From the NCBI GenBank assembly GCA_029262515.1, contig JAJCZH010000002.1, positions 81,023 to 145,022 of the forward strand: a stretch of 64,000 nt of DNA, written 5' to 3'. Below, one piece after another: positions 1-64,000 of the stretch. The notes under the pieces are model-generated. The model had not been told where the DNA came from, ran no database searches, and saw only the letters and a list, made by a program, of their open reading frames with translations. Source of the DNA: Deltaproteobacteria bacterium (GTDB lineage: Bacteria; Desulfobacterota; GWC2-55-46; JADFVP01). A program made the translations under genes and the position numbers. Numbering within the stretch: the first letter of the stretch is position 1; every line of letters starts with the position of its first letter.

Positions 1-1
1 G

Positions 2-835
2 ATTTTGGGTGAGAATTATGTGCAGGAGACGCAGGAGAAGGTCAAGAAGCTCAAAAGAAAAGGAATTCAGTGGCATTTTATTGGTCACTTGCAGACAAAT
101 AAGGCCAAGATAGCGGCAGAGCTTTATGATGTTATACATACGGTAGACAGGCATTCGCTTGCCGTTGAGCTCAATAAAAGAGTCCGTAACCTGGATAAAC
201 CTACCTTAGATGTTCTTATTCAAGTAAATATAGCCGGAGAGAAGACAAAATCCGGGGTAGACCCTGAAGGTGCGGTTGAACTTGCGCGCGCGATTTCAAA
301 GCTTGAGTTTCTGCGCCTGCGCGGGCTGATGGCCATTCCTCCGCAGTTCGAAAACCCACAGATGTCTAGGCCGTACTTTATAACCCTTAGAAGGCTTGCC
401 GAACGGATCAATAAGGAGCGTTTGCCGCGTGTGGCTTTAAAGGACCTTTCCATGGGTATGTCTAATGACTTTGAAGTGGCTATAGAGGAGGGCGCAACTA
501 TGGTCAGAGTCGGTACCGCAATCTTCGGTCCCAGAAGCGGCGCTGTTGAAGTTGAAGAGGTACCCAAGAAAGCAACGACAAAAGTAACTGCGGCAAAGAA
601 GGCGGTTTCGGTAAAGAAGGTAGCGAAAAAACCGGTAGTTGCCAAAAAGGCGGCAGTAAAGAAAAAAACCGCCGCACCTGCCAAGAAAGCTGCCAAGAAG
701 GTTACGAAAAAAGTAACTACGGTCAAGAAAGCAAGTACGGCGAAAAAGGTTGCTGCGCCCAAGAAAGTTGCGCCTGCAAAGAAGAGGGCGGTTGCGAAGA
801 AGAACAAAGTATTGGTAAAGAAGAAGTCAAAGTGA
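2..835 (+). CDS. yggS: YggS/PROSC-family PLP-binding protein with Lys-rich tail (5' partial)
   Basis: Pyridoxal-phosphate homeostasis protein, a cytosolic single-domain TIM-barrel protein that holds PLP and affects amino/keto acid balance. The reading frame is open to the window edge and enters at the family motif GENYVQE, so the TTG at base 5 is not the start; the N-terminal strand with the PLP lysine lies outside. Family motifs seen are WHFIGHLQTNK, the VNIAGEKTKSG segment, LSMGMSNDFEVAIEEGA and VRVGTAIFGPR. After the normal end of the domain about 95 extra residues follow, almost all Lys, Ala, Val, Thr and Pro in KKVA/PAKK-like units, resembling bacterial histone H1-like tails. proC and yggT follow on the same strand, a common arrangement. 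The core is certain; the role of the tail is unknown. Confidence 0.93.
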   Translation: MLGENYVQETQEKVKKLKRKGIQWHFIGHLQTNKAKIAAELYDVIHTVDRHSLAVELNKRVRNLDKPTLDVLIQVNIAGEKTKSGVDPEGAVELARAISKLEFLRLRGLMAIPPQFENPQMSRPYFITLRRLAERINKERLPRVALKDLSMGMSNDFEVAIEEGATMVRVGTAIFGPRSGAVEVEEVPKKATTKVTAAKKAVSVKKVAKKPVVAKKAAVKKKTAAPAKKAAKKVTKKVTTVKKASTAKKVAAPKKVAPAKKRAVAKKNKVLVKKKSK

Positions 836-973
836 CCGGCTAAGGGGTAACGGCCAGCCGGCCTGCCGTTCGTAGAAAACAAAGAGTGCGGCGCAGGAAA
901 AAACTGTACCGGACTTTTTCTTTTTTGTGCTCAAGCCTTTGAGTTCATCTGTCGTAAATATAAGGGTACTCTA

Positions 974-1837
974 TTGACATCTATACTGAAGGAAAAGAGA
1001 GTCGGTTTTATAGGCAGTGGAAATCTTGCCGAGGCATTGATAAAGGGTATGTTGGCCTCCGGTACCGTAAGCGCCGCGCGCCTTTTTGCAAGCGACAGGG
1101 TTGCAAAGAGGCTTCTCTATATTGCGGAGAAGTATGAGGTCAGGGTCTTAAATAAAAACTTCGAGCTTGCCAGGCAAGCCGATATAATAATCCTTAGCGT
1201 AAAGCCGGGCGACGTTGAAAACGCGCTTAAAGAGATTGCTCCGGAGTTCGCTCAGGAGCATGGGGCCGGCAGTAGCGATAAGCTGCTTATTTCCACTGCG
1301 GCAGGCGTGACAACCGAGACCATAATAGAGCATCTTAGTGGAGCGGGTCTCGAAAACCATGTTTCCGTTATCAGGGTAATGCCTAATACTCCGGTTATGG
1401 TATCCGAGGGGGCAACGGCTATCGCCCCTGCCCCTGGTGTTCAAAAGCACCATATAGAGGCTGCCTCAGAGCTTTTCGGTTCTGTCGGCTTAACGGTGCT
1501 GCTAGAGGACGAAGGGTTGATGAATACGGTAACCGGACTTAGCGGTTCGGGCCCCGCGTACGTATTTTTAATACTCGAAGCGATGGTCGAGGCGGGGGTT
1601 GAGGGCGGGCTGAGTGAAGAGTGCGCCTCTACTCTCGCTATACAGACCGTGCTTGGCGCTTCAAGGCTTGCACTTGAGAGTGAAAAAGGGTTAAATGAGT
1701 TGAGAGAGATGGTCACATCTCCCGGAGGCACCACAATAGAAGGTTTGAAGAAACTCGAAGAGGCCGATATAGTCGGTACGATAAAGTCCGCTGTGGCTGC
1801 CGCAACAAAAAGGTCTGTAGAACTTTCCGGCAGCTAG
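974..1837 (+). CDS. proC: Pyrroline-5-carboxylate reductase
   Basis: Reduces pyrroline-5-carboxylate to proline with NAD(P)H, the last step of proline synthesis, in the cytosol. The N-terminal Rossmann fold shows VGFIGSGNLAEALIKG at residues about 10-25; the C-terminal dimerisation domain shows GLSGSGPAYVFLILEAM and TSPGGTTIEGL. Its 287 residues compare with about 270 for the family. The start is a TTG with AAGGG about eight bases upstream; no better ATG lies before the Rossmann motif. It lies between yggS and yggT, a linkage seen in many Gram-negative genomes. Confidence 0.95.
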   Translation: MTSILKEKRVGFIGSGNLAEALIKGMLASGTVSAARLFASDRVAKRLLYIAEKYEVRVLNKNFELARQADIIILSVKPGDVENALKEIAPEFAQEHGAGSSDKLLISTAAGVTTETIIEHLSGAGLENHVSVIRVMPNTPVMVSEGATAIAPAPGVQKHHIEAASELFGSVGLTVLLEDEGLMNTVTGLSGSGPAYVFLILEAMVEAGVEGGLSEECASTLAIQTVLGASRLALESEKGLNELREMVTSPGGTTIEGLKKLEEADIVGTIKSAVAAATKRSVELSGS

Positions 1838-1869
1838 TCGGTTTCGGTGTAGTATAAAGAGGAGTCCGG

Positions 1870-2163
1870 ATGTTTGTCTTTGGAAATTTTCTATTTGGCT
1901 TTGCTAAGGTTTTAGGGATAGCACTCCATCTCTATATGTGGCTGATCATAATTCGCGCTTTGCTCTCGTGGGTCAACCCCGACCCATACAACCCTATAGT
2001 CCGTTTTCTCTATCAGGTAACAGAGCCCGTACTGTACAGGGCGCGCAGGATAATACCGGCATTAGGCGGAATAGATATTTCGCCCATAGTCGTAATTCTG
2101 GTGATCATATTTTTGCAGTCCTTTGTCGTTGATACTCTAAAGCAGATTGCGGCAACACTTTAA
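1870..2163 (+). CDS. yggT: YggT family membrane protein
   Basis: Small inner-membrane protein of 97 residues with two hydrophobic helices (about 8-30 and 68-92) and the family signature LSWVNPDPYNPIVRFLYQVT between them. Only one YggT repeat is present; the E. coli protein has two. The family is linked to the cell-division cluster and has been connected with osmotic and potassium physiology, but its biochemistry is not settled. GAGG precedes the ATG. It sits 32 bases after proC and 35 before the DivIVA-like gene, so co-transcription is likely. Confidence 0.9.
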   Translation: MFVFGNFLFGFAKVLGIALHLYMWLIIIRALLSWVNPDPYNPIVRFLYQVTEPVLYRARRIIPALGGIDISPIVVILVIIFLQSFVVDTLKQIAATL

Positions 2164-2198
2164 GCCAGTGCGGCAACACAAATAGTTGGAGGAGGCGT

Positions 2199-2699
2199 AT
2201 GAAGATAACCGCTCTTGAGGTTAAGAGTCATTCGTTAAAGAAACGGCTCTTCGGTTACGATGTCAGGGAGGTGGAGACGTTTAAGGAGCTGGTCAGCGAG
2301 AATATCGAAGAGGCGACCAGGGAAATTACCTATTTGATTGAGAAGAAGAGGGAGTTGGAAGAGTCGCTCGCAGTCCACATCGGTAATGAACATACCCTGA
2401 AAGAGGCGATCACCTCAACACAGAAGGTGGCGACCGATATAAAGGGGGGTGCGCGTAAAGAGGCTGAGTTGATAATAGCCGATGCTCAGCTTAAGGCCGA
2501 TGAGATCGTAGCTCGGGCACAGTCGCACGCCACCGGCCTGCAAGAAGAGATACTGAGGCTAAAGGGGCAGCGCATAGAGCTTGAGACCTCAATAAAGGCG
2601 GTGCTCGAGTATCACTCAACCAAGCTCTTGTTCGAAGAGGAAGAGTCTGCCAAGGCGGATGAAGAGTCGGAGAAGCTCAAGTACCTCGTACCTTCTTAA
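2199..2699 (+). CDS. DivIVA domain-containing protein
   Basis: Cytoplasmic coiled-coil protein of the DivIVA family, which binds curved membrane and positions division or polar proteins. The N-terminal segment MKITALEVKSHSLKKRLFGY followed by DVREVETFKELV matches the DivIVA signature (typically ITPxDIxxKxF, GYDxxEVDxFL). Residues about 30-150 are Glu/Lys/Ala-rich heptads predicted to form a coiled coil. GGAGGAGG lies just before the ATG. Proteins of this type commonly follow yggT in delta-type genomes. Whether it works in division as in Gram-positives is inference. Confidence 0.85.
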   Translation: MKITALEVKSHSLKKRLFGYDVREVETFKELVSENIEEATREITYLIEKKRELEESLAVHIGNEHTLKEAITSTQKVATDIKGGARKEAELIIADAQLKADEIVARAQSHATGLQEEILRLKGQRIELETSIKAVLEYHSTKLLFEEEESAKADEESEKLKYLVPS

Positions 2700-2732
2700 A
2701 GCGAAGCATTTATTCCATTTGAGCCATTACTG

Positions 2733-3092
2733 TTGGGAGCCAAGTCCTTATTTGTGATTCGTGCGCATTCTCAGGAGAAGCCCGGTTTTTGCGAACCAAT
2801 AGGCCCGGAAGAGGGCGCTGGTGTGGTTCTGAGTGTAAGGGTTCAACCTCGCTCATCGAGGAATGAGGTGGTCGGTGAGTATAACGGGGCGATAAAGATC
2901 AAGGTAAAGTCCCCGCCGGTGGAAGGTGCGGCAAACGACGCCCTTATAGCCTATCTCTCTAAACTCCTAAAAAGGCCTAAATCTTCTATAACGATATTCT
3001 CTGGCCACAGGTCTAAAGAGAAGCGGTTGAGAATAGATGGTATAAGCGTGCAAGAGGTTGAGCGGGCGCTGTTTAAGCAGGCGCCGGTCTGA
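2733..3092 (+). CDS. yggU: DUF167 / YggU family protein
   Basis: Small soluble protein of the DUF167 (UPF0235, YggU) family, function undetermined. The diagnostic stretches are VRVQPRSSRNEVVG, IKIKVKSPPVEGAANDALI and SGHRSKEKRLRI, covering residues about 32-110. The listed frame starts at a TTG, giving a roughly 30-residue leader before the first conserved strand; a GTG at about residue 8 is an alternative, and the start is not well resolved. It ends the yggS-proC-yggT-divIVA cluster just before a strong bidirectional terminator. Confidence 0.88.
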   Translation: MGAKSLFVIRAHSQEKPGFCEPIGPEEGAGVVLSVRVQPRSSRNEVVGEYNGAIKIKVKSPPVEGAANDALIAYLSKLLKRPKSSITIFSGHRSKEKRLRIDGISVQEVERALFKQAPV

Positions 3093-3105
3093 GAAGGAAA
3101 TTTAT

Positions 3106-3150
3106 AAATAGAAAAGGGCCGAAGCAGTCTGCTTCGGCCCTTTTCTATTT
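3106..3150. terminator. Bidirectional intrinsic terminator
   Basis: Near-perfect hairpin: AAAAGGGCCGAAGCAG, loop TC, then its complement, with A-rich and T-rich flanks so that it works on either strand. It lies between convergent yggU and rpoD and should end both transcripts. Confidence 0.95.
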
Positions 3151-3201
3151 CATTGCTGCAACTCTCTGCTCTACAACCTAGCCTATTTTGCCGGGGGCTT
3201 A

Positions 3202-4707
3202 TCAGCCGTCGGCAAAGCCCTTGAGGAGCTTGGCTCTTGTAGGGTGGCGCAGACGACGGATCGCCTTGGCCTCTATCTGTCTGACCCGCTCTCTGGTTAC
3301 GCCGAGTACGCGACCGACCTCTTCGAGCGTGTAGTCCTGCCGTTCTCCGATGCCGAAGCGCATTCTTAAAACCTTTTCCTCACGAGGCGTCAGGCTGTCT
3401 AGCACCATAGTTGTCTGGTCTGAGAGATCCTTCTCGACTGCCGCATCCGCCGGAGAGGGGGACTTCTCATCTTCGATAAAGTCACCAAGCGAGGACTCTT
3501 CATCGTCGCCTATCGGGGTCTCAAGGCTCAGCGTCTGTTTCATGAGCCTTAAAATACGCCTGACCTTTGCAATTGGAATGTCCATCCTGCTCGCTATCTC
3601 GTCAGGGTGCGGCTCTCTGCCGAGCTCTTTCAATAGCTGGCGGGAAGTCTGCAGAAGCCTGTTGATAGTCTCTATCATGTGGACCGGTATCCTGATTGTA
3701 CGGCCATGATCCGCTATGGAGCGGGTAATTGCCTGACGGATCCACCATGTTGCGTAGGTAGAGAACTTGTACCCCTTTTTGTAGTCGAACTTGTCGACTG
3801 CCTTCATAAGTCCGATATTGCCTTCCTGTATGAGGTCCGAGAACTTAAGGCCGAGGTTGATATACCGCTTGGCTATGGAGACGACCAGGCGGAGGTTCGC
3901 CTCTATAAGGCGTTGTTTGGCCTCGCGCATATTGTAGTCGTTTACTTTTGCCTCTTTTGCAAGTAACTTGAGGTCGCCCCGCTTCATGTCAAGCGCACTC
4001 ATAACTCTATCTACGCGAAGTTTTGCTCTTTGTGCTTTCTTTGGGCCGCGTTTTTTCTCTTCGCGCTCTAACAGGCGTTCGAGCCGTACCATGCGAGTCA
4101 CGATTCTTCGTATAAGCTTCTGTGAGATATTGGCATCTTTTAACGCGCGGTACGCGCCTTCGGCTTTGCGTCTTTTCAGTTTTTCAAACTGCGTCACTTT
4201 AGAGTTTATATATGCCTCGTCGTAGACACCGGTCTCATCGGCCTCTTCGATCAAGTCTTTGAGTCCGGCCTTATCGGTCTTTATTCTGTCGGTAATGCGC
4301 AGCACCTCGCGCATAGCGAACTGGCTCGACAGGGTAAGTCTTCTCAACTCGGCCCTGCCCTCTTCGATCCTTTTGGCGTATACGACCTCTTCTTCCCTTT
4401 TTAAAAGCGGAACCGCACCCATTTCGCGCATATATATACGCACCGGGTCTTCCACCCTTTCCGTCTCTACAGAGGCCTGTTTGGTAACAGCAACGGTGTT
4501 CGGCTCTGCATTGTCGGCTGAATCTACAACTTCTATATCGAGACCCTTGAGTGTTTCAAGCAGGCCGTCCATCTCTTCAACCGAGAAGCTGCCCTGAGGC
4601 AGCGCATCGTTAATCTCGTCGTATGTGAGAAAGCCCTTCTCTTTACCGTTCTCTATGAGACCGCCAAGGTTTTCCTTGTTTGCGTCTTTGCCATTTTTTT
4701 TGGCCAT
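3202..4707 (-). CDS. rpoD: RNA polymerase primary sigma factor RpoD
   Basis: Housekeeping sigma-70, which directs RNA polymerase to -35/-10 promoters. The 501 residues contain a region 1.1 at the N-terminus, region 1.2 ([17 protein letters not shown]), a moderate non-conserved insert, region 2 ([20 protein letters not shown], then the [13 protein letters not shown] -10-binding helix), region 3 and region 4 with the helix-turn-helix ending [18 protein letters not shown]. Typical dnaG-rpoD linkage is not seen: the upstream neighbour is hemE on the opposite strand. A near-consensus sigma-70 promoter lies upstream, suggesting autoregulation by the housekeeping holoenzyme. Confidence 0.97.
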
Positions 4708-4766
4708 TAAGTTCCCCTTTACGCCGATTTTTATTAAAGTAATGTGCTAATGGTTGAAATCATTCT

Positions 4767-4796
4767 ATTATACTATAATTAGGTGGTATTTGTCAA
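4767..4796 (-). promoter_or_regulatory. Sigma-70 promoter for rpoD
   Basis: On the minus strand TTGACA and TATAAT, both perfect consensus, are separated by 18 bases, about 60 bases before the rpoD start codon. This is the clearest housekeeping promoter in the window. It supports a canonical sigma-70 specificity for this organism. Confidence 0.85.
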
Positions 4797-4952
4797 GACC
4801 GGCAGGCTTAATAAGAAAAAAACTTGTAATACTCTTCGGTTACTTATAGAATATAATATTAATTTTGCCTAAGGATTAATTGTTTATTAAAGTTTGCTAA
4901 GAAAAAAGCCAATAATATAAGTCTTAGTCAAGTTTTAATCTTTTTGTAGTAG

Positions 4953-4958
4953 TATAAT
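4953..4958 (+). promoter_or_regulatory. Possible -10 element for hemE
   Basis: A perfect TATAAT about 50 bases before the hemE ATG, without a convincing -35 at the right distance. The 301-base divergent rpoD-hemE gap is AT-rich and otherwise shows only the rpoD promoter; I see no RNA gene in it. Confidence 0.45.
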
Positions 4959-5008
4959 ACAAAGCGGATCCAGCATATTTTATATATTGAATAGGAGAGA
5001 ATTAAATT

Positions 5009-6052
5009 ATGTCGAATGTTACCCTGAAGAACGATACCTTTTTGAAAGCGTGCAGGCGCGAGGCTACACCCCATACTCCTGTTTGGCTTATGCGTCAGGC
5101 GGGCCGGTATATGAAGGAGTACATGAAGATAAAGGAGAAGCACTCCTTTCTGAAAATGTGCAGAACCCCGGAGCTGGCCTGCGAAGTTACCATGCAGCCG
5201 ATCAATGCCTTCGACCTCGATGCCGCGATCATCTTTGCCGACATACTGTTGCCGCTTAAGGGTATGGGCATAGAGCTTGAGTTTGCCAAGAATATGGGTC
5301 CCGTTATATCGAACCCGGTGAGGACCAACGCTGATATAGACGCGGTCAAAGTTATAGATCCGTATGAAGATGTGCCGTACCTGCTCGATGCGATCAAATT
5401 GACGCTGGCCGAGTTAAACGGCAAGGTGCCGTTGATCGGTTTTTCCGGAGCGCCCTTTACCCTTGCTAGTTATATAATCGAAGGAGGCGGGTCGAAGAAT
5501 TATCTTCACGCCAAAGGGCTTATGTATTCGGATCCCGGCGCATGGCATGCGTTGATGGAGAAGATTACCGAGGTAGTAATCGTCTACCTTAACGCTCAGG
5601 TGGCCTCCGGCGTTCAGTGCCTCCAGCTCTTCGATTCCTGGGCAGGCTGTCTCGGGCCCGATGACTACAAGACCTTTGCCCTGCCGTATACCAAGCGGGT
5701 AATAGAGTCTGTTGACAAGAGCGTGCCTTTCATCAATTTCAGCACCAATACCGGCACCTATCTCGACCTTGTTGTGGAGGCCGGTGGTGACGTAGTAGGG
5801 GTGGACTGGAAACTAAGGCTCGACGAAGCATGGAAGACGATTGGTTACGACAAGGCTATACAGGGTAACCTCGATCCGGTTATCCTCTTCGGTCCGGTCA
5901 GCGAGATAAGAAAACGCGTTAAAGAGATTATCGACAGGGCGGAAGGAAGATCGGGCCATATCTTCAACCTCGGCCACGGTATAATCCTCGGCACGCCTGT
6001 TGATAATGTCAGGGCCACGGTCGATGCCGTGCATGAGTTCAGCAAAGGCTGA
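5009..6052 (+). CDS. hemE: Uroporphyrinogen decarboxylase
   Basis: Removes four acetate carboxyls from uroporphyrinogen III to give coproporphyrinogen III in cytosolic haem synthesis. The 347-residue TIM barrel begins with the family segment PVWLMRQAGRYMKEY (both conserved arginines present), followed by DAAIIFADILLPL with the catalytic Asp, GFSGAPFTLASYIIEGG, LFDSWAGCL and, near the end, FNLGHGIILGTPVDNV. The start ATG has GGAGAG upstream. hemH and hemG follow on the same strand, so three late steps of haem synthesis are co-located. Confidence 0.97.
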   Translation: MSNVTLKNDTFLKACRREATPHTPVWLMRQAGRYMKEYMKIKEKHSFLKMCRTPELACEVTMQPINAFDLDAAIIFADILLPLKGMGIELEFAKNMGPVISNPVRTNADIDAVKVIDPYEDVPYLLDAIKLTLAELNGKVPLIGFSGAPFTLASYIIEGGGSKNYLHAKGLMYSDPGAWHALMEKITEVVIVYLNAQVASGVQCLQLFDSWAGCLGPDDYKTFALPYTKRVIESVDKSVPFINFSTNTGTYLDLVVEAGGDVVGVDWKLRLDEAWKTIGYDKAIQGNLDPVILFGPVSEIRKRVKEIIDRAEGRSGHIFNLGHGIILGTPVDNVRATVDAVHEFSKG

Positions 6053-6157
6053 TTACCTGCGGCAATTGGCGGCGTTTTAATATGGCTGGTGGTGCATTGC
6101 GGGTTGTTTCTGTCCTGCGCATCAAGAGTCCCTTTTATAATTCTGTAAGGAGAGTAA

Positions 6158-7081
6158 ATGGCTGGCAAGAAGCACGGTGTTGTGATTTTGGCATTCGGCG
6201 CCATAGATTCGCTTGAAGATATGGAGCCGTACTTGAATAATATACTCGGCGGCAAACCGTTGCCTCCGGGCCTCGTTGAGCGCACGAAGAAGAAGTACGA
6301 ACTGATCGGCGGTTCACCGCTTCTTAAGATTACCGAGGCACAGGCCGCAGCAGTTGAGAGTACGCTTCGTGAAATGGGCGATGACTCGAAGGTCTACGTC
6401 GGTATGCGTTTCTGGAATCCGTACATCAAGGACATTGTCGCCGAGATGATAGCCGACGGCGTCGAGGTTGCCTCCGTGGTCATCATGTCCCCGTTTAACT
6501 CTCCCGCTGCAACCGGCGGGTATGAAGAGGACTTTCGTGTTGCCATAAAAGAGCTCGGCGGCAACATCAAGACCGATTTTATCAAGAACTGGCATATAAA
6601 CCCGTGGTTCACGGATATAATAGTTCGCAGGCTTAAAGAAAACTTGGACGAGTTCGAGTCGCCTACAAAAGATGCGTTGGTAATTTTTGCCAACCACTCA
6701 TTGCCGCTTGAGGCCCTTGAGGGCGATGTCTATGAGTTCCAGATCGACCAGGCCATTACCGCAATAACCGGTAGGATAGAGATTGATTTCAGAAAAGGTT
6801 ATCAGAGCAAGGGCCGGAGCCTTCTCGGCTGGATAGGCCCGACGGTTGAAGAGGTAATCGATGAGGCCCAAAAACTGGGCAAGAAGTGTGTGGTCGTAGT
6901 GCCGCTCGGTTTTGCCGCAGACCATGTCGAGACTCTTTACGACATAGATATACTCTTTAAAAAGAAGGCCGAAGAGCTCGGTCTCGTTTATAAGCGGACC
7001 GAGTCCCTCAATACCGCGCCACAGTTCATTGAGATGCTCGCGAAAATTTTAAAGATAAACAACGAGCGCCTCGCCTCCTGA
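6158..7081 (+). CDS. hemH: Ferrochelatase
   Basis: Inserts ferrous iron into the porphyrin, the metal-insertion step of haem synthesis. The 307 residues carry the two active-site markers of the family: ANHSLP around residue 175, whose His abstracts pyrrole protons, and GFAADHVETLYDID around residue 250 with the partner Glu. The N-terminal GVVILAFGAIDSLEDMEPYL is the usual first strand and loop. Its size matches soluble Gram-positive-type enzymes and there is no C-terminal membrane anchor. AAGGAGAG precedes the ATG. It lies between hemE and hemG. Confidence 0.95.
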   Translation: MAGKKHGVVILAFGAIDSLEDMEPYLNNILGGKPLPPGLVERTKKKYELIGGSPLLKITEAQAAAVESTLREMGDDSKVYVGMRFWNPYIKDIVAEMIADGVEVASVVIMSPFNSPAATGGYEEDFRVAIKELGGNIKTDFIKNWHINPWFTDIIVRRLKENLDEFESPTKDALVIFANHSLPLEALEGDVYEFQIDQAITAITGRIEIDFRKGYQSKGRSLLGWIGPTVEEVIDEAQKLGKKCVVVVPLGFAADHVETLYDIDILFKKKAEELGLVYKRTESLNTAPQFIEMLAKILKINNERLAS

Positions 7082-7217
7082 TCACTCCGCGCGGTAGCGA
7101 ATATTAGGTTCATCAAGCAAACTTGGTTATTCACTCTACTGGTGGATCACCATTGTTCTTTTTTGACTGCCTATCGCAAGGTGCGGGGTTTTGTAATTAA
7201 CGGGAGTTGGAAGACAG

Positions 7218-8693
7218 ATGAAAAGGGTAGTTATTATAGGGGGCGGTATCTCCGGCCTCGCAACGGCCTACAGCCTGAGAGAGCATCAGGAGCTCGCTTC
7301 CGGTAAGGGCGGGCACGGGGGCGAAGATTTTGAGATACTCTTAATCGAGAGCAAGCCGCGTGTCGGCGGCAATATCAGTACAGAGCATGTCGATGGTTTT
7401 ATTTTAGAGGGAGGCCCCGACTGCTTCATCTCTGAAAAGCCGTGGGCGCTGGCGCTTTGTAGAAGAATAGGTCTTACCGATGAACTGCTTGTCACGAATG
7501 ATAAGCTCCGCAAGACCTTCGTCCTCTCAAGAGGCAAGCTGCACGTTCTGCCCGAGGGCGTTATTCTGATGGTTCCCACCAAAATGCTTCCGCTTGCAAC
7601 CAGTACGCTTATTTCTTTTGCCGGTAAGGTCCGTATGGCTATGGAGTACTTCATACCTAAAAGGCGAGCTACCGGTGATGAGACTCTGGGTAGTTTCGTC
7701 AGACGCCGTCTGGGAGCCGAGGCGCTCGATAAGATTGCAGAGCCGCTGGTTGCCGGAATCCATGCAGGAGACCCCGAGACCATGAGCGTAAGAGCAAGCT
7801 TTCCGAAGTTTGTGGAAATGGAGTCCGAGTACGGCAGCCTCATAAAGGGAATGATAAAGCGTATGGCGAGCATGAAGAAGAGCAAGGCTTCGAAAGCCGG
7901 AGGCGCAAAAGGCCCTGGTAAGGTCACGATGTTTATGACGCTTAAAGGCGGCATGTCCACCCTGATAGACAAGATATCGGAGTCCGTTCTGTCAAAGCCG
8001 AATACGCGTATATGGTGCTCTGCCGACGTGACGTCTCTGACCCGTACCGGTGATAAGTACCGTATAGGCGTAAGCGACAACAGCTCTATAGAGGCCGATG
8101 CCGTGGTAATTGCCGCGCCGGCGCATGCAGCGAGCAGGCTTACCTCTGAGATTGATTCCGTACTATCGGAAAAGCTCAAGATGATTCCGTATGTCTCCAC
8201 GGCTACAATTTCCATAGCCTACAGGAAAGAGGATATAGAGCACCCGATGAACGGTTTCGGTTTTGTGGTGCCGCGGAGCGAGAAACGAAAGATAATGGCC
8301 TCTACGTGGTCGAGCATAAAGTTCTCCGGGCGCGCTCCGGACGGTTCGGTTCTGATACGTTGTTTTGTAGGCGGGTCGAAGAATATGGAGCTTGTCGACC
8401 TAAGCGATAAAGAGATGATAGAGCTCGTTCGCTCTGAGTTGGCTGATATAATGGGAATAAGAGCAGAGCCGGTCATAGCGCGAGTTTTCAGGTTTAAAAA
8501 CGCCATGCCCCAGTACACGGTCGGCCATGAGGAGCGTATAGAATGGATAGATGAAAGAGTAACGGGCACACCCGGATTTTACCTTACGGGCAGCGCCTAC
8601 CACGGCATAGGCATTGCCGACAGTATCCGCTACGGCGAGATTACCGCAAAAAAGATCCTGCACCAATTTCAGGGTCAAGAGGCGCATAGCTGA
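7218..8693 (+). CDS. hemG: Oxygen-dependent-type protoporphyrinogen/coproporphyrinogen oxidase
   Basis: FAD-dependent oxidase of the HemY/PPOX family that aromatises the porphyrinogen. The FAD dinucleotide-binding motif VVIIGGGISGLATAYSL is at residues 4-20, and a C-terminal FAD segment GFYLTGSAYHGIGIADSIRYGE is near residue 455. The protein is 491 residues, slightly long, with a Lys/Ser/Gly-rich insertion (about residues 215-237) between the halves. Whether it acts before or after iron insertion (protoporphyrin or coproporphyrin route) cannot be decided from the sequence. GGGAGTTGGAAG precedes the ATG. It is the third gene of the haem cluster. Confidence 0.93.
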   Translation: MKRVVIIGGGISGLATAYSLREHQELASGKGGHGGEDFEILLIESKPRVGGNISTEHVDGFILEGGPDCFISEKPWALALCRRIGLTDELLVTNDKLRKTFVLSRGKLHVLPEGVILMVPTKMLPLATSTLISFAGKVRMAMEYFIPKRRATGDETLGSFVRRRLGAEALDKIAEPLVAGIHAGDPETMSVRASFPKFVEMESEYGSLIKGMIKRMASMKKSKASKAGGAKGPGKVTMFMTLKGGMSTLIDKISESVLSKPNTRIWCSADVTSLTRTGDKYRIGVSDNSSIEADAVVIAAPAHAASRLTSEIDSVLSEKLKMIPYVSTATISIAYRKEDIEHPMNGFGFVVPRSEKRKIMASTWSSIKFSGRAPDGSVLIRCFVGGSKNMELVDLSDKEMIELVRSELADIMGIRAEPVIARVFRFKNAMPQYTVGHEERIEWIDERVTGTPGFYLTGSAYHGIGIADSIRYGEITAKKILHQFQGQEAHS

Positions 8694-8833
8694 TTCACTC
8701 TCTTGCGCCCTCTCTTTCTAGAACAGACCCCCCCAATACTTATAACCTGCCTAATACCGACGAATGTGGTTGTGAGCTTGGCAGGGCCGTTTTAAAACCG
8801 GTTCGATTCCTGCCCTAAGAAGATCCTTCAAGG

Positions 8834-9997
8834 TTAAAGAGGGATTTCAATACTGTAGATCGGGTAAGCAATCGGTTCTCTGTTCTCATAACCGATTGCC
8901 TTTTTACGTTTTTCATCGAGAAGGTGGTATCGGATGGTAACGTCCAGTTCCTTTGGAGGGTTATTGTCGTGTTTGAATTCAAAGATATACTCTCTCGGCA
9001 AGCCGTACGGAAGGCGTGTGTCTTTTAGGTCGATAATAAAGGGTCTCCACAGTATGTATCTTTTCATCTTATAAGTTTTTTCTTTTATAACCCTGCTCTC
9101 CCTGTCGAGCAGCCTCAACTCCAAGGTAAGGTATCTGTCTGGGGTGCCGGTGGGAAGATAATGGGCGGCACCGGTATTTGTAAGGGTAAAAATAAATTTT
9201 GTCCGGTTCTCGTCTTTTTCAATCTCCTTTCTGTACTTAACCTGCAAAGCGCTCCTTACCATCTCAGAGTGGTGTCCGCCCCTGAAAAGATGTTGTCTTC
9301 CTTTCCGCTCTTTTGTTCCCGTTGCCACCGGTCGCCTGATCTCCGGCATGTGGCAGCCAACGCAATTCGGCTCTTGGGCGCCCTCTTTTATCTCTGCCAC
9401 GGTTCCGCATGGAGGTATCGAGTAAAATGTGTCCCACCTGTTGCCGGAAACTACATGGCACCTCTGGCAGGGTTTCATGCCGGAAGTCATACCGGGGTCA
9501 ACGGTTACGGGGTGAGGAGCGTCGGTCGTTTCATAGGGCCCTACTATTCTACCCTCTTTTACATGGCAGACGGCGCAGGTCACGCCCTCATCCCTGAGGT
9601 CGGCATCGGAGTTCGGATTAGGTCCTAAAATAGGATCGAATTTGCCCCTGTCCTTGAACCCGAGAACAAGCTCTTTCTGCTGGTTCTCCAGCGGGGTATG
9701 GCAGTTCAGGCATATCTGCTTTGAGTCGTCATAAACAAAGTCTATCTGAAAGTACGGGTCTTCCCATGCCATAGCATGCATGCTTCCGGACCATTCTTTG
9801 TATATCTCTACGTGGCACCTGCCACACTCTTTGGCGCTTATAGATCGCAACCCCTGCGGGATCTCGACATGGATCGGCCGTTCGAATTTTTCATCCACAA
9901 CAAATATGTTTATTGGACGAAGAAAACGCCAGGCGAAGAAGGATATTATTAATAACAGGGTGATGGTGAGGGTTTTTTTGGCGCGGGTATTTTTCAT
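8834..9997 (-). CDS. Pentahaem c-type cytochrome, cytochrome c-554-like
   Basis: Membrane-anchored or exported multihaem electron carrier. An N-terminal hydrophobic helix (residues about 9-25) is followed by five CxxCH sites: CGRCH, CLNCH, CAVCH, CQRCH and CVGCH, in the first 230 residues. The spacing and the context ECGRCHVEIYKEWSGSMHA resemble cytochrome c-554 family proteins. The haem-free C-terminal 150 residues are beta-rich with a motif TNTGAAHYLPTGTPDRYLTL. The protein at 23337-24581 has the same plan and is a paralogue. It converges with hemG. Redox partner and substrate are unknown. Confidence 0.88.
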   Translation of the reverse strand: MKNTRAKKTLTITLLLIISFFAWRFLRPINIFVVDEKFERPIHVEIPQGLRSISAKECGRCHVEIYKEWSGSMHAMAWEDPYFQIDFVYDDSKQICLNCHTPLENQQKELVLGFKDRGKFDPILGPNPNSDADLRDEGVTCAVCHVKEGRIVGPYETTDAPHPVTVDPGMTSGMKPCQRCHVVSGNRWDTFYSIPPCGTVAEIKEGAQEPNCVGCHMPEIRRPVATGTKERKGRQHLFRGGHHSEMVRSALQVKYRKEIEKDENRTKFIFTLTNTGAAHYLPTGTPDRYLTLELRLLDRESRVIKEKTYKMKRYILWRPFIIDLKDTRLPYGLPREYIFEFKHDNNPPKELDVTIRYHLLDEKRKKAIGYENREPIAYPIYSIEIPL

Positions 9998-10227
9998 TTT
10001 ACACGGGTTTTTGAACTACCTATCTATTTTGATAGCAGAGCCAAGGCCTAACCGGAGCTGTATCTGTTGAGGCTGTATCTGTTGAAAATGGAAATGAAAG
10101 TAAATAATTCAAGTTGTTACTTTTCACCAGCAGCATACACTCTTTTTATACGGTTCACAATCCTGGAGTAGGTGAAGTAAGGGGTAACAATCGAACGAAA
10201 AGGAGCAGCTACGACACCTGTTGTCGC

Positions 10228-11841
10228 TTATGAAAGTGGCATCACCCCCCCATACTGAATGCCGGTCAAGTACGCCATATCTCTTTTAAAGGTTGTCAGG
10301 TTGTCGCCATTAAATTGGTTTAAGTGTGTGTGTCCGCATGCCCGTGCCAATACCTTCATCAGGTCAACCGAGGCGTTAAAGAAGTTGGCGAGCCTCTTAG
10401 CCGATTCTTCAATAACAATTCGTTCTCTCAAACTCTCTTTTTGCGTTGCAATGCCTACGGGACAGTTGTTTGTGTGGCAAGCCCTCATTCCGAGGCAGCC
10501 AATCGCCTGTATGGCCGAGTTGGATAGTGCAATCGCATCGGCTCCGAGAGCCAGCGCCTTGGCAAAGTCCGCCGGCACGCGTAACCCGCCCGTAATAACC
10601 AGAGTTATCTCTTTATCTGTTTTATCTAAATGCTTTCTAGCTCTGGCGAGCGCTGGAATAGTCGGCACAGAGATATTATCTCGAAAGATCAGAGGAGCCG
10701 CTCCTGTGCCGCCACCCCGTCCGTCCAAGATAATATAGTCACACCCTATATCGAGTGCCGCATCTATATCTTTCTCTATATGCTGCGCAGATAACTTATA
10801 CCCGACAGGAATGCCTCCAGTCTCTTCTTTGATCATTGCCGCAAACTCTTTAAAGTATTTAAGGTCATCCCAATCCGGAAATCTTGGCGGAGAGATGGCT
10901 GGCTCGCCCTCGTTGAGCCCGCGCACCTGTGCAATCTTTCCTATTACCTTGCTGCCAGGCAGGTGCCCTCCGGTTCCAGTCTTGGCGCCCTGCCCTCCTT
11001 TAAAATGAAAGGCCTGGCACTTCTTTACCTTATCTAGCGAATAACCGAACCGCGCGGAAGCGAGTTCGTAAAAGTACCGTGAATTTGAAGCCTGTTCTTC
11101 TGGCAGCATACCGCCTTCACCGCTGCATATACCGGTTCCGGCCATCTCGGCGCCCATTGCCAGAGCTGTTTTGGCCTCTTCCGACAGAGCCCCGAAGCTC
11201 ATGTCTGAAACGAGCAAGGGGATCTTGAGTTTCAATGGTTTTTTGGCTTTGGGCCCAATAACGACTTCTGATCCAACCTCAACCATATCGAGTTGTGGCA
11301 GGGTTGCCAATTGTGCTGTCAGGAATTGAATATCGCCCCACTGGGGTAATTGCTGCCGGGGAACACCCATTGCGGATGCCGGGCCATGGTAACCGAATCT
11401 AGAGAGACCGTCTCTGGATAGTTGCTGAATAAATTTGTAGTGCGGCTCTTCCGCGCCGCCATGCAGGTCTGCATAAAGACCCTGATAGGTTTCACGATTA
11501 TACGCCTGGGGATTGTTGGACTCCCAGGCTGCGATCTCATCTTCATCAACCAGAACTTCGTTATCTTCTATCCAGGAATTAAATTTTACCAGCCGTTCTT
11601 TATTATTGTAGGAGCTTATACCTGTTTTTATTTGATAGTCCCACCCATGCACGCCGCAGAAAATATCTTCATCCTTAACGGTTCCGTCCGACATCAGAGC
11701 GCCTCGATGCGCACAACGACCATACAGTACGGAAACGGCATTGTCGTACTTGATAATTACGAGGTCCACGTTGGCAACCAATGCATAAGCAGGTTTTCTA
11801 TCTTCAAGTTCGGAAAAATCTGCAATACTTATTTTATTCAT
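10228..11841 (-). CDS. Rieske-domain glutamate synthase-like FMN protein
   Basis: Two-domain protein of 537 residues. Residues 1-100 form a Rieske [2Fe-2S] domain: C43-x-H45 in GRCAHRG and C62-x2-H65 in FCGVHGWDY. Residues about 130-530 are a glutamate synthase alpha-subunit FMN/Fe-S barrel, with SDMSFGALSEEAKTALAMGA, DGRGGGTGAAPLIFRD and HTNNCPVGIAT. There is no N-terminal glutaminase domain, so it is not a complete GltB. Related GltB2-like proteins are widespread and mostly unassigned. The Rieske fusion suggests electrons reach FMN through a built-in [2Fe-2S] centre. It stands alone, 228 bases from the neighbouring cytochrome gene. Confidence 0.9.
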   Translation of the reverse strand: MNKISIADFSELEDRKPAYALVANVDLVIIKYDNAVSVLYGRCAHRGALMSDGTVKDEDIFCGVHGWDYQIKTGISSYNNKERLVKFNSWIEDNEVLVDEDEIAAWESNNPQAYNRETYQGLYADLHGGAEEPHYKFIQQLSRDGLSRFGYHGPASAMGVPRQQLPQWGDIQFLTAQLATLPQLDMVEVGSEVVIGPKAKKPLKLKIPLLVSDMSFGALSEEAKTALAMGAEMAGTGICSGEGGMLPEEQASNSRYFYELASARFGYSLDKVKKCQAFHFKGGQGAKTGTGGHLPGSKVIGKIAQVRGLNEGEPAISPPRFPDWDDLKYFKEFAAMIKEETGGIPVGYKLSAQHIEKDIDAALDIGCDYIILDGRGGGTGAAPLIFRDNISVPTIPALARARKHLDKTDKEITLVITGGLRVPADFAKALALGADAIALSNSAIQAIGCLGMRACHTNNCPVGIATQKESLRERIVIEESAKRLANFFNASVDLMKVLARACGHTHLNQFNGDNLTTFKRDMAYLTGIQYGGVMPLS

Positions 11842-12069
11842 TAAGATCTCCGGTCAGGTTAACAAAATAGATACTAGACTTTTATGGCTATTGTCAAGTT
11901 AGCGTATGCGTTTTAGTCCCGATTGAACGAGTTCGAGACCCTTCTGAGAAGTTACGGGAAGTAGTATTGAAAGTATTGTGGGTTGGCCGCTCTTGGGAAC
12001 AGGGTAGAGCAGGAGGTCTGTTAAGTACTCTGATAACGCGGCGGGACTATCTGTTTTTGGTAGTTATGC

Positions 12070-13521
12070 TTATATGCTATCAGATACGATAATGCGGTTT
12101 CTACCCTCGGCTTTGGCCCGATAGAGCGCCATGTCAGCTGCTGAAGCGAGTGCGTGATGATCTCTCGCCCCTCCCGGAACCGTAGTTGCGACTCCAAGAC
12201 TTATGGTGACGTACTTAGAAATTGTCGATCCGGAATGTTCTATCTCGAGCGACTCTACATTCTGCCTGAGTATTTCACCAAGAGTTGTTGCCGCACCTTT
12301 ATCAGAGCCGGGCAGTATAACCGCAAACTCTTCTCCACCGTAACGCGCAAGCAGGTCGCCGGCCCGAAGCACCGATGTTTTTAGGGCCTGAGCTACATGG
12401 CGAAGGCAGTCGTCTCCGGCTGCGTGCCCATAGGTGTCATTATACGGTTTAAAGTAGTCGATATCTACCATAATGATGGATAGAGGCGTTTTACTACGCT
12501 TCGCGCGATTCCATTCGTTCTTTATGGCCTTCTCATAACTTCTGCGGTTGGCTATGCCGGTTACCTCATCAAGGTGCATCAACTCCCTGAATCTATCTTC
12601 ATTCCTCTTTCGCTCTGTTATGTCCTGAACCGTACCTATTATCTTAAAAGCCTTGCCGGTTTCACTCGAGATCACATTGCCGACCGCGTGTACCACTTTT
12701 TCAGTTCCGTCTTTGCAGCACAGGCGATGTTCGACATCCCAGTTTTCACCACTTTCTACTTCCTTCCGGAATATGGGAATATCTGCTCCCCTGTCTTCGG
12801 GGTGGACAATCTCAACAAGCGACTCAAAGGTCACTTCTTCTCGGTTTATACCGAAAATCCGTAAAAGTTCGTCGGAGGCTATTACCTCATAGGTCTCCGA
12901 GTCGAGCTTCCAGTGACCGAGGTGTGTAATTTCTTGCGCTATGGCAAGATCTCTCTTACTCTCCATAAGCGACCGGTTGGCCTGCATAAGCTCTTCGGTC
13001 CGCTTTTCCACAATCTGCTCGAGCTCATCATACGTCTTCTGAAGTGTCTCTTCCGCTCTTTTACGCCTGGTGATGTCCCGGGCTACGGCAACCATATACC
13101 GGTTATTATGGTTGTGTGTGAACTTAACGCTTATCTCTGCAGGGAAGGTTGAGCCGCCTTTACGCTTGTGAACTCCCTCCAGGACCATACCGTTCGCGTT
13201 ACGTACTGCTTTCGTATGTTTTTTCCACGAAAAATTATCCGGCAGGATAGCTTCAATATCAGTAACTCTCTTTTCCAAAAGCTCATCGCGGTCGTATCCC
13301 AAGTTGCTGCACGCCATGTCATTGACCAGTAGAAACCGGCCGGTCTCAGGGTCAATAAGAAACATTGCGTCATTTGTGTATTCAATTAAATCGATGAATG
13401 GCGCTAAATCCAGATCCGGGAGACAGGGCTCTGCCTTTGCCTTCTTCAACCGGGAAACCTTATCGCGGAGCTCTGCGAGTTCACCTATGTGTTCATTTTT
13501 TGTCTTGCTCTCATCGTTCAT
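12070..13521 (-). CDS. PAS-PAS-GGDEF diguanylate cyclase
   Basis: Cytosolic signalling protein making c-di-GMP from GTP. An N-terminal coiled segment precedes a first PAS/PAC unit (residues about 45-155, ending VAVARDITRRKRAEE), a coiled-coil linker, a second PAS/PAC unit (about 195-310, ending GTVQDITERKRNEDRF) and a GGDEF domain (about 320-480). The active-site loop reads RYGGEEF, so catalysis is expected, and RAGD five residues upstream matches the inhibitory I-site RxxD. No transmembrane segment and no EAL domain. The gene is monocistronic as far as can be seen. Confidence 0.94.
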   Translation of the reverse strand: MNDESKTKNEHIGELAELRDKVSRLKKAKAEPCLPDLDLAPFIDLIEYTNDAMFLIDPETGRFLLVNDMACSNLGYDRDELLEKRVTDIEAILPDNFSWKKHTKAVRNANGMVLEGVHKRKGGSTFPAEISVKFTHNHNNRYMVAVARDITRRKRAEETLQKTYDELEQIVEKRTEELMQANRSLMESKRDLAIAQEITHLGHWKLDSETYEVIASDELLRIFGINREEVTFESLVEIVHPEDRGADIPIFRKEVESGENWDVEHRLCCKDGTEKVVHAVGNVISSETGKAFKIIGTVQDITERKRNEDRFRELMHLDEVTGIANRRSYEKAIKNEWNRAKRSKTPLSIIMVDIDYFKPYNDTYGHAAGDDCLRHVAQALKTSVLRAGDLLARYGGEEFAVILPGSDKGAATTLGEILRQNVESLEIEHSGSTISKYVTISLGVATTVPGGARDHHALASAADMALYRAKAEGRNRIIVSDSI

Positions 13522-13758
13522 TTTATGACCGCATTAAGAACTATTATACAGAAGTAGGTGTTTGGTAGATATTTATTAACTTAAGCTATTATGAATTACC
13601 AATTCTAACAAGAAATATTGAAATGTCAAGGTTGCTTTGCCCTTCTATTTAAAGAATCACTTTTATATATAAGACCCATGAAGTAACACTTGAAAGAGTA
13701 TGGCACTTAAAAGTCCCGTATCCTTGCTCAACTACTAAGCCCTGTTTGAGTGCACAGG

Positions 13759-13795
13759 AAAAAAAAGGGGAATAGCCTGTGATATTCCCTTTTTG
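13759..13795 (-). terminator. Second (duplicated) intrinsic terminator
   Basis: Minus-strand hairpin GGGAATA...TATTCCCC followed by eight or more T. It is a copy of the terminator next to tRNA-Leu, about 155 bases further downstream. Confidence 0.8.
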
Positions 13796-13913
13796 ACAAA
13801 TCGTGCCGACTCGCTACGGCCCCGGCTCTTGTCGCTTCCGCTTACGCCCGTGTGGACTTTTCTTCGCTATATGCTCAGCGTTCTATGAGCGTTCTATTCC
13901 ATAAACAAAACAG

Positions 13914-13949
13914 GTAAAAAAAGGGAATAGCATAAGCTATTCCCTTTTG
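13914..13949 (-). terminator. Terminator of the tRNA-Leu transcript
   Basis: Minus-strand hairpin AAGGGAATAGC, loop TTAT, GCTATTCCCTT then a run of T, starting a few bases after the CCA end. Confidence 0.93.
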
Positions 13950-13954
13950 ACAAA

Positions 13955-14039
13955 TGGTGCCGAAGGGGGGATTCGAACCCCCACGAGTCTCCCCACCACC
14001 CCCTCAAGATGGCGTGTCTACCAGTTCCACCACTTCGGC
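13955..14039 (-). tRNA. tRNA-Leu (anticodon GAG)
   Basis: Class II tRNA with encoded CCA. Acceptor arms GCCGAAG and CTTCGGC pair fully; the D region contains TGGTAGACAC; the anticodon stem CCATC pairs with GGTGG around the loop TTGAGGG, giving GAG, which reads CUC/CUU leucine codons. A long variable arm (GGGGAGACTC region) and the T arm GGGGGTTCGAATCCCCC follow. It lies 73 bases after secG on the same strand, a familiar secG-tRNA-Leu linkage. Confidence 0.97.
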
Positions 14040-14112
14040 ATATTCAACTGTTGTATGCTTGCTGCCGAGTGAACCAGGCAGGTCTTTAGCTTCTTCTTTC
14101 TAATAGCTAATC

Positions 14113-14505
14113 TTACTTCTGTCCACCAGTTTTATCCGCTTCTTTGGCCTCTACTGGTGCGGCGGCCTCTTCGCTCTTCATGCTGTCTGCGGCAGGCTCT
14201 GCCTTTGGCTCTTCAATAGGAGCGGGCGCCGGCGTGCTTACGGCAGGCGTTTCCGACATAATAGAGGACGTACCCGCCTTCTTTGAAAGTATGGTCAGGT
14301 AGATAGAGGTAACCATAAAGATAATTGCGCAGATTGCGGTTATCTTGGTCAGCAGGGATGTTGGCCCGGAACTGCCAAAGAGTGCCTGGGAGCCCCCGCC
14401 ACCGAAGGTGGAGCCGATTGCCGCGCCCTTGCCGGTCTGTAAAAGTACCATGGCGATAATAAGGAAGCAGACCAGTATGTGTAGTATTACGATTGCTGTA
14501 GCCAT
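14113..14505 (-). CDS. secG: Preprotein translocase subunit SecG
   Basis: Small accessory subunit of the SecYEG protein-export channel in the inner membrane. Two transmembrane helices (about 3-23 and 52-72) flank the family loop GKGAAIGSTFGGGGSQALFG. The remaining 55 residues form an Ala/Pro/Glu/Lys-rich tail not needed for the fold and common in delta-type SecG proteins. It closes the gap-pgk-tpiA-secG run and is followed by tRNA-Leu. Confidence 0.95.
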   Translation of the reverse strand: MATAIVILHILVCFLIIAMVLLQTGKGAAIGSTFGGGGSQALFGSSGPTSLLTKITAICAIIFMVTSIYLTILSKKAGTSSIMSETPAVSTPAPAPIEEPKAEPAADSMKSEEAAAPVEAKEADKTGGQK

Positions 14506-14675
14506 ACTCTGTTCAACTCGAAGTTCATTGTTTTTGTGTTTGCGGGTTCAGTTTCTATCGAACCCGCTGAATGTGGTGCGTCAGAATTAAATATTTTACT
14601 TAATTGGATGAGAAATGCAAGGAAAAAGAGTAGCAGGTTCTATATTTTTGGCAGGAAGGAGTTGTGTACCTGTTT

Positions 14676-15434
14676 TTAGACCGATTCAAACTGGACAATT
14701 CTGGCAAAGTCTTCGGCATTAAGGCTCGCCCCGCCTACCAGCGCACCGTCAATATTGGGTTGAGCCATAAGGCTGTCTATGTTGTCAGGTTTTACGCTTC
14801 CTCCGTAAATTATACGGATCTTTTTTGCCGCAGCAGTATCATAATCTTCATAGAGCAACTCTCTAATAGAGTTATGTACCTCTTCGGCAGTCTCCGGCGT
14901 GGCGCTTTTTCCCGTACCGATAGCCCAGATCGGCTCATAGGCGATGGTAAGCTCTTTTAGCGACCCTGTTTTGAGTCCTGCCAGCGCCCTCATTATCTGC
15001 CCTTTTACCTTGCCGAGCGTGCTGTTCGACTCTTTCTCTTCGAGTGTTTCACCAACACAGATAATCGGTTTAAGCCCTGCCTTTAAAGCCGCATGCGCTT
15101 TTTTGTTTACCCTGTCGTCCGTATCGCCAAAGAGTGCGCGCCTCTCCGAATGGCCGATTATGACGTAACTGCACCCGATTGCCCGGAGCATTTCTGCAGA
15201 GATCTCCCCGGTATATGCGCCGTTCTCTTTCCAGAAGACATTCTGTCCGGCAAGCTGTATGCTGCTGCCCGCTATTAGCTGGTTCAGGTGGTGTATAGAG
15301 GTAGAGGGCGGAGCGATCACGACGTCTACGCTGTCTATAGATTTTATAAGCTCGCGTAACTTTATTACGAGGCTAGCACCCTCGTGAATTGTGGTGTTCA
15401 TCTTCCAGTTGCCGGCTATAAGGGGTTTTTGCAT
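14676..15434 (-). CDS. tpiA: Triosephosphate isomerase
   Basis: Interconverts dihydroxyacetone phosphate and glyceraldehyde 3-phosphate in glycolysis/gluconeogenesis. The 252-residue barrel shows the start KPLIAGNWKMN with the catalytic Lys, the active His in YVIIGHSERR, the catalytic Glu in AYEPIWAIGTGK and the phosphate-binding IIYGGSVKPDN. GGAG precedes the ATG. It lies between pgk and secG. Confidence 0.97.
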   Translation of the reverse strand: MQKPLIAGNWKMNTTIHEGASLVIKLRELIKSIDSVDVVIAPPSTSIHHLNQLIAGSSIQLAGQNVFWKENGAYTGEISAEMLRAIGCSYVIIGHSERRALFGDTDDRVNKKAHAALKAGLKPIICVGETLEEKESNSTLGKVKGQIMRALAGLKTGSLKELTIAYEPIWAIGTGKSATPETAEEVHNSIRELLYEDYDTAAAKKIRIIYGGSVKPDNIDSLMAQPNIDGALVGGASLNAEDFARIVQFESV

Positions 15435-15547
15435 GCTTGTCTCCTTGGGAGGAAGTAAACGTTTGTGGTCGGCTTTTGCTGCGGTCTGTTTTTGGCGCCG
15501 GTTCCGGCCAGCTTCATACTAAAGAAGGCATTATTAGTATATACCTT

Positions 15548-16756
15548 TTATACCGACTCTTGATGCTTGTTCTGCCTGAGTGCGGCAATGCCTGGCAGAT
15601 CGTTATTCTCCAATATCTCCAGAAATGCGCCTCCTCCTGTTGATATGTAGCTCATCTTGGCAAATTCGCTCGCGCGGTGCACGGCTACGTCGGTATCTCC
15701 TCCGCCGATTATGGTCAGGGCGTAAGAGTTGGCTACGCTCGATACTAGAGCGAACGTACCGCGGCTGAAGGCGTCGATTTCAAAGACCCCCATGGGGCCG
15801 TTCCATATTATCGTCTTGGCGTTTGCAATGGCCTCGGTAAAGAGTGTGACCGTTGCGGGGCCTATGTCGAGGGCCATCCAGTCCTTCGGAATCTCCTGGG
15901 AAGTGACTACCTTTGTCTCTGCCTCTGCGCTAAACTTGTCGGCAACTACGAAATCGACCGGCATGTAGAGCTTTATGCCTTTTTCCTTTGCAATCTGTAT
16001 TACCTCGCGCGCGGCCTCGAGGGCTGAATCCTCGGCAAAAGACTTCCCGATCTCTTCGCCCATTGCCTTGAAGAAGGTCATTGCCATACCGCCACCGATT
16101 ATGAGCTTGTCTACCCTGTCGCAGAGGCTGGAGAGAACACCCACCTTGTCAGAGACCTTCTTGCCCCCGATTATGGCCACAAAAGGCCTCACCGGCTTAT
16201 CCATAGCCATAGTGAAGTACGAAAGCTCTTTTTTCATAAGGAGTCCCGCACCGAACTCGTCGACATACTGCGTGACGGCAACATTAGACGCGTGCGCCCT
16301 GTGGGCGGTTGCAAAGGCGTCATTTATGTAGACATCTGCCAAAGAGGCGAGCTTTCGACCGAATTCCGGGTCGTTCTTTCTCTCTTCGGCATGGAACCGA
16401 AGGTTTTCTAGCAATACAACCGTTCCGGGCTTCATTTCTTTAACTATCCGCTCGGTCTCCTTTCCAACGCAGTCGGGGGCGAGCTGGACCTCTTTTTCAA
16501 GAAGCCTGCCGAGTCGTTTTGCCACTGGAGCAAGGCTCATAGCAGGCACGTGAGTTCCTTTGGGGCGGCCTAGGTGGGAGATCAGGATTACCCGCGCATT
16601 CTCATCAAGGGCGTAGTTGATCGTCGGCAGAACGCTCCTAATGCGTGTATCGTCGGTTATCTGGTTACGTTCGTCGAGCGGTACATTGAAGTCCACCCTG
16701 ATAAGGACACTCTTGTTGCTGATATCGATTTCATCGATGTACCTTATGCCTTCCAC
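15548..16756 (-). CDS. pgk: Phosphoglycerate kinase
   Basis: Transfers phosphate between 1,3-bisphosphoglycerate and ADP. Recognised by SVLIRVDFNVPLDE near the N-terminus, HLGRPKG, the GGKKVSDKVGVL region, WNGPMGVFE and GGGDTDVAV near the C-terminus. The listed ORF runs to 16873, but that would add 39 atypical residues; a GTG eight bases after GAGG gives 402 residues and the normal N-terminus before RYIDEIDISNKSVLIRVDFN. The gene follows gap and precedes tpiA. Confidence 0.95.
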   Translation of the reverse strand: MEGIRYIDEIDISNKSVLIRVDFNVPLDERNQITDDTRIRSVLPTINYALDENARVILISHLGRPKGTHVPAMSLAPVAKRLGRLLEKEVQLAPDCVGKETERIVKEMKPGTVVLLENLRFHAEERKNDPEFGRKLASLADVYINDAFATAHRAHASNVAVTQYVDEFGAGLLMKKELSYFTMAMDKPVRPFVAIIGGKKVSDKVGVLSSLCDRVDKLIIGGGMAMTFFKAMGEEIGKSFAEDSALEAAREVIQIAKEKGIKLYMPVDFVVADKFSAEAETKVVTSQEIPKDWMALDIGPATVTLFTEAIANAKTIIWNGPMGVFEIDAFSRGTFALVSSVANSYALTIIGGGDTDVAVHRASEFAKMSYISTGGGAFLEILENNDLPGIAALRQNKHQESV

Positions 16757-16912
16757 TCTTACTACCTCGTTATTCTTCGTACGATTATTGAGCCGTTTAT
16801 CGAGATGACGTAGCCGGATATACCCACTCTCGAAAGAATCGTAATACATATAAGAGCCATGGAAAAACCGCACAGCGCAAGTACTGTTGGGCCCGGCAAG
16901 AAGCCCTCTGCT

Positions 16913-18019
<1,107 letters not shown>

Positions 18020-18072
18020 CTACTGTTTTTCCGGCACTTTATATCGATTTGTTCATAAAAAAAGGCAGATTT

Positions 18073-18462
18073 TCAAGTCTTTATATTGTAATTTAAAACC
18101 AGTTCATCTCCGGGCACCCCTCTAATACCCCAGTTAGCCATCGAAGTTTCGAAAATAATTATTTCGATATCTTTCGTCTTAATGCCTGCATTTTCTTCGG
18201 TTTTCGCATATATTAACTTGATCAGTTTTTTCTTTGTTTCCGGCGAACGGCCTTCGAATATGGAAAGTTCGATTATTATATACTGCTCGCTTCTGTCTTG
18301 AGGGTAGAGGAAGTCCTCGGGGTCGAGCATAATATAGCGATGAAATCTCTTGTCGCGAGGCAGGCCGAAAGCCTCTATCAGTGAATCGTGAATAGCCGTT
18401 GACAGGGTTTCACGTTTTGCTAAGAGCGTGCTTCTCAGTCCGTATACTTTTACTTGCGCCAT
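18073..18462 (-). CDS. Tautomerase-superfamily protein lacking Pro1
   Basis: A 129-residue protein resembling the Tautomerase_2 group of the 4-oxalocrotonate tautomerase superfamily, with conserved KRFHRYIMLDPEDFLYPQDRS, IIELSIFEGRSPETKKKLI and WGIRGVPGDEL. The catalytic residue of this superfamily is an N-terminal proline exposed by Met removal, but here the protein reads Met-Ala-Gln-Val, and no alternative start would expose a Pro. It lies between aroD (downstream) and gap (upstream). The natural reaction is unknown. Confidence 0.8.
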   Translation of the reverse strand: MAQVKVYGLRSTLLAKRETLSTAIHDSLIEAFGLPRDKRFHRYIMLDPEDFLYPQDRSEQYIIIELSIFEGRSPETKKKLIKLIYAKTEENAGIKTKDIEIIIFETSMANWGIRGVPGDELVLNYNIKT

Positions 18463-18572
18463 TTTCGTCTTTAAATATACCCGAAGGTCAAAACTTAAGC
18501 CGACGCCTTCGGCATATACCCGTGCGAGCCGTTTCTTCGTCTCCAGCTTTATAGTCCTGGTAAAGGGGCCGG

Positions 18573-19283
18573 TCAGTATCCATAGAGTTTGAACTGTTCC
18601 TTTATCCGAGCTACCGGCATCTGCCCAGGTGCGCTGCTTCTGGTTATAGATCCGTAGGTGGTAAGAGAGCCGAGCATAGGGAAGAAGATCCTTGAGCAGG
18701 CTCCGTACTTGCCCATTGCGACTATAATCAGATCCTTGTTCTCCAGCAGTAGCCTTGTAAGTACCTTAAGGTCTTTGGGCTCTGTAGCCATTGTTGCAAT
18801 TTTTATAATGTCCGCGCCTTTGGAGCGGGCGCTTGTTATTATTTTATTCAGTTTAGCATGCGCAGGTGTTTTGATGAAGTTGTGGTACGATACGATTATC
18901 TGAGAACCGGTTTCTCGTGCTGTTTTGATTACAGAGTCGAGTATGGTACGAGAGCTGAGTTCTATATCGATTATATCGGAAAAAGGGGTGAGTAGAGTGA
19001 ATAGTTCAGCCCGCTCACTCTCTGAAAAGTTATTTTCACCACCCTCTTTTTGGCTTCTGACAGTAAGAATAATAGGTCGGTTTTTTAGTGCCTTATAACC
19101 CCTAAGCCTGCGTGCCGCTCCTACTACGTCCTCTTTACTTACTTCCTTGAAGGTATCAGCCCTGAATTCAAAGCCGTTTGCGCCTGCCGATACTGCGCTT
19201 CGTACTGCTCTGCTGTCCACCGAGCCCATGATTACGGCCGAAATATGGGAGGTTGGGCCGGCTTGTAGGCGAGGCTTTTTCAT
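18573..19283 (-). CDS. aroD: Type I 3-dehydroquinate dehydratase
   Basis: Third step of the shikimate pathway, dehydrating 3-dehydroquinate through a Schiff base. The 236-residue barrel carries the substrate-binding GFEFRADTF, the general-base His in VSYHNF, and the Schiff-base Lys in ADIIKIATMA. Late motifs MGKYGACSRIFFPMLGS and TYGSITRSSAPGQMPV are family-typical. No other aromatic pathway gene is adjacent. Confidence 0.93.
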   Translation of the reverse strand: MKKPRLQAGPTSHISAVIMGSVDSRAVRSAVSAGANGFEFRADTFKEVSKEDVVGAARRLRGYKALKNRPIILTVRSQKEGGENNFSESERAELFTLLTPFSDIIDIELSSRTILDSVIKTARETGSQIIVSYHNFIKTPAHAKLNKIITSARSKGADIIKIATMATEPKDLKVLTRLLLENKDLIIVAMGKYGACSRIFFPMLGSLTTYGSITRSSAPGQMPVARIKEQFKLYGY

Positions 19284-19859
19284 TCTGTAGGTGCTCGAAG
19301 CGAGTTTTGGGCCATACCGGGTTTGATAAAGTACGGACCGTATGGTAAAAAAAGTGGATTCAAGTATTGATTTTATATTATTTTTATACCTTTATGAATA
19401 CTCAATTCACCCGGAAAAGTCAAGCATAAAGACCTCGGTCTAATGTACGTTTTCTTTATTTGACTTGTTTGGGTGCCTTGCGCCCTGGCAGGTGATAACC
19501 CAAGTATATATTTAAGTTTTGGCGCTTGGAGTCCGATATTGATATATAGGGCAAAAAAGAGTAGCAATAAAAAAAATTAATCTAACTTTTAGCCGTTTTT
19601 TAATCTTTTTTTAGGATAATGCTTGCTAAGTAAAACTGTGAAGCGTTAACTGGTTATAAACCTCAGTAGTTATCGGTCTTCTTGCTTTTTTATTTGGTAG
19701 ATTTGTGTTATACTGTAACTAGTGTAACAGGTGAGGATTGCCAGTTACATAATGTCGAGAAGGTCTGGAATTTTTTGATCGGCCTTAATTGGCTTTTTAG
19801 TTAATAGAATAGAATCAATCTGACTGGTATTGTTTTGTAGTCTGTAAAAGGATGGAAGT
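19284..19859. other. 576-base gap with possible promoter for the LysM gene
   Basis: AT-rich divergent gap. A TATACT at 19709-19714 on the plus strand could be the -10 for the LysM coiled-coil gene; no good -35. The 64-codon minus ORF here looks spurious. No RNA gene recognised. Confidence 0.4.
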
Positions 19860-22800
19860 ATGGGAGTATCGAGTTTAATAATAGCGGTCTTTATCGCTGC
19901 TTCGCTGGGCCTTTCGTGGATCTCCGGCGATAAGGAGCAGGAGCGCCTTAATGATAGAGTTGCACAAAGGGGCGTTGAGACTAAAGATGTGGAAAGAGAA
20001 CTCGGTAACAAGAACAGGCAGTTTACGAGGCAGAACAAAGAACTTGCAAAGATTAAGATGAAGTTGAAGCAGGAGCTTAGAGCCAAGAAGAAGGTAGAGA
20101 GAAAACTCGCTTATGAAAAGCGGCAGAGGAGAATGGCCAAGGAACAGCAGGGGAATGTTGTTGCCGGGGAGAAGGTAGAAAATAAAAATAAAGAGAATGA
20201 AGCTATAGATAGGAAAAAGTCGAAGAGCGTCTCGTCCAATGTAGCCAAGGTTGATCGCGAGAAGATAAGAGCCGAGATAGAGGGCAAAGTTAAGCAGGAG
20301 ATTTCGGAGCTCGAAGCCAAGCTTAAGGCTGTTGAGGAGAGCAGCAAGCGGCTAGAGGTCGAAATGCAGCTGAGGGTTGAGGAAGAGGCGCGCAAGAGGG
20401 CTGAGGAGGCCTGGACTCAGGCTGAGCTCGCAAGGGTAAGGGCTGAGGAGGCGGCGACCGAGTCGCAGAAGCTCAAGGCCCGGCTCGACAAGGTGATGAA
20501 AGCGAAGCAAGCCCTGGATATTGCGCTAAGCGAGCAGGAAGATGCGCTTATCCGTGCTGAAGAGAGGCTTGAGAAGGAAAGAATGGAGCGTGAAAAGCTC
20601 GAAGAGAAGCTCAATGACGCCTCTAAGGCCTTCGATACATCAAAGGCTCAGGGTGCCGAAGCTATAGAGGGAGCTTCTACGGCGCTCAAGGCCGCTGAAG
20701 AGGCGACCAGTGTCGCTCAGACACCTGAAGTGGTTGCTAGAATGGCGCAAAAAATTGCTAGGCTCGACACTGCACGCGCTGAAGCGCAAAAGGAGTTGAG
20801 TGCCAAGTCTCAAGAGATTTCCTTATTAAAATCTAGAATCAGCGAGATCGAAGCGGAAAAGGAGATTATTTCCGGCGAAGCTTTTGATAGCGCAAACAGG
20901 TTGGTAGCATTAAAGCAGCAGCTTGAAGAGACCAGACTCACGGAGAGCGAACTTCGCGATACTCTCGGAGAGCAGAAAGCAACGCACAAAGCAGAGCTTG
21001 AGACTGCCTTTTTGGAAAAGGAGCAGAGTTTAAAGGCTGTTCATGACGCAGCCATGATTGAGCTTGAGGAAAAGCTCAATACTGCTAGCCTGAGACTGAG
21101 TGAAAATGTTGAGAAGGTTCCCGCGTTAATGGCAGAGCTTGAGAGTGCCGGTGTTAAAGAGGCAGAGTTACTCTTAGCTATAGAGAAGCAGAAGGGCGAA
21201 TACGCAGCTGAAAAGAACAGGGCTCTTGGTGAGCAGAAGTTGGAGCTGCAAAAAAGTTATGAGTCCGTTAGCGCCGAGCTTGAGGCCCGGTTGGCCGAGG
21301 TGAGCGCGGAGAAAGAGAAGAACGCTCTGGCGGCAAGCGCGTTGCAGGCCGAAGTCGAAAGCGCGACTCTAAAGGAAGTGGAACTGAGCGCGGCGTTAGA
21401 AGAGCAGAAGACCGTACATGCCATTGAGCTAGAGAGAGCCCTTGCCGAACAGCAGATGTCATTAAAGCAGAGTTTTAATGTACGTATTGTCGAGTTGGAG
21501 AGCAAGTTTGCAGATGCGAGCATTGCGAAGGTTGTGGCGGGCGAAGCGGTTGATGAGGAGACCGCACGTTTAAGAGAGAGGGCTACTGAGCTTGAGATCC
21601 AAAACAGGGAGCTTAACGCCATGCTTCGCGAAAGCAAGATCAGGTTGGCCGAAGCGGATATAGAGCGTGATACCGTAAAAGAACTTATAGCCAAGAATGC
21701 GGCTCTTGAGGCCAAACTTAAAGAGGCAGGCCTTGCAAACTTGCAGGGCAAGGCCGCGGATTTTGTTGCACAAAAGTTGATAGAGCGAAATGCGGATCTT
21801 GAGGCAAAGTTGCAGGAAGCGCGTCTTGGGCTCGCAAAGAGCGAAGCGGCAAGAGAGCGTGCCGAAGAGTTGACCGAGCAGAATAACGCACTTGTTTCTA
21901 AATTGAAAAACGCAGAGGTCTCTCTTGCTGCTGTTAAGGGTTCGTCAGAGGTAGTGGCGCAGATAACGAGTAGAAATGCCGAGCTCGAGGAAAAAATCGT
22001 TGAGGCCGAAGCGGCTATTGCCCAGGCCGATGCAGCTCGCTTTATGGTTGAGGAGTTAAATAGAGAAAACCTCGAACTGAGTGAGATGCTCGAAAGGGAG
22101 AGGGCGGCCGGATCCGACGGCAGTGAGTTGGAAGTGAAACTGAGAAACGTAAACGATGCTATCGAGTTGAAGTTAAAAGAGGAGCGCGGAGTTAGAACAA
22201 ACCTCGAGTCGAAACTCGTTGAAGCTATGGAAGCCAAGTCTGCGGGAGAGACAGCCATAAGTGATCTTGTCAAACTTCAAAGCAGTACGGAGCAGGCTTT
22301 ACAGCGTGAGCTTGAGGAAAAAAAGATACTCGAAGAGAGTCTGGCTCAGACTGAGTTGAAACTTAGCCTGAGTGAAGAGTCTGCACGAGAGGCTGTTAAA
22401 GCAATGAGTGAAGCCGAAGCGCTTCTGTTAAATGTACGCAAAGAGCAGCAAGGTGACAGCGCGAGCATTGTCGAACGTGGCGCTGCAATCAGCACCGATG
22501 TGCTAAGCGCCCTGGATGCTGCTAATCAGGCTCGTGTCGATTTGGAGACGCAGCTTGGTACTCAGATGGAGGCCGGTCGTATTGTAGAGGCCAAACTGAG
22601 GGAGTTCGAGCAGACTGTGGGCCAGCAGAACATTACTATAAAGTCGTTAGAACAGGCAGTAATAGATGCAGAGTCGCGGCTTGAGAGCAAGGTAAGTGCC
22701 AAGGATGAAATCAAGGCGGATATAAGGAGTGTAGGAGCGAAGGCCCGTACTATGGGGGCCGAAGGCGGCTCAGATGTAACGTTATTTGCCTTACAATCCG

Positions 22801-23177
22801 AGTTCACTCAACTGAAGGGCAAGATCACGCGGAAGCTCAAGAGCGGAGAGATAGAGGCCTCGGACCTGCTGGAGATGATGACGGTCGATGGTGTTCTAAA
22901 TGTCTATGTCGTGAATAAAGGCGACACGCTCTGGAGGATTGCGTCGAATAAAGACCACTACGCTAACCCGTTCATGTGGCCTCTTATATATAGGTACAAT
23001 GTTACTAAGCTCAGGAGCCCGGACCGTCTAGAACCCGGACAGGTGCTTATTATCTTCAAAGAGGTTTCGGAAACCGAGGCAGTTGATGCGGTTAAGAAAG
23101 CAAAGAACCGTGGAAACTGGAGAAAATGGAGCTCTGAACAGAAGAAGGACTGGGTAAAAGAGTGGTCACTGCACTAG
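19860..23177 (+). CDS. Giant coiled-coil protein with C-terminal LysM domain
   Basis: The 1105-residue product has one N-terminal hydrophobic helix (about 3-20, probably a signal anchor), then about 980 residues of Glu/Ala/Lys/Leu-rich heptads predicted to be coiled coil, with recurring units such as EEKLNDAS, LEAKLKEA and ELEAKLQEA. The C-terminal LysM domain (about 1015-1065) starts VYVVNKGDTLWRIASN and includes the NPFMWPLIYRYN segment typical of delta-type LysM proteins; a basic, Trp-rich end follows. LysM binds peptidoglycan, so the protein could tether the inner membrane to the wall. A continuous helix of this length would greatly exceed the periplasm, so it must fold back or serve another structure. 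Confidence 0.85.
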   Translation: MGVSSLIIAVFIAASLGLSWISGDKEQERLNDRVAQRGVETKDVERELGNKNRQFTRQNKELAKIKMKLKQELRAKKKVERKLAYEKRQRRMAKEQQGNVVAGEKVENKNKENEAIDRKKSKSVSSNVAKVDREKIRAEIEGKVKQEISELEAKLKAVEESSKRLEVEMQLRVEEEARKRAEEAWTQAELARVRAEEAATESQKLKARLDKVMKAKQALDIALSEQEDALIRAEERLEKERMEREKLEEKLNDASKAFDTSKAQGAEAIEGASTALKAAEEATSVAQTPEVVARMAQKIARLDTARAEAQKELSAKSQEISLLKSRISEIEAEKEIISGEAFDSANRLVALKQQLEETRLTESELRDTLGEQKATHKAELETAFLEKEQSLKAVHDAAMIELEEKLNTASLRLSENVEKVPALMAELESAGVKEAELLLAIEKQKGEYAAEKNRALGEQKLELQKSYESVSAELEARLAEVSAEKEKNALAASALQAEVESATLKEVELSAALEEQKTVHAIELERALAEQQMSLKQSFNVRIVELESKFADASIAKVVAGEAVDEETARLRERATELEIQNRELNAMLRESKIRLAEADIERDTVKELIAKNAALEAKLKEAGLANLQGKAADFVAQKLIERNADLEAKLQEARLGLAKSEAARERAEELTEQNNALVSKLKNAEVSLAAVKGSSEVVAQITSRNAELEEKIVEAEAAIAQADAARFMVEELNRENLELSEMLERERAAGSDGSELEVKLRNVNDAIELKLKEERGVRTNLESKLVEAMEAKSAGETAISDLVKLQSSTEQALQRELEEKKILEESLAQTELKLSLSEESAREAVKAMSEAEALLLNVRKEQQGDSASIVERGAAISTDVLSALDAANQARVDLETQLGTQMEAGRIVEAKLREFEQTVGQQNITIKSLEQAVIDAESRLESKVSAKDEIKADIRSVGAKARTMGAEGGSDVTLFALQSEFTQLKGKITRKLKSGEIEASDLLEMMTVDGVLNVYVVNKGDTLWRIASNKDHYANPFMWPLIYRYNVTKLRSPDRLEPGQVLIIFKEVSETEAVDAVKKAKNRGNWRKWSSEQKKDWVKEWSLH

Positions 23178-23247
23178 AGGCGGTTTACTCTTTTGTGGAG
23201 CAGTAAAGATGTTTTTTATTTAGAGCATATTTTATCACCTGTTTTAT

Positions 23248-23297
23248 AGAAGGCGCGGTACCTTTTTAAGGTTCCGCGCCTTCTCTTTTTTATTGTT
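23248..23297 (+). terminator. Intrinsic terminator after LysM gene
   Basis: Strong hairpin AGAAGGCGCGG(T/A)ACC with its complement around TTTTT, then CTCTTTTTTATT. It ends the plus-strand LysM transcript and faces the minus-strand cytochrome gene. Confidence 0.92.
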
Positions 23298-23336
23298 TGA
23301 AAGAGTGGCGGCCAATGTCGGTTAATGACGCCGAGA

Positions 23337-24581
23337 TTAATCGATTAGCTGAAAGGCTTTTCTGTAAAGCAGGTATTCGGAGGTGAGAGTCGCCCTGTAG
23401 GCCTCCTTATACATCTTAACGCTGGAGGACTGCTCTTCCGGTCTACCCTTTTCCATTCCATTCAATATCGATGCGAAGAAACGGTTATAGAACTCGTCCG
23501 GTTTTACTACAACCTCGAAGACCAGTTCCGCGGCTCGAAGCGCAGGTGGTGGCGAGTAGGCAAACTCGAATTTTTCATCCGGCGCTATCCTAGTGTCGAA
23601 GAGCTCTTCCGAGAGGTCCAGCGCAATTCTCCGGCCTATAGTTACAGTAGACCGGCTCGCTTCTATTATATTCCCCTTTTGATCCAGTAAAAACCCGGTG
23701 ACAGTAACGCTCGGCGTGACATAGGTCGGAAACATGTGGCCGACCCCGGTATTGGTTATCGTGAGAAGAGCTTCTACTCTCTTATTCTTGCTTTTGTTGT
23801 TGTAGTTAGCTTTTATATCGAGACCGGAGAGGACCATTTCTGGGTAGTGTATACCTTGCCACAGGTGGCGCCTGCTCGGCATGTGGCACATCTGGCAGGT
23901 TACGCCGCTATCGGCATAACGGCTCTCTTTCCATTCGTTATACGTATTGGTTAGAACGCGCCCGTTAAGTTCGTAACCGGCGTCGAGCTGGTGGCAGGCG
24001 GCACAGAACTCGGCGCTTGAGAAGAAACTCTTCTGTTCTGTATGGTGCCCGGCCTCTGTTGTCTCAATAGCTGAAGGGCCTTCCGGGCCGTAGACAACGG
24101 ATTCTCTCAGGTGGCACGCTGCGCAGCTTATGCCCGTTGTCTGAAGTTTTTTGTCAAAGGCCGGGTTTATGCCGTACCCGTCCTCCTCTTTTACTGCTTC
24201 ACTCTGTTCAAGCAGCGGTGCGTGACATCTGTAGCAGGAGGTAGCAAAGCCCGGAGACTCGATAGGTGAGAGCTGGGCGAGAAGGCCCGGCCCGACACTT
24301 CTGCTGTGTAGAGATGTAGACCACTCTTTGTACTTTGTGCTGTGGCAGGTACCGCACTCTTTCGGATAAGGCGCCGGGTTTATCTTAACAGTATCCGAAG
24401 GTTTATTTTGCCCGTTATTTACAGCGCGCGCCGGGCGAGTCCAGTGGTATTGTAGCGCCTTAACCTCACCCGCGCCGTTGCCCTCGGCAAGGGCAACGGG
24501 CGGAGCAAGAGAGAGCAGAAGAAGGGAGAGGGTCATTGTTATTGAAAATAGAAGGTTCAAGGGCAGTTTTACCTTCCGCAT
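23337..24581 (-). CDS. Pentahaem c-type cytochrome, cytochrome c-554-like
   Basis: Exported multihaem electron carrier. A signal peptide ends around PPVALAEG. Five CxxCH sites follow: CGTCH, CYRCH, CAACH, CAACH and CQMCH, then a haem-free beta-rich C-terminal domain with TNTGVGHMFPTYVTPSVTV. The plan ECGTCHSTKYKEWSTSLHS matches the paralogue at 8834-9997. The track starts at a TTG (24617); I prefer the ATG at 24581, directly before the basic MRKVKLPL start of the signal peptide. Its start overlaps the 3' end of the NPC-repeat cytochrome gene by 13 bases, so translational coupling is likely and the two products may work together. Confidence 0.88.
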   Translation of the reverse strand: MRKVKLPLNLLFSITMTLSLLLLSLAPPVALAEGNGAGEVKALQYHWTRPARAVNNGQNKPSDTVKINPAPYPKECGTCHSTKYKEWSTSLHSRSVGPGLLAQLSPIESPGFATSCYRCHAPLLEQSEAVKEEDGYGINPAFDKKLQTTGISCAACHLRESVVYGPEGPSAIETTEAGHHTEQKSFFSSAEFCAACHQLDAGYELNGRVLTNTYNEWKESRYADSGVTCQMCHMPSRRHLWQGIHYPEMVLSGLDIKANYNNKSKNKRVEALLTITNTGVGHMFPTYVTPSVTVTGFLLDQKGNIIEASRSTVTIGRRIALDLSEELFDTRIAPDEKFEFAYSPPPALRAAELVFEVVVKPDEFYNRFFASILNGMEKGRPEEQSSSVKMYKEAYRATLTSEYLLYRKAFQLID

Positions 24582-25270
24582 GGGTTCTTGAAACTGCACG
24601 GGTTTTTCATTGAGCAAGGGTTAGATGCCCCGCAAGGATTAACGGAACAGGGGTTTGCCGAGCAGGGGTTGACAGCACACGGGTTCTTCATGCTGCACGG
24701 ATTGGCATGACCTGAGTGGTTTGCGACATAGGCTGCAAGTCCCGTCATCTTCTGCGAGTTCCATTTGAGAGGCCTGCCGGCCATTGGGTTTATCATGCAG
24801 AAGTTTATCATCTGATCGAGGGTCAGTATGTCGTTAGCCATCTTTATGTACTTGGGATACGGTTTTGCATTGAGCAGCGCTCCGCCCGGATGGCAGGTTG
24901 AGCACGATGAGCCGCTTTTGCCAAGCGTAGAGTCAACCCAGAGCCTCTCACCTCTGTCGAGAACGCTTTCGTAGTCGGTTAAACGCCACTTTCTGATGGG
25001 GCTGTTGCCGGACGAGTCCTTCATACTGCAAGGATTCTTAACGGCGCAAGGGTTCGCACATGGGTTCTGCGTTGCACACGGGTTTGAACAAGGGTTCGCA
25101 CATGGGTTCTTCATTGCGCATGGGTTTGAACAAGGGTTCTTAAAACTGCATGGATTATTTGTCTGTTCGGCTTGGGCAACTGAAACAATGGAAGTGCTGA
25201 AAATGAAGGCTGCTACTACTAAAACGGTAACCATCAGCGCTATGGGCGCTATTTTCCCAATACTTCGCAT
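24569..25270 (-). CDS. NPC-repeat monohaem cytochrome c
   Basis: A secreted 233-residue protein. After a signal peptide (about 1-35, ending VAQAEQ) come nine Asn-Pro-Cys triplets in units such as NPCSFK, NPCAMK and NPCA. A roughly 100-residue cytochrome c domain follows with one haem site CSTCHPGG and a candidate Met ligand around INPMAGRPLKW. Eight more NPC triplets close the protein. The repeats add 17 cysteines outside the haem motif, suggesting metal or disulphide chemistry; this is inference. A clear AAGGAGGT precedes the ATG. The pentahaem cytochrome gene overlaps its end. Confidence 0.87.
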   Translation of the reverse strand: MRSIGKIAPIALMVTVLVVAAFIFSTSIVSVAQAEQTNNPCSFKNPCSNPCAMKNPCANPCSNPCATQNPCANPCAVKNPCSMKDSSGNSPIRKWRLTDYESVLDRGERLWVDSTLGKSGSSCSTCHPGGALLNAKPYPKYIKMANDILTLDQMINFCMINPMAGRPLKWNSQKMTGLAAYVANHSGHANPCSMKNPCAVNPCSANPCSVNPCGASNPCSMKNPCSFKNPCGR

Positions 25271-25735
25271 ACTAACCTCCTTTTTGTTAAAGTTAGCCTG
25301 GGCAAGGGTGCTAAACAGATCTGTTCAACAGAGCATGCTCTTTAGTGTGCCCCGCCCATTACTATTGTCTCTTTTGTATGCATCATGGCTGATAGAATGT
25401 AGTTAAAATTGTATCAGAAAAAAAAGGGCATGTTTGAAAAAGATGGAAAGAATCTTTTGTTATGGCCAACATGTTGATTTGCCAAAGTTTTTAACGTTAT
25501 GAGGCGCAAATAATTATTTTTTAAAAAAATGCATTTTTTCCTAAAGTTTATTTTAAGCTTGCCGATATAATAAATAGACAGAGACAATGGGAGTTAATTC
25601 GTGACCGCTAACACGAATTGCTCCTTTTTTTTGCCTGCATACAGGATAAATCGGATCAATGTGGTATGATATAAGTGTGGTCTGTTCTTCTTTTTTTATA
25701 TATCAATGAATTTATATAACAGAGGAGGTGAGGTC
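25271..25735. other. 465-base AT-rich gap
   Basis: Holds the upstream region of the NPC-repeat gene (minus), an orphan plus-strand terminator with a TATAAT at 25565-25570 just before it, and the leader of the 42-residue ORF. No other gene seen. Confidence 0.5.
25589..25632 (+). terminator. Orphan intrinsic terminator
   Basis: Hairpin GGAG..AATTCGTG / CACGAATT.CTCC followed by eight T. No plus-strand gene lies upstream, so it may end a very short RNA or attenuate transcription into the small ORF downstream. Confidence 0.8.
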
Positions 25736-25864
25736 ATGTACTGGACAAATGAGTTTAACTGGCAGGATTCGGAAATCAGGCACATGTTGGTTGAGTACTT
25801 CATAGCCACCGGTCTCTTTTCGATCATTGTCCTGGTAGCCTTTTTTGTGGGTGTGGTACTGTAG
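25736..25864 (+). CDS. Small single-pass membrane protein (42 aa)
   Basis: Too short for the track. ATG is preceded by AGAGGAGGTGAGG, one of the best ribosome-binding sites in the window. The product has a polar, Trp-containing N-terminus (MYWTNEFNWQDSE) and one hydrophobic helix (about residues 22-42) running to the C-terminus. It resembles in size small subunits of respiratory oxidases, but no oxidase gene is near and I do not recognise a family. Confidence 0.6.
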   Translation: MYWTNEFNWQDSEIRHMLVEYFIATGLFSIIVLVAFFVGVVL

Positions 25865-25946
25865 CCACAAAGTACGCCAGAAAATAGAATAGAGACCAAA
25901 ATTATACCCTAAAAGGAGATTCATGCTTTTTAGGGTATCGGGTAAT

Positions 25947-26594
25947 CTATTTGGAGAGCAGCATGGCTTTGATCGCCCGGGTCATGGTTCCTAAACCGGG
26001 CGAGAGCCTGAAAGCATTCAAACGAGCATTCCTGAGTATCTTTCCGGTGCTTCTAGCCGCTATTCCTTCGTAGAGCCATAGGGCTTCTTTTACTCTCTTC
26101 TCTTTTGCTTCAAAGCGTGCAAGGCACATTGTCAGTTCAGGATGCCACGGCACAACCATATAGACCTTTCTTAAAAGCACCGTTGCTCTCTTCCTGTTAA
26201 TGCGGTCATGGAGGTGAGAGCCAGCCTCTATCGCAGTATGTACCGCGTCTGCTTTGAGACCGCGCTCTATCTGGTGCTTTACCCTCTCTTCCCAGGCCTC
26301 GGCTACCTGCGGAAGCGTACGGCAGGCGAGCGTATAGATACTTTGGGCCTTATCGATAAAACCCCTCGCGCTATGCCCGTCGGCTGCGGTCTTAAAGCTG
26401 TTCCAGGCCTCTTCTTTTCTATTACATTTAGCCAGAAGAGGGGCCAGGCGCGCATGAATATCGAAGTCCCCGGGATCAACATTCAGTAGCTTGATATACT
26501 CCCCGATAGCCTTTTTTACCTTACCGCTCGACTGCGCTTTTGCCGCCAAATCGAGAATCTCTCTCCTGCTTCTCTGTTTTTTCTGTGTGATCAT
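25947..26594 (-). CDS. TPR-like repeat protein
   Basis: Soluble 215-residue helical protein with tetratricopeptide-like units: GKVKKAIGEYIKLLNVDPGD, KEEAWNSFKTAADGHSARGF and, later, KEALWLYEGIA. There is no signal peptide; the N-terminus is basic (MITQKKQRSRREI). Such repeats usually mediate protein-protein contact. It is monocistronic between the small ORF and the membrane/VWA pair, and no partner can be named. Confidence 0.7.
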   Translation of the reverse strand: MITQKKQRSRREILDLAAKAQSSGKVKKAIGEYIKLLNVDPGDFDIHARLAPLLAKCNRKEEAWNSFKTAADGHSARGFIDKAQSIYTLACRTLPQVAEAWEERVKHQIERGLKADAVHTAIEAGSHLHDRINRKRATVLLRKVYMVVPWHPELTMCLARFEAKEKRVKEALWLYEGIAARSTGKILRNARLNAFRLSPGLGTMTRAIKAMLLSK

Positions 26595-26829
26595 AAGCCG
26601 ACATCTCCTCTATGCACACATTCTACTCTTTTTAGAGTTTTTCTCTGTAACTCAGCACACGCACGCAGGAAAAATGGGTAAGAATAGGCAAAAAAACTCT
26701 TTACCCTAATGTTATCGCAACTCCAGGTTTTAGTGGTTGTAGCAATAATCACATCAATTACCGCCTATGGGGTGTAAAAATATTGCATTGGCAGAGCCTC
26801 TGTACGCTATATGGCAATGTCGTAGGTTG

Positions 26830-26848
26830 GAGTCTGGTGACTCTTTTT
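26830..26848 (+). terminator. Possible attenuator before the membrane/VWA operon
   Basis: GAGTC-TGGT-GACTC followed by TTTTTCTG, ending 32 bases before the ATG of the downstream gene and on its strand. The stem is only five pairs, so strength is doubtful. Confidence 0.5.
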
Positions 26849-26880
26849 CTGTTCTGGTTTTTATTAAGGAGTAATGGACA

Positions 26881-28308
26881 ATGTCTATTAAAGAGTTATT
26901 GACGATATGGACGGACTCTCCGGCGCTTTCTATGCTGATATGGGTTTTGCTCACGGTAGCGATACTCTATCTCGCACGTACTCCCGCACATCAGGCGATC
27001 ACAAGCTCTTCGAGGGTCGTAAGCCGTGCACTCCGTTTGGCCGCTCGTGCTGTACTAATAGCTGCCGGCAGGCTTGAGAGGCGAAATCGTGATGTTTTAC
27101 TCGCTTTCGGGCTCAACGCGGCAGAAGAGTCCGTAAACCGGGAGATTCAAAGAATGGACGCTACCATACGGCGCGACCTGAGCAGCTACCCGTCCATGAA
27201 CAGGAAGGTGATGGAGCTGGTTGCCAAGATAGACAATGAATATAACTGCGGCTCGGAAGTGCCTCCTGAGCCGGCTAGCTGGATAAATGCTGTCTCTTCG
27301 GTTGCGAAGATTCGTGCGACCGGAGATACACAGGTTGCGAAGATGCTCTCTGATATAAAAGTGAATATAGATAGCGAGCACAGAAACGCCATAGAAGAGT
27401 ACAGAAAGTCGAACAGCGCGCGACATGAGATACTTACGAAGATGGCCCCGAACTGGAGAGAGGCGGCTCAGATACTGAGCACTGTGGGCAAATCAATAAA
27501 AGGACTCAATGAGCGGACCGAGCTGATAGACAAGAAGGTAGATGAGTTTGAAATTATCCGGAACGGGAGTGACAAGGCCGCAAGAACGCTTGCCTCCTCT
27601 TCGATGACTCAGTTCGTGGTCTCATCTCTAGTGCTCTTAATAGCGCTGGGCGGGGCCGCTATAAACTTCAACCTCATATCTCTGCCGATGTCCGAGATGG
27701 TTGGAGGCGGAAGTTTCATAGGGCCGTACAAGACCTCCGATATAGCCGCTATGGTGATAATAATGGTAGAGGCGGCAATGGGTCTTTACCTGATGGAGGC
27801 GCTTCGCATTACGAGGCTCTTCCCGGTAATCGGAACAATGAATGACAAAACACGCTTCAGGATGATACTGATTACCTTCTCCATACTCTTTATTCTCGCC
27901 TCCGTCGAGGCATCGCTGGCCTACATGCGCGACCAGATTGCCGCTGACATGCAGGCGCTCAGGCAGTCACTTGCTGCGGTCGATGCAGCAGTGCCAACGG
28001 GCTCCTGGATACCGACGGCCGGGCAGATGGTAATGGGTTTCATACTTCCTTTTGCGCTGACCTTTGTCGCTATACCGCTCGAAAGCTTTATACACTCTTC
28101 GCGAACCGTTATCGGTATTGTTGCGCTCGGATCCCTGCGGATTGTTGCCTTCATGCTGAGGCTTATGAGTTCAATAGCGCGTAATACAAGCAGGCTGCTC
28201 GTAAGCGTCTACGACCTGGTTATCTTTCCTGCGCTCTTTTTCGATCGTATGGTGAGGACACGTCTGCTCCACGCACCTCTCGACTCAACAAAAGGGAGGG
28301 TTTCATGA
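26881..28308 (+). CDS. Polytopic membrane protein of unknown function
   Basis: A 475-residue protein with an N-terminal transmembrane helix (about 15-36), a mostly helical soluble stretch (about 55-240), then about five hydrophobic helices (near 246-268, 288-306, 325-347, 378-400, 405-425). I recognise no family. Its stop overlaps the start of the VWA lipoprotein gene by four bases (ATGA type), which argues for a coupled two-protein unit. AAGGAG precedes the ATG, and an out-of-frame ATG seven bases upstream opens only a five-codon ORF. Confidence 0.75.
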   Translation: MSIKELLTIWTDSPALSMLIWVLLTVAILYLARTPAHQAITSSSRVVSRALRLAARAVLIAAGRLERRNRDVLLAFGLNAAEESVNREIQRMDATIRRDLSSYPSMNRKVMELVAKIDNEYNCGSEVPPEPASWINAVSSVAKIRATGDTQVAKMLSDIKVNIDSEHRNAIEEYRKSNSARHEILTKMAPNWREAAQILSTVGKSIKGLNERTELIDKKVDEFEIIRNGSDKAARTLASSSMTQFVVSSLVLLIALGGAAINFNLISLPMSEMVGGGSFIGPYKTSDIAAMVIIMVEAAMGLYLMEALRITRLFPVIGTMNDKTRFRMILITFSILFILASVEASLAYMRDQIAADMQALRQSLAAVDAAVPTGSWIPTAGQMVMGFILPFALTFVAIPLESFIHSSRTVIGIVALGSLRIVAFMLRLMSSIARNTSRLLVSVYDLVIFPALFFDRMVRTRLLHAPLDSTKGRVS

Positions 28309-28973
28309 AGAAGATCGTGAAGGTAAAAAAGAACTTTATTATACTGCTCTTCGGGCTGCTGTTTTTCTCGTACGGCTGCGCGGACAGCACCACAAGGGCA
28401 ACGGGAGTCTATATGCTGATGGATACGTCCGGCACCTACGCCAAGGAGCTGACCAAGGCGCACTCTATAATCAACTATCTGCTCGGTACGCTCCAGCCCG
28501 GAGACTCCTTAGCAGTAGCGCGCATAGATTCGGGTTCATTCAGCGAGAAAGACATAATCGGCAAGGCTACGTTCAATACGCGCCCATCGGTTGCCAATAA
28601 CCAGAAGAGGCTCTTTGAAAAGACTGTCGCCAAATTCATAAAGGGCGCAAAGGGCTCCAGGCATACCGACATTACGGGCGGCATGCTTCAGGCGGTTGAG
28701 TACCTGCAGGAGACGGGAGCCGGTAACAGGCATATCTTTATCTTCTCAGACCTTGAAGAGGATCTGAAGAAAGGGCATGTAAGGGACTTTCCGATCCGTT
28801 TTGACGGGGTCAGTGTCGTTGCGCTAAACGTTACAAAGCTAAGAAGCGATAATGTAGATCCGCGCGAGTACTTGACCCGGCTAGAGTCGTGGCAGAAGAG
28901 GGTTGAAGAGGGCGGTGGAAAATGGAAGGTAATTAACGACCTCGAACGGCTCGAAAATATCCTGGCCGAATAA
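28305..28973 (+). CDS. VWA-like lipoprotein
   Basis: A 222-residue protein with a basic N-terminus, a hydrophobic stretch and a lipobox ending FFSYGC (lipidated Cys about 25). The mature part resembles a von Willebrand factor A domain: VYMLMDTSGTYAKE supplies a DxSxT version of the metal-ion-dependent adhesion motif, HTDITGGMLQAVEYL could supply the later MIDAS threonine, and HIFIFSDLEED the strand and Asp that follow. It is translationally coupled to the membrane protein upstream. Role unknown; VWA lipoproteins often sense or assemble envelope partners. Confidence 0.78.
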   Translation: MKKIVKVKKNFIILLFGLLFFSYGCADSTTRATGVYMLMDTSGTYAKELTKAHSIINYLLGTLQPGDSLAVARIDSGSFSEKDIIGKATFNTRPSVANNQKRLFEKTVAKFIKGAKGSRHTDITGGMLQAVEYLQETGAGNRHIFIFSDLEEDLKKGHVRDFPIRFDGVSVVALNVTKLRSDNVDPREYLTRLESWQKRVEEGGGKWKVINDLERLENILAE

Positions 28974-29001
28974 GTTTACGAACTTCACAAGAACACCTTA
29001 T

Positions 29002-29037
29002 AACACCTCCTTGGGACTACTGCTCGAGGGGGTGTTT
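29002..29037 (+). terminator. Terminator after the membrane/VWA operon
   Basis: AACACCTCC...GGGGGTGTTT hairpin with a short T-rich tail, about 30 bases after the VWA stop codon. Confidence 0.75.
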
Positions 29038-29383
29038 CTGTTTGTCTCGAACAACCAAAATAGAGTGGATAAATATTAAAGTATGTATGGGCAGTAATTC
29101 AAATTATTTTATTAATATTAGTAAAAACTAACGGCAAATGAATTGCAGAGGTTTTTTTATAGCGATTCAATGGTTAATTTTTCAAATAGTGTAAACTTTA
29201 TTTACACACCCCTAAAAACAGTATAACTATCTATAATTGAAAGCTATTATATATAAAGATAGCTTGTTTGGCACCAAGCGCGTCAGTTTATTTTACATAG
29301 TTCGCGTTTTTGTGCCGGCAAATGCTTTTTACATAACCGAATAAGATTAGATAAACCAGGCAGTTCTACTCATCATGCTGCAA

Positions 29384-29399
29384 TGGTACAAAAATTGCA
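29384..29399 (+). promoter_or_regulatory. Sigma-54-type promoter for the PEP-CTERM gene
   Basis: TGGTAC-AAAAA-TTGCA matches the -24/-12 consensus TGGCAC-N5-TTGCW with one mismatch and correct spacing, about 80 bases before the start codon. PEP-CTERM genes in other bacteria are often under RpoN with the PrsK/PrsR pair. The rest of the 507-base gap (28974-29480) is AT-rich with only the upstream terminator. Confidence 0.65.
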
Positions 29400-29480
29400 T
29401 TTAATATCGATCATTAAAATATAATTTTATACAATTCTAATAAAAAATCGATACTTCATAATTTAATAAGGAGATGTAGC

Positions 29481-30128
29481 GTGGTCATGAATAACAAGAG
29501 GCTTTCACGAACCTGTAAAGCCTTACTCTTCGTATGTTCGTTAACACTGCTCTTGTTCGTAGCCCAAAACGCCAATGCCACCAGCATTTTAGAGATTGAG
29601 CCAAATAACTCTTTAGCCGGGGCGCAGAATATCGATGCGGACTTCTCAACCGGAGCTAACGCCGATATCATAAATTCCGTCACTAACCCGTGGGTATCGA
29701 TAAGCGGTACCGGAGACGGCACATTCGATTACTACTCTTTTACCGTGGCCAATGCCGGTGATACCGGTATCTTCGATATCGACTACGGGATTAGTTCCAT
29801 CGGTTCTATGGATACTGTAATAGAGTTGTATTCAATTAGCGGTGGCGCCCCTATCGCTTGGAACGACGATGCCTCTACCTCAGATGGAGCAGGCGGCAGT
29901 ACTTCCTTTCTCGATTCTTATCTATCACATACATTTGCATCGGCAGGCACATATGTAATAAGTGTTTTAGAATTTCCCAATGTCGCCCCAAGTGCTGAAA
30001 AAGCCTATACGTTGCAGGTTTCTATTGAGAACCATGCCACTTCAGCGGTTCCGGAGCCTTCTATGCTGCTTCTGCTCGGAAGCGGACTTGTAGGCCTCGG
30101 GTATGTGAGGAGAAGATTCAAGAAGTAA
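29481..30128 (+). CDS. PEP-CTERM sorted exoprotein with pre-peptidase-like domain
   Basis: Secreted 215-residue protein. An N-terminal signal peptide (about 12-33, ending AQNANA) precedes a pre-peptidase C-terminal-like beta domain (about 37-180) with ILEIEPNNSLAGAQNI, GDGTFDYYSFTV, GDTGIFDIDYG and GTYVISV. The C-terminus is a textbook sorting signal: VPEPSMLLLLGSGLVGLGY followed by VRRRFKK, recognised by exosortase and replaced on the outer surface. No exosortase gene is in the window. The GTG start has AAGGAG seven bases upstream. Likely part of an exopolysaccharide-linked surface. Confidence 0.9.
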   Translation: MVMNNKRLSRTCKALLFVCSLTLLLFVAQNANATSILEIEPNNSLAGAQNIDADFSTGANADIINSVTNPWVSISGTGDGTFDYYSFTVANAGDTGIFDIDYGISSIGSMDTVIELYSISGGAPIAWNDDASTSDGAGGSTSFLDSYLSHTFASAGTYVISVLEFPNVAPSAEKAYTLQVSIENHATSAVPEPSMLLLLGSGLVGLGYVRRRFKK

Positions 30129-30150
30129 TACTTGCTAATAGTAACTTTAA

Positions 30151-30186
30151 AAACCCATCGGTCTAAATGGCCGGTGGGTTTTGTTT
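30151..30186 (+). terminator. Terminator after the PEP-CTERM gene
   Basis: AACCCATCGG / CCGGTGGGTT hairpin followed by TTGTTT, about 25 bases after the stop. Confidence 0.85.
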
Positions 30187-30386
30187 ATTTCTGGTGGAAT
30201 CGCAACGAGCATAAGCCTGCATGCAAAGTACGACCCTTATAAAACATTCTTTGAGCATTGGTGCCCTATTCGCAGAAAAGGCGTACAGGTTTTGTGCTTT
30301 CTTGACACCAAAGTTTCATAGGTGTATCTTCTTACTTGTCTGTTCAGGTTTATTTTTGAAGTATTGTGTTAGAGGAGGTTCTCTTT

Positions 30387-31274
30387 TTGAAATTACTGTC
30401 GTGCGGTTTTAAGCTTTTTTTTCTTCTTGTACTGCTTTTATTGATCGAAGCTTGCGCCACGGTACCGTATACCGAACGGAGTCAGTTTATAATGGTCTCC
30501 GAGGGCGAAGAGGTAGCCCTCGGAACGCGCGCCTTTGAGGACGTGAAGAAAGAATCGAGCCTTTCTACTGATCCGGCGCTGAATGCCATGATAAAGCGGG
30601 TGGGTAAAAGGATAGCGACCGCTTCTGGTATTGAGGGTTACGAGTGGGAGTTTATCATAATAGAGGACGAGCAGGTAAACGCCTTTGCGCTGCCCGGGGG
30701 CAAGGTCGCCTTTTATACCGGCATTCTGCCGCTATGCGAGGATGAGGCCGGAATGGCCGTGGTTATGGGCCATGAAGTGGCCCATGTGATTGCACGTCAC
30801 GGAGCCGAGAGGGTCTCTCAGGGGCGCGCGCTAGCTATCGGGCAGGCGATACTCTCGGTGGCGCTTTCGTCCTCCTCGCCCGTAACCCAAGAAGTGGTAG
30901 GAAATGCTTACGGTATAGGGGCCAAGGTCGGGGTTGTACTGCCCTTTAGCCGTTCACATGAGTCTGAGGCGGACGAAATAGGTCTGACGATAATGGCGCG
31001 TGCCGGTTACGATCCAGCAACCGCCGTTGAGTTCTGGAAGAGGATGGCAAAGAACTCCGAGGGAAAGAGTAACATGCCGGAACTGCTCTCAACGCATCCG
31101 GGGGATAAGGATAGAATAGAGAAGCTCAACGCCTTAAGGGCCGAAGCTGACGTTGAGTATGACAAGGCCCTTGCCGAGCATCCGGAGTATAGAAGAGCGC
31201 CCGAAAGAATCGTTATGCCGCCGAAGAAGCCGGTAAAGAACGGGACTGGAAAGCAGAAAATAACCGAGCCGTGA
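30387..31274 (+). CDS. M48-family metalloprotease lipoprotein
   Basis: Zinc protease probably anchored in the periplasm as a lipoprotein: hydrophobic stretch then lipobox LIEAC. The catalytic motif is in MGHEVAHVIARHGAER, with the third zinc ligand probably in SRSHESEADEIGLTIMARAGYDP, and the late HPGDKDRIEKL is also typical. It resembles the BepA/LoiP group that cleaves misfolded outer-membrane proteins. I start at the TTG eight bases after AGAGGAGG rather than at the earlier GTG of the track, which precedes the ribosome-binding site. The C-terminus is Lys/Pro-rich. Confidence 0.9.
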   Translation: MKLLSCGFKLFFLLVLLLLIEACATVPYTERSQFIMVSEGEEVALGTRAFEDVKKESSLSTDPALNAMIKRVGKRIATASGIEGYEWEFIIIEDEQVNAFALPGGKVAFYTGILPLCEDEAGMAVVMGHEVAHVIARHGAERVSQGRALAIGQAILSVALSSSSPVTQEVVGNAYGIGAKVGVVLPFSRSHESEADEIGLTIMARAGYDPATAVEFWKRMAKNSEGKSNMPELLSTHPGDKDRIEKLNALRAEADVEYDKALAEHPEYRRAPERIVMPPKKPVKNGTGKQKITEP

Positions 31275-31341
31275 GTCTATGGTACTTTCATGTATTTTAG
31301 AGGGGCCGTGTAGAGATGCATTCATTTTGTACTAATTACTA

Positions 31342-32613
31342 ATGGTAACTTTTTATATGCGTAATATCTTTGATCAATATTCGCAGCCTGAAAACCGCCT
31401 AACACATGCTCTTGTGTGTGCATTGGGTGAAGACAATAAATTACTTCGTTATTTTATTCGTTGGGTAACGGGAAAGGCAGGGCCAAAAGGTACTCATATT
31501 GTTGAACAGAGGTTGCCCGGCGACCCAGAGCTTAGTGAGGATGAATCTGAAAGGCGAGGCTTACCTGATGCGTGGATATACGATGATAATAGTTGGTCGC
31601 TTCTTGTTGAGAGTAAGGTGTCGGCAGTTTTAAAAAATGAGCAATTATGTCGCCATTATAACACTGCGTTGCGCCGTGGGTTTGATGATATTACCCTCCT
31701 TGCCATAGATGTTATTCTACCAAAACAAAAGCTACCAGAATACGTAATTTTCAGAAAATGGTCAGAAGTATACACTTGCTTATGTAAACAATCTCAGTAT
31801 TCAGATTGGGCATTAAAGACTGCCCGTTATATGGAAGTTGTTGAATCGAAGTGGTCTGTTGATGGTTATTTAAAGGAGGGGGCTTTGACAGTATTTTCCG
31901 GGATTCCATTCTCTAATGACAATCCTTACAACTATTCAGAGGCTAAAAGGCTTATTAAGTTAGTCATGGGTGAGCTTCGAGTCAGAAAAGACCTTAAAAC
32001 GCAATTGGGCATGAACCCGCATGGCATAGGGCGTGGTGCAATTACAGGAAAAGATGGTGCTGGTGTATGGGATTTTCTGCGCCTTAAAACATCCAATAAT
32101 AAGGAAGCATTTACTAAATATCCTCATTTAACACTGGCATTGGAAAGAGATAGAATTCTTACAATCATTACAGTACCACACGGAATCAAGACAGCTTTTA
32201 GAAGAAATGTTGTTGATTTGGGATTTGAAGGGTTTAGCGAGTTGATGGCTGATGTTAATAATAATCTTTACAAGGTCTTGATTAAAACCGAGGGTGCGGC
32301 CCCGTGGGTTATTGTGGTTCAACGGCGTTATCCAACTCAACGATCTGCTGCCATTATGGATGCTCGTATTGAGTATGATCTTAGAACGGCATTTCCTACT
32401 AAAGGAAAGCAAACTGTAAAAGTACAGCAAGAGTGGCTTAAGGCCACTTATGAGGCGTTGTCCAGAAAGCGTTCTAATCTACAGGTTGCTGTTGGTGCAA
32501 TTTTCCCATATCGTACCTGCAAGATGACAAGTAACAAAAATATAATCGATTCTATTGCCAGCACCTGGATTGCATGCAAACCACTAGTAGATACCTTGCT
32601 AAAAAAGAGGTAG
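31342..32613 (+). CDS. Putative PD-(D/E)XK nuclease-like protein
   Basis: A 423-residue protein with no family I can name. The N-terminal third has the architecture of PD-(D/E)XK nucleases: a helix NRLTHALVCALG, then P75-D76 in GLPDAW and E90-x-K92 in LLVESKV at the usual spacing. The C-terminal 300 residues are undetermined. Base composition is visibly more AT-rich than the flanking protease and cupin genes, and no ribosome-binding site precedes either ATG candidate (31342 or 31357), which suggests acquisition. It has no methylase or other partner next to it. A defence role is inference only. Confidence 0.6.
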   Translation: MVTFYMRNIFDQYSQPENRLTHALVCALGEDNKLLRYFIRWVTGKAGPKGTHIVEQRLPGDPELSEDESERRGLPDAWIYDDNSWSLLVESKVSAVLKNEQLCRHYNTALRRGFDDITLLAIDVILPKQKLPEYVIFRKWSEVYTCLCKQSQYSDWALKTARYMEVVESKWSVDGYLKEGALTVFSGIPFSNDNPYNYSEAKRLIKLVMGELRVRKDLKTQLGMNPHGIGRGAITGKDGAGVWDFLRLKTSNNKEAFTKYPHLTLALERDRILTIITVPHGIKTAFRRNVVDLGFEGFSELMADVNNNLYKVLIKTEGAAPWVIVVQRRYPTQRSAAIMDARIEYDLRTAFPTKGKQTVKVQQEWLKATYEALSRKRSNLQVAVGAIFPYRTCKMTSNKNIIDSIASTWIACKPLVDTLLKKR

Positions 32614-32707
32614 TACCGTAGCTGGGTGGAATGGAGTGAGTTAAGCCCGCACAAATGCTCTGCAAGAGCAAAAGCTGAAAATGTTTTTTGTTGACTAGCT
32701 CCAACCT

Positions 32708-33004
32708 CTAACCCATATGGACGGCAAAAGCGGTTAACTGCTCTGTAGCCCTTATTCCTCTCGTTTCGCCCTTTTTAACGAAGATCATGCTGCCGGCTTT
32801 AATTTCCTGTTCCTCTTCACCTACGGTCATAACCCCTGTGCCGCTTATTATATAGAATACCCCGGTGCCGCTCGGATGCGGCGGTATCTTCTGGCCAGCA
32901 TTTAGGCAGATGAGTGGTACTTTATACTCCGCTCCCGCACGCAGTATCTTCGGTGCAAACTCGTCTGAAAAACCGACCCTGTCGTTGACGTCTATTAGTT
33001 CCAT
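32708..33004 (-). CDS. Small cupin-domain protein
   Basis: Single-domain 98-residue cupin with KIPPHPSGTGVFYIISGTGVM (motif 1, His ligand followed by the usual turn) and the second motif around AGSMIFVKKGETRGIRATE. Cupins bind metal or small ligands; the substrate cannot be inferred. It lies downstream of the SpoIIE-type phosphatase gene on the same strand, 125 bases apart, so they may be separate units. Confidence 0.85.
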   Translation of the reverse strand: MELIDVNDRVGFSDEFAPKILRAGAEYKVPLICLNAGQKIPPHPSGTGVFYIISGTGVMTVGEEEQEIKAGSMIFVKKGETRGIRATEQLTAFAVHMG

Positions 33005-33129
33005 ACTTAATTTCTCCGTTCTGGTTTAATCATAATATTCTTTTTGCCATTACAGAAGAGTACAACTACCCGCTCTTTTGGGCAACAGAAAAAGAGCTGT
33101 CAGAAAAAGGGCGGGGTGCCTTTCGGCAC

Positions 33130-34779
33130 TTACTCTTTGCGTTGCAGAAATAGCATAGTAAGGTCGTCGTCCTTGGCAGGTTTACCGAACCTGCCAAGCT
33201 CATTTAAGAATGCTTGAGCCAGCCTTCTGCTGCCACTGTTGCGATTTATAGCGACCCATTCCTTAACCCGTTTTATACCGAACATATTTATATTATCCTT
33301 TTTCGAGCGGAGTTCTGTTACGCCGTCTGTAAAGACAGCGAGCAGATCACCTTCTGATAAAACTTGCTCTCTGGTAGGCATGGAGAGTTCCGGAAATATT
33401 CCAAGCGGGGTGCCCATAGATTCAAGAAGTATGGTCTGTTTGTGAGAAGCGAGCACCGGTGGTGTATGTCCTGCATTGAACCAGTGTACGACGTTTGAAT
33501 CAGGAACCAGTTCAGCCATGAAGACGGTTACGAAGCGGCCTCGTGTTAGAATGTTGCTCATTGCGCTATTGGTAATATTCGGGACCTGGTCGAAAGGCTG
33601 TCCCGAACTCGCTAGCGCATGTATAATGGCATGCAGGTTCGCTACGGTAAGCGCAGCAGAGTAACCCTTGCCCGCAACATCGGCTACAACAAACCAAAGG
33701 CGCCCGTCATCGAGTTCTAGAATATCATAATAATCTCCACCGACGTCATAGCAGCTCTGCTGGTAGGTTTCGAGAGCAAACCTCTTGGGTATGGGCGGGT
33801 TGCTCGGCAAGAGGCCGCTCTGAATCTCTGCGGCGATGCTTAGTGCGTCCTTTAAGTCGTCCCGTTCTTGCAGTCCTTCAAGGGCCGTGTTTAGGCTGCG
33901 GGCCATGTTTCCTGTTTCGTCATCGAGCAGCACGGGCACGCGCTTGCTGTACTGCCCCTCCTTTATGGACTCCATGCCGCACTCAAGTTCATCTATAACC
34001 AGTTTCATGGTTCTGCGCATCATATAAACGAGATAAGATCCGCAGATTAGAACGCCGAGAAACATCTGGAAAATCGACGTATACGCGGCACGCCTGTGAT
34101 GAGGCTCGTCCATATCGCGGGCAATCATGAAAAGAATGGCCATCAACATCAAAGGAAGCACGCTTGTTATAATAAAGAGCTGCCAGGGCCGTTTCGTTAC
34201 GCTGATCATGGAAGATGTGTGAGGGGCGGTCTGGAGGTTGCCGGTAAAGATATTCTGTTGGCTGAGAGACTTGCGAAGACGTGTTGTAAAGTTGAGTGTC
34301 CTTGATACGCCGAGCACGGTGGTCACCAATCCGAAGGCGAAGTAATGGGTTAATGCAGTACCGAAAATAAGCCCTGCCGGTGGTCTGCCTGCCGGGTACG
34401 CAGAGGGTACGGCGAGCAGTACAACATCTATGGAGGCAAAGAGCAGACCGGCGAGAAGGAAGGCCTTGCCGATTCTGTAAGGTAGCGCATAAATAGCCGT
34501 TTCAATAAGTGGCGGGTCGGTTGGTAACGAGTTATTGATAAGAAGTGCGAGCGGACGGTAAGCCCATAACCCGGCCACTACGAAAACGGTGATGGTGATC
34601 AGAAGAGAAATGGTCACCATTACCGGGTATATAGGTTCGGTAACCACCCCCCTGCCCATTATGGTGTCGCCGATAGGGCCGACGGCATATACGAGCAGTA
34701 CAGGCCAGAAGCCTGTAATGAATCCGAGTCGTGTCGTCTCTACCTGCGAAAAAGAATCGGATGCTTTTTTAAAAATCAT
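33130..34779 (-). CDS. Membrane SpoIIE-type PP2C serine phosphatase with HAMP linker
   Basis: About 549 residues. The N-terminal half has roughly seven hydrophobic helices, followed by a HAMP-like linker (ELECGMESIKEGQYSKRVPV, then DETGNMARSLNTAL) and a PP2C-type SpoIIE/RsbU domain (SCYDVGGDYYDILELDDGRL, VVADVAGKGYSAAL, FTDGVTEL). Such proteins dephosphorylate anti-sigma antagonists in partner-switching pathways, but no anti-sigma or STAS gene is nearby. I use the ATG at 34779; the listed start is a TTG 14 codons upstream. A GTGCC-GAAA-GGCAC hairpin lies right after the stop. Confidence 0.88.
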   Translation of the reverse strand: MIFKKASDSFSQVETTRLGFITGFWPVLLVYAVGPIGDTIMGRGVVTEPIYPVMVTISLLITITVFVVAGLWAYRPLALLINNSLPTDPPLIETAIYALPYRIGKAFLLAGLLFASIDVVLLAVPSAYPAGRPPAGLIFGTALTHYFAFGLVTTVLGVSRTLNFTTRLRKSLSQQNIFTGNLQTAPHTSSMISVTKRPWQLFIITSVLPLMLMAILFMIARDMDEPHHRRAAYTSIFQMFLGVLICGSYLVYMMRRTMKLVIDELECGMESIKEGQYSKRVPVLLDDETGNMARSLNTALEGLQERDDLKDALSIAAEIQSGLLPSNPPIPKRFALETYQQSCYDVGGDYYDILELDDGRLWFVVADVAGKGYSAALTVANLHAIIHALASSGQPFDQVPNITNSAMSNILTRGRFVTVFMAELVPDSNVVHWFNAGHTPPVLASHKQTILLESMGTPLGIFPELSMPTREQVLSEGDLLAVFTDGVTELRSKKDNINMFGIKRVKEWVAINRNSGSRRLAQAFLNELGRFGKPAKDDDLTMLFLQRKE

Positions 34780-34821
34780 TGCCGAGGTAACCTTACTGGT
34801 GGCACGCTGGATTGCGGGCAA

Positions 34822-35189
34822 TAAAAAAGAAGCTTAATGTTTTTAGCCTGTCACGGGCAGGGAGTAGCAGGTACGGTTTGTATGCTGTTAGAAATAGTAT
34901 AGCACCGTTGATGTTGGAAATCTTTGCTGTCGGTAGTGTGCTCTATTCGGGTCAGAATATATCCACCTGTTTTTGTCTATTGCCTGAAGAGATATCGATT
35001 GTTTTTAGTTACTATTGGCTGAAGAGTGGAAGGGTGCAGGGCTGCTTTCTTATTATATTATAGGGATTGTCCCGCCTATAAGAGGTCTCGGATACTGAAC
35101 CGGCACTAGAACTCGCGTAAGCACAGGAGCAGGTATTAAAAGTGGTTATCGACTCCTGGACTTATCCAGTTTCTGGTTTTTACTTGATC
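34822..35189. other. Gap without recognised gene
   Basis: AT-rich, between the phosphatase gene and the end of the small cytochrome gene. The plus-strand 83-codon ORF has no family character and no ribosome-binding site. I see nothing firm. Confidence 0.4.
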
Positions 35190-35522
35190 TTACTTGGAGG
35201 CAAGTGCTTTGAGATGTGTTATTATTGCGCTTACTTCTGCATCGGTCAGCTTCTGTGCCGGCATGCCCATTGCGAATTGGGAGAATTTTTTATCGGCGCC
35301 GTTGCGACCCTTCAGTATTACTGCTGTTATTGCTTCATCGGTACCGGAGCTTATAAACCGGTTACCCGTAAAAGCATTACCCATAATACTGCCCTGACCG
35401 TCTGCTCCGTGGCACATTGCGCATCTAGACTTATAAAGATCCGCGCCGTCCGCAGCCAAAGCGGTACCTACAAAGAGCATGGAGGTTGCAACCAGCATTA
35501 GACTCACAAAGACTCTTTTCAT
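35190..35522 (-). CDS. Small monohaem cytochrome c
   Basis: A 110-residue periplasmic class I cytochrome c. A signal peptide ends at GTALAADG; the haem site is CAMCHGADGQG, and the distal Met is in FAMGMPAQKLTDAEVSAII. The form resembles cytochrome c553/c6-like electron shuttles. GGAACGA precedes the ATG. It lies between the phosphatase and the membrane-TPR gene, with no obvious operon. Confidence 0.92.
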   Translation of the reverse strand: MKRVFVSLMLVATSMLFVGTALAADGADLYKSRCAMCHGADGQGSIMGNAFTGNRFISSGTDEAITAVILKGRNGADKKFSQFAMGMPAQKLTDAEVSAIITHLKALASK

Positions 35523-35650
35523 AGGTCGTTCCTTTCTTTAAAAGCTCTTGTTCTATTATAATTGCTTTATACTATTCTACTCCTTCTGGCGGTTTATAGT
35601 CAACCTTGTAAGAGAAGAATCTATTGTCATTAATAGAGCCGGCGACCATT

Positions 35651-37366
35651 TCAGCGCCCCCTTGCTCTCTCGGAGTATTCGGCGGCTCGCTTGCTGTCAC
35701 CCATGAGCGCATAAGCCTTTGAGATGTTCTGGTAGGCCTCGGTGGCGTTCGGCTCAAGCGAGATGACGCGCTTGAAGTCGGTTATGGCCTCAGGGTATTT
35801 TCCAAGGTTTGCGTATGCCGCGCCCCGGTTAAAGTATGCGCCCGCGTATGACGAGTTGAGCCGTATGGCAATGGTCAGATCTGTTACGGCGTCATTGTAG
35901 CGCCTCTGCATGCTGTAAGCCTTTGCCCGGTTATAGTAAGCAAGTACATGGTTTGGCATAATCTCTATTGCGCGTGAGAAGTCGGCTGTTGCATCATCTA
36001 TTTTACCCAACCCTCCAAGCGCGATTCCCCTGTTGGTATAGGCGATCGGCACGTTATCAGGGTAGAGCGCTATCTCGTGGCTCCACAACGTAATAGAGTT
36101 TTGCCAGACGGAAATCTGTTTTATGGTAAGGGGTGCAAATATAACCGAGATGACGACAAGCGCCGTAATTCCCGCTGGCAGAACTCTTCCTTTAAAGAGT
36201 CTCTTCAGCACGATACCCGCGACTATGCCAACAAGAAGAAAGGGCGCTATGGAAGGAAGGTATGTGTAACGGTCTGCGGCCGACTGGGCTCCGATCTGCA
36301 CTATGCCAGATACCGGAAACAGCATTATAAAGTATGCGGCCCATGCTGCTGCAACCATACGGTACTTCTTATAGAGGAGGAAAGAGAGAACGGTAATAAC
36401 GATGCAGAGCGTGAGGGATGCGAGAAACGGCGCACCGGCAAGCGAGACAGTGGCCTGGTGCGGGTAGTATGGCGCAAGCCCCGTGGGCAGAACCATCTTT
36501 ACCAGGTAAAAGATATAGGCCCTGGCGGCAATCAGTATTCGGGTGAGTATGGAGTAGTTCTCTAAAGAGCCGATTGCACCGCCTGCGCTCTGTGTGCTTA
36601 TGGCGATTATAGACGAGAGGGCGCTTAAGAGCACAAATGGGAGTTTTTCAACAAGAACGACTGAGCGAATACCCTGCCACCGTCTCAGCGGGTATATATC
36701 TGCTATTATCAGAAGCACCGGAAGCGTTACAGCCATCGGTTTGCTCAAAAGCGCGGCGATAAAGGCTAAGAGCGAGAGGGCATAAAAGAGCCACCCTCGG
36801 CCTCCTCTCGTGTACCGTAAGTAGCTCAGTAACGAGAGTAGAAAAAAGAGGGCGCAGAGCAGGTCTTTACGCTCGGCGGCCCATGCAACGGATTCAACAT
36901 GGAGCGGATGGATTCCGAACAGAAGGCCTGTCGTAAGGGCTGCGACAATGATGCTGCTCTTTTGCCCGTTTTCGCACCACGGTTTTTCACTGCCCTCTAC
37001 GCGCAAAAGCGAAAGGGTCATGAGTTTCCATGAGAGGATAAAGACGAGGCTACTGTTTATCGAGTGGATAAGGATGGAAGTAAGGTGGTGCCCCGCAGGG
37101 TTTACACCGAAGAGTTTATAATCAACGGCGTGCGATATCATGGTTATCGGGTGCCAGTTGCCAGATACAATCGAAGTGAAGGCCCACTTTATAAATTGAC
37201 CGTCGATCGATCTGATCATCCGGTTTTTATATATGTAGGCGGCATCGTCCCAGTTGACAAAGTCGTTATAGAGTGTCGGAGAAAAGACCGCGAAGGTCAC
37301 GACAGCAACGACAATCGAAAAGAGCCAGACCTTTCTGCCCATATGACAAATATCGTTATCCGGCAC
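35651..37366 (-). CDS. Polytopic membrane protein with C-terminal TPR repeats
   Basis: 571 residues: about ten transmembrane helices over the first 410 residues, including the recurrent WDDAAYIYKNRMIRS and GIHPLHVESVAWAAERKDLL motifs of DUF1736/glycosyltransferase-like TPR proteins, then four TPR units (AIALGGLGKIDDATADFSRA, YNRAKAYSMQRRYNDAVTDL and so on). The family is common in delta-type genomes and resembles GT-C dolichol/undecaprenyl mannosyltransferases (TMTC-like). A role in protein or surface glycosylation is likely but unproven. Confidence 0.82.
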   Translation of the reverse strand: MPDNDICHMGRKVWLFSIVVAVVTFAVFSPTLYNDFVNWDDAAYIYKNRMIRSIDGQFIKWAFTSIVSGNWHPITMISHAVDYKLFGVNPAGHHLTSILIHSINSSLVFILSWKLMTLSLLRVEGSEKPWCENGQKSSIIVAALTTGLLFGIHPLHVESVAWAAERKDLLCALFFLLSLLSYLRYTRGGRGWLFYALSLLAFIAALLSKPMAVTLPVLLIIADIYPLRRWQGIRSVVLVEKLPFVLLSALSSIIAISTQSAGGAIGSLENYSILTRILIAARAYIFYLVKMVLPTGLAPYYPHQATVSLAGAPFLASLTLCIVITVLSFLLYKKYRMVAAAWAAYFIMLFPVSGIVQIGAQSAADRYTYLPSIAPFLLVGIVAGIVLKRLFKGRVLPAGITALVVISVIFAPLTIKQISVWQNSITLWSHEIALYPDNVPIAYTNRGIALGGLGKIDDATADFSRAIEIMPNHVLAYYNRAKAYSMQRRYNDAVTDLTIAIRLNSSYAGAYFNRGAAYANLGKYPEAITDFKRVISLEPNATEAYQNISKAYALMGDSKRAAEYSERARGR

Positions 37367-37618
37367 CTGTAATCTCCATTCCCCGCCACTCTCTTCAGGC
37401 TCTCTGTTTAGGGCTTGGATGCCCGGTGGTTACTCTCTCTTTTCGGCTAAAGGACGCTGATCTTTTAACTTAAATTTACCCGCCGGGTCAAGCCCTGAGT
37501 GGAAGGTGCCGTCACGCCACCGCCAACTAGAGAGCCTCAAGTAGATAGACTGGGTATGGTAACTAAACGGTGGGCGGGGTGACTTGATGAGCTGTGCAGC
37601 CTGTTGAAGCAGGAATAA

Positions 37619-38128
37619 TTAAGGTGAACGCAGGCTGACAATAAACCTTCTGCCCGGTTTTTCTACGTACTTCCATACAATAGTAGACTCTGTGACCAGG
37701 ATTGCCCAGAACGCTATAAAGTGAAGTGGCTCAGGTATGATGGCAATAAATCCCTTACCACTTCCATACATAGTCAAGATGAAAAAGTGAAGCAAGTACA
37801 TCGAATAGCTGATTTCTCCTAAAAAAACCAGACTCTTGGAAGATAAGATACGAGATACCAGACCTGATTCTGAAGCGATAACAAAGATCAGAATGGCAAA
37901 AGGTATGCTTGAGCTAGTATGGACTAAATAGGTGTTTCCCGCAAACCACATTGGGATTTTGTAGACATAAACAGATAGAAGTAGCGACATACCGACAATA
38001 GAGACCACTATTACCTCAAGCAATGTGTTAGACCGAAACAGTGTCCCGTATCGTCTCCATGCCAAAGCCGTGCACATTCCAAGGACAAATTCAAAGAGAC
38101 GGGCAAGCGGGTTATAGATATAACACCG
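37619..38128 (-). pseudogene. Truncated acyltransferase-3 gene (C-terminal fragment)
   Basis: Encodes only the last part of an OafA/YrhL-type membrane O-acyltransferase: hydrophobic helices, FLGEISYSMYLLHF and the terminal YVEKPGRRF. The frame stays homologous upstream of the listed Met (CYIYNPLARLFEFVLG) but runs into an in-frame TAG at 38129-38131; the N-terminal half with the catalytic His is missing. The break coincides with the edge of the AT-rich cassette. The 252-base gap to the TPR gene shows nothing. Confidence 0.8.
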
Positions 38129-38160
38129 CTAACGCTTTTTCAAATCAATAGATATTAAGA

Positions 38161-38313
38161 TTAGTGTGAATGACCGTGACTATTACGCATGTCTTGGGTA
38201 GTAGCATCCTCACCTCCCACTAGCATACCTGCCACTACAAACAATGTAGCCACCAGTATCAATATAGGTATGATTATTGATAGGTTTAATGGTTTTTTCT
38301 TATTATCGCTCAT
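38161..38313 (-). CDS. 50-residue membrane protein with His-rich C-terminus
   Basis: Not in the track. ATG with GAGG about ten bases upstream; the product has a basic N-terminus (MSDNKKKPLN), one hydrophobic helix (about 11-34) and a tail ending NSHGHSH, a plausible metal ligand set outside the membrane. It is the last gene of the cassette, 27 bases after the membrane-anchor gene, so co-transcription is likely. No family recognised. Confidence 0.65.
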   Translation of the reverse strand: MSDNKKKPLNLSIIIPILILVATLFVVAGMLVGGEDATTQDMRNSHGHSH

Positions 38314-38340
38314 AAGTTATATTTCCTCTCTTCTCTAAGT

Positions 38341-38958
38341 TTATTTAAAGTGTTTAATGTCTGTGTAGTCACCATTTACTATAAGTGTGATGATCATAGT
38401 TTTCGGTGTCCGGTTTCTCCAGAACCATCCATGAGAACCATCAAAGGCAGCCACGAGAGTACCTTCGCTCTTTTGTTTAGAGCCTTTGTTGTAGCTATGA
38501 TAGTTGATTTTCAATTTTTTTGAATCCGCATGTGTGTCAAAGTTAGCTTTGCCTCCATCTGTCCACCATGTGTATTGCACTTTACTTTCTTTACTCATAG
38601 CAACTTTGATTTCTGTCCCTTCATCTGGAGCTAGTGTTACTTTCATCTCGTGATTTAAAGTGCCTGCAGCAGGTTGAGCGTCTACCTTAGAAGCTTGAGC
38701 ACTCTCTTCTTTTGCCACTGCTTTTGCTTGCTTCTGAGCAGTTTCGTTCGCAAGTTCCTGCGCAAGTGATACTTTGATCTCGCCCATTTTTTTCAGACCA
38801 ACGGTCTTGCCGATACCTGTGGGGTCAATACCGTATTCTGCAGGAAGCACAACAGCTATTAGAAGTATGCCTGCTGCAACCGCTGCTATAATGGTTGACT
38901 TTATAAGCCTCCCTGTAGAAGGAAGTTCTTGTTGTGATGGAATGTTAGAGTTGTACAT
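38341..38958 (-). CDS. Transmembrane anchor protein
   Basis: 205 residues: a short N-terminal polar segment, one transmembrane helix (about 21-40, IIAAVAAGILLIAVVLPAEY), an Ala/Lys/Glu-rich stalk (about 60-97) and a C-terminal beta-rich domain with VQYTWWTDGGKANFDTHAD and FDGSHGWFWRNRT. This resembles proteins annotated as transmembrane anchor protein that lie beside HupE/UreJ-like permeases in other bacteria, as here. GGAG precedes the ATG. Its binding partner is unknown; the Trp/His/Asp motif could contact metal. Confidence 0.75.
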   Translation of the reverse strand: MYNSNIPSQQELPSTGRLIKSTIIAAVAAGILLIAVVLPAEYGIDPTGIGKTVGLKKMGEIKVSLAQELANETAQKQAKAVAKEESAQASKVDAQPAAGTLNHEMKVTLAPDEGTEIKVAMSKESKVQYTWWTDGGKANFDTHADSKKLKINYHSYNKGSKQKSEGTLVAAFDGSHGWFWRNRTPKTMIITLIVNGDYTDIKHFK

Positions 38959-38991
38959 GTAGTATCTCCTATATTTACCAAGTTGATTTGT

Positions 38992-39717
38992 TTATGAAGT
39001 GAAAAAGCCTGTCAGCTGGTACCCTATCAGAAGAAAGCCCAACATCATCAATACGGTGTTGGCTGAATAAGCGCGATGCATAAAGTTCCCAAAACGTCGC
39101 CAGTAGGTTATCAAAATTAATATAGCCGCAAGAGCCAAAACCTGCCCTACTTCAACACCTATATTAAAGAAGATAAGATTATACAAAAGCCCGTCAGCTG
39201 AAAGCTCATAGTCGAGTATCTTGGTGGCAAGGCCTAGACCGTGGAAAAGTCCAAAGATGAGAGTAGCTATCTTTGTGTTAGGCTGGAAATTAAACCAGCG
39301 TTGGTATGCGCCCATGTTATCAAGTGCCTTGTAGACAATTGAAAAACCAATAATAGCGTCAATGATATAAGCATTGATGCTTATATCCATCAAGACACCG
39401 GAGAGTAATGTAACCACATGACCTACTGCGAAAAGGGTCACATAGATACCTACATCTTTTAAGTGGTATAAGAAAAATATAACTCCGAACAGGAACAGTA
39501 AATGATCATATCCGGTCATCATATGCTTTGCACCAAGGTACATAAACGGTATAGGCAGCACACCGACGATTTCCTGAATATAACCTTTATCTCCGGCTGT
39601 AACGCCGTGAGCTAAAGCATCAGGTATCACTCCAAAGACGATAGCTGTAACTGTTGATAGCCCTAATAGCACAAACAAACTTTTCTTGTTTGTGCACAGT
39701 TGAACAAGTTTAGTCAT
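38992..39717 (-). CDS. HupE/UreJ-family permease
   Basis: Membrane protein of about 241 residues with a cleavable-looking N-terminus ending DALAHG and six or so helices. The family signatures are MMTGYDHLLFLFGVIFFL and FGLFHGLGLA, whose His/Asp residues line a putative metal path. HupE/UreJ proteins move nickel or other divalent metals. I use the internal ATG (residue 6 of the track), preceded by GGAG. It sits between the His-rich secreted protein gene and the anchor gene. Confidence 0.85.
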   Translation of the reverse strand: MTKLVQLCTNKKSLFVLLGLSTVTAIVFGVIPDALAHGVTAGDKGYIQEIVGVLPIPFMYLGAKHMMTGYDHLLFLFGVIFFLYHLKDVGIYVTLFAVGHVVTLLSGVLMDISINAYIIDAIIGFSIVYKALDNMGAYQRWFNFQPNTKIATLIFGLFHGLGLATKILDYELSADGLLYNLIFFNIGVEVGQVLALAAILILITYWRRFGNFMHRAYSANTVLMMLGFLLIGYQLTGFFTS

Positions 39718-39833
39718 TGACAGACGCTCCATTTGAAGGGTTGTTGTAAATACAAATATTCAAATAAGGAGGCTATATGTGATTTACATAGGCCAACTAT
39801 ATGCTGAGTGCAGATATAAAGTCCGTTGGACTC

Positions 39834-40283
39834 TTAAATCAGCAAACGCTTAGTTGTTAAATAGAGGGGGGTAGAACGTGAAGAACTTCGGTGATGGTCA
39901 GGCTGAACTAGATCTTTTATGAATATTCGATCGAAATCATAGTCAATAAGAACGTTAGACAAGTGAGTAGTGTCTATATCTTGACTGCTATGCCTTGGGG
40001 AAGAAAGTACTGTCTGAACTGGGTTTTGTAAGTCTATATGCAGAAAATTAGTGAAATGATTGAAAAAGTCAAAATTAGTTATGTGATGAGAACTGGATTG
40101 ATCTTGTGTGTTATGAGAGGTGCCTGCATGACGATGACTGTGTGTTATTTCAACTTGGGAAGTTTTTTGATGACTAGCTTCTTGATTGTCATGCATTTCA
40201 TGCAAAACATCATGCGGCATCAGCTGAGCAAATGCCGGCATGGCTAAAAATACAATCAAAAAGATCAAGAATAATTTTCTCAT
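39834..40283 (-). CDS. His-rich secreted protein
   Basis: 149 residues; signal peptide ends at AMPAFA. The mature part holds 16 His in about 130 residues, in clusters such as HDVLHEMHD, THSHRHAGTSH, SSHH and DHH. No transmembrane helix follows. It is probably a periplasmic metal scavenger or sensor, not a known enzyme. The first gene of the cassette, 116 bases upstream of the permease. A promoter sits directly before the ATG, leaving little or no leader. Confidence 0.7.
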   Translation of the reverse strand: MRKLFLIFLIVFLAMPAFAQLMPHDVLHEMHDNQEASHQKTSQVEITHSHRHAGTSHNTQDQSSSHHITNFDFFNHFTNFLHIDLQNPVQTVLSSPRHSSQDIDTTHLSNVLIDYDFDRIFIKDLVQPDHHRSSSRSTPLYLTTKRLLI

Positions 40284-40291
40284 AGTTACTA

Positions 40292-40318
40292 ATTATACCA
40301 GAACTAAAAAAAATGCAA
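40292..40318 (-). promoter_or_regulatory. Promoter of the metal cassette
   Basis: Minus-strand TTGCAT, 15 bases, TATAAT; the -10 ends nine bases before the ATG of the His-rich gene, so the transcript would be nearly leaderless, and no ribosome-binding site is seen. Confidence 0.6.
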
Positions 40319-40722
40319 GATATATAACTTCTACTTTATTGCGTTACTAACTGTAAACACTTTTTCGACTACCGCATCTAAGACCACTAAGATGCCCAAT
40401 TGGAACCAAGAAGATAGAGCATGATTTTAGCATAATATCTTGAAGCAGCAGAACTTTACTGTAGCAGCTTTCTTTTAAGTGACTATAGCTTTATAATTCT
40501 CTGATGTTGAATCAAGCTGTGAATTGAAGACCTTCGTGGGTGGAATCTGATATAATCCTGAACCAGCCTGACTTGATCTTAATAAATTGGTCCGACACTA
40601 TGTTCTAAGTACTAAAAGAAATCGATAATTCTGAGCCTTCCTTAGAGTTGAAGACTTGTAGGTATATTACGTACTAGAAAGAACAGTTTGAAATATGTGC
40701 TTGGGGACGGTTTGGGGACGCA
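40319..40722. other. Gap between cassette and ssrA terminator
   Basis: AT-rich with no convincing ORF. Scattered short repeats of the kind TTGAAGACYT occur; I see no att-like copy of the ssrA 3' end. Confidence 0.4.
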
Positions 40723-40757
40723 AATAAGGGGCTACCTAAAAAGGTAACCCCTTATTT
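40723..40757. terminator. Terminator downstream of ssrA
   Basis: AATAAGGGG(C)TACCT / AGGTA(A)CCCCTTATT hairpin with T-rich flank, 15 bases beyond the tmRNA CCA end. Confidence 0.8.
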
Positions 40758-40771
40758 TTATTAAGAAAATT

Positions 40772-41122
40772 TGGTGGAGGCGGTGGGAATCGAACCCACG
40801 TCCGGAAACGCCTACATTCAGGCATCTACATACTTAGTCTATGGAAATTTCTCACCCTCTTGCATCCCACAGACAAACTACAAGAGCGCCAGTCCGGTTA
40901 GATTTCGCCATTAGGGTACTTCGGACAGAGCCCCTTAGGCTATCCTGCTAGTAGTCGTCCCGTAAAACCCGCAGGAGAAGCCCCACAGGACGCTAGCCGT
41001 GATTAAGCGGCTAGTGCGTAGTTATAGTCGTCTGCGACTATGTGTTTCTACCTGGTTAACGAGTAGTAGGCCTCGGTATGCTTCCTGAGTTTCGGTCCGT
41101 CCCGTCGAAGCCGGTCGCCCCC
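40772..41122 (-). ncRNA. ssrA: tmRNA
   Basis: One-piece transfer-messenger RNA of 351 bases that rescues stalled ribosomes and tags the peptide. The 5' end reads GGGGGCGACCGGCTTCGACG and the 3' tRNA-like part ends GTTCGATTCCCACCGCCTCC with encoded ACCA. The tag frame GCA GAC GAC TAT AAC TAC GCA CTA GCC GCT TAA gives ADDYNYALAA, close to the E. coli tag. smpB lies directly upstream on the same strand. Confidence 0.97.
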
Positions 41123-41186
41123 AAACTTTTTCTATATTTGATTGTCAAAGAGTTACTGCGTATATATATATTAACATATAAATGTT

Positions 41187-41207
41187 TTATCCACAATGGT
41201 GGATAAA
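41187..41207. repeat. Palindrome containing a consensus DnaA box
   Basis: TTATCCACAATGGTGGATAA between ssrA and smpB: the plus strand has the perfect box TTATCCACA, the minus strand TTATCCACC. A TATATATATATTAACATATAAAT stretch is next to it. Confidence 0.6.
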
Positions 41208-41234
41208 GCAGACCTATGTTTCCTTTTGATCCAA

Positions 41235-41696
41235 TCAGTCTTTATTACGTTCTCTTACGGCGCGTGCCATATCGCGGTCGAGGTCTTTTTTCTTGAGCGT
41301 TTCCCTCTTGTCATAGAGCTTTTTACCTTTTGCGAGGCCAATTTCCACCTTGGCGCGCCCGTTCTTGAAGTACATCTTGGTAGCTACAAGGGTAATACCC
41401 TTTTCGCGTATTTTTCCGGTTAACCGCAGGATCTCTTTTTTATGGAGAAGCAGTTTACGCGTACGCCGCGGTTCTGCTTCTTTGAAGCTGTCGGCCTTTG
41501 TGTACGGGCTTATGTGTGCGTTGACGAGAAAGGCCTCTTCGCCTTTTATCCTGCCGTATGCGTCTCTCAGGTTGGCCTTGCCATCTCTTAGAGATTTTAC
41601 CTCATTGCCTTCGAGCACAATTCCTGCCTCTATAGTCTCAACGATGTGGTAGTCGTGAAAGGCTTTTTTATTCTGACAGATTATCTTGATACCCAA
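41235..41696 (-). CDS. smpB: SsrA-binding protein SmpB
   Basis: Binds tmRNA and brings it to stalled ribosomes. 153 residues with the oligonucleotide-binding core: NKKAFHDYHIVETIEAGIVL, GNEVKSLRDGKANLRDAY and KMYFKNGRAKVEIGLAKGKKLYDKR, plus the basic C-terminal tail that mimics a codon-anticodon stem. The gene ends 112 bases before ssrA, and starts one base after rseC. Confidence 0.97.
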   Translation of the reverse strand: MGIKIICQNKKAFHDYHIVETIEAGIVLEGNEVKSLRDGKANLRDAYGRIKGEEAFLVNAHISPYTKADSFKEAEPRRTRKLLLHKKEILRLTGKIREKGITLVATKMYFKNGRAKVEIGLAKGKKLYDKRETLKKKDLDRDMARAVRERNKD

Positions 41697-41697
41697 G

Positions 41698-42126
41698 TTA
41701 CACCACCCTGAGAACTTGGGGTTTGTGTGTAGCGTTTTTTTCCGTTATACGGGAGTAGAGCTTAAGGGCTGTAAAGGCGAGTGCAAGAAAGAGCACACCG
41801 AAAACTCCGGTGATGAGATCGGGGTTTGTGGCGGGCCAGAAGTGCGGCGCTGCATATGTGCCTATAACAACTCCGGCGATAAAAGCGAGTATCGGCATTA
41901 GGTAGAGCATCACTCCTGCCTTTATAATAGAACCCGCGCCTACGGAGTAGAGCACATGGTCGCCGATTTTTGCTCCTATGCTGTTGTTAGCCTCTACCAG
42001 CATTTCGGTTTCCGAGATGCTGGCGCAACTACTCTTTGCGGAGCACGAATCGCATGATCCGGACCTGCTCGCTTTGATTATAGCCGTGAAGCCAGATATT
42101 TCAACTATTACGCCTTCTTCTTCCAT
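41698..42126 (-). CDS. rseC: RseC/MucC-family protein
   Basis: 142-residue inner-membrane protein of the SoxR-reducing/RseC family. The N-terminal domain has a cysteine set (CDSCSAKSSC) that may hold an Fe-S cluster; two hydrophobic helices (about 68-90 and 100-120) follow. In other bacteria RseC modulates SoxR reduction, sigma-E signalling or Rnf-type electron transport; no such partner is near. It abuts smpB. Confidence 0.85.
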   Translation of the reverse strand: MEEEGVIVEISGFTAIIKASRSGSCDSCSAKSSCASISETEMLVEANNSIGAKIGDHVLYSVGAGSIIKAGVMLYLMPILAFIAGVVIGTYAAPHFWPATNPDLITGVFGVLFLALAFTALKLYSRITEKNATHKPQVLRVV

Positions 42127-42272
42127 ATATTAATCGTAGCAGAGATGCTCCCTTTATTCAAGTCGAGGTCGTCTGCGTACTGCTGCATATGGGCCTTAAA
42201 GATATGAGACCGTTGCCAGTGACAACGGTCTCAGGTGGTGGGATATGTGTGTGGGGTAGTACTTGATAAGCT

Positions 42273-44050
42273 TTATACGGCCCTAAGGTGAGAGCGTTCA
42301 GCCTCCAGGGCCTCTTTGTTGCTCTTATTTCGATTCAGAGATGTCGATTCGGTCTTGAATTTTCTCATCCTGCTCGAAACGGTAAATATTTCAATCTTCT
42401 CTTTGAGCCCGGCAGCAAGTTCCGCAATCTCGTTGCTTGCGCCTGCAACCTGCTGCGCACTCTCTGAGGTCTGTGATACGATGGACGACACGCTCTCGAT
42501 ATCGCTGCTGATCTGTTCAGTGGAAGCCGACTGCTCTTCTGCCGCGGTCGAGACCTGATGGATCATATTCTTTACAATATCTACCTTTTCCAGGGTGACA
42601 TTTAGAGATTCACCGGCTTCGGATGCGAGTTGTACGCCGCTATCTACCGCTTCGACCTCGTTTTTCGTGGAAGTGATAGCCTTGTCGATCTCTGCCTGCA
42701 TGCCCTTGATCATGCCTCCGATCTCTTTTGTGGCCGACATGGTCTTTTCCGCCAGTTTCCTCACTTCATCTGCTACGACCGCGAAACCGCGTCCCTGCTC
42801 ACCTGCTCGTGCCGCGTCGATTGCGGCGTAAGTGCCAGCATGTTGGTCTGGTCCGCTATGTCGTCGATGACGTTTATGATGTTGCCGATCTCCTGGGACT
42901 TACCTCCGAGCGTGGAGATTATATCGTTCGATTCTTTAGCGGTCTCCTAGATACCGTTCATGCTGTTTATGGTCTGGTCTACGGTGCTGCCTCCTGTGGT
43001 GGCTACATCGTTTGCAGAGCTGGCGGCATCAGCAGCGTTAACTATTTTTGAAAAATCTCAACTATAGTTGCCGTCACCTCTTGCGACGCGGTTGATACCA
43101 GCTGGGCTCTTGAGCTCAGTTCCTTGCTGCCGCTTGCTATTTGCACGGCAGATGCGCTGAGCTCCTCAGAGGCGCTAGCCAGGTGCTCACCGGAGGCATG
43201 AATCTCTCCAATGATGTCATGGAACTTGACGATCATGTTGTTGAAAGTTCTACTCATTTGGCCGGTTTCATCTTCAGAGGTGACTTTGACCTGGAGTGTG
43301 TAAGGTTGCCTGTTTGCTCGATCTCAACCATGATGTTCTTCAGGGCTGCAATCGGTTTGGAGATCATTCGGGATACCGTGTAGCCGACAAGACACACCAT
43401 TACGGTGATTATGATGAAGAGCACGGCAGTAACTTTTTTTTAACGTCGTTAAGGCGGCGAAGGCCTCTGTTTCGTTTATCTCGTCCAGTATTCCCCAGTT
43501 AAGTCCGAGTATGTCGAGAAGGGCATAGGCGCTAAGCACCGGCACATCCATGTAGCCTTTTACGATCGCGGAGCCGCTCTGACCCTTGAGGGAGTTGTTG
43601 GCGCTTACGGAGTTGATTTTATGGGTGCCGACCGAGGAGTGATGCTTCTTGATATTATTTATGACCTCTTCAGTTGTACCTGACTTTTTTAGGGCCGTCA
43701 TGTATCCGGCTTTATCTTCTATAAAGAAGCGGGAGTTGTTCACCAGCTTATGTTCGGAGTTTATTATGTAGGTCTCGCCGGATACGCCCAGGCCCACGTA
43801 GGCCCACTGCTCATTCGAGGTCATGACCGTATCAATTTTACCGATAGGCATTTCAAAGATAAGAACACCTAATGGTATTGAAGTAACTGATCATTTCTGA
43901 CTTCTTACCCTCTCTTATAGAGATCAGTTCATTGAAGGCCGCGTGTTCCAATGCCTTGCTCGAACTGTTGTATGCGACATATAGGGTTATGGACATAGGT
44001 ATAAGGCCGACTATCAGGAACAGCGTAACAAGTTTTGCGCTAATCTTCAT
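42273..44050 (-). pseudogene. Methyl-accepting chemotaxis protein pseudogene
   Basis: Parts of one transducer lie in different frames, in order on the minus strand: N-terminal helix and sensor (MKISAKLVTLFLIVGLIPMS), a dCache-like ligand domain (YVGLGVSGETYIIN), a second helix with HAMP (ISKPIAALKNIM), and the signalling hairpin (QGRGFAVVADEVRKLAEKT). Breaks seen: a shift near 43855; a slip in an A8 run near 43435; a two-base anomaly near 43290; an extra T near 43053; a TAG where the frame continues GI-ETAKESND near 42950; and a lost A (CTTAC for CTTAAC) near 42833. The gene is clearly dead. Confidence 0.9.
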
Positions 44051-44540
44051 GTTTCTAAATAACGTTATTCACCTGTCCGCAAATATTAAATAGCTCTGAA
44101 AGCCTGTTGTATTAGGTCTGTATGTTGACGAAAAGGTCCTGCTTTTTACGCTATCTTCAACCTGTCTGGTTACTTGATGATATGCCGTAGGCCGCCTGAT
44201 CTCTTATAAGCGGCGGTAACGTAACGCAACAGACACTTTTTCCGAAATTTGCGCTTTTCTTTTCCGTCTATGGCTTATTTATCGGATACTTGAAATAATT
44301 GCTGAACAGGTATGAATGTGGATTTCATACAAAACAAAAGACTACGCAATGTCCACCAATCGTGATCCACGAGAAGATACTTTTGCTGACCGTTTTTTAT
44401 GATATTACTGTTACAAAGGTACAGGGTAGCCTGTTTTGTAACGTTATCCGGTTCTATATGTGATAGGTTGTCAGTTGTTCAGCGTTGTTTGCAGGCAACG
44501 TTATTACAACTGTTACCATTGAATATCAAGAGGTTATGGC
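44051..44540. other. Gap without recognised gene
   Basis: Divergent region between the dead chemoreceptor gene and rsmB. The plus ORF from 44399 overlaps rsmB in another frame and looks spurious. Promoters not resolved. Confidence 0.4.
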
Positions 44541-45905
44541 ATGGCAGAAGCTTCAAGGGTATCCGCATCAAGGGTTCTTGGCAGGGTGTACGCCGGAGGA
44601 TATGCGGATATACTGTTAGAGGGAGAGCTTTCAGGGCTTTCACCTCAGTTGCGCCCGTTTACGACCGAACTGGTTTACGGCGTTTTGAGATGGCAGGAAC
44701 GGATAGACTATGTTATTCGCTCTTTTGCATCGGTCAAACCCGAAAAGATGGAGCACAGGGTATTGAATGCCCTGAGGCTCGGCGTCTACCAGTTACTATT
44801 TCTTTCAGGGGTGCCGTCTCATGCGGCTATTAATGAGAGTGTGGAGCTTGTTCGCTCTCTGGGGCGTAAAAAGGCCGGTTTTGTAAACGGAGTGCTCAGA
44901 AAGGTAGGTATTGAGGGGTCATCCGTCCGGTTTCCTGATATAGAGGCTACACCGGTTCGACATATAGCCACTTTCTATTCACACCCCGAGTGGATTGTGC
45001 GCCGATGGGTTGAAATGTTCGGGGTAGAACCTACGATAGAGTTATGCAAGGACAACCTCGTTCCACCTCCGAAGTGCCTGAGGGTAAACAGCATAAAAGT
45101 ACCGGATGCCGAGGGCCGGTTATTACTGATAGAGGAGCTGAGTGCAGTTGGTTTTACTGTTACCCCGGATTCTTACAGCCCGGATGCTCTGGTTCTTGCC
45201 GGGCGCGGAAGGTTGATGAAAGCCGATAGCAATGGTCTGCCCGACGCGCGGTACTACTTTCAGGATTCGGCTTCGCAGCTCGTCTCCATTCTTCTCGACC
45301 CGACTCCCGGTTCCGACGTGCTGGACGCCTGTGCCGCTCCGGGCGGAAAGAGCTCCCATATAGCAGCGCTTATGGGAAATAGCGGCAGGCTTTTTGCCTT
45401 GGAGCGTAACAGTGCACGGACCGGGATTCTTGAGGGTACGCTTTTAAGGCTCGGAGTTACTATTGCCGTTACCGTCTGCGCCGATTCCGAGCTTCCTTTG
45501 AAACTTCCGCCCGATGCGCCACACGAGTTCGATTCTGTACTTTGTGATGCGCCCTGTTCCGGTCTCGGGGTGCTCGGAAGGGCTCCGGATATTAAGCTCA
45601 GAAGAGTGGAGGCCGATCTCGGCGACCTGGCGTTGAGACAGAAGAGGTTGATAGAGAACCTGAGCGGTTATGTGGCTCCCGGTGGTACGCTGGTCTACTC
45701 GGTCTGCAGTAATGAACCAGAAGAGAGTACAGAAATCATCGATGCTTTTTTAGCAACGCATCCGGGATTCATCATCGAAAACGGAGCCGCACACCTGTCG
45801 GCCTCTTGTGCTCCGTTGGTAGATGAAAGAGGTTTTTTGAGAACCTATCCCCATAAGGCCAGGATGGACGGTTTTTTTGCAGCAAGGCTCAAAAGGGTTG
45901 AGTAG
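44541..45905 (+). CDS. rsmB: 16S rRNA (cytosine-967-C5)-methyltransferase
   Basis: Modifies C967 of 16S rRNA with S-adenosylmethionine. Residues 1-140 form a NusB-like RNA-binding domain; the rest is a Rossmann methyltransferase with DACAAPGGKSSHIAALM (SAM loop), FDSVLCDAPCSGLGVLGR with the catalytic Cys, and VYSVCSNEPEESTEI with the second Cys. 454 residues, normal size. GAGG precedes the ATG. No partner genes (fmt, def) nearby. Confidence 0.95.
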   Translation: MAEASRVSASRVLGRVYAGGYADILLEGELSGLSPQLRPFTTELVYGVLRWQERIDYVIRSFASVKPEKMEHRVLNALRLGVYQLLFLSGVPSHAAINESVELVRSLGRKKAGFVNGVLRKVGIEGSSVRFPDIEATPVRHIATFYSHPEWIVRRWVEMFGVEPTIELCKDNLVPPPKCLRVNSIKVPDAEGRLLLIEELSAVGFTVTPDSYSPDALVLAGRGRLMKADSNGLPDARYYFQDSASQLVSILLDPTPGSDVLDACAAPGGKSSHIAALMGNSGRLFALERNSARTGILEGTLLRLGVTIAVTVCADSELPLKLPPDAPHEFDSVLCDAPCSGLGVLGRAPDIKLRRVEADLGDLALRQKRLIENLSGYVAPGGTLVYSVCSNEPEESTEIIDAFLATHPGFIIENGAAHLSASCAPLVDERGFLRTYPHKARMDGFFAARLKRVE

Positions 45906-45971
45906 GAAAAAGTTCAGCCCATATGAGATCTGTCGGGCACGAACAGGCGGGTCGTACGGTTATTTGTTCTG

Positions 45972-46625
45972 TTATGGAAGCCAGTCGAAGTATGTTTTTC
46001 TCTGTTTGGAGGCATTGCCTGTCGGCAGTGTTGAGAAGACGTCGTTGATAAAGCGTTGTACCCTCGGTTCGTATACCTTGATTATCGCAAGCTCCATAGA
46101 TGCCTTGTCCAACTTTATATCCGAGTCGGTAGTGTCGTACTCTGCGCTCCAGAGTTTTGTGCCGTTCCTTGAGTGGAGCGTAAAGCGCGCTTTGACCTTG
46201 AGGTAGGCGTAGGTTACCAGGGTATTGCTCTCCCAGTCGATGATCTTTATAGAGAGTACGGCGTCCGTGCCGAGTTCGTCAGCAATCACTGCATAGCTTT
46301 TTGCGCCGAGAGTTTTGCTGCCGAGCTGCAGGTATCTGTTGTCTATTTTGTTAAGCTCCGGGGAGCGGTAATCTAATGTTTGAAGTTTTTTGCGCGTCAT
46401 GGATCTAAAGATATAAGATACGTCGGCCTGCTTCTCTATCCCGTCGCCCCACTCTATTGGCAGCACTGCTACCGTATGGGGGCTTAGGTTTGCAAAGCGT
46501 TCATTGATATTGAAATTGACCGCGTGTGAGCAGCCGGTTGCTAAAAGGCACAGTATAGCCGTAAAGAGCAGTCCGACATACAGTTTGCCCAGTTTATGTT
46601 TTCCGGTCTGTTGATTAATTTGCAT
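45972..46625 (-). CDS. GNA1162/DUF799-like lipoprotein
   Basis: 217 residues with a hydrophobic N-terminus and lipobox LLATGC. The mature part has HTVAVLPIEW near its start and AVIADELGTDAVLSIKIIDWE, features of the DUF799 (GNA1162) lipoprotein family, related to TolB N-terminal-type folds and often found with CsgG-like outer-membrane proteins. Its start overlaps the end of the upstream FlgT-like gene by 11 bases, so the two are probably coupled. Function not established. Confidence 0.75.
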   Translation of the reverse strand: MQINQQTGKHKLGKLYVGLLFTAILCLLATGCSHAVNFNINERFANLSPHTVAVLPIEWGDGIEKQADVSYIFRSMTRKKLQTLDYRSPELNKIDNRYLQLGSKTLGAKSYAVIADELGTDAVLSIKIIDWESNTLVTYAYLKVKARFTLHSRNGTKLWSAEYDTTDSDIKLDKASMELAIIKVYEPRVQRFINDVFSTLPTGNASKQRKTYFDWLP

Positions 46626-47490
46626 CGGTGCTTTCCAGGAACTCTTTGAAAGAGATGGCGGCAGGTGCTGCCTTGACTATAATAGTTCCGTTCTTGGTGC
46701 CGGTTACGACGTAGTCGCTGCCGACCTCTTCGGCAACTCGTCTCATCAGTTCGCCGATACTTCCAGTAGGGTCGAGTGTAAAGGCGTACCTGTTGGCGGT
46801 AAAGGAGGAGTAGTTGATTTTTCGTATCATCGTGATGCGTTCAAGAGAGGTCATAAGCGAACGGTACGCTGCATAGTTTGGCAGATCGAGCACCACCAGG
46901 GAGATAGTCTCGTACTCATTGTCGGTAAAGACTATTTTTCCAAGGGCCTTTCTCAGGCTTGTGGTATCTATGGCGGCCTCTATCCATATGTGGTACGTCA
47001 CCACCTCTACCGGCATTACTACATTTCCTTCCGGCGTATCGTTTTCCACTATACCCGTTTCATTTATACCAGCCTCATCGGTCGCTGTATCTGCCAATGG
47101 GGCCTCAATCGTTTCGATGGTCTGTTCCTCGGAGAGTACTTTGAAGTTTTTTATAAAATCTACTGCATTAGAGTAGATTTCGGTCTCGACGCTGGTGGGG
47201 TCCACATCGACCCTCTCACGCTCTATGACGCTTTCGAGTACATCGGCAACGGCATTTTTGAGCGCCTGCTGCGTGGCGGCCTTTTTTATGTTCAGGGTTT
47301 CGTCGCTCAACTGCGCAGCGCCTGAAGCGGTAACTATTATTATATTCTCGGCCCCTGCCTGTTTGGCTACGGTAAACAGAAGGGCGCATAGCAGAGCAGC
47401 GGCAATACAGGTAAAAACAGCACTACCAGTTTTGCTCTTGAGGCAGGGTGTAACCCAAAAGGCCGTAAGGCGGTAAAATGTATTTAGCAC
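46615..47490 (-). CDS. FlgT/LPP20-like exported protein
   Basis: 291 residues with an N-terminal hydrophobic segment (about 22-45) and a mature N-terminus reading IIIVTASGAAQLSDETLNIKK then ATQQALKNAVADVL, the pattern of FlgT N-terminal/LPP20-type domains. A Glu/Thr-rich stretch (about 130-160) is followed by a second beta domain. No flagellar gene is in the window, so a flagellar role is not implied. It overlaps miaA at one end and the lipoprotein gene at the other. Confidence 0.65.
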   Translation of the reverse strand: MLNTFYRLTAFWVTPCLKSKTGSAVFTCIAAALLCALLFTVAKQAGAENIIIVTASGAAQLSDETLNIKKAATQQALKNAVADVLESVIERERVDVDPTSVETEIYSNAVDFIKNFKVLSEEQTIETIEAPLADTATDEAGINETGIVENDTPEGNVVMPVEVVTYHIWIEAAIDTTSLRKALGKIVFTDNEYETISLVVLDLPNYAAYRSLMTSLERITMIRKINYSSFTANRYAFTLDPTGSIGELMRRVAEEVGSDYVVTGTKNGTIIVKAAPAAISFKEFLESTDAN

Positions 47491-48395
47491 AGATGTTCCT
47501 CTATCTTTTTCATTATGCCGCTACGGTTCTCGGGTGAGAACCATTCTATATCAATTTCTTTCTTGAACCAGGTTAGCTGCTTCTTTGCATAGCGGCGGGT
47601 ATTTCTTTTTAACAGCCTTACAGCCTCTTCTTTTGGGTACTCTCCGTTAATGTACCCGATTATCTCTTTATAACCCAATGCGCCCATTGGCTTCAAGTCC
47701 TGAGAGTAGCCGTCTTTAAGAAGACCATCTACTTCGGCTATCAGTCCAGCCTCGACCATCGAGTCAACGCGTTCTTCTATGGCGCGGTACAGAGATTCAC
47801 GTTCTATATCGAGCCCGATCTTTAGAGCCTCATACCGTCTCTCTTTAAAGGCGTGCTCCGAATGAAAGTCCGAAATCGGGCGTTTTGTCAGAGCCTCTAC
47901 CTCGAGGGCGCGAATTAAACGTCTCTGGTTATTCGGATGGATACCCGAGGCTGCTTTGGGGTCTACCTCTTTGAGTCTGTCATGGAGGTAACTTGGGCCG
48001 TTTAGCTTCGCTTTGTCGAGCAGCTCCTCTCTCAAGGCCCAGTCTGCCTCCGGTCCGGCAAAGATACCTTCAGTCAGTGCTCGTATATATAAACCGGTAC
48101 CTCCTGCTACAATGGCCTGTTTACCGCGTGAAGAGATATCTGCAATTGCAGCGTCGGCGTCTTGTGCAAAGCGGGCCGCTGTGTACTCCTCAGCAGGATC
48201 AATAATATCGATCAGGTGGTGTCTTACCCTCTTCTGTTCCTCGACCTCAGGTTTTGCCGTGCCAATGTCCAAGTACCGGTAAACCTGTAGTGAGTCGGCG
48301 TTGACTATTTCCGCATTGAAGGCCAGAGCCGCTTCAAGAGCTAAAGAGCTTTTCCCCGATGCCGTGGCTCCTACGATTACAACAATTTTTTTCAT
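47484..48395 (-). CDS. miaA: tRNA dimethylallyltransferase
   Basis: Adds the isopentenyl group to A37 of tRNAs reading U-starting codons. 303 residues with P-loop VGATASGKSSLALEAA, the NADSLQVYRYLDIGTAKP substrate loop, HHLIDI, VAGGTGLYIRALTEG and the C-terminal RNTRRYAKKQLTWF. It overlaps the next gene by seven bases and follows mutL across a 241-base gap, which shows nothing recognisable. Confidence 0.96.
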   Translation of the reverse strand: MKKIVVIVGATASGKSSLALEAALAFNAEIVNADSLQVYRYLDIGTAKPEVEEQKRVRHHLIDIIDPAEEYTAARFAQDADAAIADISSRGKQAIVAGGTGLYIRALTEGIFAGPEADWALREELLDKAKLNGPSYLHDRLKEVDPKAASGIHPNNQRRLIRALEVEALTKRPISDFHSEHAFKERRYEALKIGLDIERESLYRAIEERVDSMVEAGLIAEVDGLLKDGYSQDLKPMGALGYKEIIGYINGEYPKEEAVRLLKRNTRRYAKKQLTWFKKEIDIEWFSPENRSGIMKKIEEHLC

Positions 48396-48636
48396 TCGCC
48401 TTACATAATAGCAAGTAGTAAGAAGAGTTAACGTAAGTTTATAAGTACGATAAAAATCTCTGTTCGGTTGGGTAGTATATCATCAGTCGGGTCTATTTAA
48501 AAGGGGCCTAATAGTATTAGGCCTGCTTAAAAGGACGGCTCTATTTAAGAGGTGCGACCGTTTGCCACTCTACCGGTTTTGATATTAAGATGTTTATTTC
48601 CGGCGGGCGGTAAAATCGTTACCCGCAATCGCGAAC

Positions 48637-50490
48637 CTACCTCTTGAAGACATGTTCTATATCCGATCGCGGATACCGTTTTATTACGGGTCTGCCGTGG
48701 GGGCAGTGTCCCGCAAAATCGATAGTAGCCAATCTTTTAATAAGTGCTAAAGATTCTTCATTTGTAAGGCGTTGCGCCCCGCGGATTACGCTGTGGCAGG
48801 AAATACGCATCAAGACCTCTTCGATTTTTTTCTCAAGAAGCGAGCTGCCTCTTAGAGCTCCCAGCTCTTCCGCTATATCACTTATAAGCGGCGCTGAGCG
48901 TTTGGTGCTCAAGATGGTCGGTACCGCCTTGATTAAAAATGTATCGCCTCCGAGCCGGGCAGAAGGGCCGAACTCTATTACCTCGAAGCCGAAACCGTCC
49001 AGGTACTCGAGCGAGGCTATAAGGGCATCGCGCTCTTCAGGCGTGGTCTCTACCTTTTCAGGTATCAGCAGCAACTGGCGGGCTATACCGGTATCTTTTC
49101 CGTACTCCTTTTTTAGTTGCTCAAACGCGTACCGCTCGGCGGCCCCGTGTTGGTCAATTATATAGAAGCCTGGCGCCATGTTATCGCTGCCAGGGCTCTC
49201 TGCCACGATAAACTCTCCCCAGAGCTGCCCGACCGGGCGCAGCAGCAGAAGTTCCGGGCTCTTTATAGTATCCTTTATCTCTGAAACATCTTCGTGTTTC
49301 CGGGTCTCACCTGTATCGTTCCCAGGTGTTGTTTCGTAAAAATCGAAGCTCTGGATTCTGTTCGCCATTTTTTGATTGTTGGCCTGATTACCCTCGGGGG
49401 CAGATATGTAATCGTCTGGACCCTCCATTGCAACGGGTGCCGTCTCCTTCTTTTGTGAGTGGGCGACAGGTGAGGAGTGCGTAAAAGAGGTGCCTATGCC
49501 CCCAGAAGGTAGTCTGTTTGTGGCGAGCGCCTCTTTGATAGAGACGCGAATGAGGTCGTATACCGATCTCGGGTTCTGGAACCGAACCTCGCTCTTTGCC
49601 GGGTGGATATTTACGTCAACGTCTCCGTACGGTATCTTTATGTTGAGAAGAACGAACGGAAAGCGGGGTCTGTCTATTATGGTTCCGTATGCGCTTGTGA
49701 TTGCGTGGGTGAGGCTTCGGTCGTTTATCGGGCGGCCATTGACGTAAAGGTAGATAGACTTTGATGTAGGGTAGTTCAGTTCGTGGCTGCCTGCAAAACC
49801 TGTGAGATAGGCATTGGAGATTTCAATCAGTTTAGGTTCTATATCCGTGCCGAAGAGAGCGCCGAGACGCGCCCGCCCGCTGGTGTGACCAGTCTCGATA
49901 ACCTTTTTCGAGCCGTGCGTTAGCGTAAAGCGTATATTCGAGTGGATCAGGGCCGCGCGCTTTACTACGTCTTGAACGCGTCCGAACTCGCTTCCGGTAG
50001 AGCGCAGAAACTTAAGACGCGCCGGGGTATTGAAGAAGAGGTCCCTGACCTCTACGGACGTGCCTTCCGTGCAGCCGACAGGCGAGAGTCTCGGCGCTGT
50101 CGGCCCTTCTATATCTACAGAGGTGCCGGTTATAGCTCCGTGCTCTTTGGTCTTGAGCCTCATGCGCGAGACCGTGCTGATGCTTGCCAGCGCCTCTCCT
50201 CTGAAGCCGAGTGTTTTGATAGCGCCGAGGTCTTCTTCTGTCAGCACCTTCGACGTTGAGTGGCGTAAGAAGGCAATCTCGGCATCTTCGGCGTTCATTC
50301 CGTCTCCGTCGTCATCAACGCGAATCAGTCGGCTGCCACCCTCAACAAGCGTCACCTCTATGTTGGATGCATTGGCATCTATAGAGTTTTCGATTAACTC
50401 TTTTACGACCGATGCCGGCCGTTCGACAACTTCGCCTGCTGCGATCTTGCTTGCAAGTTCGGCGTCGAGTATCTCTATACGTTTGCTCAT
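48637..50490 (-). CDS. mutL: DNA mismatch repair protein MutL
   Basis: Coordinates mismatch repair. 617 residues: GHKL ATPase with AGEVVERPASVVKELIENSI, DDGDGMNAEDAE and TLGFRGEALASI; a linker rich in Ser/Pro/Asn (about 335-400); and a C-terminal dimerisation/nuclease domain. The nuclease motif appears as DQHGAAERYAFE (DQHAx2Ex4E with one Gly change), with CPHGRP near the end, so it is probably a nicking MutL as in bacteria without MutH. The glycosylase gene upstream overlaps it by four bases. Confidence 0.96.
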   Translation of the reverse strand: MSKRIEILDAELASKIAAGEVVERPASVVKELIENSIDANASNIEVTLVEGGSRLIRVDDDGDGMNAEDAEIAFLRHSTSKVLTEEDLGAIKTLGFRGEALASISTVSRMRLKTKEHGAITGTSVDIEGPTAPRLSPVGCTEGTSVEVRDLFFNTPARLKFLRSTGSEFGRVQDVVKRAALIHSNIRFTLTHGSKKVIETGHTSGRARLGALFGTDIEPKLIEISNAYLTGFAGSHELNYPTSKSIYLYVNGRPINDRSLTHAITSAYGTIIDRPRFPFVLLNIKIPYGDVDVNIHPAKSEVRFQNPRSVYDLIRVSIKEALATNRLPSGGIGTSFTHSSPVAHSQKKETAPVAMEGPDDYISAPEGNQANNQKMANRIQSFDFYETTPGNDTGETRKHEDVSEIKDTIKSPELLLLRPVGQLWGEFIVAESPGSDNMAPGFYIIDQHGAAERYAFEQLKKEYGKDTGIARQLLLIPEKVETTPEERDALIASLEYLDGFGFEVIEFGPSARLGGDTFLIKAVPTILSTKRSAPLISDIAEELGALRGSSLLEKKIEEVLMRISCHSVIRGAQRLTNEESLALIKRLATIDFAGHCPHGRPVIKRYPRSDIEHVFKR

Positions 50491-51194
50491 CTGCTACTAC
50501 CTCTGTCTCGGAGAGTATCCGTTTGGGTACTCTCCAGAAAAAGATTCAGCGGGCACTCGTTACATATCGGTTTGCGTGGTCTGCAGTACTCTTTGCCAGT
50601 CATAACGATAAGGGCGTGGTACTCGTTAAAGAGCGCTGCGTTCTGCTCCAGGGTATCGGTAAAGAGTTCTTTGACTTCGTCGTATGTGGCCCCTTCATCA
50701 ATAATTCCGTGGCGTGATAGAACTCTTTTGGTGTATGCATCTACTACGAATTCGGCTCTACCTCCGGCATAAAGCAATATCGAGTCGGCGGTCTCGGGCC
50801 CGATGCCGTTTATAGATAGGAGTTCTCTTCGTAACTCAGTAGTCTCTTTTGTATTGAAGAGACTGCGCAAACTGCCGTTGTGTACGGTGTACAGGTATTG
50901 CAAAAAAATTTTGAGCCGTCTCGCTTTGATATTGAAGTAACCCGAAGGACGGATCAGTTCCGCGAGCTCTTCGGTACCTAGCGTGTACATCTGTTCAGGT
51001 ATCAGCGCTCTTCGTTTTTTTAATGCTGCAATCGCGCGTTCTACGTTACCCCAATTGGTGTTCTGCGTTAGAATAGCGCCAACTATAACCTCAAATCGGG
51101 TTCTGCCAGGCCACCATTTCTGTGGGCCGAACCTCTTATAGAGGGCGTCGTAGTACTCCATCAACTCTGTGCGCCTGAGGCCTGTGTCGTCCAT
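50487..51194 (-). CDS. HhH-GPD DNA glycosylase, COG2231/MagIII-like
   Basis: Base-excision repair glycosylase of 235 residues. The helix-hairpin-helix and catalytic segment read INGIGPETADSILLYAGGRA then FVVDAYTKRVL. The Asp of EndoIII is kept, but the lyase Lys is replaced by Glu, so it should be monofunctional, as in the MagIII 3-methyladenine group. The C-terminal cluster region has only three of four Fe-S cysteines (CRPRKPICNEC). Stop and start overlap with mutL (ATGA). Confidence 0.85.
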   Translation of the reverse strand: MDDTGLRRTELMEYYDALYKRFGPQKWWPGRTRFEVIVGAILTQNTNWGNVERAIAALKKRRALIPEQMYTLGTEELAELIRPSGYFNIKARRLKIFLQYLYTVHNGSLRSLFNTKETTELRRELLSINGIGPETADSILLYAGGRAEFVVDAYTKRVLSRHGIIDEGATYDEVKELFTDTLEQNAALFNEYHALIVMTGKEYCRPRKPICNECPLNLFLESTQTDTLRDRGSSR

Positions 51195-51228
51195 GTATCA
51201 CTCTTGAGACCGGTTCCAGGCCGGCTGC

Positions 51229-52347
51229 TTACGTAGATTTTATCCCGACCCCTTTTCTCTTTTTACTATTATCCAATGGGGGCATGGCCAGCTCCTGGAG
51301 CCGGTCGATCTCCCTTTCGGTCAGAAAACGGAACTCGCCGGATTTCAGCCGTGTAAGTTTTATTCCGGCAAATACAGTTCTCTTCAATTTGCTTACCGGG
51401 TGGCCGACGCTTGCACACATTCTCTTGATCAGCCGGTTTCTGCCCTCGCTTACCGTAATCTCTATCCAGGCGTTCTCTTTTGTCTCTTTTACGAAACGGA
51501 CTTTAGACGGCCTTGTTCTTCCGTCTTCGAGGTAGACTCCACGTCTCAGTTTTTTAAGAACAGCTTCGCTCGGAATATTTCTGACCTTTACGAGATAGGT
51601 CTTGTCAACTTCGTGCTTAGGGTGCGTTAGCCTGTACGAGAGATCTCCGTCATCGGTTAACAGGAGCACGCCTTCGGCATCGAAGTCGAGGCGTCCTACC
51701 GGGTAGACGCGCCTCTTGAACTTCTTCTTGATCAGATCTGTTACGACCGGTCTGCGTTGCGGGTCTGTAAGTGCGCTTATATAACCTTTCGGTTTGTAAA
51801 GAAGTATGTAGGTCGGGTCGGGTTTGCTCGAAGAGATTTTTTTACGGTCTACTTCGAGGCGCTCGGTCCTTACGTCGATCTTCGTGCCGAGCTTGGTGAC
51901 GACCTTATCGTCGATGCGTACCCGTCCTTCGGTTATCATCTCTTCGGCTTTACGCCTAGAAGTGATACCCAGGCGCGCCATCGCTTTCTGGAGCCGTTCG
52001 GGCCCGAGGGATGCGGAATTCTCAGGCTGGCTCTTCTTCTTTAGACTCTGCGTCTTCGGGCTCTGTTTCGTCGAGTTCACCTTCTGAGCCGCCGTCTTCC
52101 GGGTCGTGCTTCGCGTTGACGTCTTGGGTGTACTCTTCGCTTCGCTCTTCTTCTTTACCGGTGTCGCACTCTTTGGCGCCGCGCTCTTCTTCTGACTCTC
52201 CGATGTCCGCGTCCGTGTAGAGCTTCGCGTCGGCGCCGTCGAGCTCTTCGCCCGTCTCTTTGCCGGCTGAGCCGATTTCGCCGCCTTCGTAACCGGCGCT
52301 TTCTGCGTGCTCTTCGAACTCTTCACGCTCCTCTTCTTCTGTGTCAT
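51229..52347 (-). CDS. rluB: RluB-type pseudouridine synthase with basic N-terminal extension
   Basis: Large-subunit rRNA pseudouridine synthase. The S4 RNA-binding domain starts at about residue 118 (PERLQKAMARLGITSRRKAEEMI), followed by the catalytic RsuA-type domain with YPVGRLDFDAEGVLLLTDDGDL, whose Asp is the nucleophile, and ISEGRNRLIKRM-like VSEGRNRLIKRM. The first ~115 residues are Lys/Ser/Thr/Ala/Pro-rich. This extension overlaps the 3' end of scpB by 326 bases in another frame. The start at 52347 has GAGGAGGAGT before it; the only internal ATG (MARLGITS) would cut the S4 domain and has a poor site, so I keep the long form. Confidence 0.85.
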   Translation of the reverse strand: MTQKKRSVKSSKSTQKAPVTKAAKSAQPAKRRAKSSTAPTRSSTRTRTSESQKKSAAPKSATPVKKKSEAKSTPKTSTRSTTRKTAAQKVNSTKQSPKTQSLKKKSQPENSASLGPERLQKAMARLGITSRRKAEEMITEGRVRIDDKVVTKLGTKIDVRTERLEVDRKKISSSKPDPTYILLYKPKGYISALTDPQRRPVVTDLIKKKFKRRVYPVGRLDFDAEGVLLLTDDGDLSYRLTHPKHEVDKTYLVKVRNIPSEAVLKKLRRGVYLEDGRTRPSKVRFVKETKENAWIEITVSEGRNRLIKRMCASVGHPVSKLKRTVFAGIKLTRLKSGEFRFLTEREIDRLQELAMPPLDNSKKRKGVGIKST

Positions 52348-52876
52348 ACTCCTCCTCTAACGACTTAAATTCCTTGAGTGACGGCAGGCAGGAGAGGCTC
52401 TTTAAGTCGAAAGTCTCCAGAAACTCCTTTGTTGTTCCGTAGACAACGGGCCTGCCCGGGGTCTCTTGTCTACCGGTGATCTTGATCAGTCTTTTGTCGA
52501 GTAATTTTGCCAGCACCCCTCCGGCATCGACTCCGCGTATCGCTTCAAGCTCGGAACGCGTAATCGGCTGGCGGTAGGCAATGATAGACAGAGACTCCAT
52601 GGCCGCTTTGCTTATTCGCGGCGGGCCTATCTTGAATAACCGTTTGAGCCACGCGGCGTGTTCGCTCTGTGTACGGAAGCGGTATCCCCCTGCGACCTCT
52701 TCGAGGAAAAAACCGCCGTTGCGCTCAGCGTACTCTGTGCTCAGAACCTCTATCGCCTCTCGGACCTCTTTTCTATCTACTCCTTCAAGTATACCGCAGA
52801 TACTGTTTATGGTGATAGCCGACTCGGAAGCGAAGATCAGGGCTTCTATCACGCTCTTTAAGTTCTCCATGTCCAT
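52022..52876 (-). CDS. scpB: Segregation and condensation protein B with acidic tail
   Basis: Partner of ScpA and SMC in chromosome compaction. 284 residues: two winged-helix domains in the first 170 (VIEALIFASESAITINSICG, MESLSIIAYRQPITRSELEA, GRQETPGRPVVYGTTKEFLE), of normal ScpB length, then about 110 residues dominated by Glu, Asp, Gly and Ser. That tail is read from the same bases as the basic extension of RluB. It follows scpA after a 55-base gap. Confidence 0.93.
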   Translation of the reverse strand: MDMENLKSVIEALIFASESAITINSICGILEGVDRKEVREAIEVLSTEYAERNGGFFLEEVAGGYRFRTQSEHAAWLKRLFKIGPPRISKAAMESLSIIAYRQPITRSELEAIRGVDAGGVLAKLLDKRLIKITGRQETPGRPVVYGTTKEFLETFDLKSLSCLPSLKEFKSLEEEYDTEEEEREEFEEHAESAGYEGGEIGSAGKETGEELDGADAKLYTDADIGESEEERGAKECDTGKEEERSEEYTQDVNAKHDPEDGGSEGELDETEPEDAESKEEEPA

Positions 52877-52931
52877 CTAGACTCACCTCCGGCAAAAAAC
52901 GGTGTTAAGGCAGTTTGGCCTTTTACGGGCT

Positions 52932-53693
52932 CTACTCTTGTAAATTGTCGATAAGTTCCTGCTTCTCATGCGTCTTGGTGACCGGGCCCGTATAGACCCG
53001 TATGACCTTGTCATCGGTCTGGTGGAGCTTAATCAGAAGCATCTTTGCCAGTTCAAGTACGGCCAGAAAAGTTACTATCACCTCGCCTCTCGACGCGCTG
53101 GTCTCAAAGAGCGAAGTGAAGGTCACGGAGTGATGCATGCCTAATGTATCGAGAATATGGTTTATCTTGTCCGCTACTTTGAAGCGCTCGGCGGTGAGTT
53201 CCAGAACGGTCTCCGAGTTCGATCTTGCCAGCACGCCTCTTAGTGCGTCCATTAGGTCGAAGACCGTTACGTTAATGAGCCCGGTCTCCTCGATTCCTTC
53301 GAGCTCTATCTCCTGTCCTCTCACGAAAAGATCTCTGCCGAGCCGATCTCTCTCGCCGAGCTCTTCGGCTGCCTCTTTGTACATCTTGTATTCGAGCAGC
53401 CTCCTTATAAGCTCTTCTCTCGGGTCCGGCCCCTCCTCTTCGTCCTCTTCGACAGAGTCAATAGGCAGCAGCATTTTGCTCTTTATGTGGGTAAGCGTGG
53501 CCGCCATTACGAGAAAGTCCCCGGCGCGGTCGAGGTTCATTTCTTTTAGCATCTCGATATATTCGAGATACTGCTCGGTAATTGTCGCGATAGGGATATC
53601 GTAGATATCGACCTCGCTCTTCTTTATGAGGTGAAGAAGAAGATCGAGCGGCCCTTCGAAGAATTCGAGTTTAATATTGTAGTCCACAGGCAT
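52932..53693 (-). CDS. scpA: Segregation and condensation protein A
   Basis: Kleisin subunit bridging SMC heads. 253 residues beginning with the family signature LEFFEGPLDLLLHLIKKSEVDIYDIPI, which binds the SMC neck, a Glu-rich linker (VEEDEEEGPDPREELIRRLL), and the C-terminal winged helix (VIVTFLAVLELAKMLLIKLHQ). Gene order trpS-scpA-scpB-rluB is common. Confidence 0.96.
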   Translation of the reverse strand: MPVDYNIKLEFFEGPLDLLLHLIKKSEVDIYDIPIATITEQYLEYIEMLKEMNLDRAGDFLVMAATLTHIKSKMLLPIDSVEEDEEEGPDPREELIRRLLEYKMYKEAAEELGERDRLGRDLFVRGQEIELEGIEETGLINVTVFDLMDALRGVLARSNSETVLELTAERFKVADKINHILDTLGMHHSVTFTSLFETSASRGEVIVTFLAVLELAKMLLIKLHQTDDKVIRVYTGPVTKTHEKQELIDNLQE

Positions 53694-53748
53694 CTCAAGT
53701 CCGGATACGACATTAGCCGGCCTCCGGGCCTTTCTTAATTATAAAAGT

Positions 53749-54744
53749 CTAAAAGAAGTTTAGTCCCATAGCGCTTCTGACCTCTACCATAGTTGCCTTA
53801 GCCACGGTGCGCGCTCTTGATGTGCCCTCTTTAAGGGTACTCTCTACGATACCGGGCGTCGCTTCAAGCTCAGCCCTCTTTTGCTGAATCGGAACGAGTT
53901 CTTCCAGGACCTTCGGTATCACCCTCATTTTGCAATCTATGCAGCCGAATGCAGCGGTGGTGCAGCCTTCTCTTATTTCGGCTTTTGTCTCTTCGTCGGC
54001 GTAGAGGGTATGGAAGGTCTCGTAAAAAGGGCATATGTCGGGGTTGCCAGGATCGGTCTTGCGTTGCCTTGCCGTGTCCGTTACCATTGTCTTGAGTTTC
54101 TTTTCGACCGTGGCAGGCGGGTCTGTAAGGTAGACGGAGTTACCGTAACTTTTGCTCATCTTGCGCCCGTCGGTGCCGAGCACCTTCGGCGTTGGCGCCA
54201 GCAGAGTCTGCGGTTCGGGAAAGAGATTGCCGTAAAAGTTGTTGAAGCGTCGCGTAATTTCACGCGAGAGCTCGACATGCGGGGCCTGATCTATGCCGAC
54301 CGGCACACAGTTCGCCTTATAGATAATAATGTCTGCGGTCTGGAGCACCGGGTAGCCCAAAAAGCCGTAGGTGTGGATGTCTCTATCTTTAAGCTCCTCT
54401 TGCTGTTCCTTGTAGGTTGGGTTACGTTCCAGCCACGGTACGGGAGTAATCATAGAGAGGAGTACCTGCAACTCAGCATGTTCCGGAACCGCGGACTGGA
54501 GAAATATATCCGATTTGGCCGGGTCTATGCCTACGGAGAGCCAGTCGAGCACCATCTCTTTAATATTCCCTTTTATGCCGGACGGGTCTGTGTAATCGGT
54601 CGTCAGGGCGTGCCAGTCGGCAACGAAGAAGAAGCAGTCGTACTCTTGTTGCAGTTTAAGCCAGTTTGCCAGCACCCCTTTGAAGTGCCCGAAATGGAGC
54701 CTGCCGGTCGGCCTCATACCGCTTAAAACCCTCTTTTTCGCCAT
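53749..54744 (-). CDS. trpS: Tryptophanyl-tRNA synthetase
   Basis: Charges tRNA-Trp. Class I synthetase, 331 residues, with GRLHFGHFKGVLANW (the HIGH-type motif), PVGIDQAPHVELSREITRRF and KMSKSYGNSVYLTD. Its ATG overlaps the stop of the M50 protease gene by one base (TGATG), indicating translational coupling. Confidence 0.97.
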   Translation of the reverse strand: MAKKRVLSGMRPTGRLHFGHFKGVLANWLKLQQEYDCFFFVADWHALTTDYTDPSGIKGNIKEMVLDWLSVGIDPAKSDIFLQSAVPEHAELQVLLSMITPVPWLERNPTYKEQQEELKDRDIHTYGFLGYPVLQTADIIIYKANCVPVGIDQAPHVELSREITRRFNNFYGNLFPEPQTLLAPTPKVLGTDGRKMSKSYGNSVYLTDPPATVEKKLKTMVTDTARQRKTDPGNPDICPFYETFHTLYADEETKAEIREGCTTAAFGCIDCKMRVIPKVLEELVPIQQKRAELEATPGIVESTLKEGTSRARTVAKATMVEVRSAMGLNFF

Positions 54745-55385
54745 CAGAAACTTCCTCCGATAAGTATTTCAGCGGTGCGAAAGACGACAGGAGAGATAAC
54801 CCTTTGCGTTACGCCGGACATAATAAGCAGTATAAGTATGGCAAAGCCGTACGGTTCTATCTTGGAGAAGGCAAAGGCCTTGTCCGCAGGCAATAGGTGG
54901 CTCAATACCTTGGAACCGTCAAGCGGAGGAACCGGAATCATATTGAAGACCGCTAGAGATATATTTATCAGTATGCTGTACTCTATCATTATATATAGCG
55001 GTTTGTAGACTGACGGCATGCCTGCGAGCAGAGAGGGAGCAAGCAGAAGAAAAGCTTTATGGAAAATCGCAAAGATAATGGCGAGTGCGATGTTGGAGAG
55101 CGGCCCGGCAAGGGCAACCCACATCATTCCTTTGGAAATATTTCTGAAGTAACGGGGGTTTACCGGTACGGGTCGCGCCCACCCGAACATGCCAGAGAGA
55201 AATAGCGCAAGCGTGCCAATAGGGTCGAGGTGTTTTAACGGGTTTAGCGTTATTCGCCCCAACATCTTCGCAGTCGGGTCTCCCATCCGGAAAGCTACAT
55301 AGGCGTGAGCGCACTCGTGTACGGTCAGCGCCAGAAGTATCGGCGGTGCGATAAGAATCATTCTCTGTAAGTACTCTTCAAACAT
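54744..55385 (-). CDS. M50-family site-2-type membrane metalloprotease
   Basis: Six-helix inner-membrane protein of 213 residues. The zinc motif is in LTVHECAHAYVAFRMGD, the second ligand region in NMIPVPPLDGSKVL. It belongs to the small soluble-PDZ-less group often found next to trpS and scpA. Substrate unknown. Confidence 0.93.
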   Translation of the reverse strand: MFEEYLQRMILIAPPILLALTVHECAHAYVAFRMGDPTAKMLGRITLNPLKHLDPIGTLALFLSGMFGWARPVPVNPRYFRNISKGMMWVALAGPLSNIALAIIFAIFHKAFLLLAPSLLAGMPSVYKPLYIMIEYSILINISLAVFNMIPVPPLDGSKVLSHLLPADKAFAFSKIEPYGFAILILLIMSGVTQRVISPVVFRTAEILIGGSF

Positions 55386-55543
55386 AAAAATCCTTTTATT
55401 GAACGGTATTAATTAATCATTCTAACAGATGGCCTGTTAAAACGTCAATGTTAATAGTGGCTCTGAAAGCAGGCTTATGGTGCGCTCATGCTCTGTTGGG
55501 GCGGGTTTACGAAAGGTTTGACTTTGCTAAGGCACAAAAAAGA

Positions 55544-55571
55544 TTGAAATAAATGTATATTCTGATAAATT
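55544..55571 (+). promoter_or_regulatory. Possible promoter for glyS
   Basis: TTGAAA, 16 bases, TAAATT on the plus strand, about 85 bases before glyS. Only a fair match. Confidence 0.4.
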
Positions 55572-55655
55572 ATGGCACAATATGACCGATCTATGTCGAA
55601 TAGATTGTTACTGTCTTTAAAATACCTTTATTAATAGAGAATGGAAGATACTTAT

Positions 55656-57824
55656 ATGACGAAAGACCTGCTCTTTGAGATAGGCTGCGAGGAGATACCG
55701 GCCGGTTTTGTGCCAAAAGCCCTTGATAAACTTGAAAAATTTATTAATAAGAGGCTCGCCTCAGCCCGCTTGGGTTTTGTTTCGATAAAGGTTTTCGGTA
55801 CTCCACGCCGGTTAGCGGTAGTAGTCGAGGGCCTCGAAGCTAAACAGGAGGATGCCGAGACCGAGGTGCGCGGACCGAAAAAAGAGGCGGCTTATGGTCC
55901 CGATGGCGCTCCGACACGAGCGCTTGAGGGATTTGCGCGGGGCCAGGGTGTTAGTCTTGATTCGGTAAGGCTGGTAGATACCGGCAAAGGCGAGCAGGTA
56001 TACATAACAAAAAAGATAAAAGGCGCTAATACAGAGGATATTCTGCCCGAACTGCTCTTTGACGCGCTAGGCTCCGACCTTTTTGGCAAGACGATGCGCT
56101 GGGGCAGGCATGAAGTCAGCTTCGCCCGTCCTGTTCACTGGCTTCTGGCTCTGTATGGTGAAAAACAGATCGATGTCGAGTTTGGCCATATCAGAAGCGG
56201 TAACAAGACTTTTGGCCACCGTTTTCATGCTAAAAAGAGCGAAGGTTTTGAGGTAGATTCGATAGAGTCGTACTTTAAAGTATTAAAAGAGGCTTATGTG
56301 GTTGTAGAGCCCGAAGAACGCAAGTCTATAATAAGAGAGGGGCTTAAAAGATGCGCCGACGAGGTCGGCGGCATACTGCTCCCGGACGATGCGCTCGTAG
56401 AAGAGGTGACCTACCTTGTAGAGTACCCGATAGTGGTACGCGGCTGTTTTGAGGAAGAGTTTTTGAAACTTCCTTCCGACATAATCATAAATGCGGGCAG
56501 GGAGCACCAGAGGTACTTCTCTATAGTGGACTCTGAAGGCCGTCTCTTGCCGTACTTTCTTACCGTTGCCAATACGGAAGCTAAGGAGATGGGGGTGGTC
56601 GTCAAGGGCAACGAAAGAGTCCTCAGGGCGCGCCTCAATGACGCAAAGTTCTACTTCGACTCAGACATCGATGTTCCTTTTGTCGAACATGCCGAGGCCC
56701 TCAAAGGGGTAGTCTTTCAGAAGAAGCTCGGCACTTCGTATGAAAAGGCCGAACGTTTCACTCGTCTTGCACTCTTTATAGGGGCAGAGGCACGAATTTC
56801 CGCTGTAGCCGAAGAGTCTGAGTCGCCTGCAACTTACCTTTTAGATGAGGGTAACCCTGCGACCTATACGGGCCCGGACCCGTTTCAATCGATGAGGCTT
56901 ATAATAGGTCGCGCAGCGATGCTCTCAAAGGCCGACCTGACTACCGGCGTTGTCGGAGAGTTTCCGAAACTGCAGGGTGTAATGGGCGGGGTCTATGCGG
57001 CTCGCAGCGAAGAGACCCTCGATGTGTCGCGCGCCATTGTTGAGCACTACCTGCCTATTGCTTCGGGCGGGGTTTTGCCCGAGTCACTGCCAGGCGCCAT
57101 AGTATCTATTGCCGATAAGCTCGATACCATTGTCGGCTGTTTTGCCGTCGGCCTTATTCCCACGGGCACGCAGGACCCTTATGCGCTCAGAAGGCAGGCC
57201 CTAGGCATAATAGCGATACTTTCAAGGGCTGAAATAGACGTGCCGCTCGACTCTATGGTTGCTCATGCCGCGTTGCTGCTTTCGGACAAGATGGAAGGGA
57301 CGCAAGAAGAGGTGGTAGCCAAAGTGCTCGACTTCTTTAAAGAGCGTCTTCGTAACCAGCTTTTGAGCGAGGAGCTGCCTTTCGACTCGATAGATTCTGT
57401 GCTCAGCGCGCCGTGGTACGGTATATCGGACGCCACGCAGAGGATTCGGGCAATCGAGAAGTTCAAGGCGCACCCGGCCTGTAATGATCTTGTTATTGCC
57501 TTTAAGCGCGTATCGAATATACTGAAGAAAACAGAGCCCAAAGCCGGTGAACCGAACCCGACCCTCTTTGTTGAAGACGAAGAGCGCGCTCTTTACGAAA
57601 TCAGCCTGGAAGTCGCTCCGGTAGTTGCTGAGCACTCGTTGGCCGGAGACTATTCTGCCCTGCTAGAGAGTCTCGCTTCGATCAAGGAGAGAATAGACGC
57701 CTTCTTCGATACCGTAATGGTTATGGCAGAAGATGAGTCGGTGAAGGCAAACCGCCTGGCGCTGCTGCAGCAGGTACGTAACCTGTACTCAAAAATTGCT
57801 GATCTTTCTAAATTGACTGCGTAA
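55656..57824 (+). CDS. glyS: Glycyl-tRNA synthetase beta subunit
   Basis: Large, tRNA-binding subunit of the bacterial alpha2beta2 glycyl-tRNA synthetase. 722 residues beginning KDLLFEIGCEEIPAGFV; EVRGPKKEAAYGPDG, FGHRFH, YLVEYPIV and PDPYALRR-like TQDPYALRRQALG are family features, with an HD-like and an anticodon-binding part at the C-terminus. I start at the second ATG, preceded by GGAAGA; the track's start is five codons upstream. The alpha subunit gene glyQ, often adjacent, is absent here. Confidence 0.95.
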   Translation: MTKDLLFEIGCEEIPAGFVPKALDKLEKFINKRLASARLGFVSIKVFGTPRRLAVVVEGLEAKQEDAETEVRGPKKEAAYGPDGAPTRALEGFARGQGVSLDSVRLVDTGKGEQVYITKKIKGANTEDILPELLFDALGSDLFGKTMRWGRHEVSFARPVHWLLALYGEKQIDVEFGHIRSGNKTFGHRFHAKKSEGFEVDSIESYFKVLKEAYVVVEPEERKSIIREGLKRCADEVGGILLPDDALVEEVTYLVEYPIVVRGCFEEEFLKLPSDIIINAGREHQRYFSIVDSEGRLLPYFLTVANTEAKEMGVVVKGNERVLRARLNDAKFYFDSDIDVPFVEHAEALKGVVFQKKLGTSYEKAERFTRLALFIGAEARISAVAEESESPATYLLDEGNPATYTGPDPFQSMRLIIGRAAMLSKADLTTGVVGEFPKLQGVMGGVYAARSEETLDVSRAIVEHYLPIASGGVLPESLPGAIVSIADKLDTIVGCFAVGLIPTGTQDPYALRRQALGIIAILSRAEIDVPLDSMVAHAALLLSDKMEGTQEEVVAKVLDFFKERLRNQLLSEELPFDSIDSVLSAPWYGISDATQRIRAIEKFKAHPACNDLVIAFKRVSNILKKTEPKAGEPNPTLFVEDEERALYEISLEVAPVVAEHSLAGDYSALLESLASIKERIDAFFDTVMVMAEDESVKANRLALLQQVRNLYSKIADLSKLTA

Positions 57825-57926
57825 GTTGATTAAACTCCGCAACGTCTCTTAGGTTTTGCTATTCTGCGCCTGCCTCACCCGGAGTGCTTACACCCTTTTT
57901 TTAGACCGTTTGGAGGTGTTATCTAT

Positions 57927-58535
57927 ATGGGTCACAAAGTTCCGATACTTACGGCTTCTGTTCTTGCTCTCTTAATTACTTCTTCCCTTGTTCTCACTTC
58001 CGGAGTTCTCACTTCCGGAGTTGGCGCTGCCGGAGTTGGCGCTGCCGGAGACTCTTTTAAAGATAAAGCTGCGGCAATAACCGCCGAGATAACAGGAATG
58101 CGAAGTGTTAGGGCCTCAAAGCTTCACCCCGCAAGTAACGTGGTGAGCAGTATCACGGTCGAGAGCTTTAAACAGACCTGCGGGCCGGTCGCCAAAAGGG
58201 TTATGGAGATTTCCAAAGAGCAGTCCGTTAAGATACGGCACGCTGCTTTAAAGTACAGAAACCCGAAGAACGCGGCAACGCCTGAAGAGGCGGCAATGAT
58301 GGAGATGTTCGATTTTGACCGGTCCGTTACCGGCAAACTCGACCGTATCGAGTTGGAAGGTACTGTCTACAGACGGTACAGCGCGCCGATATTTGTGGAG
58401 CCCGCATGCCTAAAGTGTCATGGAGACAAGGACGCGCGGCCCGGTTTTGTGCTGAAGAAGTATCCGTTAGATCGTGCGTGGGGTTTTGGCGTCGGGGATA
58501 TCAGGGGTATTATCTCTGTGCTTTCCCCGCTTTAA
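57927..58535 (+). CDS. DUF3365 haem-binding periplasmic protein
   Basis: 202-residue exported protein. The signal peptide hydrophobic part carries two tandem 15-base duplications (LTSGV and GAAGV repeats). The mature domain is a DUF3365/Tll0287-like PAS-related haem domain with RVMEISKEQSVKIRHAALKYRNPKN, YRRYSAPIFVEPACLKCHGD (single CxxCH) and WGFGVGDIRGIISV. Such domains are proposed redox or gas sensors; here it stands alone without an output domain. It follows glyS and precedes gdhA. Confidence 0.87.
   Translation: MGHKVPILTASVLALLITSSLVLTSGVLTSGVGAAGVGAAGDSFKDKAAAITAEITGMRSVRASKLHPASNVVSSITVESFKQTCGPVAKRVMEISKEQSVKIRHAALKYRNPKNAATPEEAAMMEMFDFDRSVTGKLDRIELEGTVYRRYSAPIFVEPACLKCHGDKDARPGFVLKKYPLDRAWGFGVGDIRGIISVLSPL
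57990..58049 (+). repeat. Two perfect 15-bp tandem duplications
   Basis: GTTCTCACTTCCGGA twice, then GTTGGCGCTGCCGGA twice, all in frame inside the DUF3365 signal peptide. Confidence 0.95.
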
Positions 58536-58711
58536 GAGGGTTTGCCTTACGAGTGATTTTCTATGCTTTGTTTGTTTAATGGAAGTAAGGTGTGCGTAGA
58601 GAGGCGGCTGTGCGGGTTTCAGAGGTGAAGTGAAATAATTCCAGAAAAGTAATCGAAGAGCCGGCCCCGACGGGCTCGACACTATTAAGCGATGTTAAGG
58701 GAGGTATCTCT

Positions 58712-60133
58712 GTGACAACAAAATTACGCGGACTCGATTTTCGTAAAAGTGTCGATCATATGGTCGATAAGGCGATCCGGATCATAGGGCTCGATGCAGG
58801 AATAGCCAAGGCGATTAAGTCCTGCAACAATGTTCTTACGGTTCGGTTCCCTGTTGAAATAAAGGGCAAGGTAGAGGTCTTTACCGGCTGGAGAGCGGTC
58901 CACTCAGCCCACCGCCTGCCTTCAAAGGGTGGTATTCGTTTCTCTATCCACTCCGATCAGAACGAGGTCGAGGCCCTTGCGGCTCTTATGAGTTATAAGT
59001 GCGCTATCGTCGATGTGCCGTACGGCGGCTCCAAGGGCGCGCTCAAGATCGATCCGCGTAAATACGACCGCGATGAGATGCGGCGCATAACCCGCCGTTT
59101 TGCCAGGGAGCTTGCCACAAAGGGTTTTTTGAGTCCTGCGGTCAACGTACCTGCCCCTGACATGGGTACCGGTCAGAGGGAGATGGCGTGGATAGCCGAT
59201 ACCTATAAACATCTCTATCCCGAAGATATAAACTATCTCGCCTGCGTTACCGGTAAACCGGTCCATTCCGGAGGCGTACGGGGCCGTGTTGAAGCGACGG
59301 GCCGCGGCGTTCAGTACGCGCTTCGCGAGTTCTTCCGCCACCCCGATTGCGTAAAGGAAGCTGGCATGGAGGGTAGTCTCGAAGGCAAACGAGTGGTGGT
59401 TCAGGGTTTTGGTAATGTCGGTTATAATGCGGCGCATCTTCTGCATAGTCAGGACGGTGTGAAGATAACGGCTGTTATCGAGTATAACGGCGCTCTTTCG
59501 TGTGAGAGCGGTATAGACCCTGTCAAGCTTTACGCCTATATTCAGGAGACGGGCGGGGTTACCGGTTACCCGGATGCCGAGTTCCACAAAGATGCCCATA
59601 AGCTGCTCGAACTCGATTGTGATATACTTATTCCGGCTGCCATAGAGTCGGTTGTTACCGAAGAGAATGCGCCGAATATTAAGGCGAAGCTTATAGCCGA
59701 GGCCGCCAACGGCCCGGTTACCTTTGAAGCCGACAGGGTACTGCATGAGCGCGGTATCGTGATTCTGCCCGATGCTTACATGAATGCCGGCGGTGTTGCG
59801 GTCAGTTACTTCGAGTGGGTCCGCAACCTCAGTCATATGCGTTTCGGACGCATGGAGCGGAGGCACGACGAGGTGCGGGGGCACTGTATAGTAAAGGCGA
59901 TGGAGGAGATAACCGGCAAGTCCGCTCCCGACTGGGTGCTTACCGAGATAGCAAAGGGGCCGGACGAACTCGACCTCGTAAACTCCGGGCTCGATGATAC
60001 GATGCGGTCGTCCTTTCAGCAGATACGTGCGGTTAAGGATGAAGTGGACGCTGTTGATGACTACAGGACGGCGGCGTACTATATTGCTATAGAGAAGATA
60101 GCCAAGTCGTATCTCGATATAGGAATTTACTAA
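58712..60133 (+). CDS. gdhA: Glutamate dehydrogenase
   Basis: Glu/Leu/Phe/Val dehydrogenase, 473 residues, interconverting glutamate and 2-oxoglutarate plus ammonia. Substrate domain: HRLPSKGGIRFS, MSYKCAIVDVPYGGSKGAL with the catalytic Lys and PAPDMGTGQREMAWIADTY; cofactor domain: VVVQGFGNVGYNAAHLL. The GTG start has GGGAGG eight bases upstream. With the Rieske-glutamate synthase-like gene it is the only nitrogen-assimilation type gene here. Confidence 0.94.
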   Translation: MTTKLRGLDFRKSVDHMVDKAIRIIGLDAGIAKAIKSCNNVLTVRFPVEIKGKVEVFTGWRAVHSAHRLPSKGGIRFSIHSDQNEVEALAALMSYKCAIVDVPYGGSKGALKIDPRKYDRDEMRRITRRFARELATKGFLSPAVNVPAPDMGTGQREMAWIADTYKHLYPEDINYLACVTGKPVHSGGVRGRVEATGRGVQYALREFFRHPDCVKEAGMEGSLEGKRVVVQGFGNVGYNAAHLLHSQDGVKITAVIEYNGALSCESGIDPVKLYAYIQETGGVTGYPDAEFHKDAHKLLELDCDILIPAAIESVVTEENAPNIKAKLIAEAANGPVTFEADRVLHERGIVILPDAYMNAGGVAVSYFEWVRNLSHMRFGRMERRHDEVRGHCIVKAMEEITGKSAPDWVLTEIAKGPDELDLVNSGLDDTMRSSFQQIRAVKDEVDAVDDYRTAAYYIAIEKIAKSYLDIGIY

Positions 60134-60171
60134 CCGGAAGAGCCGGGCAAACCTGGTATTGTGGTGGTAGA

Positions 60172-60966
60172 GTGATTGATAGCCTTGGTAGCGCCTCACC
60201 TCTTTACCTCGGTTTTATAGCGAGCTTGGCGGCAGGCGCGGCCACCGGGTTGGGCGCGTTGCCTGTTATCTTTATACGTAATATTTCCGGTAGGCTGCAG
60301 GGCGGGCTACTCGGCTTCGGCGCTGGAGTTATGCTTGCGGCCACCTCTTTCTCTCTTATTGTTCCGGCTGTAGACGCGGCCTATACTACATACGGCAGCA
60401 AGTCAGGCGCCGCTTTTATAGTAGGCGCAGGTATGTTTATAGGCGCTATGTTTCTCTGGCTAAGTGACAAGTACTCTCCGCACGAGCACTTTATATCCGG
60501 TCCTGAAGGAGCTAATCCGAAGAACCTTAAGCGAGTCTGGCTCTTTATAATAGCCATTACGTTGCATAATTTCCCGGAAGGCCTGGCAGTTGGAGTAGGT
60601 TTCGGCAGTGGCGATATTTCAAATGGTATCGCCCTTGCTACCGGTGTAGGTCTGCAGAACCTGCCAGAAGGGCTTGTGGTGGCAGTGGCGCTCTTAGGTG
60701 AAGGGTACTCGGTAGGCCGTTCTCTTCTTATTGCGCTTTTAACGGGGCTGGTGGAGCCGGTTGGCGGGCTTATAGGCGCAGGAGTTGTTAGCCTTGCGGC
60801 GCCGTTACTGCCGTGGGGGCTCGGTTTTGCGGCCGGAGCTATGCTTTTTGTTATAAGTGATGAAATTATACCGGAGTCGCACCGCAAGGGTATTGAGAAA
60901 GAGGCCACCGTAGGGGTAATGGTCGGTTTTGTGATTATGATGTTCCTCGACGTTACTCTCGGATAG
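60172..60966 (+). CDS. ZIP-family metal transporter
   Basis: Membrane permease of 264 residues with about eight helices, importing zinc or other divalent metals. The metal-site motifs are HNFPEGLAVGVGFGSGD (helix 4) and LQNLPEGLVVAVALLGEG (helix 5), with a late ISDEIIPESHRKG. The loop DKYSPHEHFISG between helices 3 and 4 has the usual His. Starts at GTG; spacing from gdhA is 38 bases, so co-transcription is likely. Confidence 0.92.
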   Translation: MIDSLGSASPLYLGFIASLAAGAATGLGALPVIFIRNISGRLQGGLLGFGAGVMLAATSFSLIVPAVDAAYTTYGSKSGAAFIVGAGMFIGAMFLWLSDKYSPHEHFISGPEGANPKNLKRVWLFIIAITLHNFPEGLAVGVGFGSGDISNGIALATGVGLQNLPEGLVVAVALLGEGYSVGRSLLIALLTGLVEPVGGLIGAGVVSLAAPLLPWGLGFAAGAMLFVISDEIIPESHRKGIEKEATVGVMVGFVIMMFLDVTLG

Positions 60967-61011
60967 CGCAAAGAGAATAGCGAAGCAAGTTTGGAGGCTC
61001 AGGAGGTTTCG

Positions 61012-62661
61012 TTGGATAGAGTTGAGATAGTATATGTAATAGGGCATAAGAACCCGGATACCGATTCATGTGTCTCTGCCGTGGCGCTTGCTCAATTGAG
61101 AAGCGCAGAAGGCATGGAGAACGTTGAGGCGGCGCGAGCCGGAGACCTCAATCCGCAGACCGCTTTTATCTTCGACTACTTCAAGGTAGATCCTCCGAAG
61201 TATATAAGTGACGTCTATCCGCGTGCACGAGATATCATGAACACAGGAGTGGTTCATGTCTCAGGCGATACACCGCTACAGAAGGTAATGGAGCTTATGC
61301 GCGAAGAGGGCGTGCGTTCCATTCCAGTGCTCGATTCCGATTCCTGTCCTATAGGGGTACTTACGATAATGGACCTTGCCAACAGGTATATTGGTGGCAT
61401 GGAGACCGGTGGCTCGCGTGAGGTTACTACAACCATGGATAATATGGTGACTACGCTCGGAGCCGAGGTGGTTCACGATTTTCTCGGTAAAGGGGTTGTT
61501 ACGCTCGGAGTATATGTCGGGGCGATGCGTAGGGACTCATTCGTTGAGATAATAGGTTTTCATGATCCTGTCGAGTGTATAGTAGTGGTCGGTGACAGGG
61601 AAGGGATACAGAGGTCGGCTGTAGAGATGGGCGTATCGCTTTTGGTCGTCTCCGGCGGTTTCAAGCCCTCGGAGACCGTAATCGAACTTGCGCGCGAACG
61701 TGGCGTAAGCGTAGTCGTCTCTCCACATGATACAGCAACCACAGCGCTTCTCTTGCGCTTTTCGACCCCGGCTTCTGCCCTGTGTAGCGGCAAAGTTGAT
61801 TCAGTACCGCCAGATACCCTTGTTGAAGACCTGCGCTACAGGCTTGGCTCTATGAGCGGTCTTGCTGTATTAGACTCAGATGGTGCGATGGAGGGTTTTA
61901 TAACAAAGTCGTGCCTTCTAAAGAGACCGAGGACAGGGCTCATACTCGTGGACCATAACGAACTCTCACAGGCGGTCGATGGTGCGGAGATGGTGGAAAT
62001 AATGGGGGTGGTCGATCACCACAGGATTGGAAACTTTCAGACAACCCACGCAATACCTTTTATATGCGAACCCGTGGGTTCGACCTCTTGCCTTGTTGCG
62101 GAGCTTTATCGTGCCAGTGGCCTTGAAATCGGTAAAGTGACTGCCGGGTTACTCCTGGGCGGCGTGCTCTCCGATACGATTATGCTCAAGTCCCCGACGA
62201 CTACCCGGAGAGATGTTGAGATTATCAAATGGCTCGAGGGTGAGTCCGGACTCGAACACGTTGCGTTCGGTACAGAGATCTTCTCTGCAACTTCATCTAT
62301 ACGCAAACGCGGCCACGCTGTTGTGGTAAACGCCGACCATAAGGTTTTTGAGGCCGGTACGGAGAGTTTCGGTATAGGCCAGGTAGAGGTTATTGGTTTT
62401 GATGAGTTTTATTCCGAGAAGGAGGAACTCCATAAGGAGCTCGAAAAGGTAGGCGAGACAAAAGGGCTTGTCCTGTCGACGCTTCTTGTTACCGATATAG
62501 TCTGTGGAACGTCACTTCTTCTGGCTACGGGGAAGAAAGAGGTAATATACAACCTCGGTTACCCCAAGGTAGAAGAGCACATGTATGAACTCAAAGGCGT
62601 CATCTCTCGTAAAAAGCAGGTTGTACCTCATCTCCTGAGTGTCTTTAACGAGTCTAATTAA
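61012..62661 (+). CDS. Manganese-dependent inorganic pyrophosphatase with CBS-DRTGG insert
   Basis: DHH-family II pyrophosphatase, cytosolic, 549 residues. The DHH domain begins VYVIGHKNPDTDSCVSAVAL and continues after the insert with GVVDHHRIGNFQT and the DHHA2 end (KGLVLSTLLVTDI). Between them lie two CBS motifs and a DRTGG domain (about 70-300), which bind adenine nucleotides and regulate activity in related enzymes. Start at the TTG five bases after CAGGAGG; the track's earlier TTG lies before that site. Confidence 0.92.
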   Translation: MDRVEIVYVIGHKNPDTDSCVSAVALAQLRSAEGMENVEAARAGDLNPQTAFIFDYFKVDPPKYISDVYPRARDIMNTGVVHVSGDTPLQKVMELMREEGVRSIPVLDSDSCPIGVLTIMDLANRYIGGMETGGSREVTTTMDNMVTTLGAEVVHDFLGKGVVTLGVYVGAMRRDSFVEIIGFHDPVECIVVVGDREGIQRSAVEMGVSLLVVSGGFKPSETVIELARERGVSVVVSPHDTATTALLLRFSTPASALCSGKVDSVPPDTLVEDLRYRLGSMSGLAVLDSDGAMEGFITKSCLLKRPRTGLILVDHNELSQAVDGAEMVEIMGVVDHHRIGNFQTTHAIPFICEPVGSTSCLVAELYRASGLEIGKVTAGLLLGGVLSDTIMLKSPTTTRRDVEIIKWLEGESGLEHVAFGTEIFSATSSIRKRGHAVVVNADHKVFEAGTESFGIGQVEVIGFDEFYSEKEELHKELEKVGETKGLVLSTLLVTDIVCGTSLLLATGKKEVIYNLGYPKVEEHMYELKGVISRKKQVVPHLLSVFNESN

Positions 62662-62847
62662 TCCCCCCACCCCTTATCCCGTAAAGCAGGCCTTTAGGCA
62701 GAGCCTTAATATATGTCTTTATACGGCGGCCAAAAGGCGGAGCCCTTTTTTTGTGCTATAGTAAAAGTAGCAGTCGGTAGAGACCGTTTTACTGTCACCG
62801 GCCTGAAAAAAAGATGGAAGCCTAAATATAGAGATGGAGTAGAGAGA

Positions 62848-63246
62848 GTGACCCTAAAGAAGACAAAGACGGATGCGGAGTGGAAAGAGTTGCTCAGTGA
62901 AGAGCAATATTATGTAATGCGAAAAAAAGGTACCGAGCGGCCCTTCTCCGGCAAGTATAATTATAACAAGGCGACCGGTGAATATCTCTGTGCCGGTTGT
63001 TCGTCCCCGCTCTTCTCTTCTGGCGATAAGTTCGACTCCGGCACCGGCTGGCCCAGTTTTACATCTCCGCACTCGGAGGCTTCCGTCTCCACCGAAGGGG
63101 ATGAGAGCCTCTTAATGGAGCGCACCGAGGTACTCTGTAGTGAGTGTAACGCTCACCTCGGACACGTCTTTAGTGACGGCCCCGCTCCTACTGGACTGAG
63201 GTACTGCATAAACTCGGCTTCGCTTAAGTTTGTTGAGAACGAGTAA
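62848..63246 (+). CDS. msrB: Peptide methionine-(R)-sulfoxide reductase MsrB
   Basis: Repairs oxidised methionine. 132 residues if begun at the GTG eight bases after GGAG; the longer track ORF adds an unlikely 45-residue leader. Zinc pairs CAGC and CSEC are present, the substrate-site GTGWPSF and the catalytic Cys in [12 protein letters not shown]. No MsrA gene in the window. Confidence 0.95.
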
Positions 63247-63340
63247 CCCGCTACCGTTTGGTTTAAGTAATATATACGCCCGATACCTTGCCAGCATACT
63301 TTCTAGACCTATCCATGTTAGTCATGTAGCCACTTTCCGC

Positions 63341-63367
63341 AGCAGGCCTTGCCAGGCCTGCTTTTTA
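63341..63367 (+). terminator. Terminator after msrB
   Basis: AGCAGGCCT-TGCC-AGGCCTGCT followed by TTTTATT: a perfect nine-base-pair hairpin. Confidence 0.95.
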
Positions 63368-63562
63368 TTAAAATATTTCGTGATATGAGTACCGCCACGG
63401 CTCTTTTTTTTAATATAAAGAGCTGAAGAGAGGTTATTTTTATTTATGATAGGTGTGGATTTTACTAGCAAATCAATTACTTATCGAAAAACAAGAAGAA
63501 TGTTGATATTCCTCCTTCCGATTAATCTAATTTTAATATACACACATGTATACTGTTAACCA

Positions 63563-63680
63563 TAGAGCACGACCTCCGAGTCTCACGACGGGTCACAGAG
63601 GTTTTCAGGCGATGAGTGCCGCAGTACTACCGACGCAGGTACGGGTAGTATAGCAGGCATTTTTTTTTAAAAAAAATGCC
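63563..63680 (+). promoter_or_regulatory. Structured leader, candidate riboswitch with terminator
   Basis: Upstream of the cytochrome gene, ACCTC...GAGGT (63573-63602) encloses CGAGTCTCACGACGGGTCAC. An intrinsic terminator follows: TGCC..TACTACC / GGGTAGTA..GGCA (63617-63659) then nine T. The GGCA plus T9 can instead pair with A8TGCC just downstream, hiding the U tract. The layout of aptamer-like part plus switchable terminator suggests ligand control; the ligand is unknown. The remainder of the 488-base gap 63247-63734 holds the msrB terminator and AT-rich DNA. Confidence 0.6.
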
Positions 63681-63734
63681 AAGATAAAGATGCAACACAT
63701 AACTTTTTTACTTACTCTCGAAAGGAGTACACAC

Positions 63735-64000
63735 ATGAAAAGATTTTTAGCCATCGCTCTCGCAGCTTCCCTCGGACTCGTAATGGCCGGTTCAGCTTCT
63801 GCAGGTACCTATCAGAAGGCCCCTAATGCATACGCAGTAGGCGACGCCGCAAACGGTATCGGTACTTCGAGGCATAACCTTGGTGGATTCGGTGAGCACG
63901 TTGTAACCCCGGACACTACCGAGATCTGTATCTTCTGTCACACGCCTCACCACACCAATACCTCCATGGCTCCGATATGGAACAGGAACATCGTTTCCAC
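63735..64000 (+). CDS. Multihaem c-type cytochrome (3' partial)
   Basis: Not in the track because it runs off the window. ATG with AAAGGAG upstream; signal peptide MKRFLAIALAASLGLVMAGS ending SASA, then a mature segment with RHNLGGFG and a haem site CIFCHTPHHT followed by NTSMAPIWNRN. The CxxCHTPHHT-xn-PLWN pattern is typical of multihaem cytochromes with several such repeats (doubled CxxCH type). Further genes of its operon lie outside. Confidence 0.85.
   Translation, partial: MKRFLAIALAASLGLVMAGSASAGTYQKAPNAYAVGDAANGIGTSRHNLGGFGEHVVTPDTTEICIFCHTPHHTNTSMAPIWNRNIVS

What the first reader, a model, noticed from the sequence alone, without database searches (positions are those of the whole stretch)
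63541..63735. Candidate riboswitch controlling a multihaem cytochrome operon
A compact leader holds an aptamer-like stem (ACCTC/GAGGT around CCGAG and GACGGGTCAC), a strong intrinsic terminator, and a competing GGCAT9/A8TGCC palindrome that would remove the U tract. That is the layout of a transcriptional switch. From memory, the CTCCGAG and GACGGGTCACAGAGG strings recall the Moco/Tuco RNA motif, which would fit a molybdoenzyme operon, but I cannot verify this. It does not show the GEMM core GGCAAACC/GACGCAAAGC.
Basis: partly seen in the sequence, partly recalled or inferred. Interest (0 to 1): 0.75.

Follow-up and report, generated by a model that had tools for sequence, protein, structure and literature searches.

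The report
New RNA switch before cytochrome genes
The leader is one of about 90 copies of an RNA control element absent from Rfam, which sits before electron-transfer and signalling genes in a group of uncultured Deltaproteobacteria; two small look-alike hairpins appear to decide whether transcription stops early or runs into the gene, and what they sense is still open.

Summary
The leader at 63,549-63,734 is one of seven copies in this genome and about 90 in 34 of 48 genomes of its order. It matches no Rfam family, neither Moco nor GEMM. Across 84 distinct copies the structure is strongly supported: 264 compensatory cells against 70 in shuffles, and P1 arms fit their own partners far better than swapped ones (z = -11.7). 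Anatomy: a consensus promoter (12/12 in 38 copies) fires just upstream. P1 and P2 are hairpins that carry the same loop element, A-H-G-R. The 3' strand of P2 is also the 5' base of an intrinsic terminator. In about a third of copies a downstream strand can capture the terminator's 3' arm. P2 and terminator are therefore mutually exclusive: a transcription-antitermination switch. Targets: 58 of 80 readable are multihaem cytochromes, 17 are GGDEF proteins, a few are secreted proteins. The effector is unresolved. (i) An ANTAR-type RNA-binding protein: same architecture, and most stand-alone ANTAR genes lie beside copies; but the loops fail the canonical A1/G4 hexaloop test. (ii) Cyclic di-GMP or another small molecule: GGDEF and PilZ genes in the regulon. 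I judge these 0.45 and 0.38. No binding was tested.

The parts
63549..63554 (+). -10 hexamer TATACT of the likely promoter; no clear -35 in this copy
   Evidence: its paralogue on contig C17 has TTGACA-16-TATACT, and 38 of 84 copies have a 12/12 sigma-70 consensus, usually ending 4-8 nt before the element
63572..63576 (+). P1, 5' arm of the outer helix (ACCTC)
   Evidence: covarying helix, arm-swap test z = -11.7
63582..63592 (+). P1 loop element YUCAHGRNGGG (here CTCACGACGGG), containing A-H-G-R at 63585-63588
   Evidence: conserved in 84 distinct copies
63598..63602 (+). P1, 3' arm of the outer helix (GAGGT)
63608..63620 (+). P2 hairpin GGCG-AUGAG-UGCC; loop repeats the A-H-G-R element (63612-63615)
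   Evidence: stem paired in 99.6% of cells; loop profile matches that of P1
63617..63620 (+). strand a: 3' arm of P2 and also 5' base of the terminator (UGCC)
   Evidence: the same columns pair in both structures
63625..63650 (+). upper terminator stem TACTACC / GGTAGTA with its loop
   Evidence: seven covarying pairs, 93% of cells paired
63656..63668 (+). strand b: 3' base of the terminator (GGCA) and U tract (T9)
   Evidence: terminator hairpin -19.6 kcal/mol
63669..63680 (+). strand c: A8UGCC, complementary to b; captures the U tract in the read-through RNA
   Evidence: comparable b-complementary strands in about a third of copies
63720..63727 (+). Shine-Dalgarno region GAAAGGAG
   Evidence: identical in the three own-genome leaders
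63735..64000 (+). 5' part of a secreted multihaem c-type cytochrome gene (FCHTPHHTN); cut by the contig end
   Evidence: full-length relatives match Paired_CXXCH_1 / Cytochrome_C7

Best explanation
The leader is a cis-acting transcription-antitermination switch of a family that is not in Rfam. Transcription starts just 5' of P1 (inferred from promoter position). By default strand a (UGCC) pairs with strand b (GGCA) at the base of an intrinsic terminator and transcription stops at the U tract. When an effector holds the two A-H-G-R hairpins P1 and P2, strand a is kept in P2, the terminator loses its base, and RNA polymerase reads into the gene; in this and about a third of the copies a later strand c (A8UGCC) then pairs with b and locks the ON state. 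Shown: conservation, covariation of P1 and of both terminator stems, the shared strand a, and energies. Inferred: ON polarity and the switching itself. For the effector I commit, narrowly, to an ANTAR-type dimeric RNA-binding protein reading the two look-alike loops in turn (0.45), with a directly bound small molecule, most likely c-di-GMP, close behind (0.38). The confidence given here is for the antitermination switch itself, not for the effector.
For: About 90 copies in 34/48 genomes of the order, seven in the own genome. Covariation: 90.6% of cells paired, 264 double-change cells against 69.8 in shuffles and at most 96 when slid; terminator stems 153 against 33. P1 arm-swap test on raw sequence, independent of the pair counts: -5.98 against -3.02 kcal/mol, z = -11.7. 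The same columns form P2 and the terminator base. Promoter at 12/12 consensus in 38 of 84 copies, median 7 nt before the element. In the window the terminator conformer is the minimum-energy fold up to the U tract, and the P2 plus b-c conformer is the minimum once strand c is present. For ANTAR: both loops have A at position 2, G at position 4 and purine at position 5; ANTAR proteins in 48/48 genomes; most of the roughly 14 stand-alone ANTAR genes lie within about 2.5 kb of a copy, some of them weak matches.
Against: No binding, termination or expression data. P2's stem hardly varies, so covariation says little about P2 itself. Alignment A4 was fitted to a model, which flatters the pair counts. 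The ANTAR reading fails the canonical hexaloop test (dual A1/G4 hexaloops in 3 of 84 leaders, 2.2 expected from shuffles). The stand-alone ANTARs lack the EutV loop-contact residues (alignment; residue numbers from PMC8934654). The REC-ANTAR that is common to the order is equally conserved in families without the element.
Confidence: 0.82

Rival explanations
1. A small-molecule riboswitch of a new class whose ligand is most likely c-di-GMP: the two A-H-G-R loops bind the ligand, P2 is stabilised, and the terminator is prevented (ON switch).
For: 17 of 80 readable downstream genes encode GGDEF proteins, nearly all PocR-GAF-GGDEF, with the Asp of GHxxGD and an RxxD site before GGEEF (sequence). 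In the own genome the only PocR protein is under the element and a PilZ (c-di-GMP receptor) gene follows one of the cytochromes. Cytochromes and secreted proteins are typical cyclic-dinucleotide riboswitch targets in Geobacter (PMC6456294, PMC8835794). The P1 loop is more conserved than a protein contact seems to need.
Against: No ligand test. The same genomes already have true c-di-GMP-I riboswitches on other genes. No pairing or covariation between the loops and an unconserved linker. GGDEF downstream does not prove that the leader senses c-di-GMP.
Confidence: 0.38
2. The leader is read by another kind of RNA-binding protein (for example a BglG/LicT-type or CsrA-type regulator) rather than an ANTAR protein.
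For: P2 overlaps the terminator as in RAT-type antiterminators; the commonest P2 loop, GAUGGAU, contains GGA as CsrA sites do.
Against: Nearly half of the P2 loops have AUGA instead of AUGG or other forms, which removes GGA. Searches for such regulators were not run.
Confidence: 0.1
3. A constitutive attenuator: terminator and hairpins set a fixed level of read-through without a signal.
For: Intrinsic terminator right after the promoter.
Against: Loop nucleotides are conserved in 84 distinct copies while stems and linker vary, which a fixed attenuator would not need.
Confidence: 0.05
4. A Moco/Tuco riboswitch (Rfam RF01055).
Against: No Rfam match, at permissive thresholds too; no molybdoenzyme among downstream genes read.
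Confidence: 0.01

Closest known systems
ANTAR dual-hexaloop antiterminators (EutV/eut, NasR/nasF, AmiR/amiE; PMC3369931, PMC8934654)
   Same: Two small hairpins with look-alike loops in a leader, the second overlapping the 5' strand of an intrinsic terminator; short linker; ANTAR genes in the genome and, in several loci, downstream of the controlled gene (as in the ami operon, from memory)
   Different: The loops are not A1-N-N-G4-N-N hexaloops: A and G are two apart (A-H-G-R), loop size varies, and an extra U-tract-capturing strand follows the terminator in many copies
c-di-GMP-I / cGAMP (GEMM) riboswitches (RF01051)
   Same: Transcriptional control in front of cytochrome, secreted-protein and GGDEF genes; tandem copies occur
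   Different: No GEMM core, no Rfam match; true GEMM-I copies in the same genomes precede other genes
Guanidine-II (mini-ykkC) riboswitch (PMC5486947)
   Same: Two small hairpins of similar sequence; loop consensus ACGR (from memory) resembles A-H-G-R
   Different: The second loop position is mostly U or A here, so C-G loop-loop pairing is not kept; no Rfam match; different targets and a different, terminator-based platform

Membership tests
ANTAR dual-hexaloop RNA | two short stem-loops with a linker of 2-25 nt | tested here: met
   P1 and P2 covary or are paired in nearly all copies; P1 loop end to P2 start 8-19 nt
ANTAR dual-hexaloop RNA | P2 overlaps the 5' strand of an intrinsic terminator | tested here: met
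   same columns in both structures
ANTAR dual-hexaloop RNA | hexanucleotide loops with A at 1 and G at 4 in both hairpins | tested here: not met
   3 of 84 leaders, 2.2 expected in shuffles; the conserved element is A-H-G-R
ANTAR dual-hexaloop RNA | ANTAR protein encoded in the genome | tested here: met
   48 of 48 genomes of the order; also true of genomes without the element
ANTAR dual-hexaloop RNA | binding by an ANTAR protein | not testable with these tools
   needs EMSA or in vitro transcription
c-di-GMP-I riboswitch (RF01051) | match to the family's covariance model / GEMM core | tested here: not met
   no hit; the same model finds genuine copies elsewhere in these genomes
c-di-GMP riboswitch of any class | binds c-di-GMP | not testable with these tools
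   only gene-context evidence
Moco RNA motif (RF01055) | match to the family's covariance model | tested here: not met
   absent even at E<=10
Guanidine-II riboswitch | match to the family's covariance model; ACGR loops able to pair C-G with each other | tested here: not met
   no Rfam match; middle loop position U/A/C without inter-loop covariation

The most novel reading that the evidence does not exclude
A new riboswitch class in uncultured, presumably metal- or mineral-respiring Deltaproteobacteria: two miniature hairpins with the same A-H-G-R loop element bind c-di-GMP (or a related nucleotide) directly and switch on extracellular cytochromes together with the diguanylate cyclase that makes the signal.
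Probability: 0.35. Interest if true: 0.9.

Novelty: new variant of a known kind. Interest (0 to 1): 0.74.

Why it matters
About 90 copies of a covarying RNA element, absent from Rfam release 15, precede multihaem cytochromes and GGDEF enzymes across an order of uncultured Deltaproteobacteria. It links electron transfer, c-di-GMP signalling and premature termination by one RNA rule. Either answer about the effector is useful: a new c-di-GMP riboswitch class, or ANTAR recognition of a non-canonical loop, which would widen the search pattern for ANTAR targets. The question can be settled with a 60-nt RNA and standard binding and in vitro transcription assays.

Tried and rejected
Moco and every other Rfam family. 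GEMM: searched across the order; real but different loci with other targets. CsrA at the P2 loop: the GGA core is missing in nearly half the copies. Kissing between the two loops: no covariation of the kind expected. Canonical ANTAR hexaloops: not above chance. Distribution beyond the class: 395 genomes of the phylum gave one weak hit outside the class (at most 10 candidates scored per genome, so sensitivity is limited). A DNA-pattern scan of genome contigs returned 48 stretches; only 11 scored clearly with the model (35 bits or more), all from MAGs labelled Deltaproteobacteria, Proteobacteria or bacterium; the others, such as Bacillus and Streptomyces, look like chance. Literature: nothing found for further c-di-GMP riboswitch classes (III, IV), a haem riboswitch, or PocR-GGDEF with cytochromes; only open-licence papers were searched. 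A first crude test for strand c counted only A-tract forms (15 of 84); inspection and a second test showed other complementary forms (17 of 84 at p<=0.05, where A-tract forms score poorly), so 'about a third' is an estimate from both.

Full report
Observation. The sequence is as described: a -10 box, a P1 hairpin, a terminator with nine T, the GGCAT9/A8TGCC palindrome, and a Shine-Dalgarno region before a secreted cytochrome start at 63735. The contig ends at 64,000, and the two other own-genome contigs that carry the same leader and gene start (C17, C11) also end inside that gene, as expected for a repeated gene that assembly could not cross. The 'operon' therefore cannot be read here.

Family. 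A DNA search found copies in relatives. A model of 17 leaders found seven strong copies in the own genome and about 90 in 34 of 48 genomes of the order, with a few in another order of the class. The search of 395 genomes of the phylum gave almost nothing outside the class. Named records that match are MAGs labelled 'Deltaproteobacteria', 'Proteobacteria' or 'bacterium', including groundwater and 'Dive96' bins. No Rfam family matches.

Structure. On 84 distinct copies 90.6% of cells are paired, with 264 double-change cells against 69.8 in shuffles; slid registers fall to 37-45%. The terminator's lower and upper stems give 92.5% and 153 against 33. Because alignment A4 was fitted to the model, I also tested P1 on raw sequence: arms folded with their own partner average -5.98 kcal/mol, shuffled partners -3.02, z = -11.7 over 61 diverse copies. 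P2 (GGY...GCC) hardly varies, so it rests on conservation and pairing (99.6%), not on covariation.

Two look-alike loops. P1 and P2 share a position profile: A (79/84 and 83/84), then U/C/A but almost never G, then G (84/84 and 81/83), then a purine (82/84 and 76/83). The loops show no pairing-type covariation with each other and the linker is not conserved, but the spacing is limited: 8-19 nt from P1 loop end to P2.

Switch logic. The strand UGCC at 63617-63620 is the 3' side of P2 and the 5' base of the terminator; both cannot form. Folding the window leader up to the end of the U tract gives the terminator conformer (-32.8 kcal/mol); adding the rest gives P1 + P2 + upper stem + b-c hairpin as the minimum (-44.8 for the whole leader). 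About a third of copies have some b-complementary strand after the U tract, in sequence-different forms such as GACGGC/GCCGTC, CAAGGC/GCCTTG and GGCAT8/A8TGCC; the copies before GGDEF genes mostly lack it. A consensus promoter sits at a fixed distance in most copies, 12/12 in 38 of 84, so transcription is probably strong and the decision is made at the terminator.

Targets. Of 80 readable first genes, 58 are multihaem cytochromes (mostly 4-5 CxxCH, FCHTPHHTN), 17 carry GGDEF (nearly all PocR-GAF-GGDEF), 5 are other or partial. Others include secreted proteins and, for a weaker match, a spore-coat-U pilus-like protein. A PilZ gene follows one own-genome cytochrome. The own genome's single PocR protein is under the element.

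Effector. Two readings remain. ANTAR: this is the architecture of ANTAR antiterminators (PMC3369931, PMC8934654), ANTAR proteins are in all 48 genomes, and most of about 14 stand-alone ANTAR genes lie close to a copy, in G012, G027, G032 and G024 beside clear copies and in G035, G022 and G030 beside weak ones. Against it: the loops are not A1/G4 hexaloops, and the stand-alone ANTARs differ from EutV at the loop-contact residues (compared with PMC8934654). A REC-ANTAR with the divergent surface SQKENKKM is conserved in nearly all genomes of the order, but in families without the element too. Small molecule: the GGDEF and PilZ context and cytochrome targets point to c-di-GMP, as in Geobacter cGAMP/c-di-GMP riboswitch biology (PMC6456294, PMC8835794); the GGDEF domains keep the Asp that c-di-GMP makers have rather than the Hypr serine (sequence inspection; rule from memory). 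Against it: no binding data, and genuine GEMM-I copies already serve other genes in these genomes.

Verdict. A real, conserved antitermination element, not a Moco RNA, not GEMM, and not a canonical ANTAR RNA; it works like the last. I file it as a new variant of a known kind, with a substantial chance that it is a new riboswitch class.

Noticed in passing
L014 1400-1455, L016 1741-1790, L017 1430-1475 and many others: The promoters before the element share TTAAT boxes upstream of the -35 and inside the spacer (ATTAATTTTTCCC-TTGACA-nnnTTTAATT-nn-TATAAT), as if a DNA-binding regulator also acts there.
   Followed up: partly
L074 2900-3076; L220 1775-1965; L215 405-618; own genome contig C11 (L003 near 380-445): Tandem copies of the element in one leader; in C11 the first copy looks decayed.
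   Followed up: partly
L083 1627-2358, L104 1814-2125, L230, L231, L236: Stand-alone ANTAR proteins of about 100-130 aa, two types, next to element-plus-cytochrome loci; they differ from EutV at loop-contact residues.
   Followed up: partly
G000 contigs C21:14883-14982 and C3:41913-42008 (L137, L138): Two genuine c-di-GMP-I riboswitches in the same genome, over the Rfam cut-off; the gene found downstream of each is not a cytochrome.
   Followed up: partly
window 63735-64000; L002 and L003 start: Three contigs break inside the same cytochrome gene, so at least three near-identical gene starts exist in this genome.
   Followed up: yes
L082, L101, L121, L122 downstream genes: In several genomes the cytochrome is followed by what looks by eye like a secreted peptidyl-prolyl isomerase and a monohaem cytochrome lipoprotein, a possible electron-transfer cluster; no family search was run on them.
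   Followed up: no
window 40772-41122 and 13955-14039: tmRNA (tag ADDYNYALAA) and tRNA-Leu(GAG), both ordinary.
   Followed up: no
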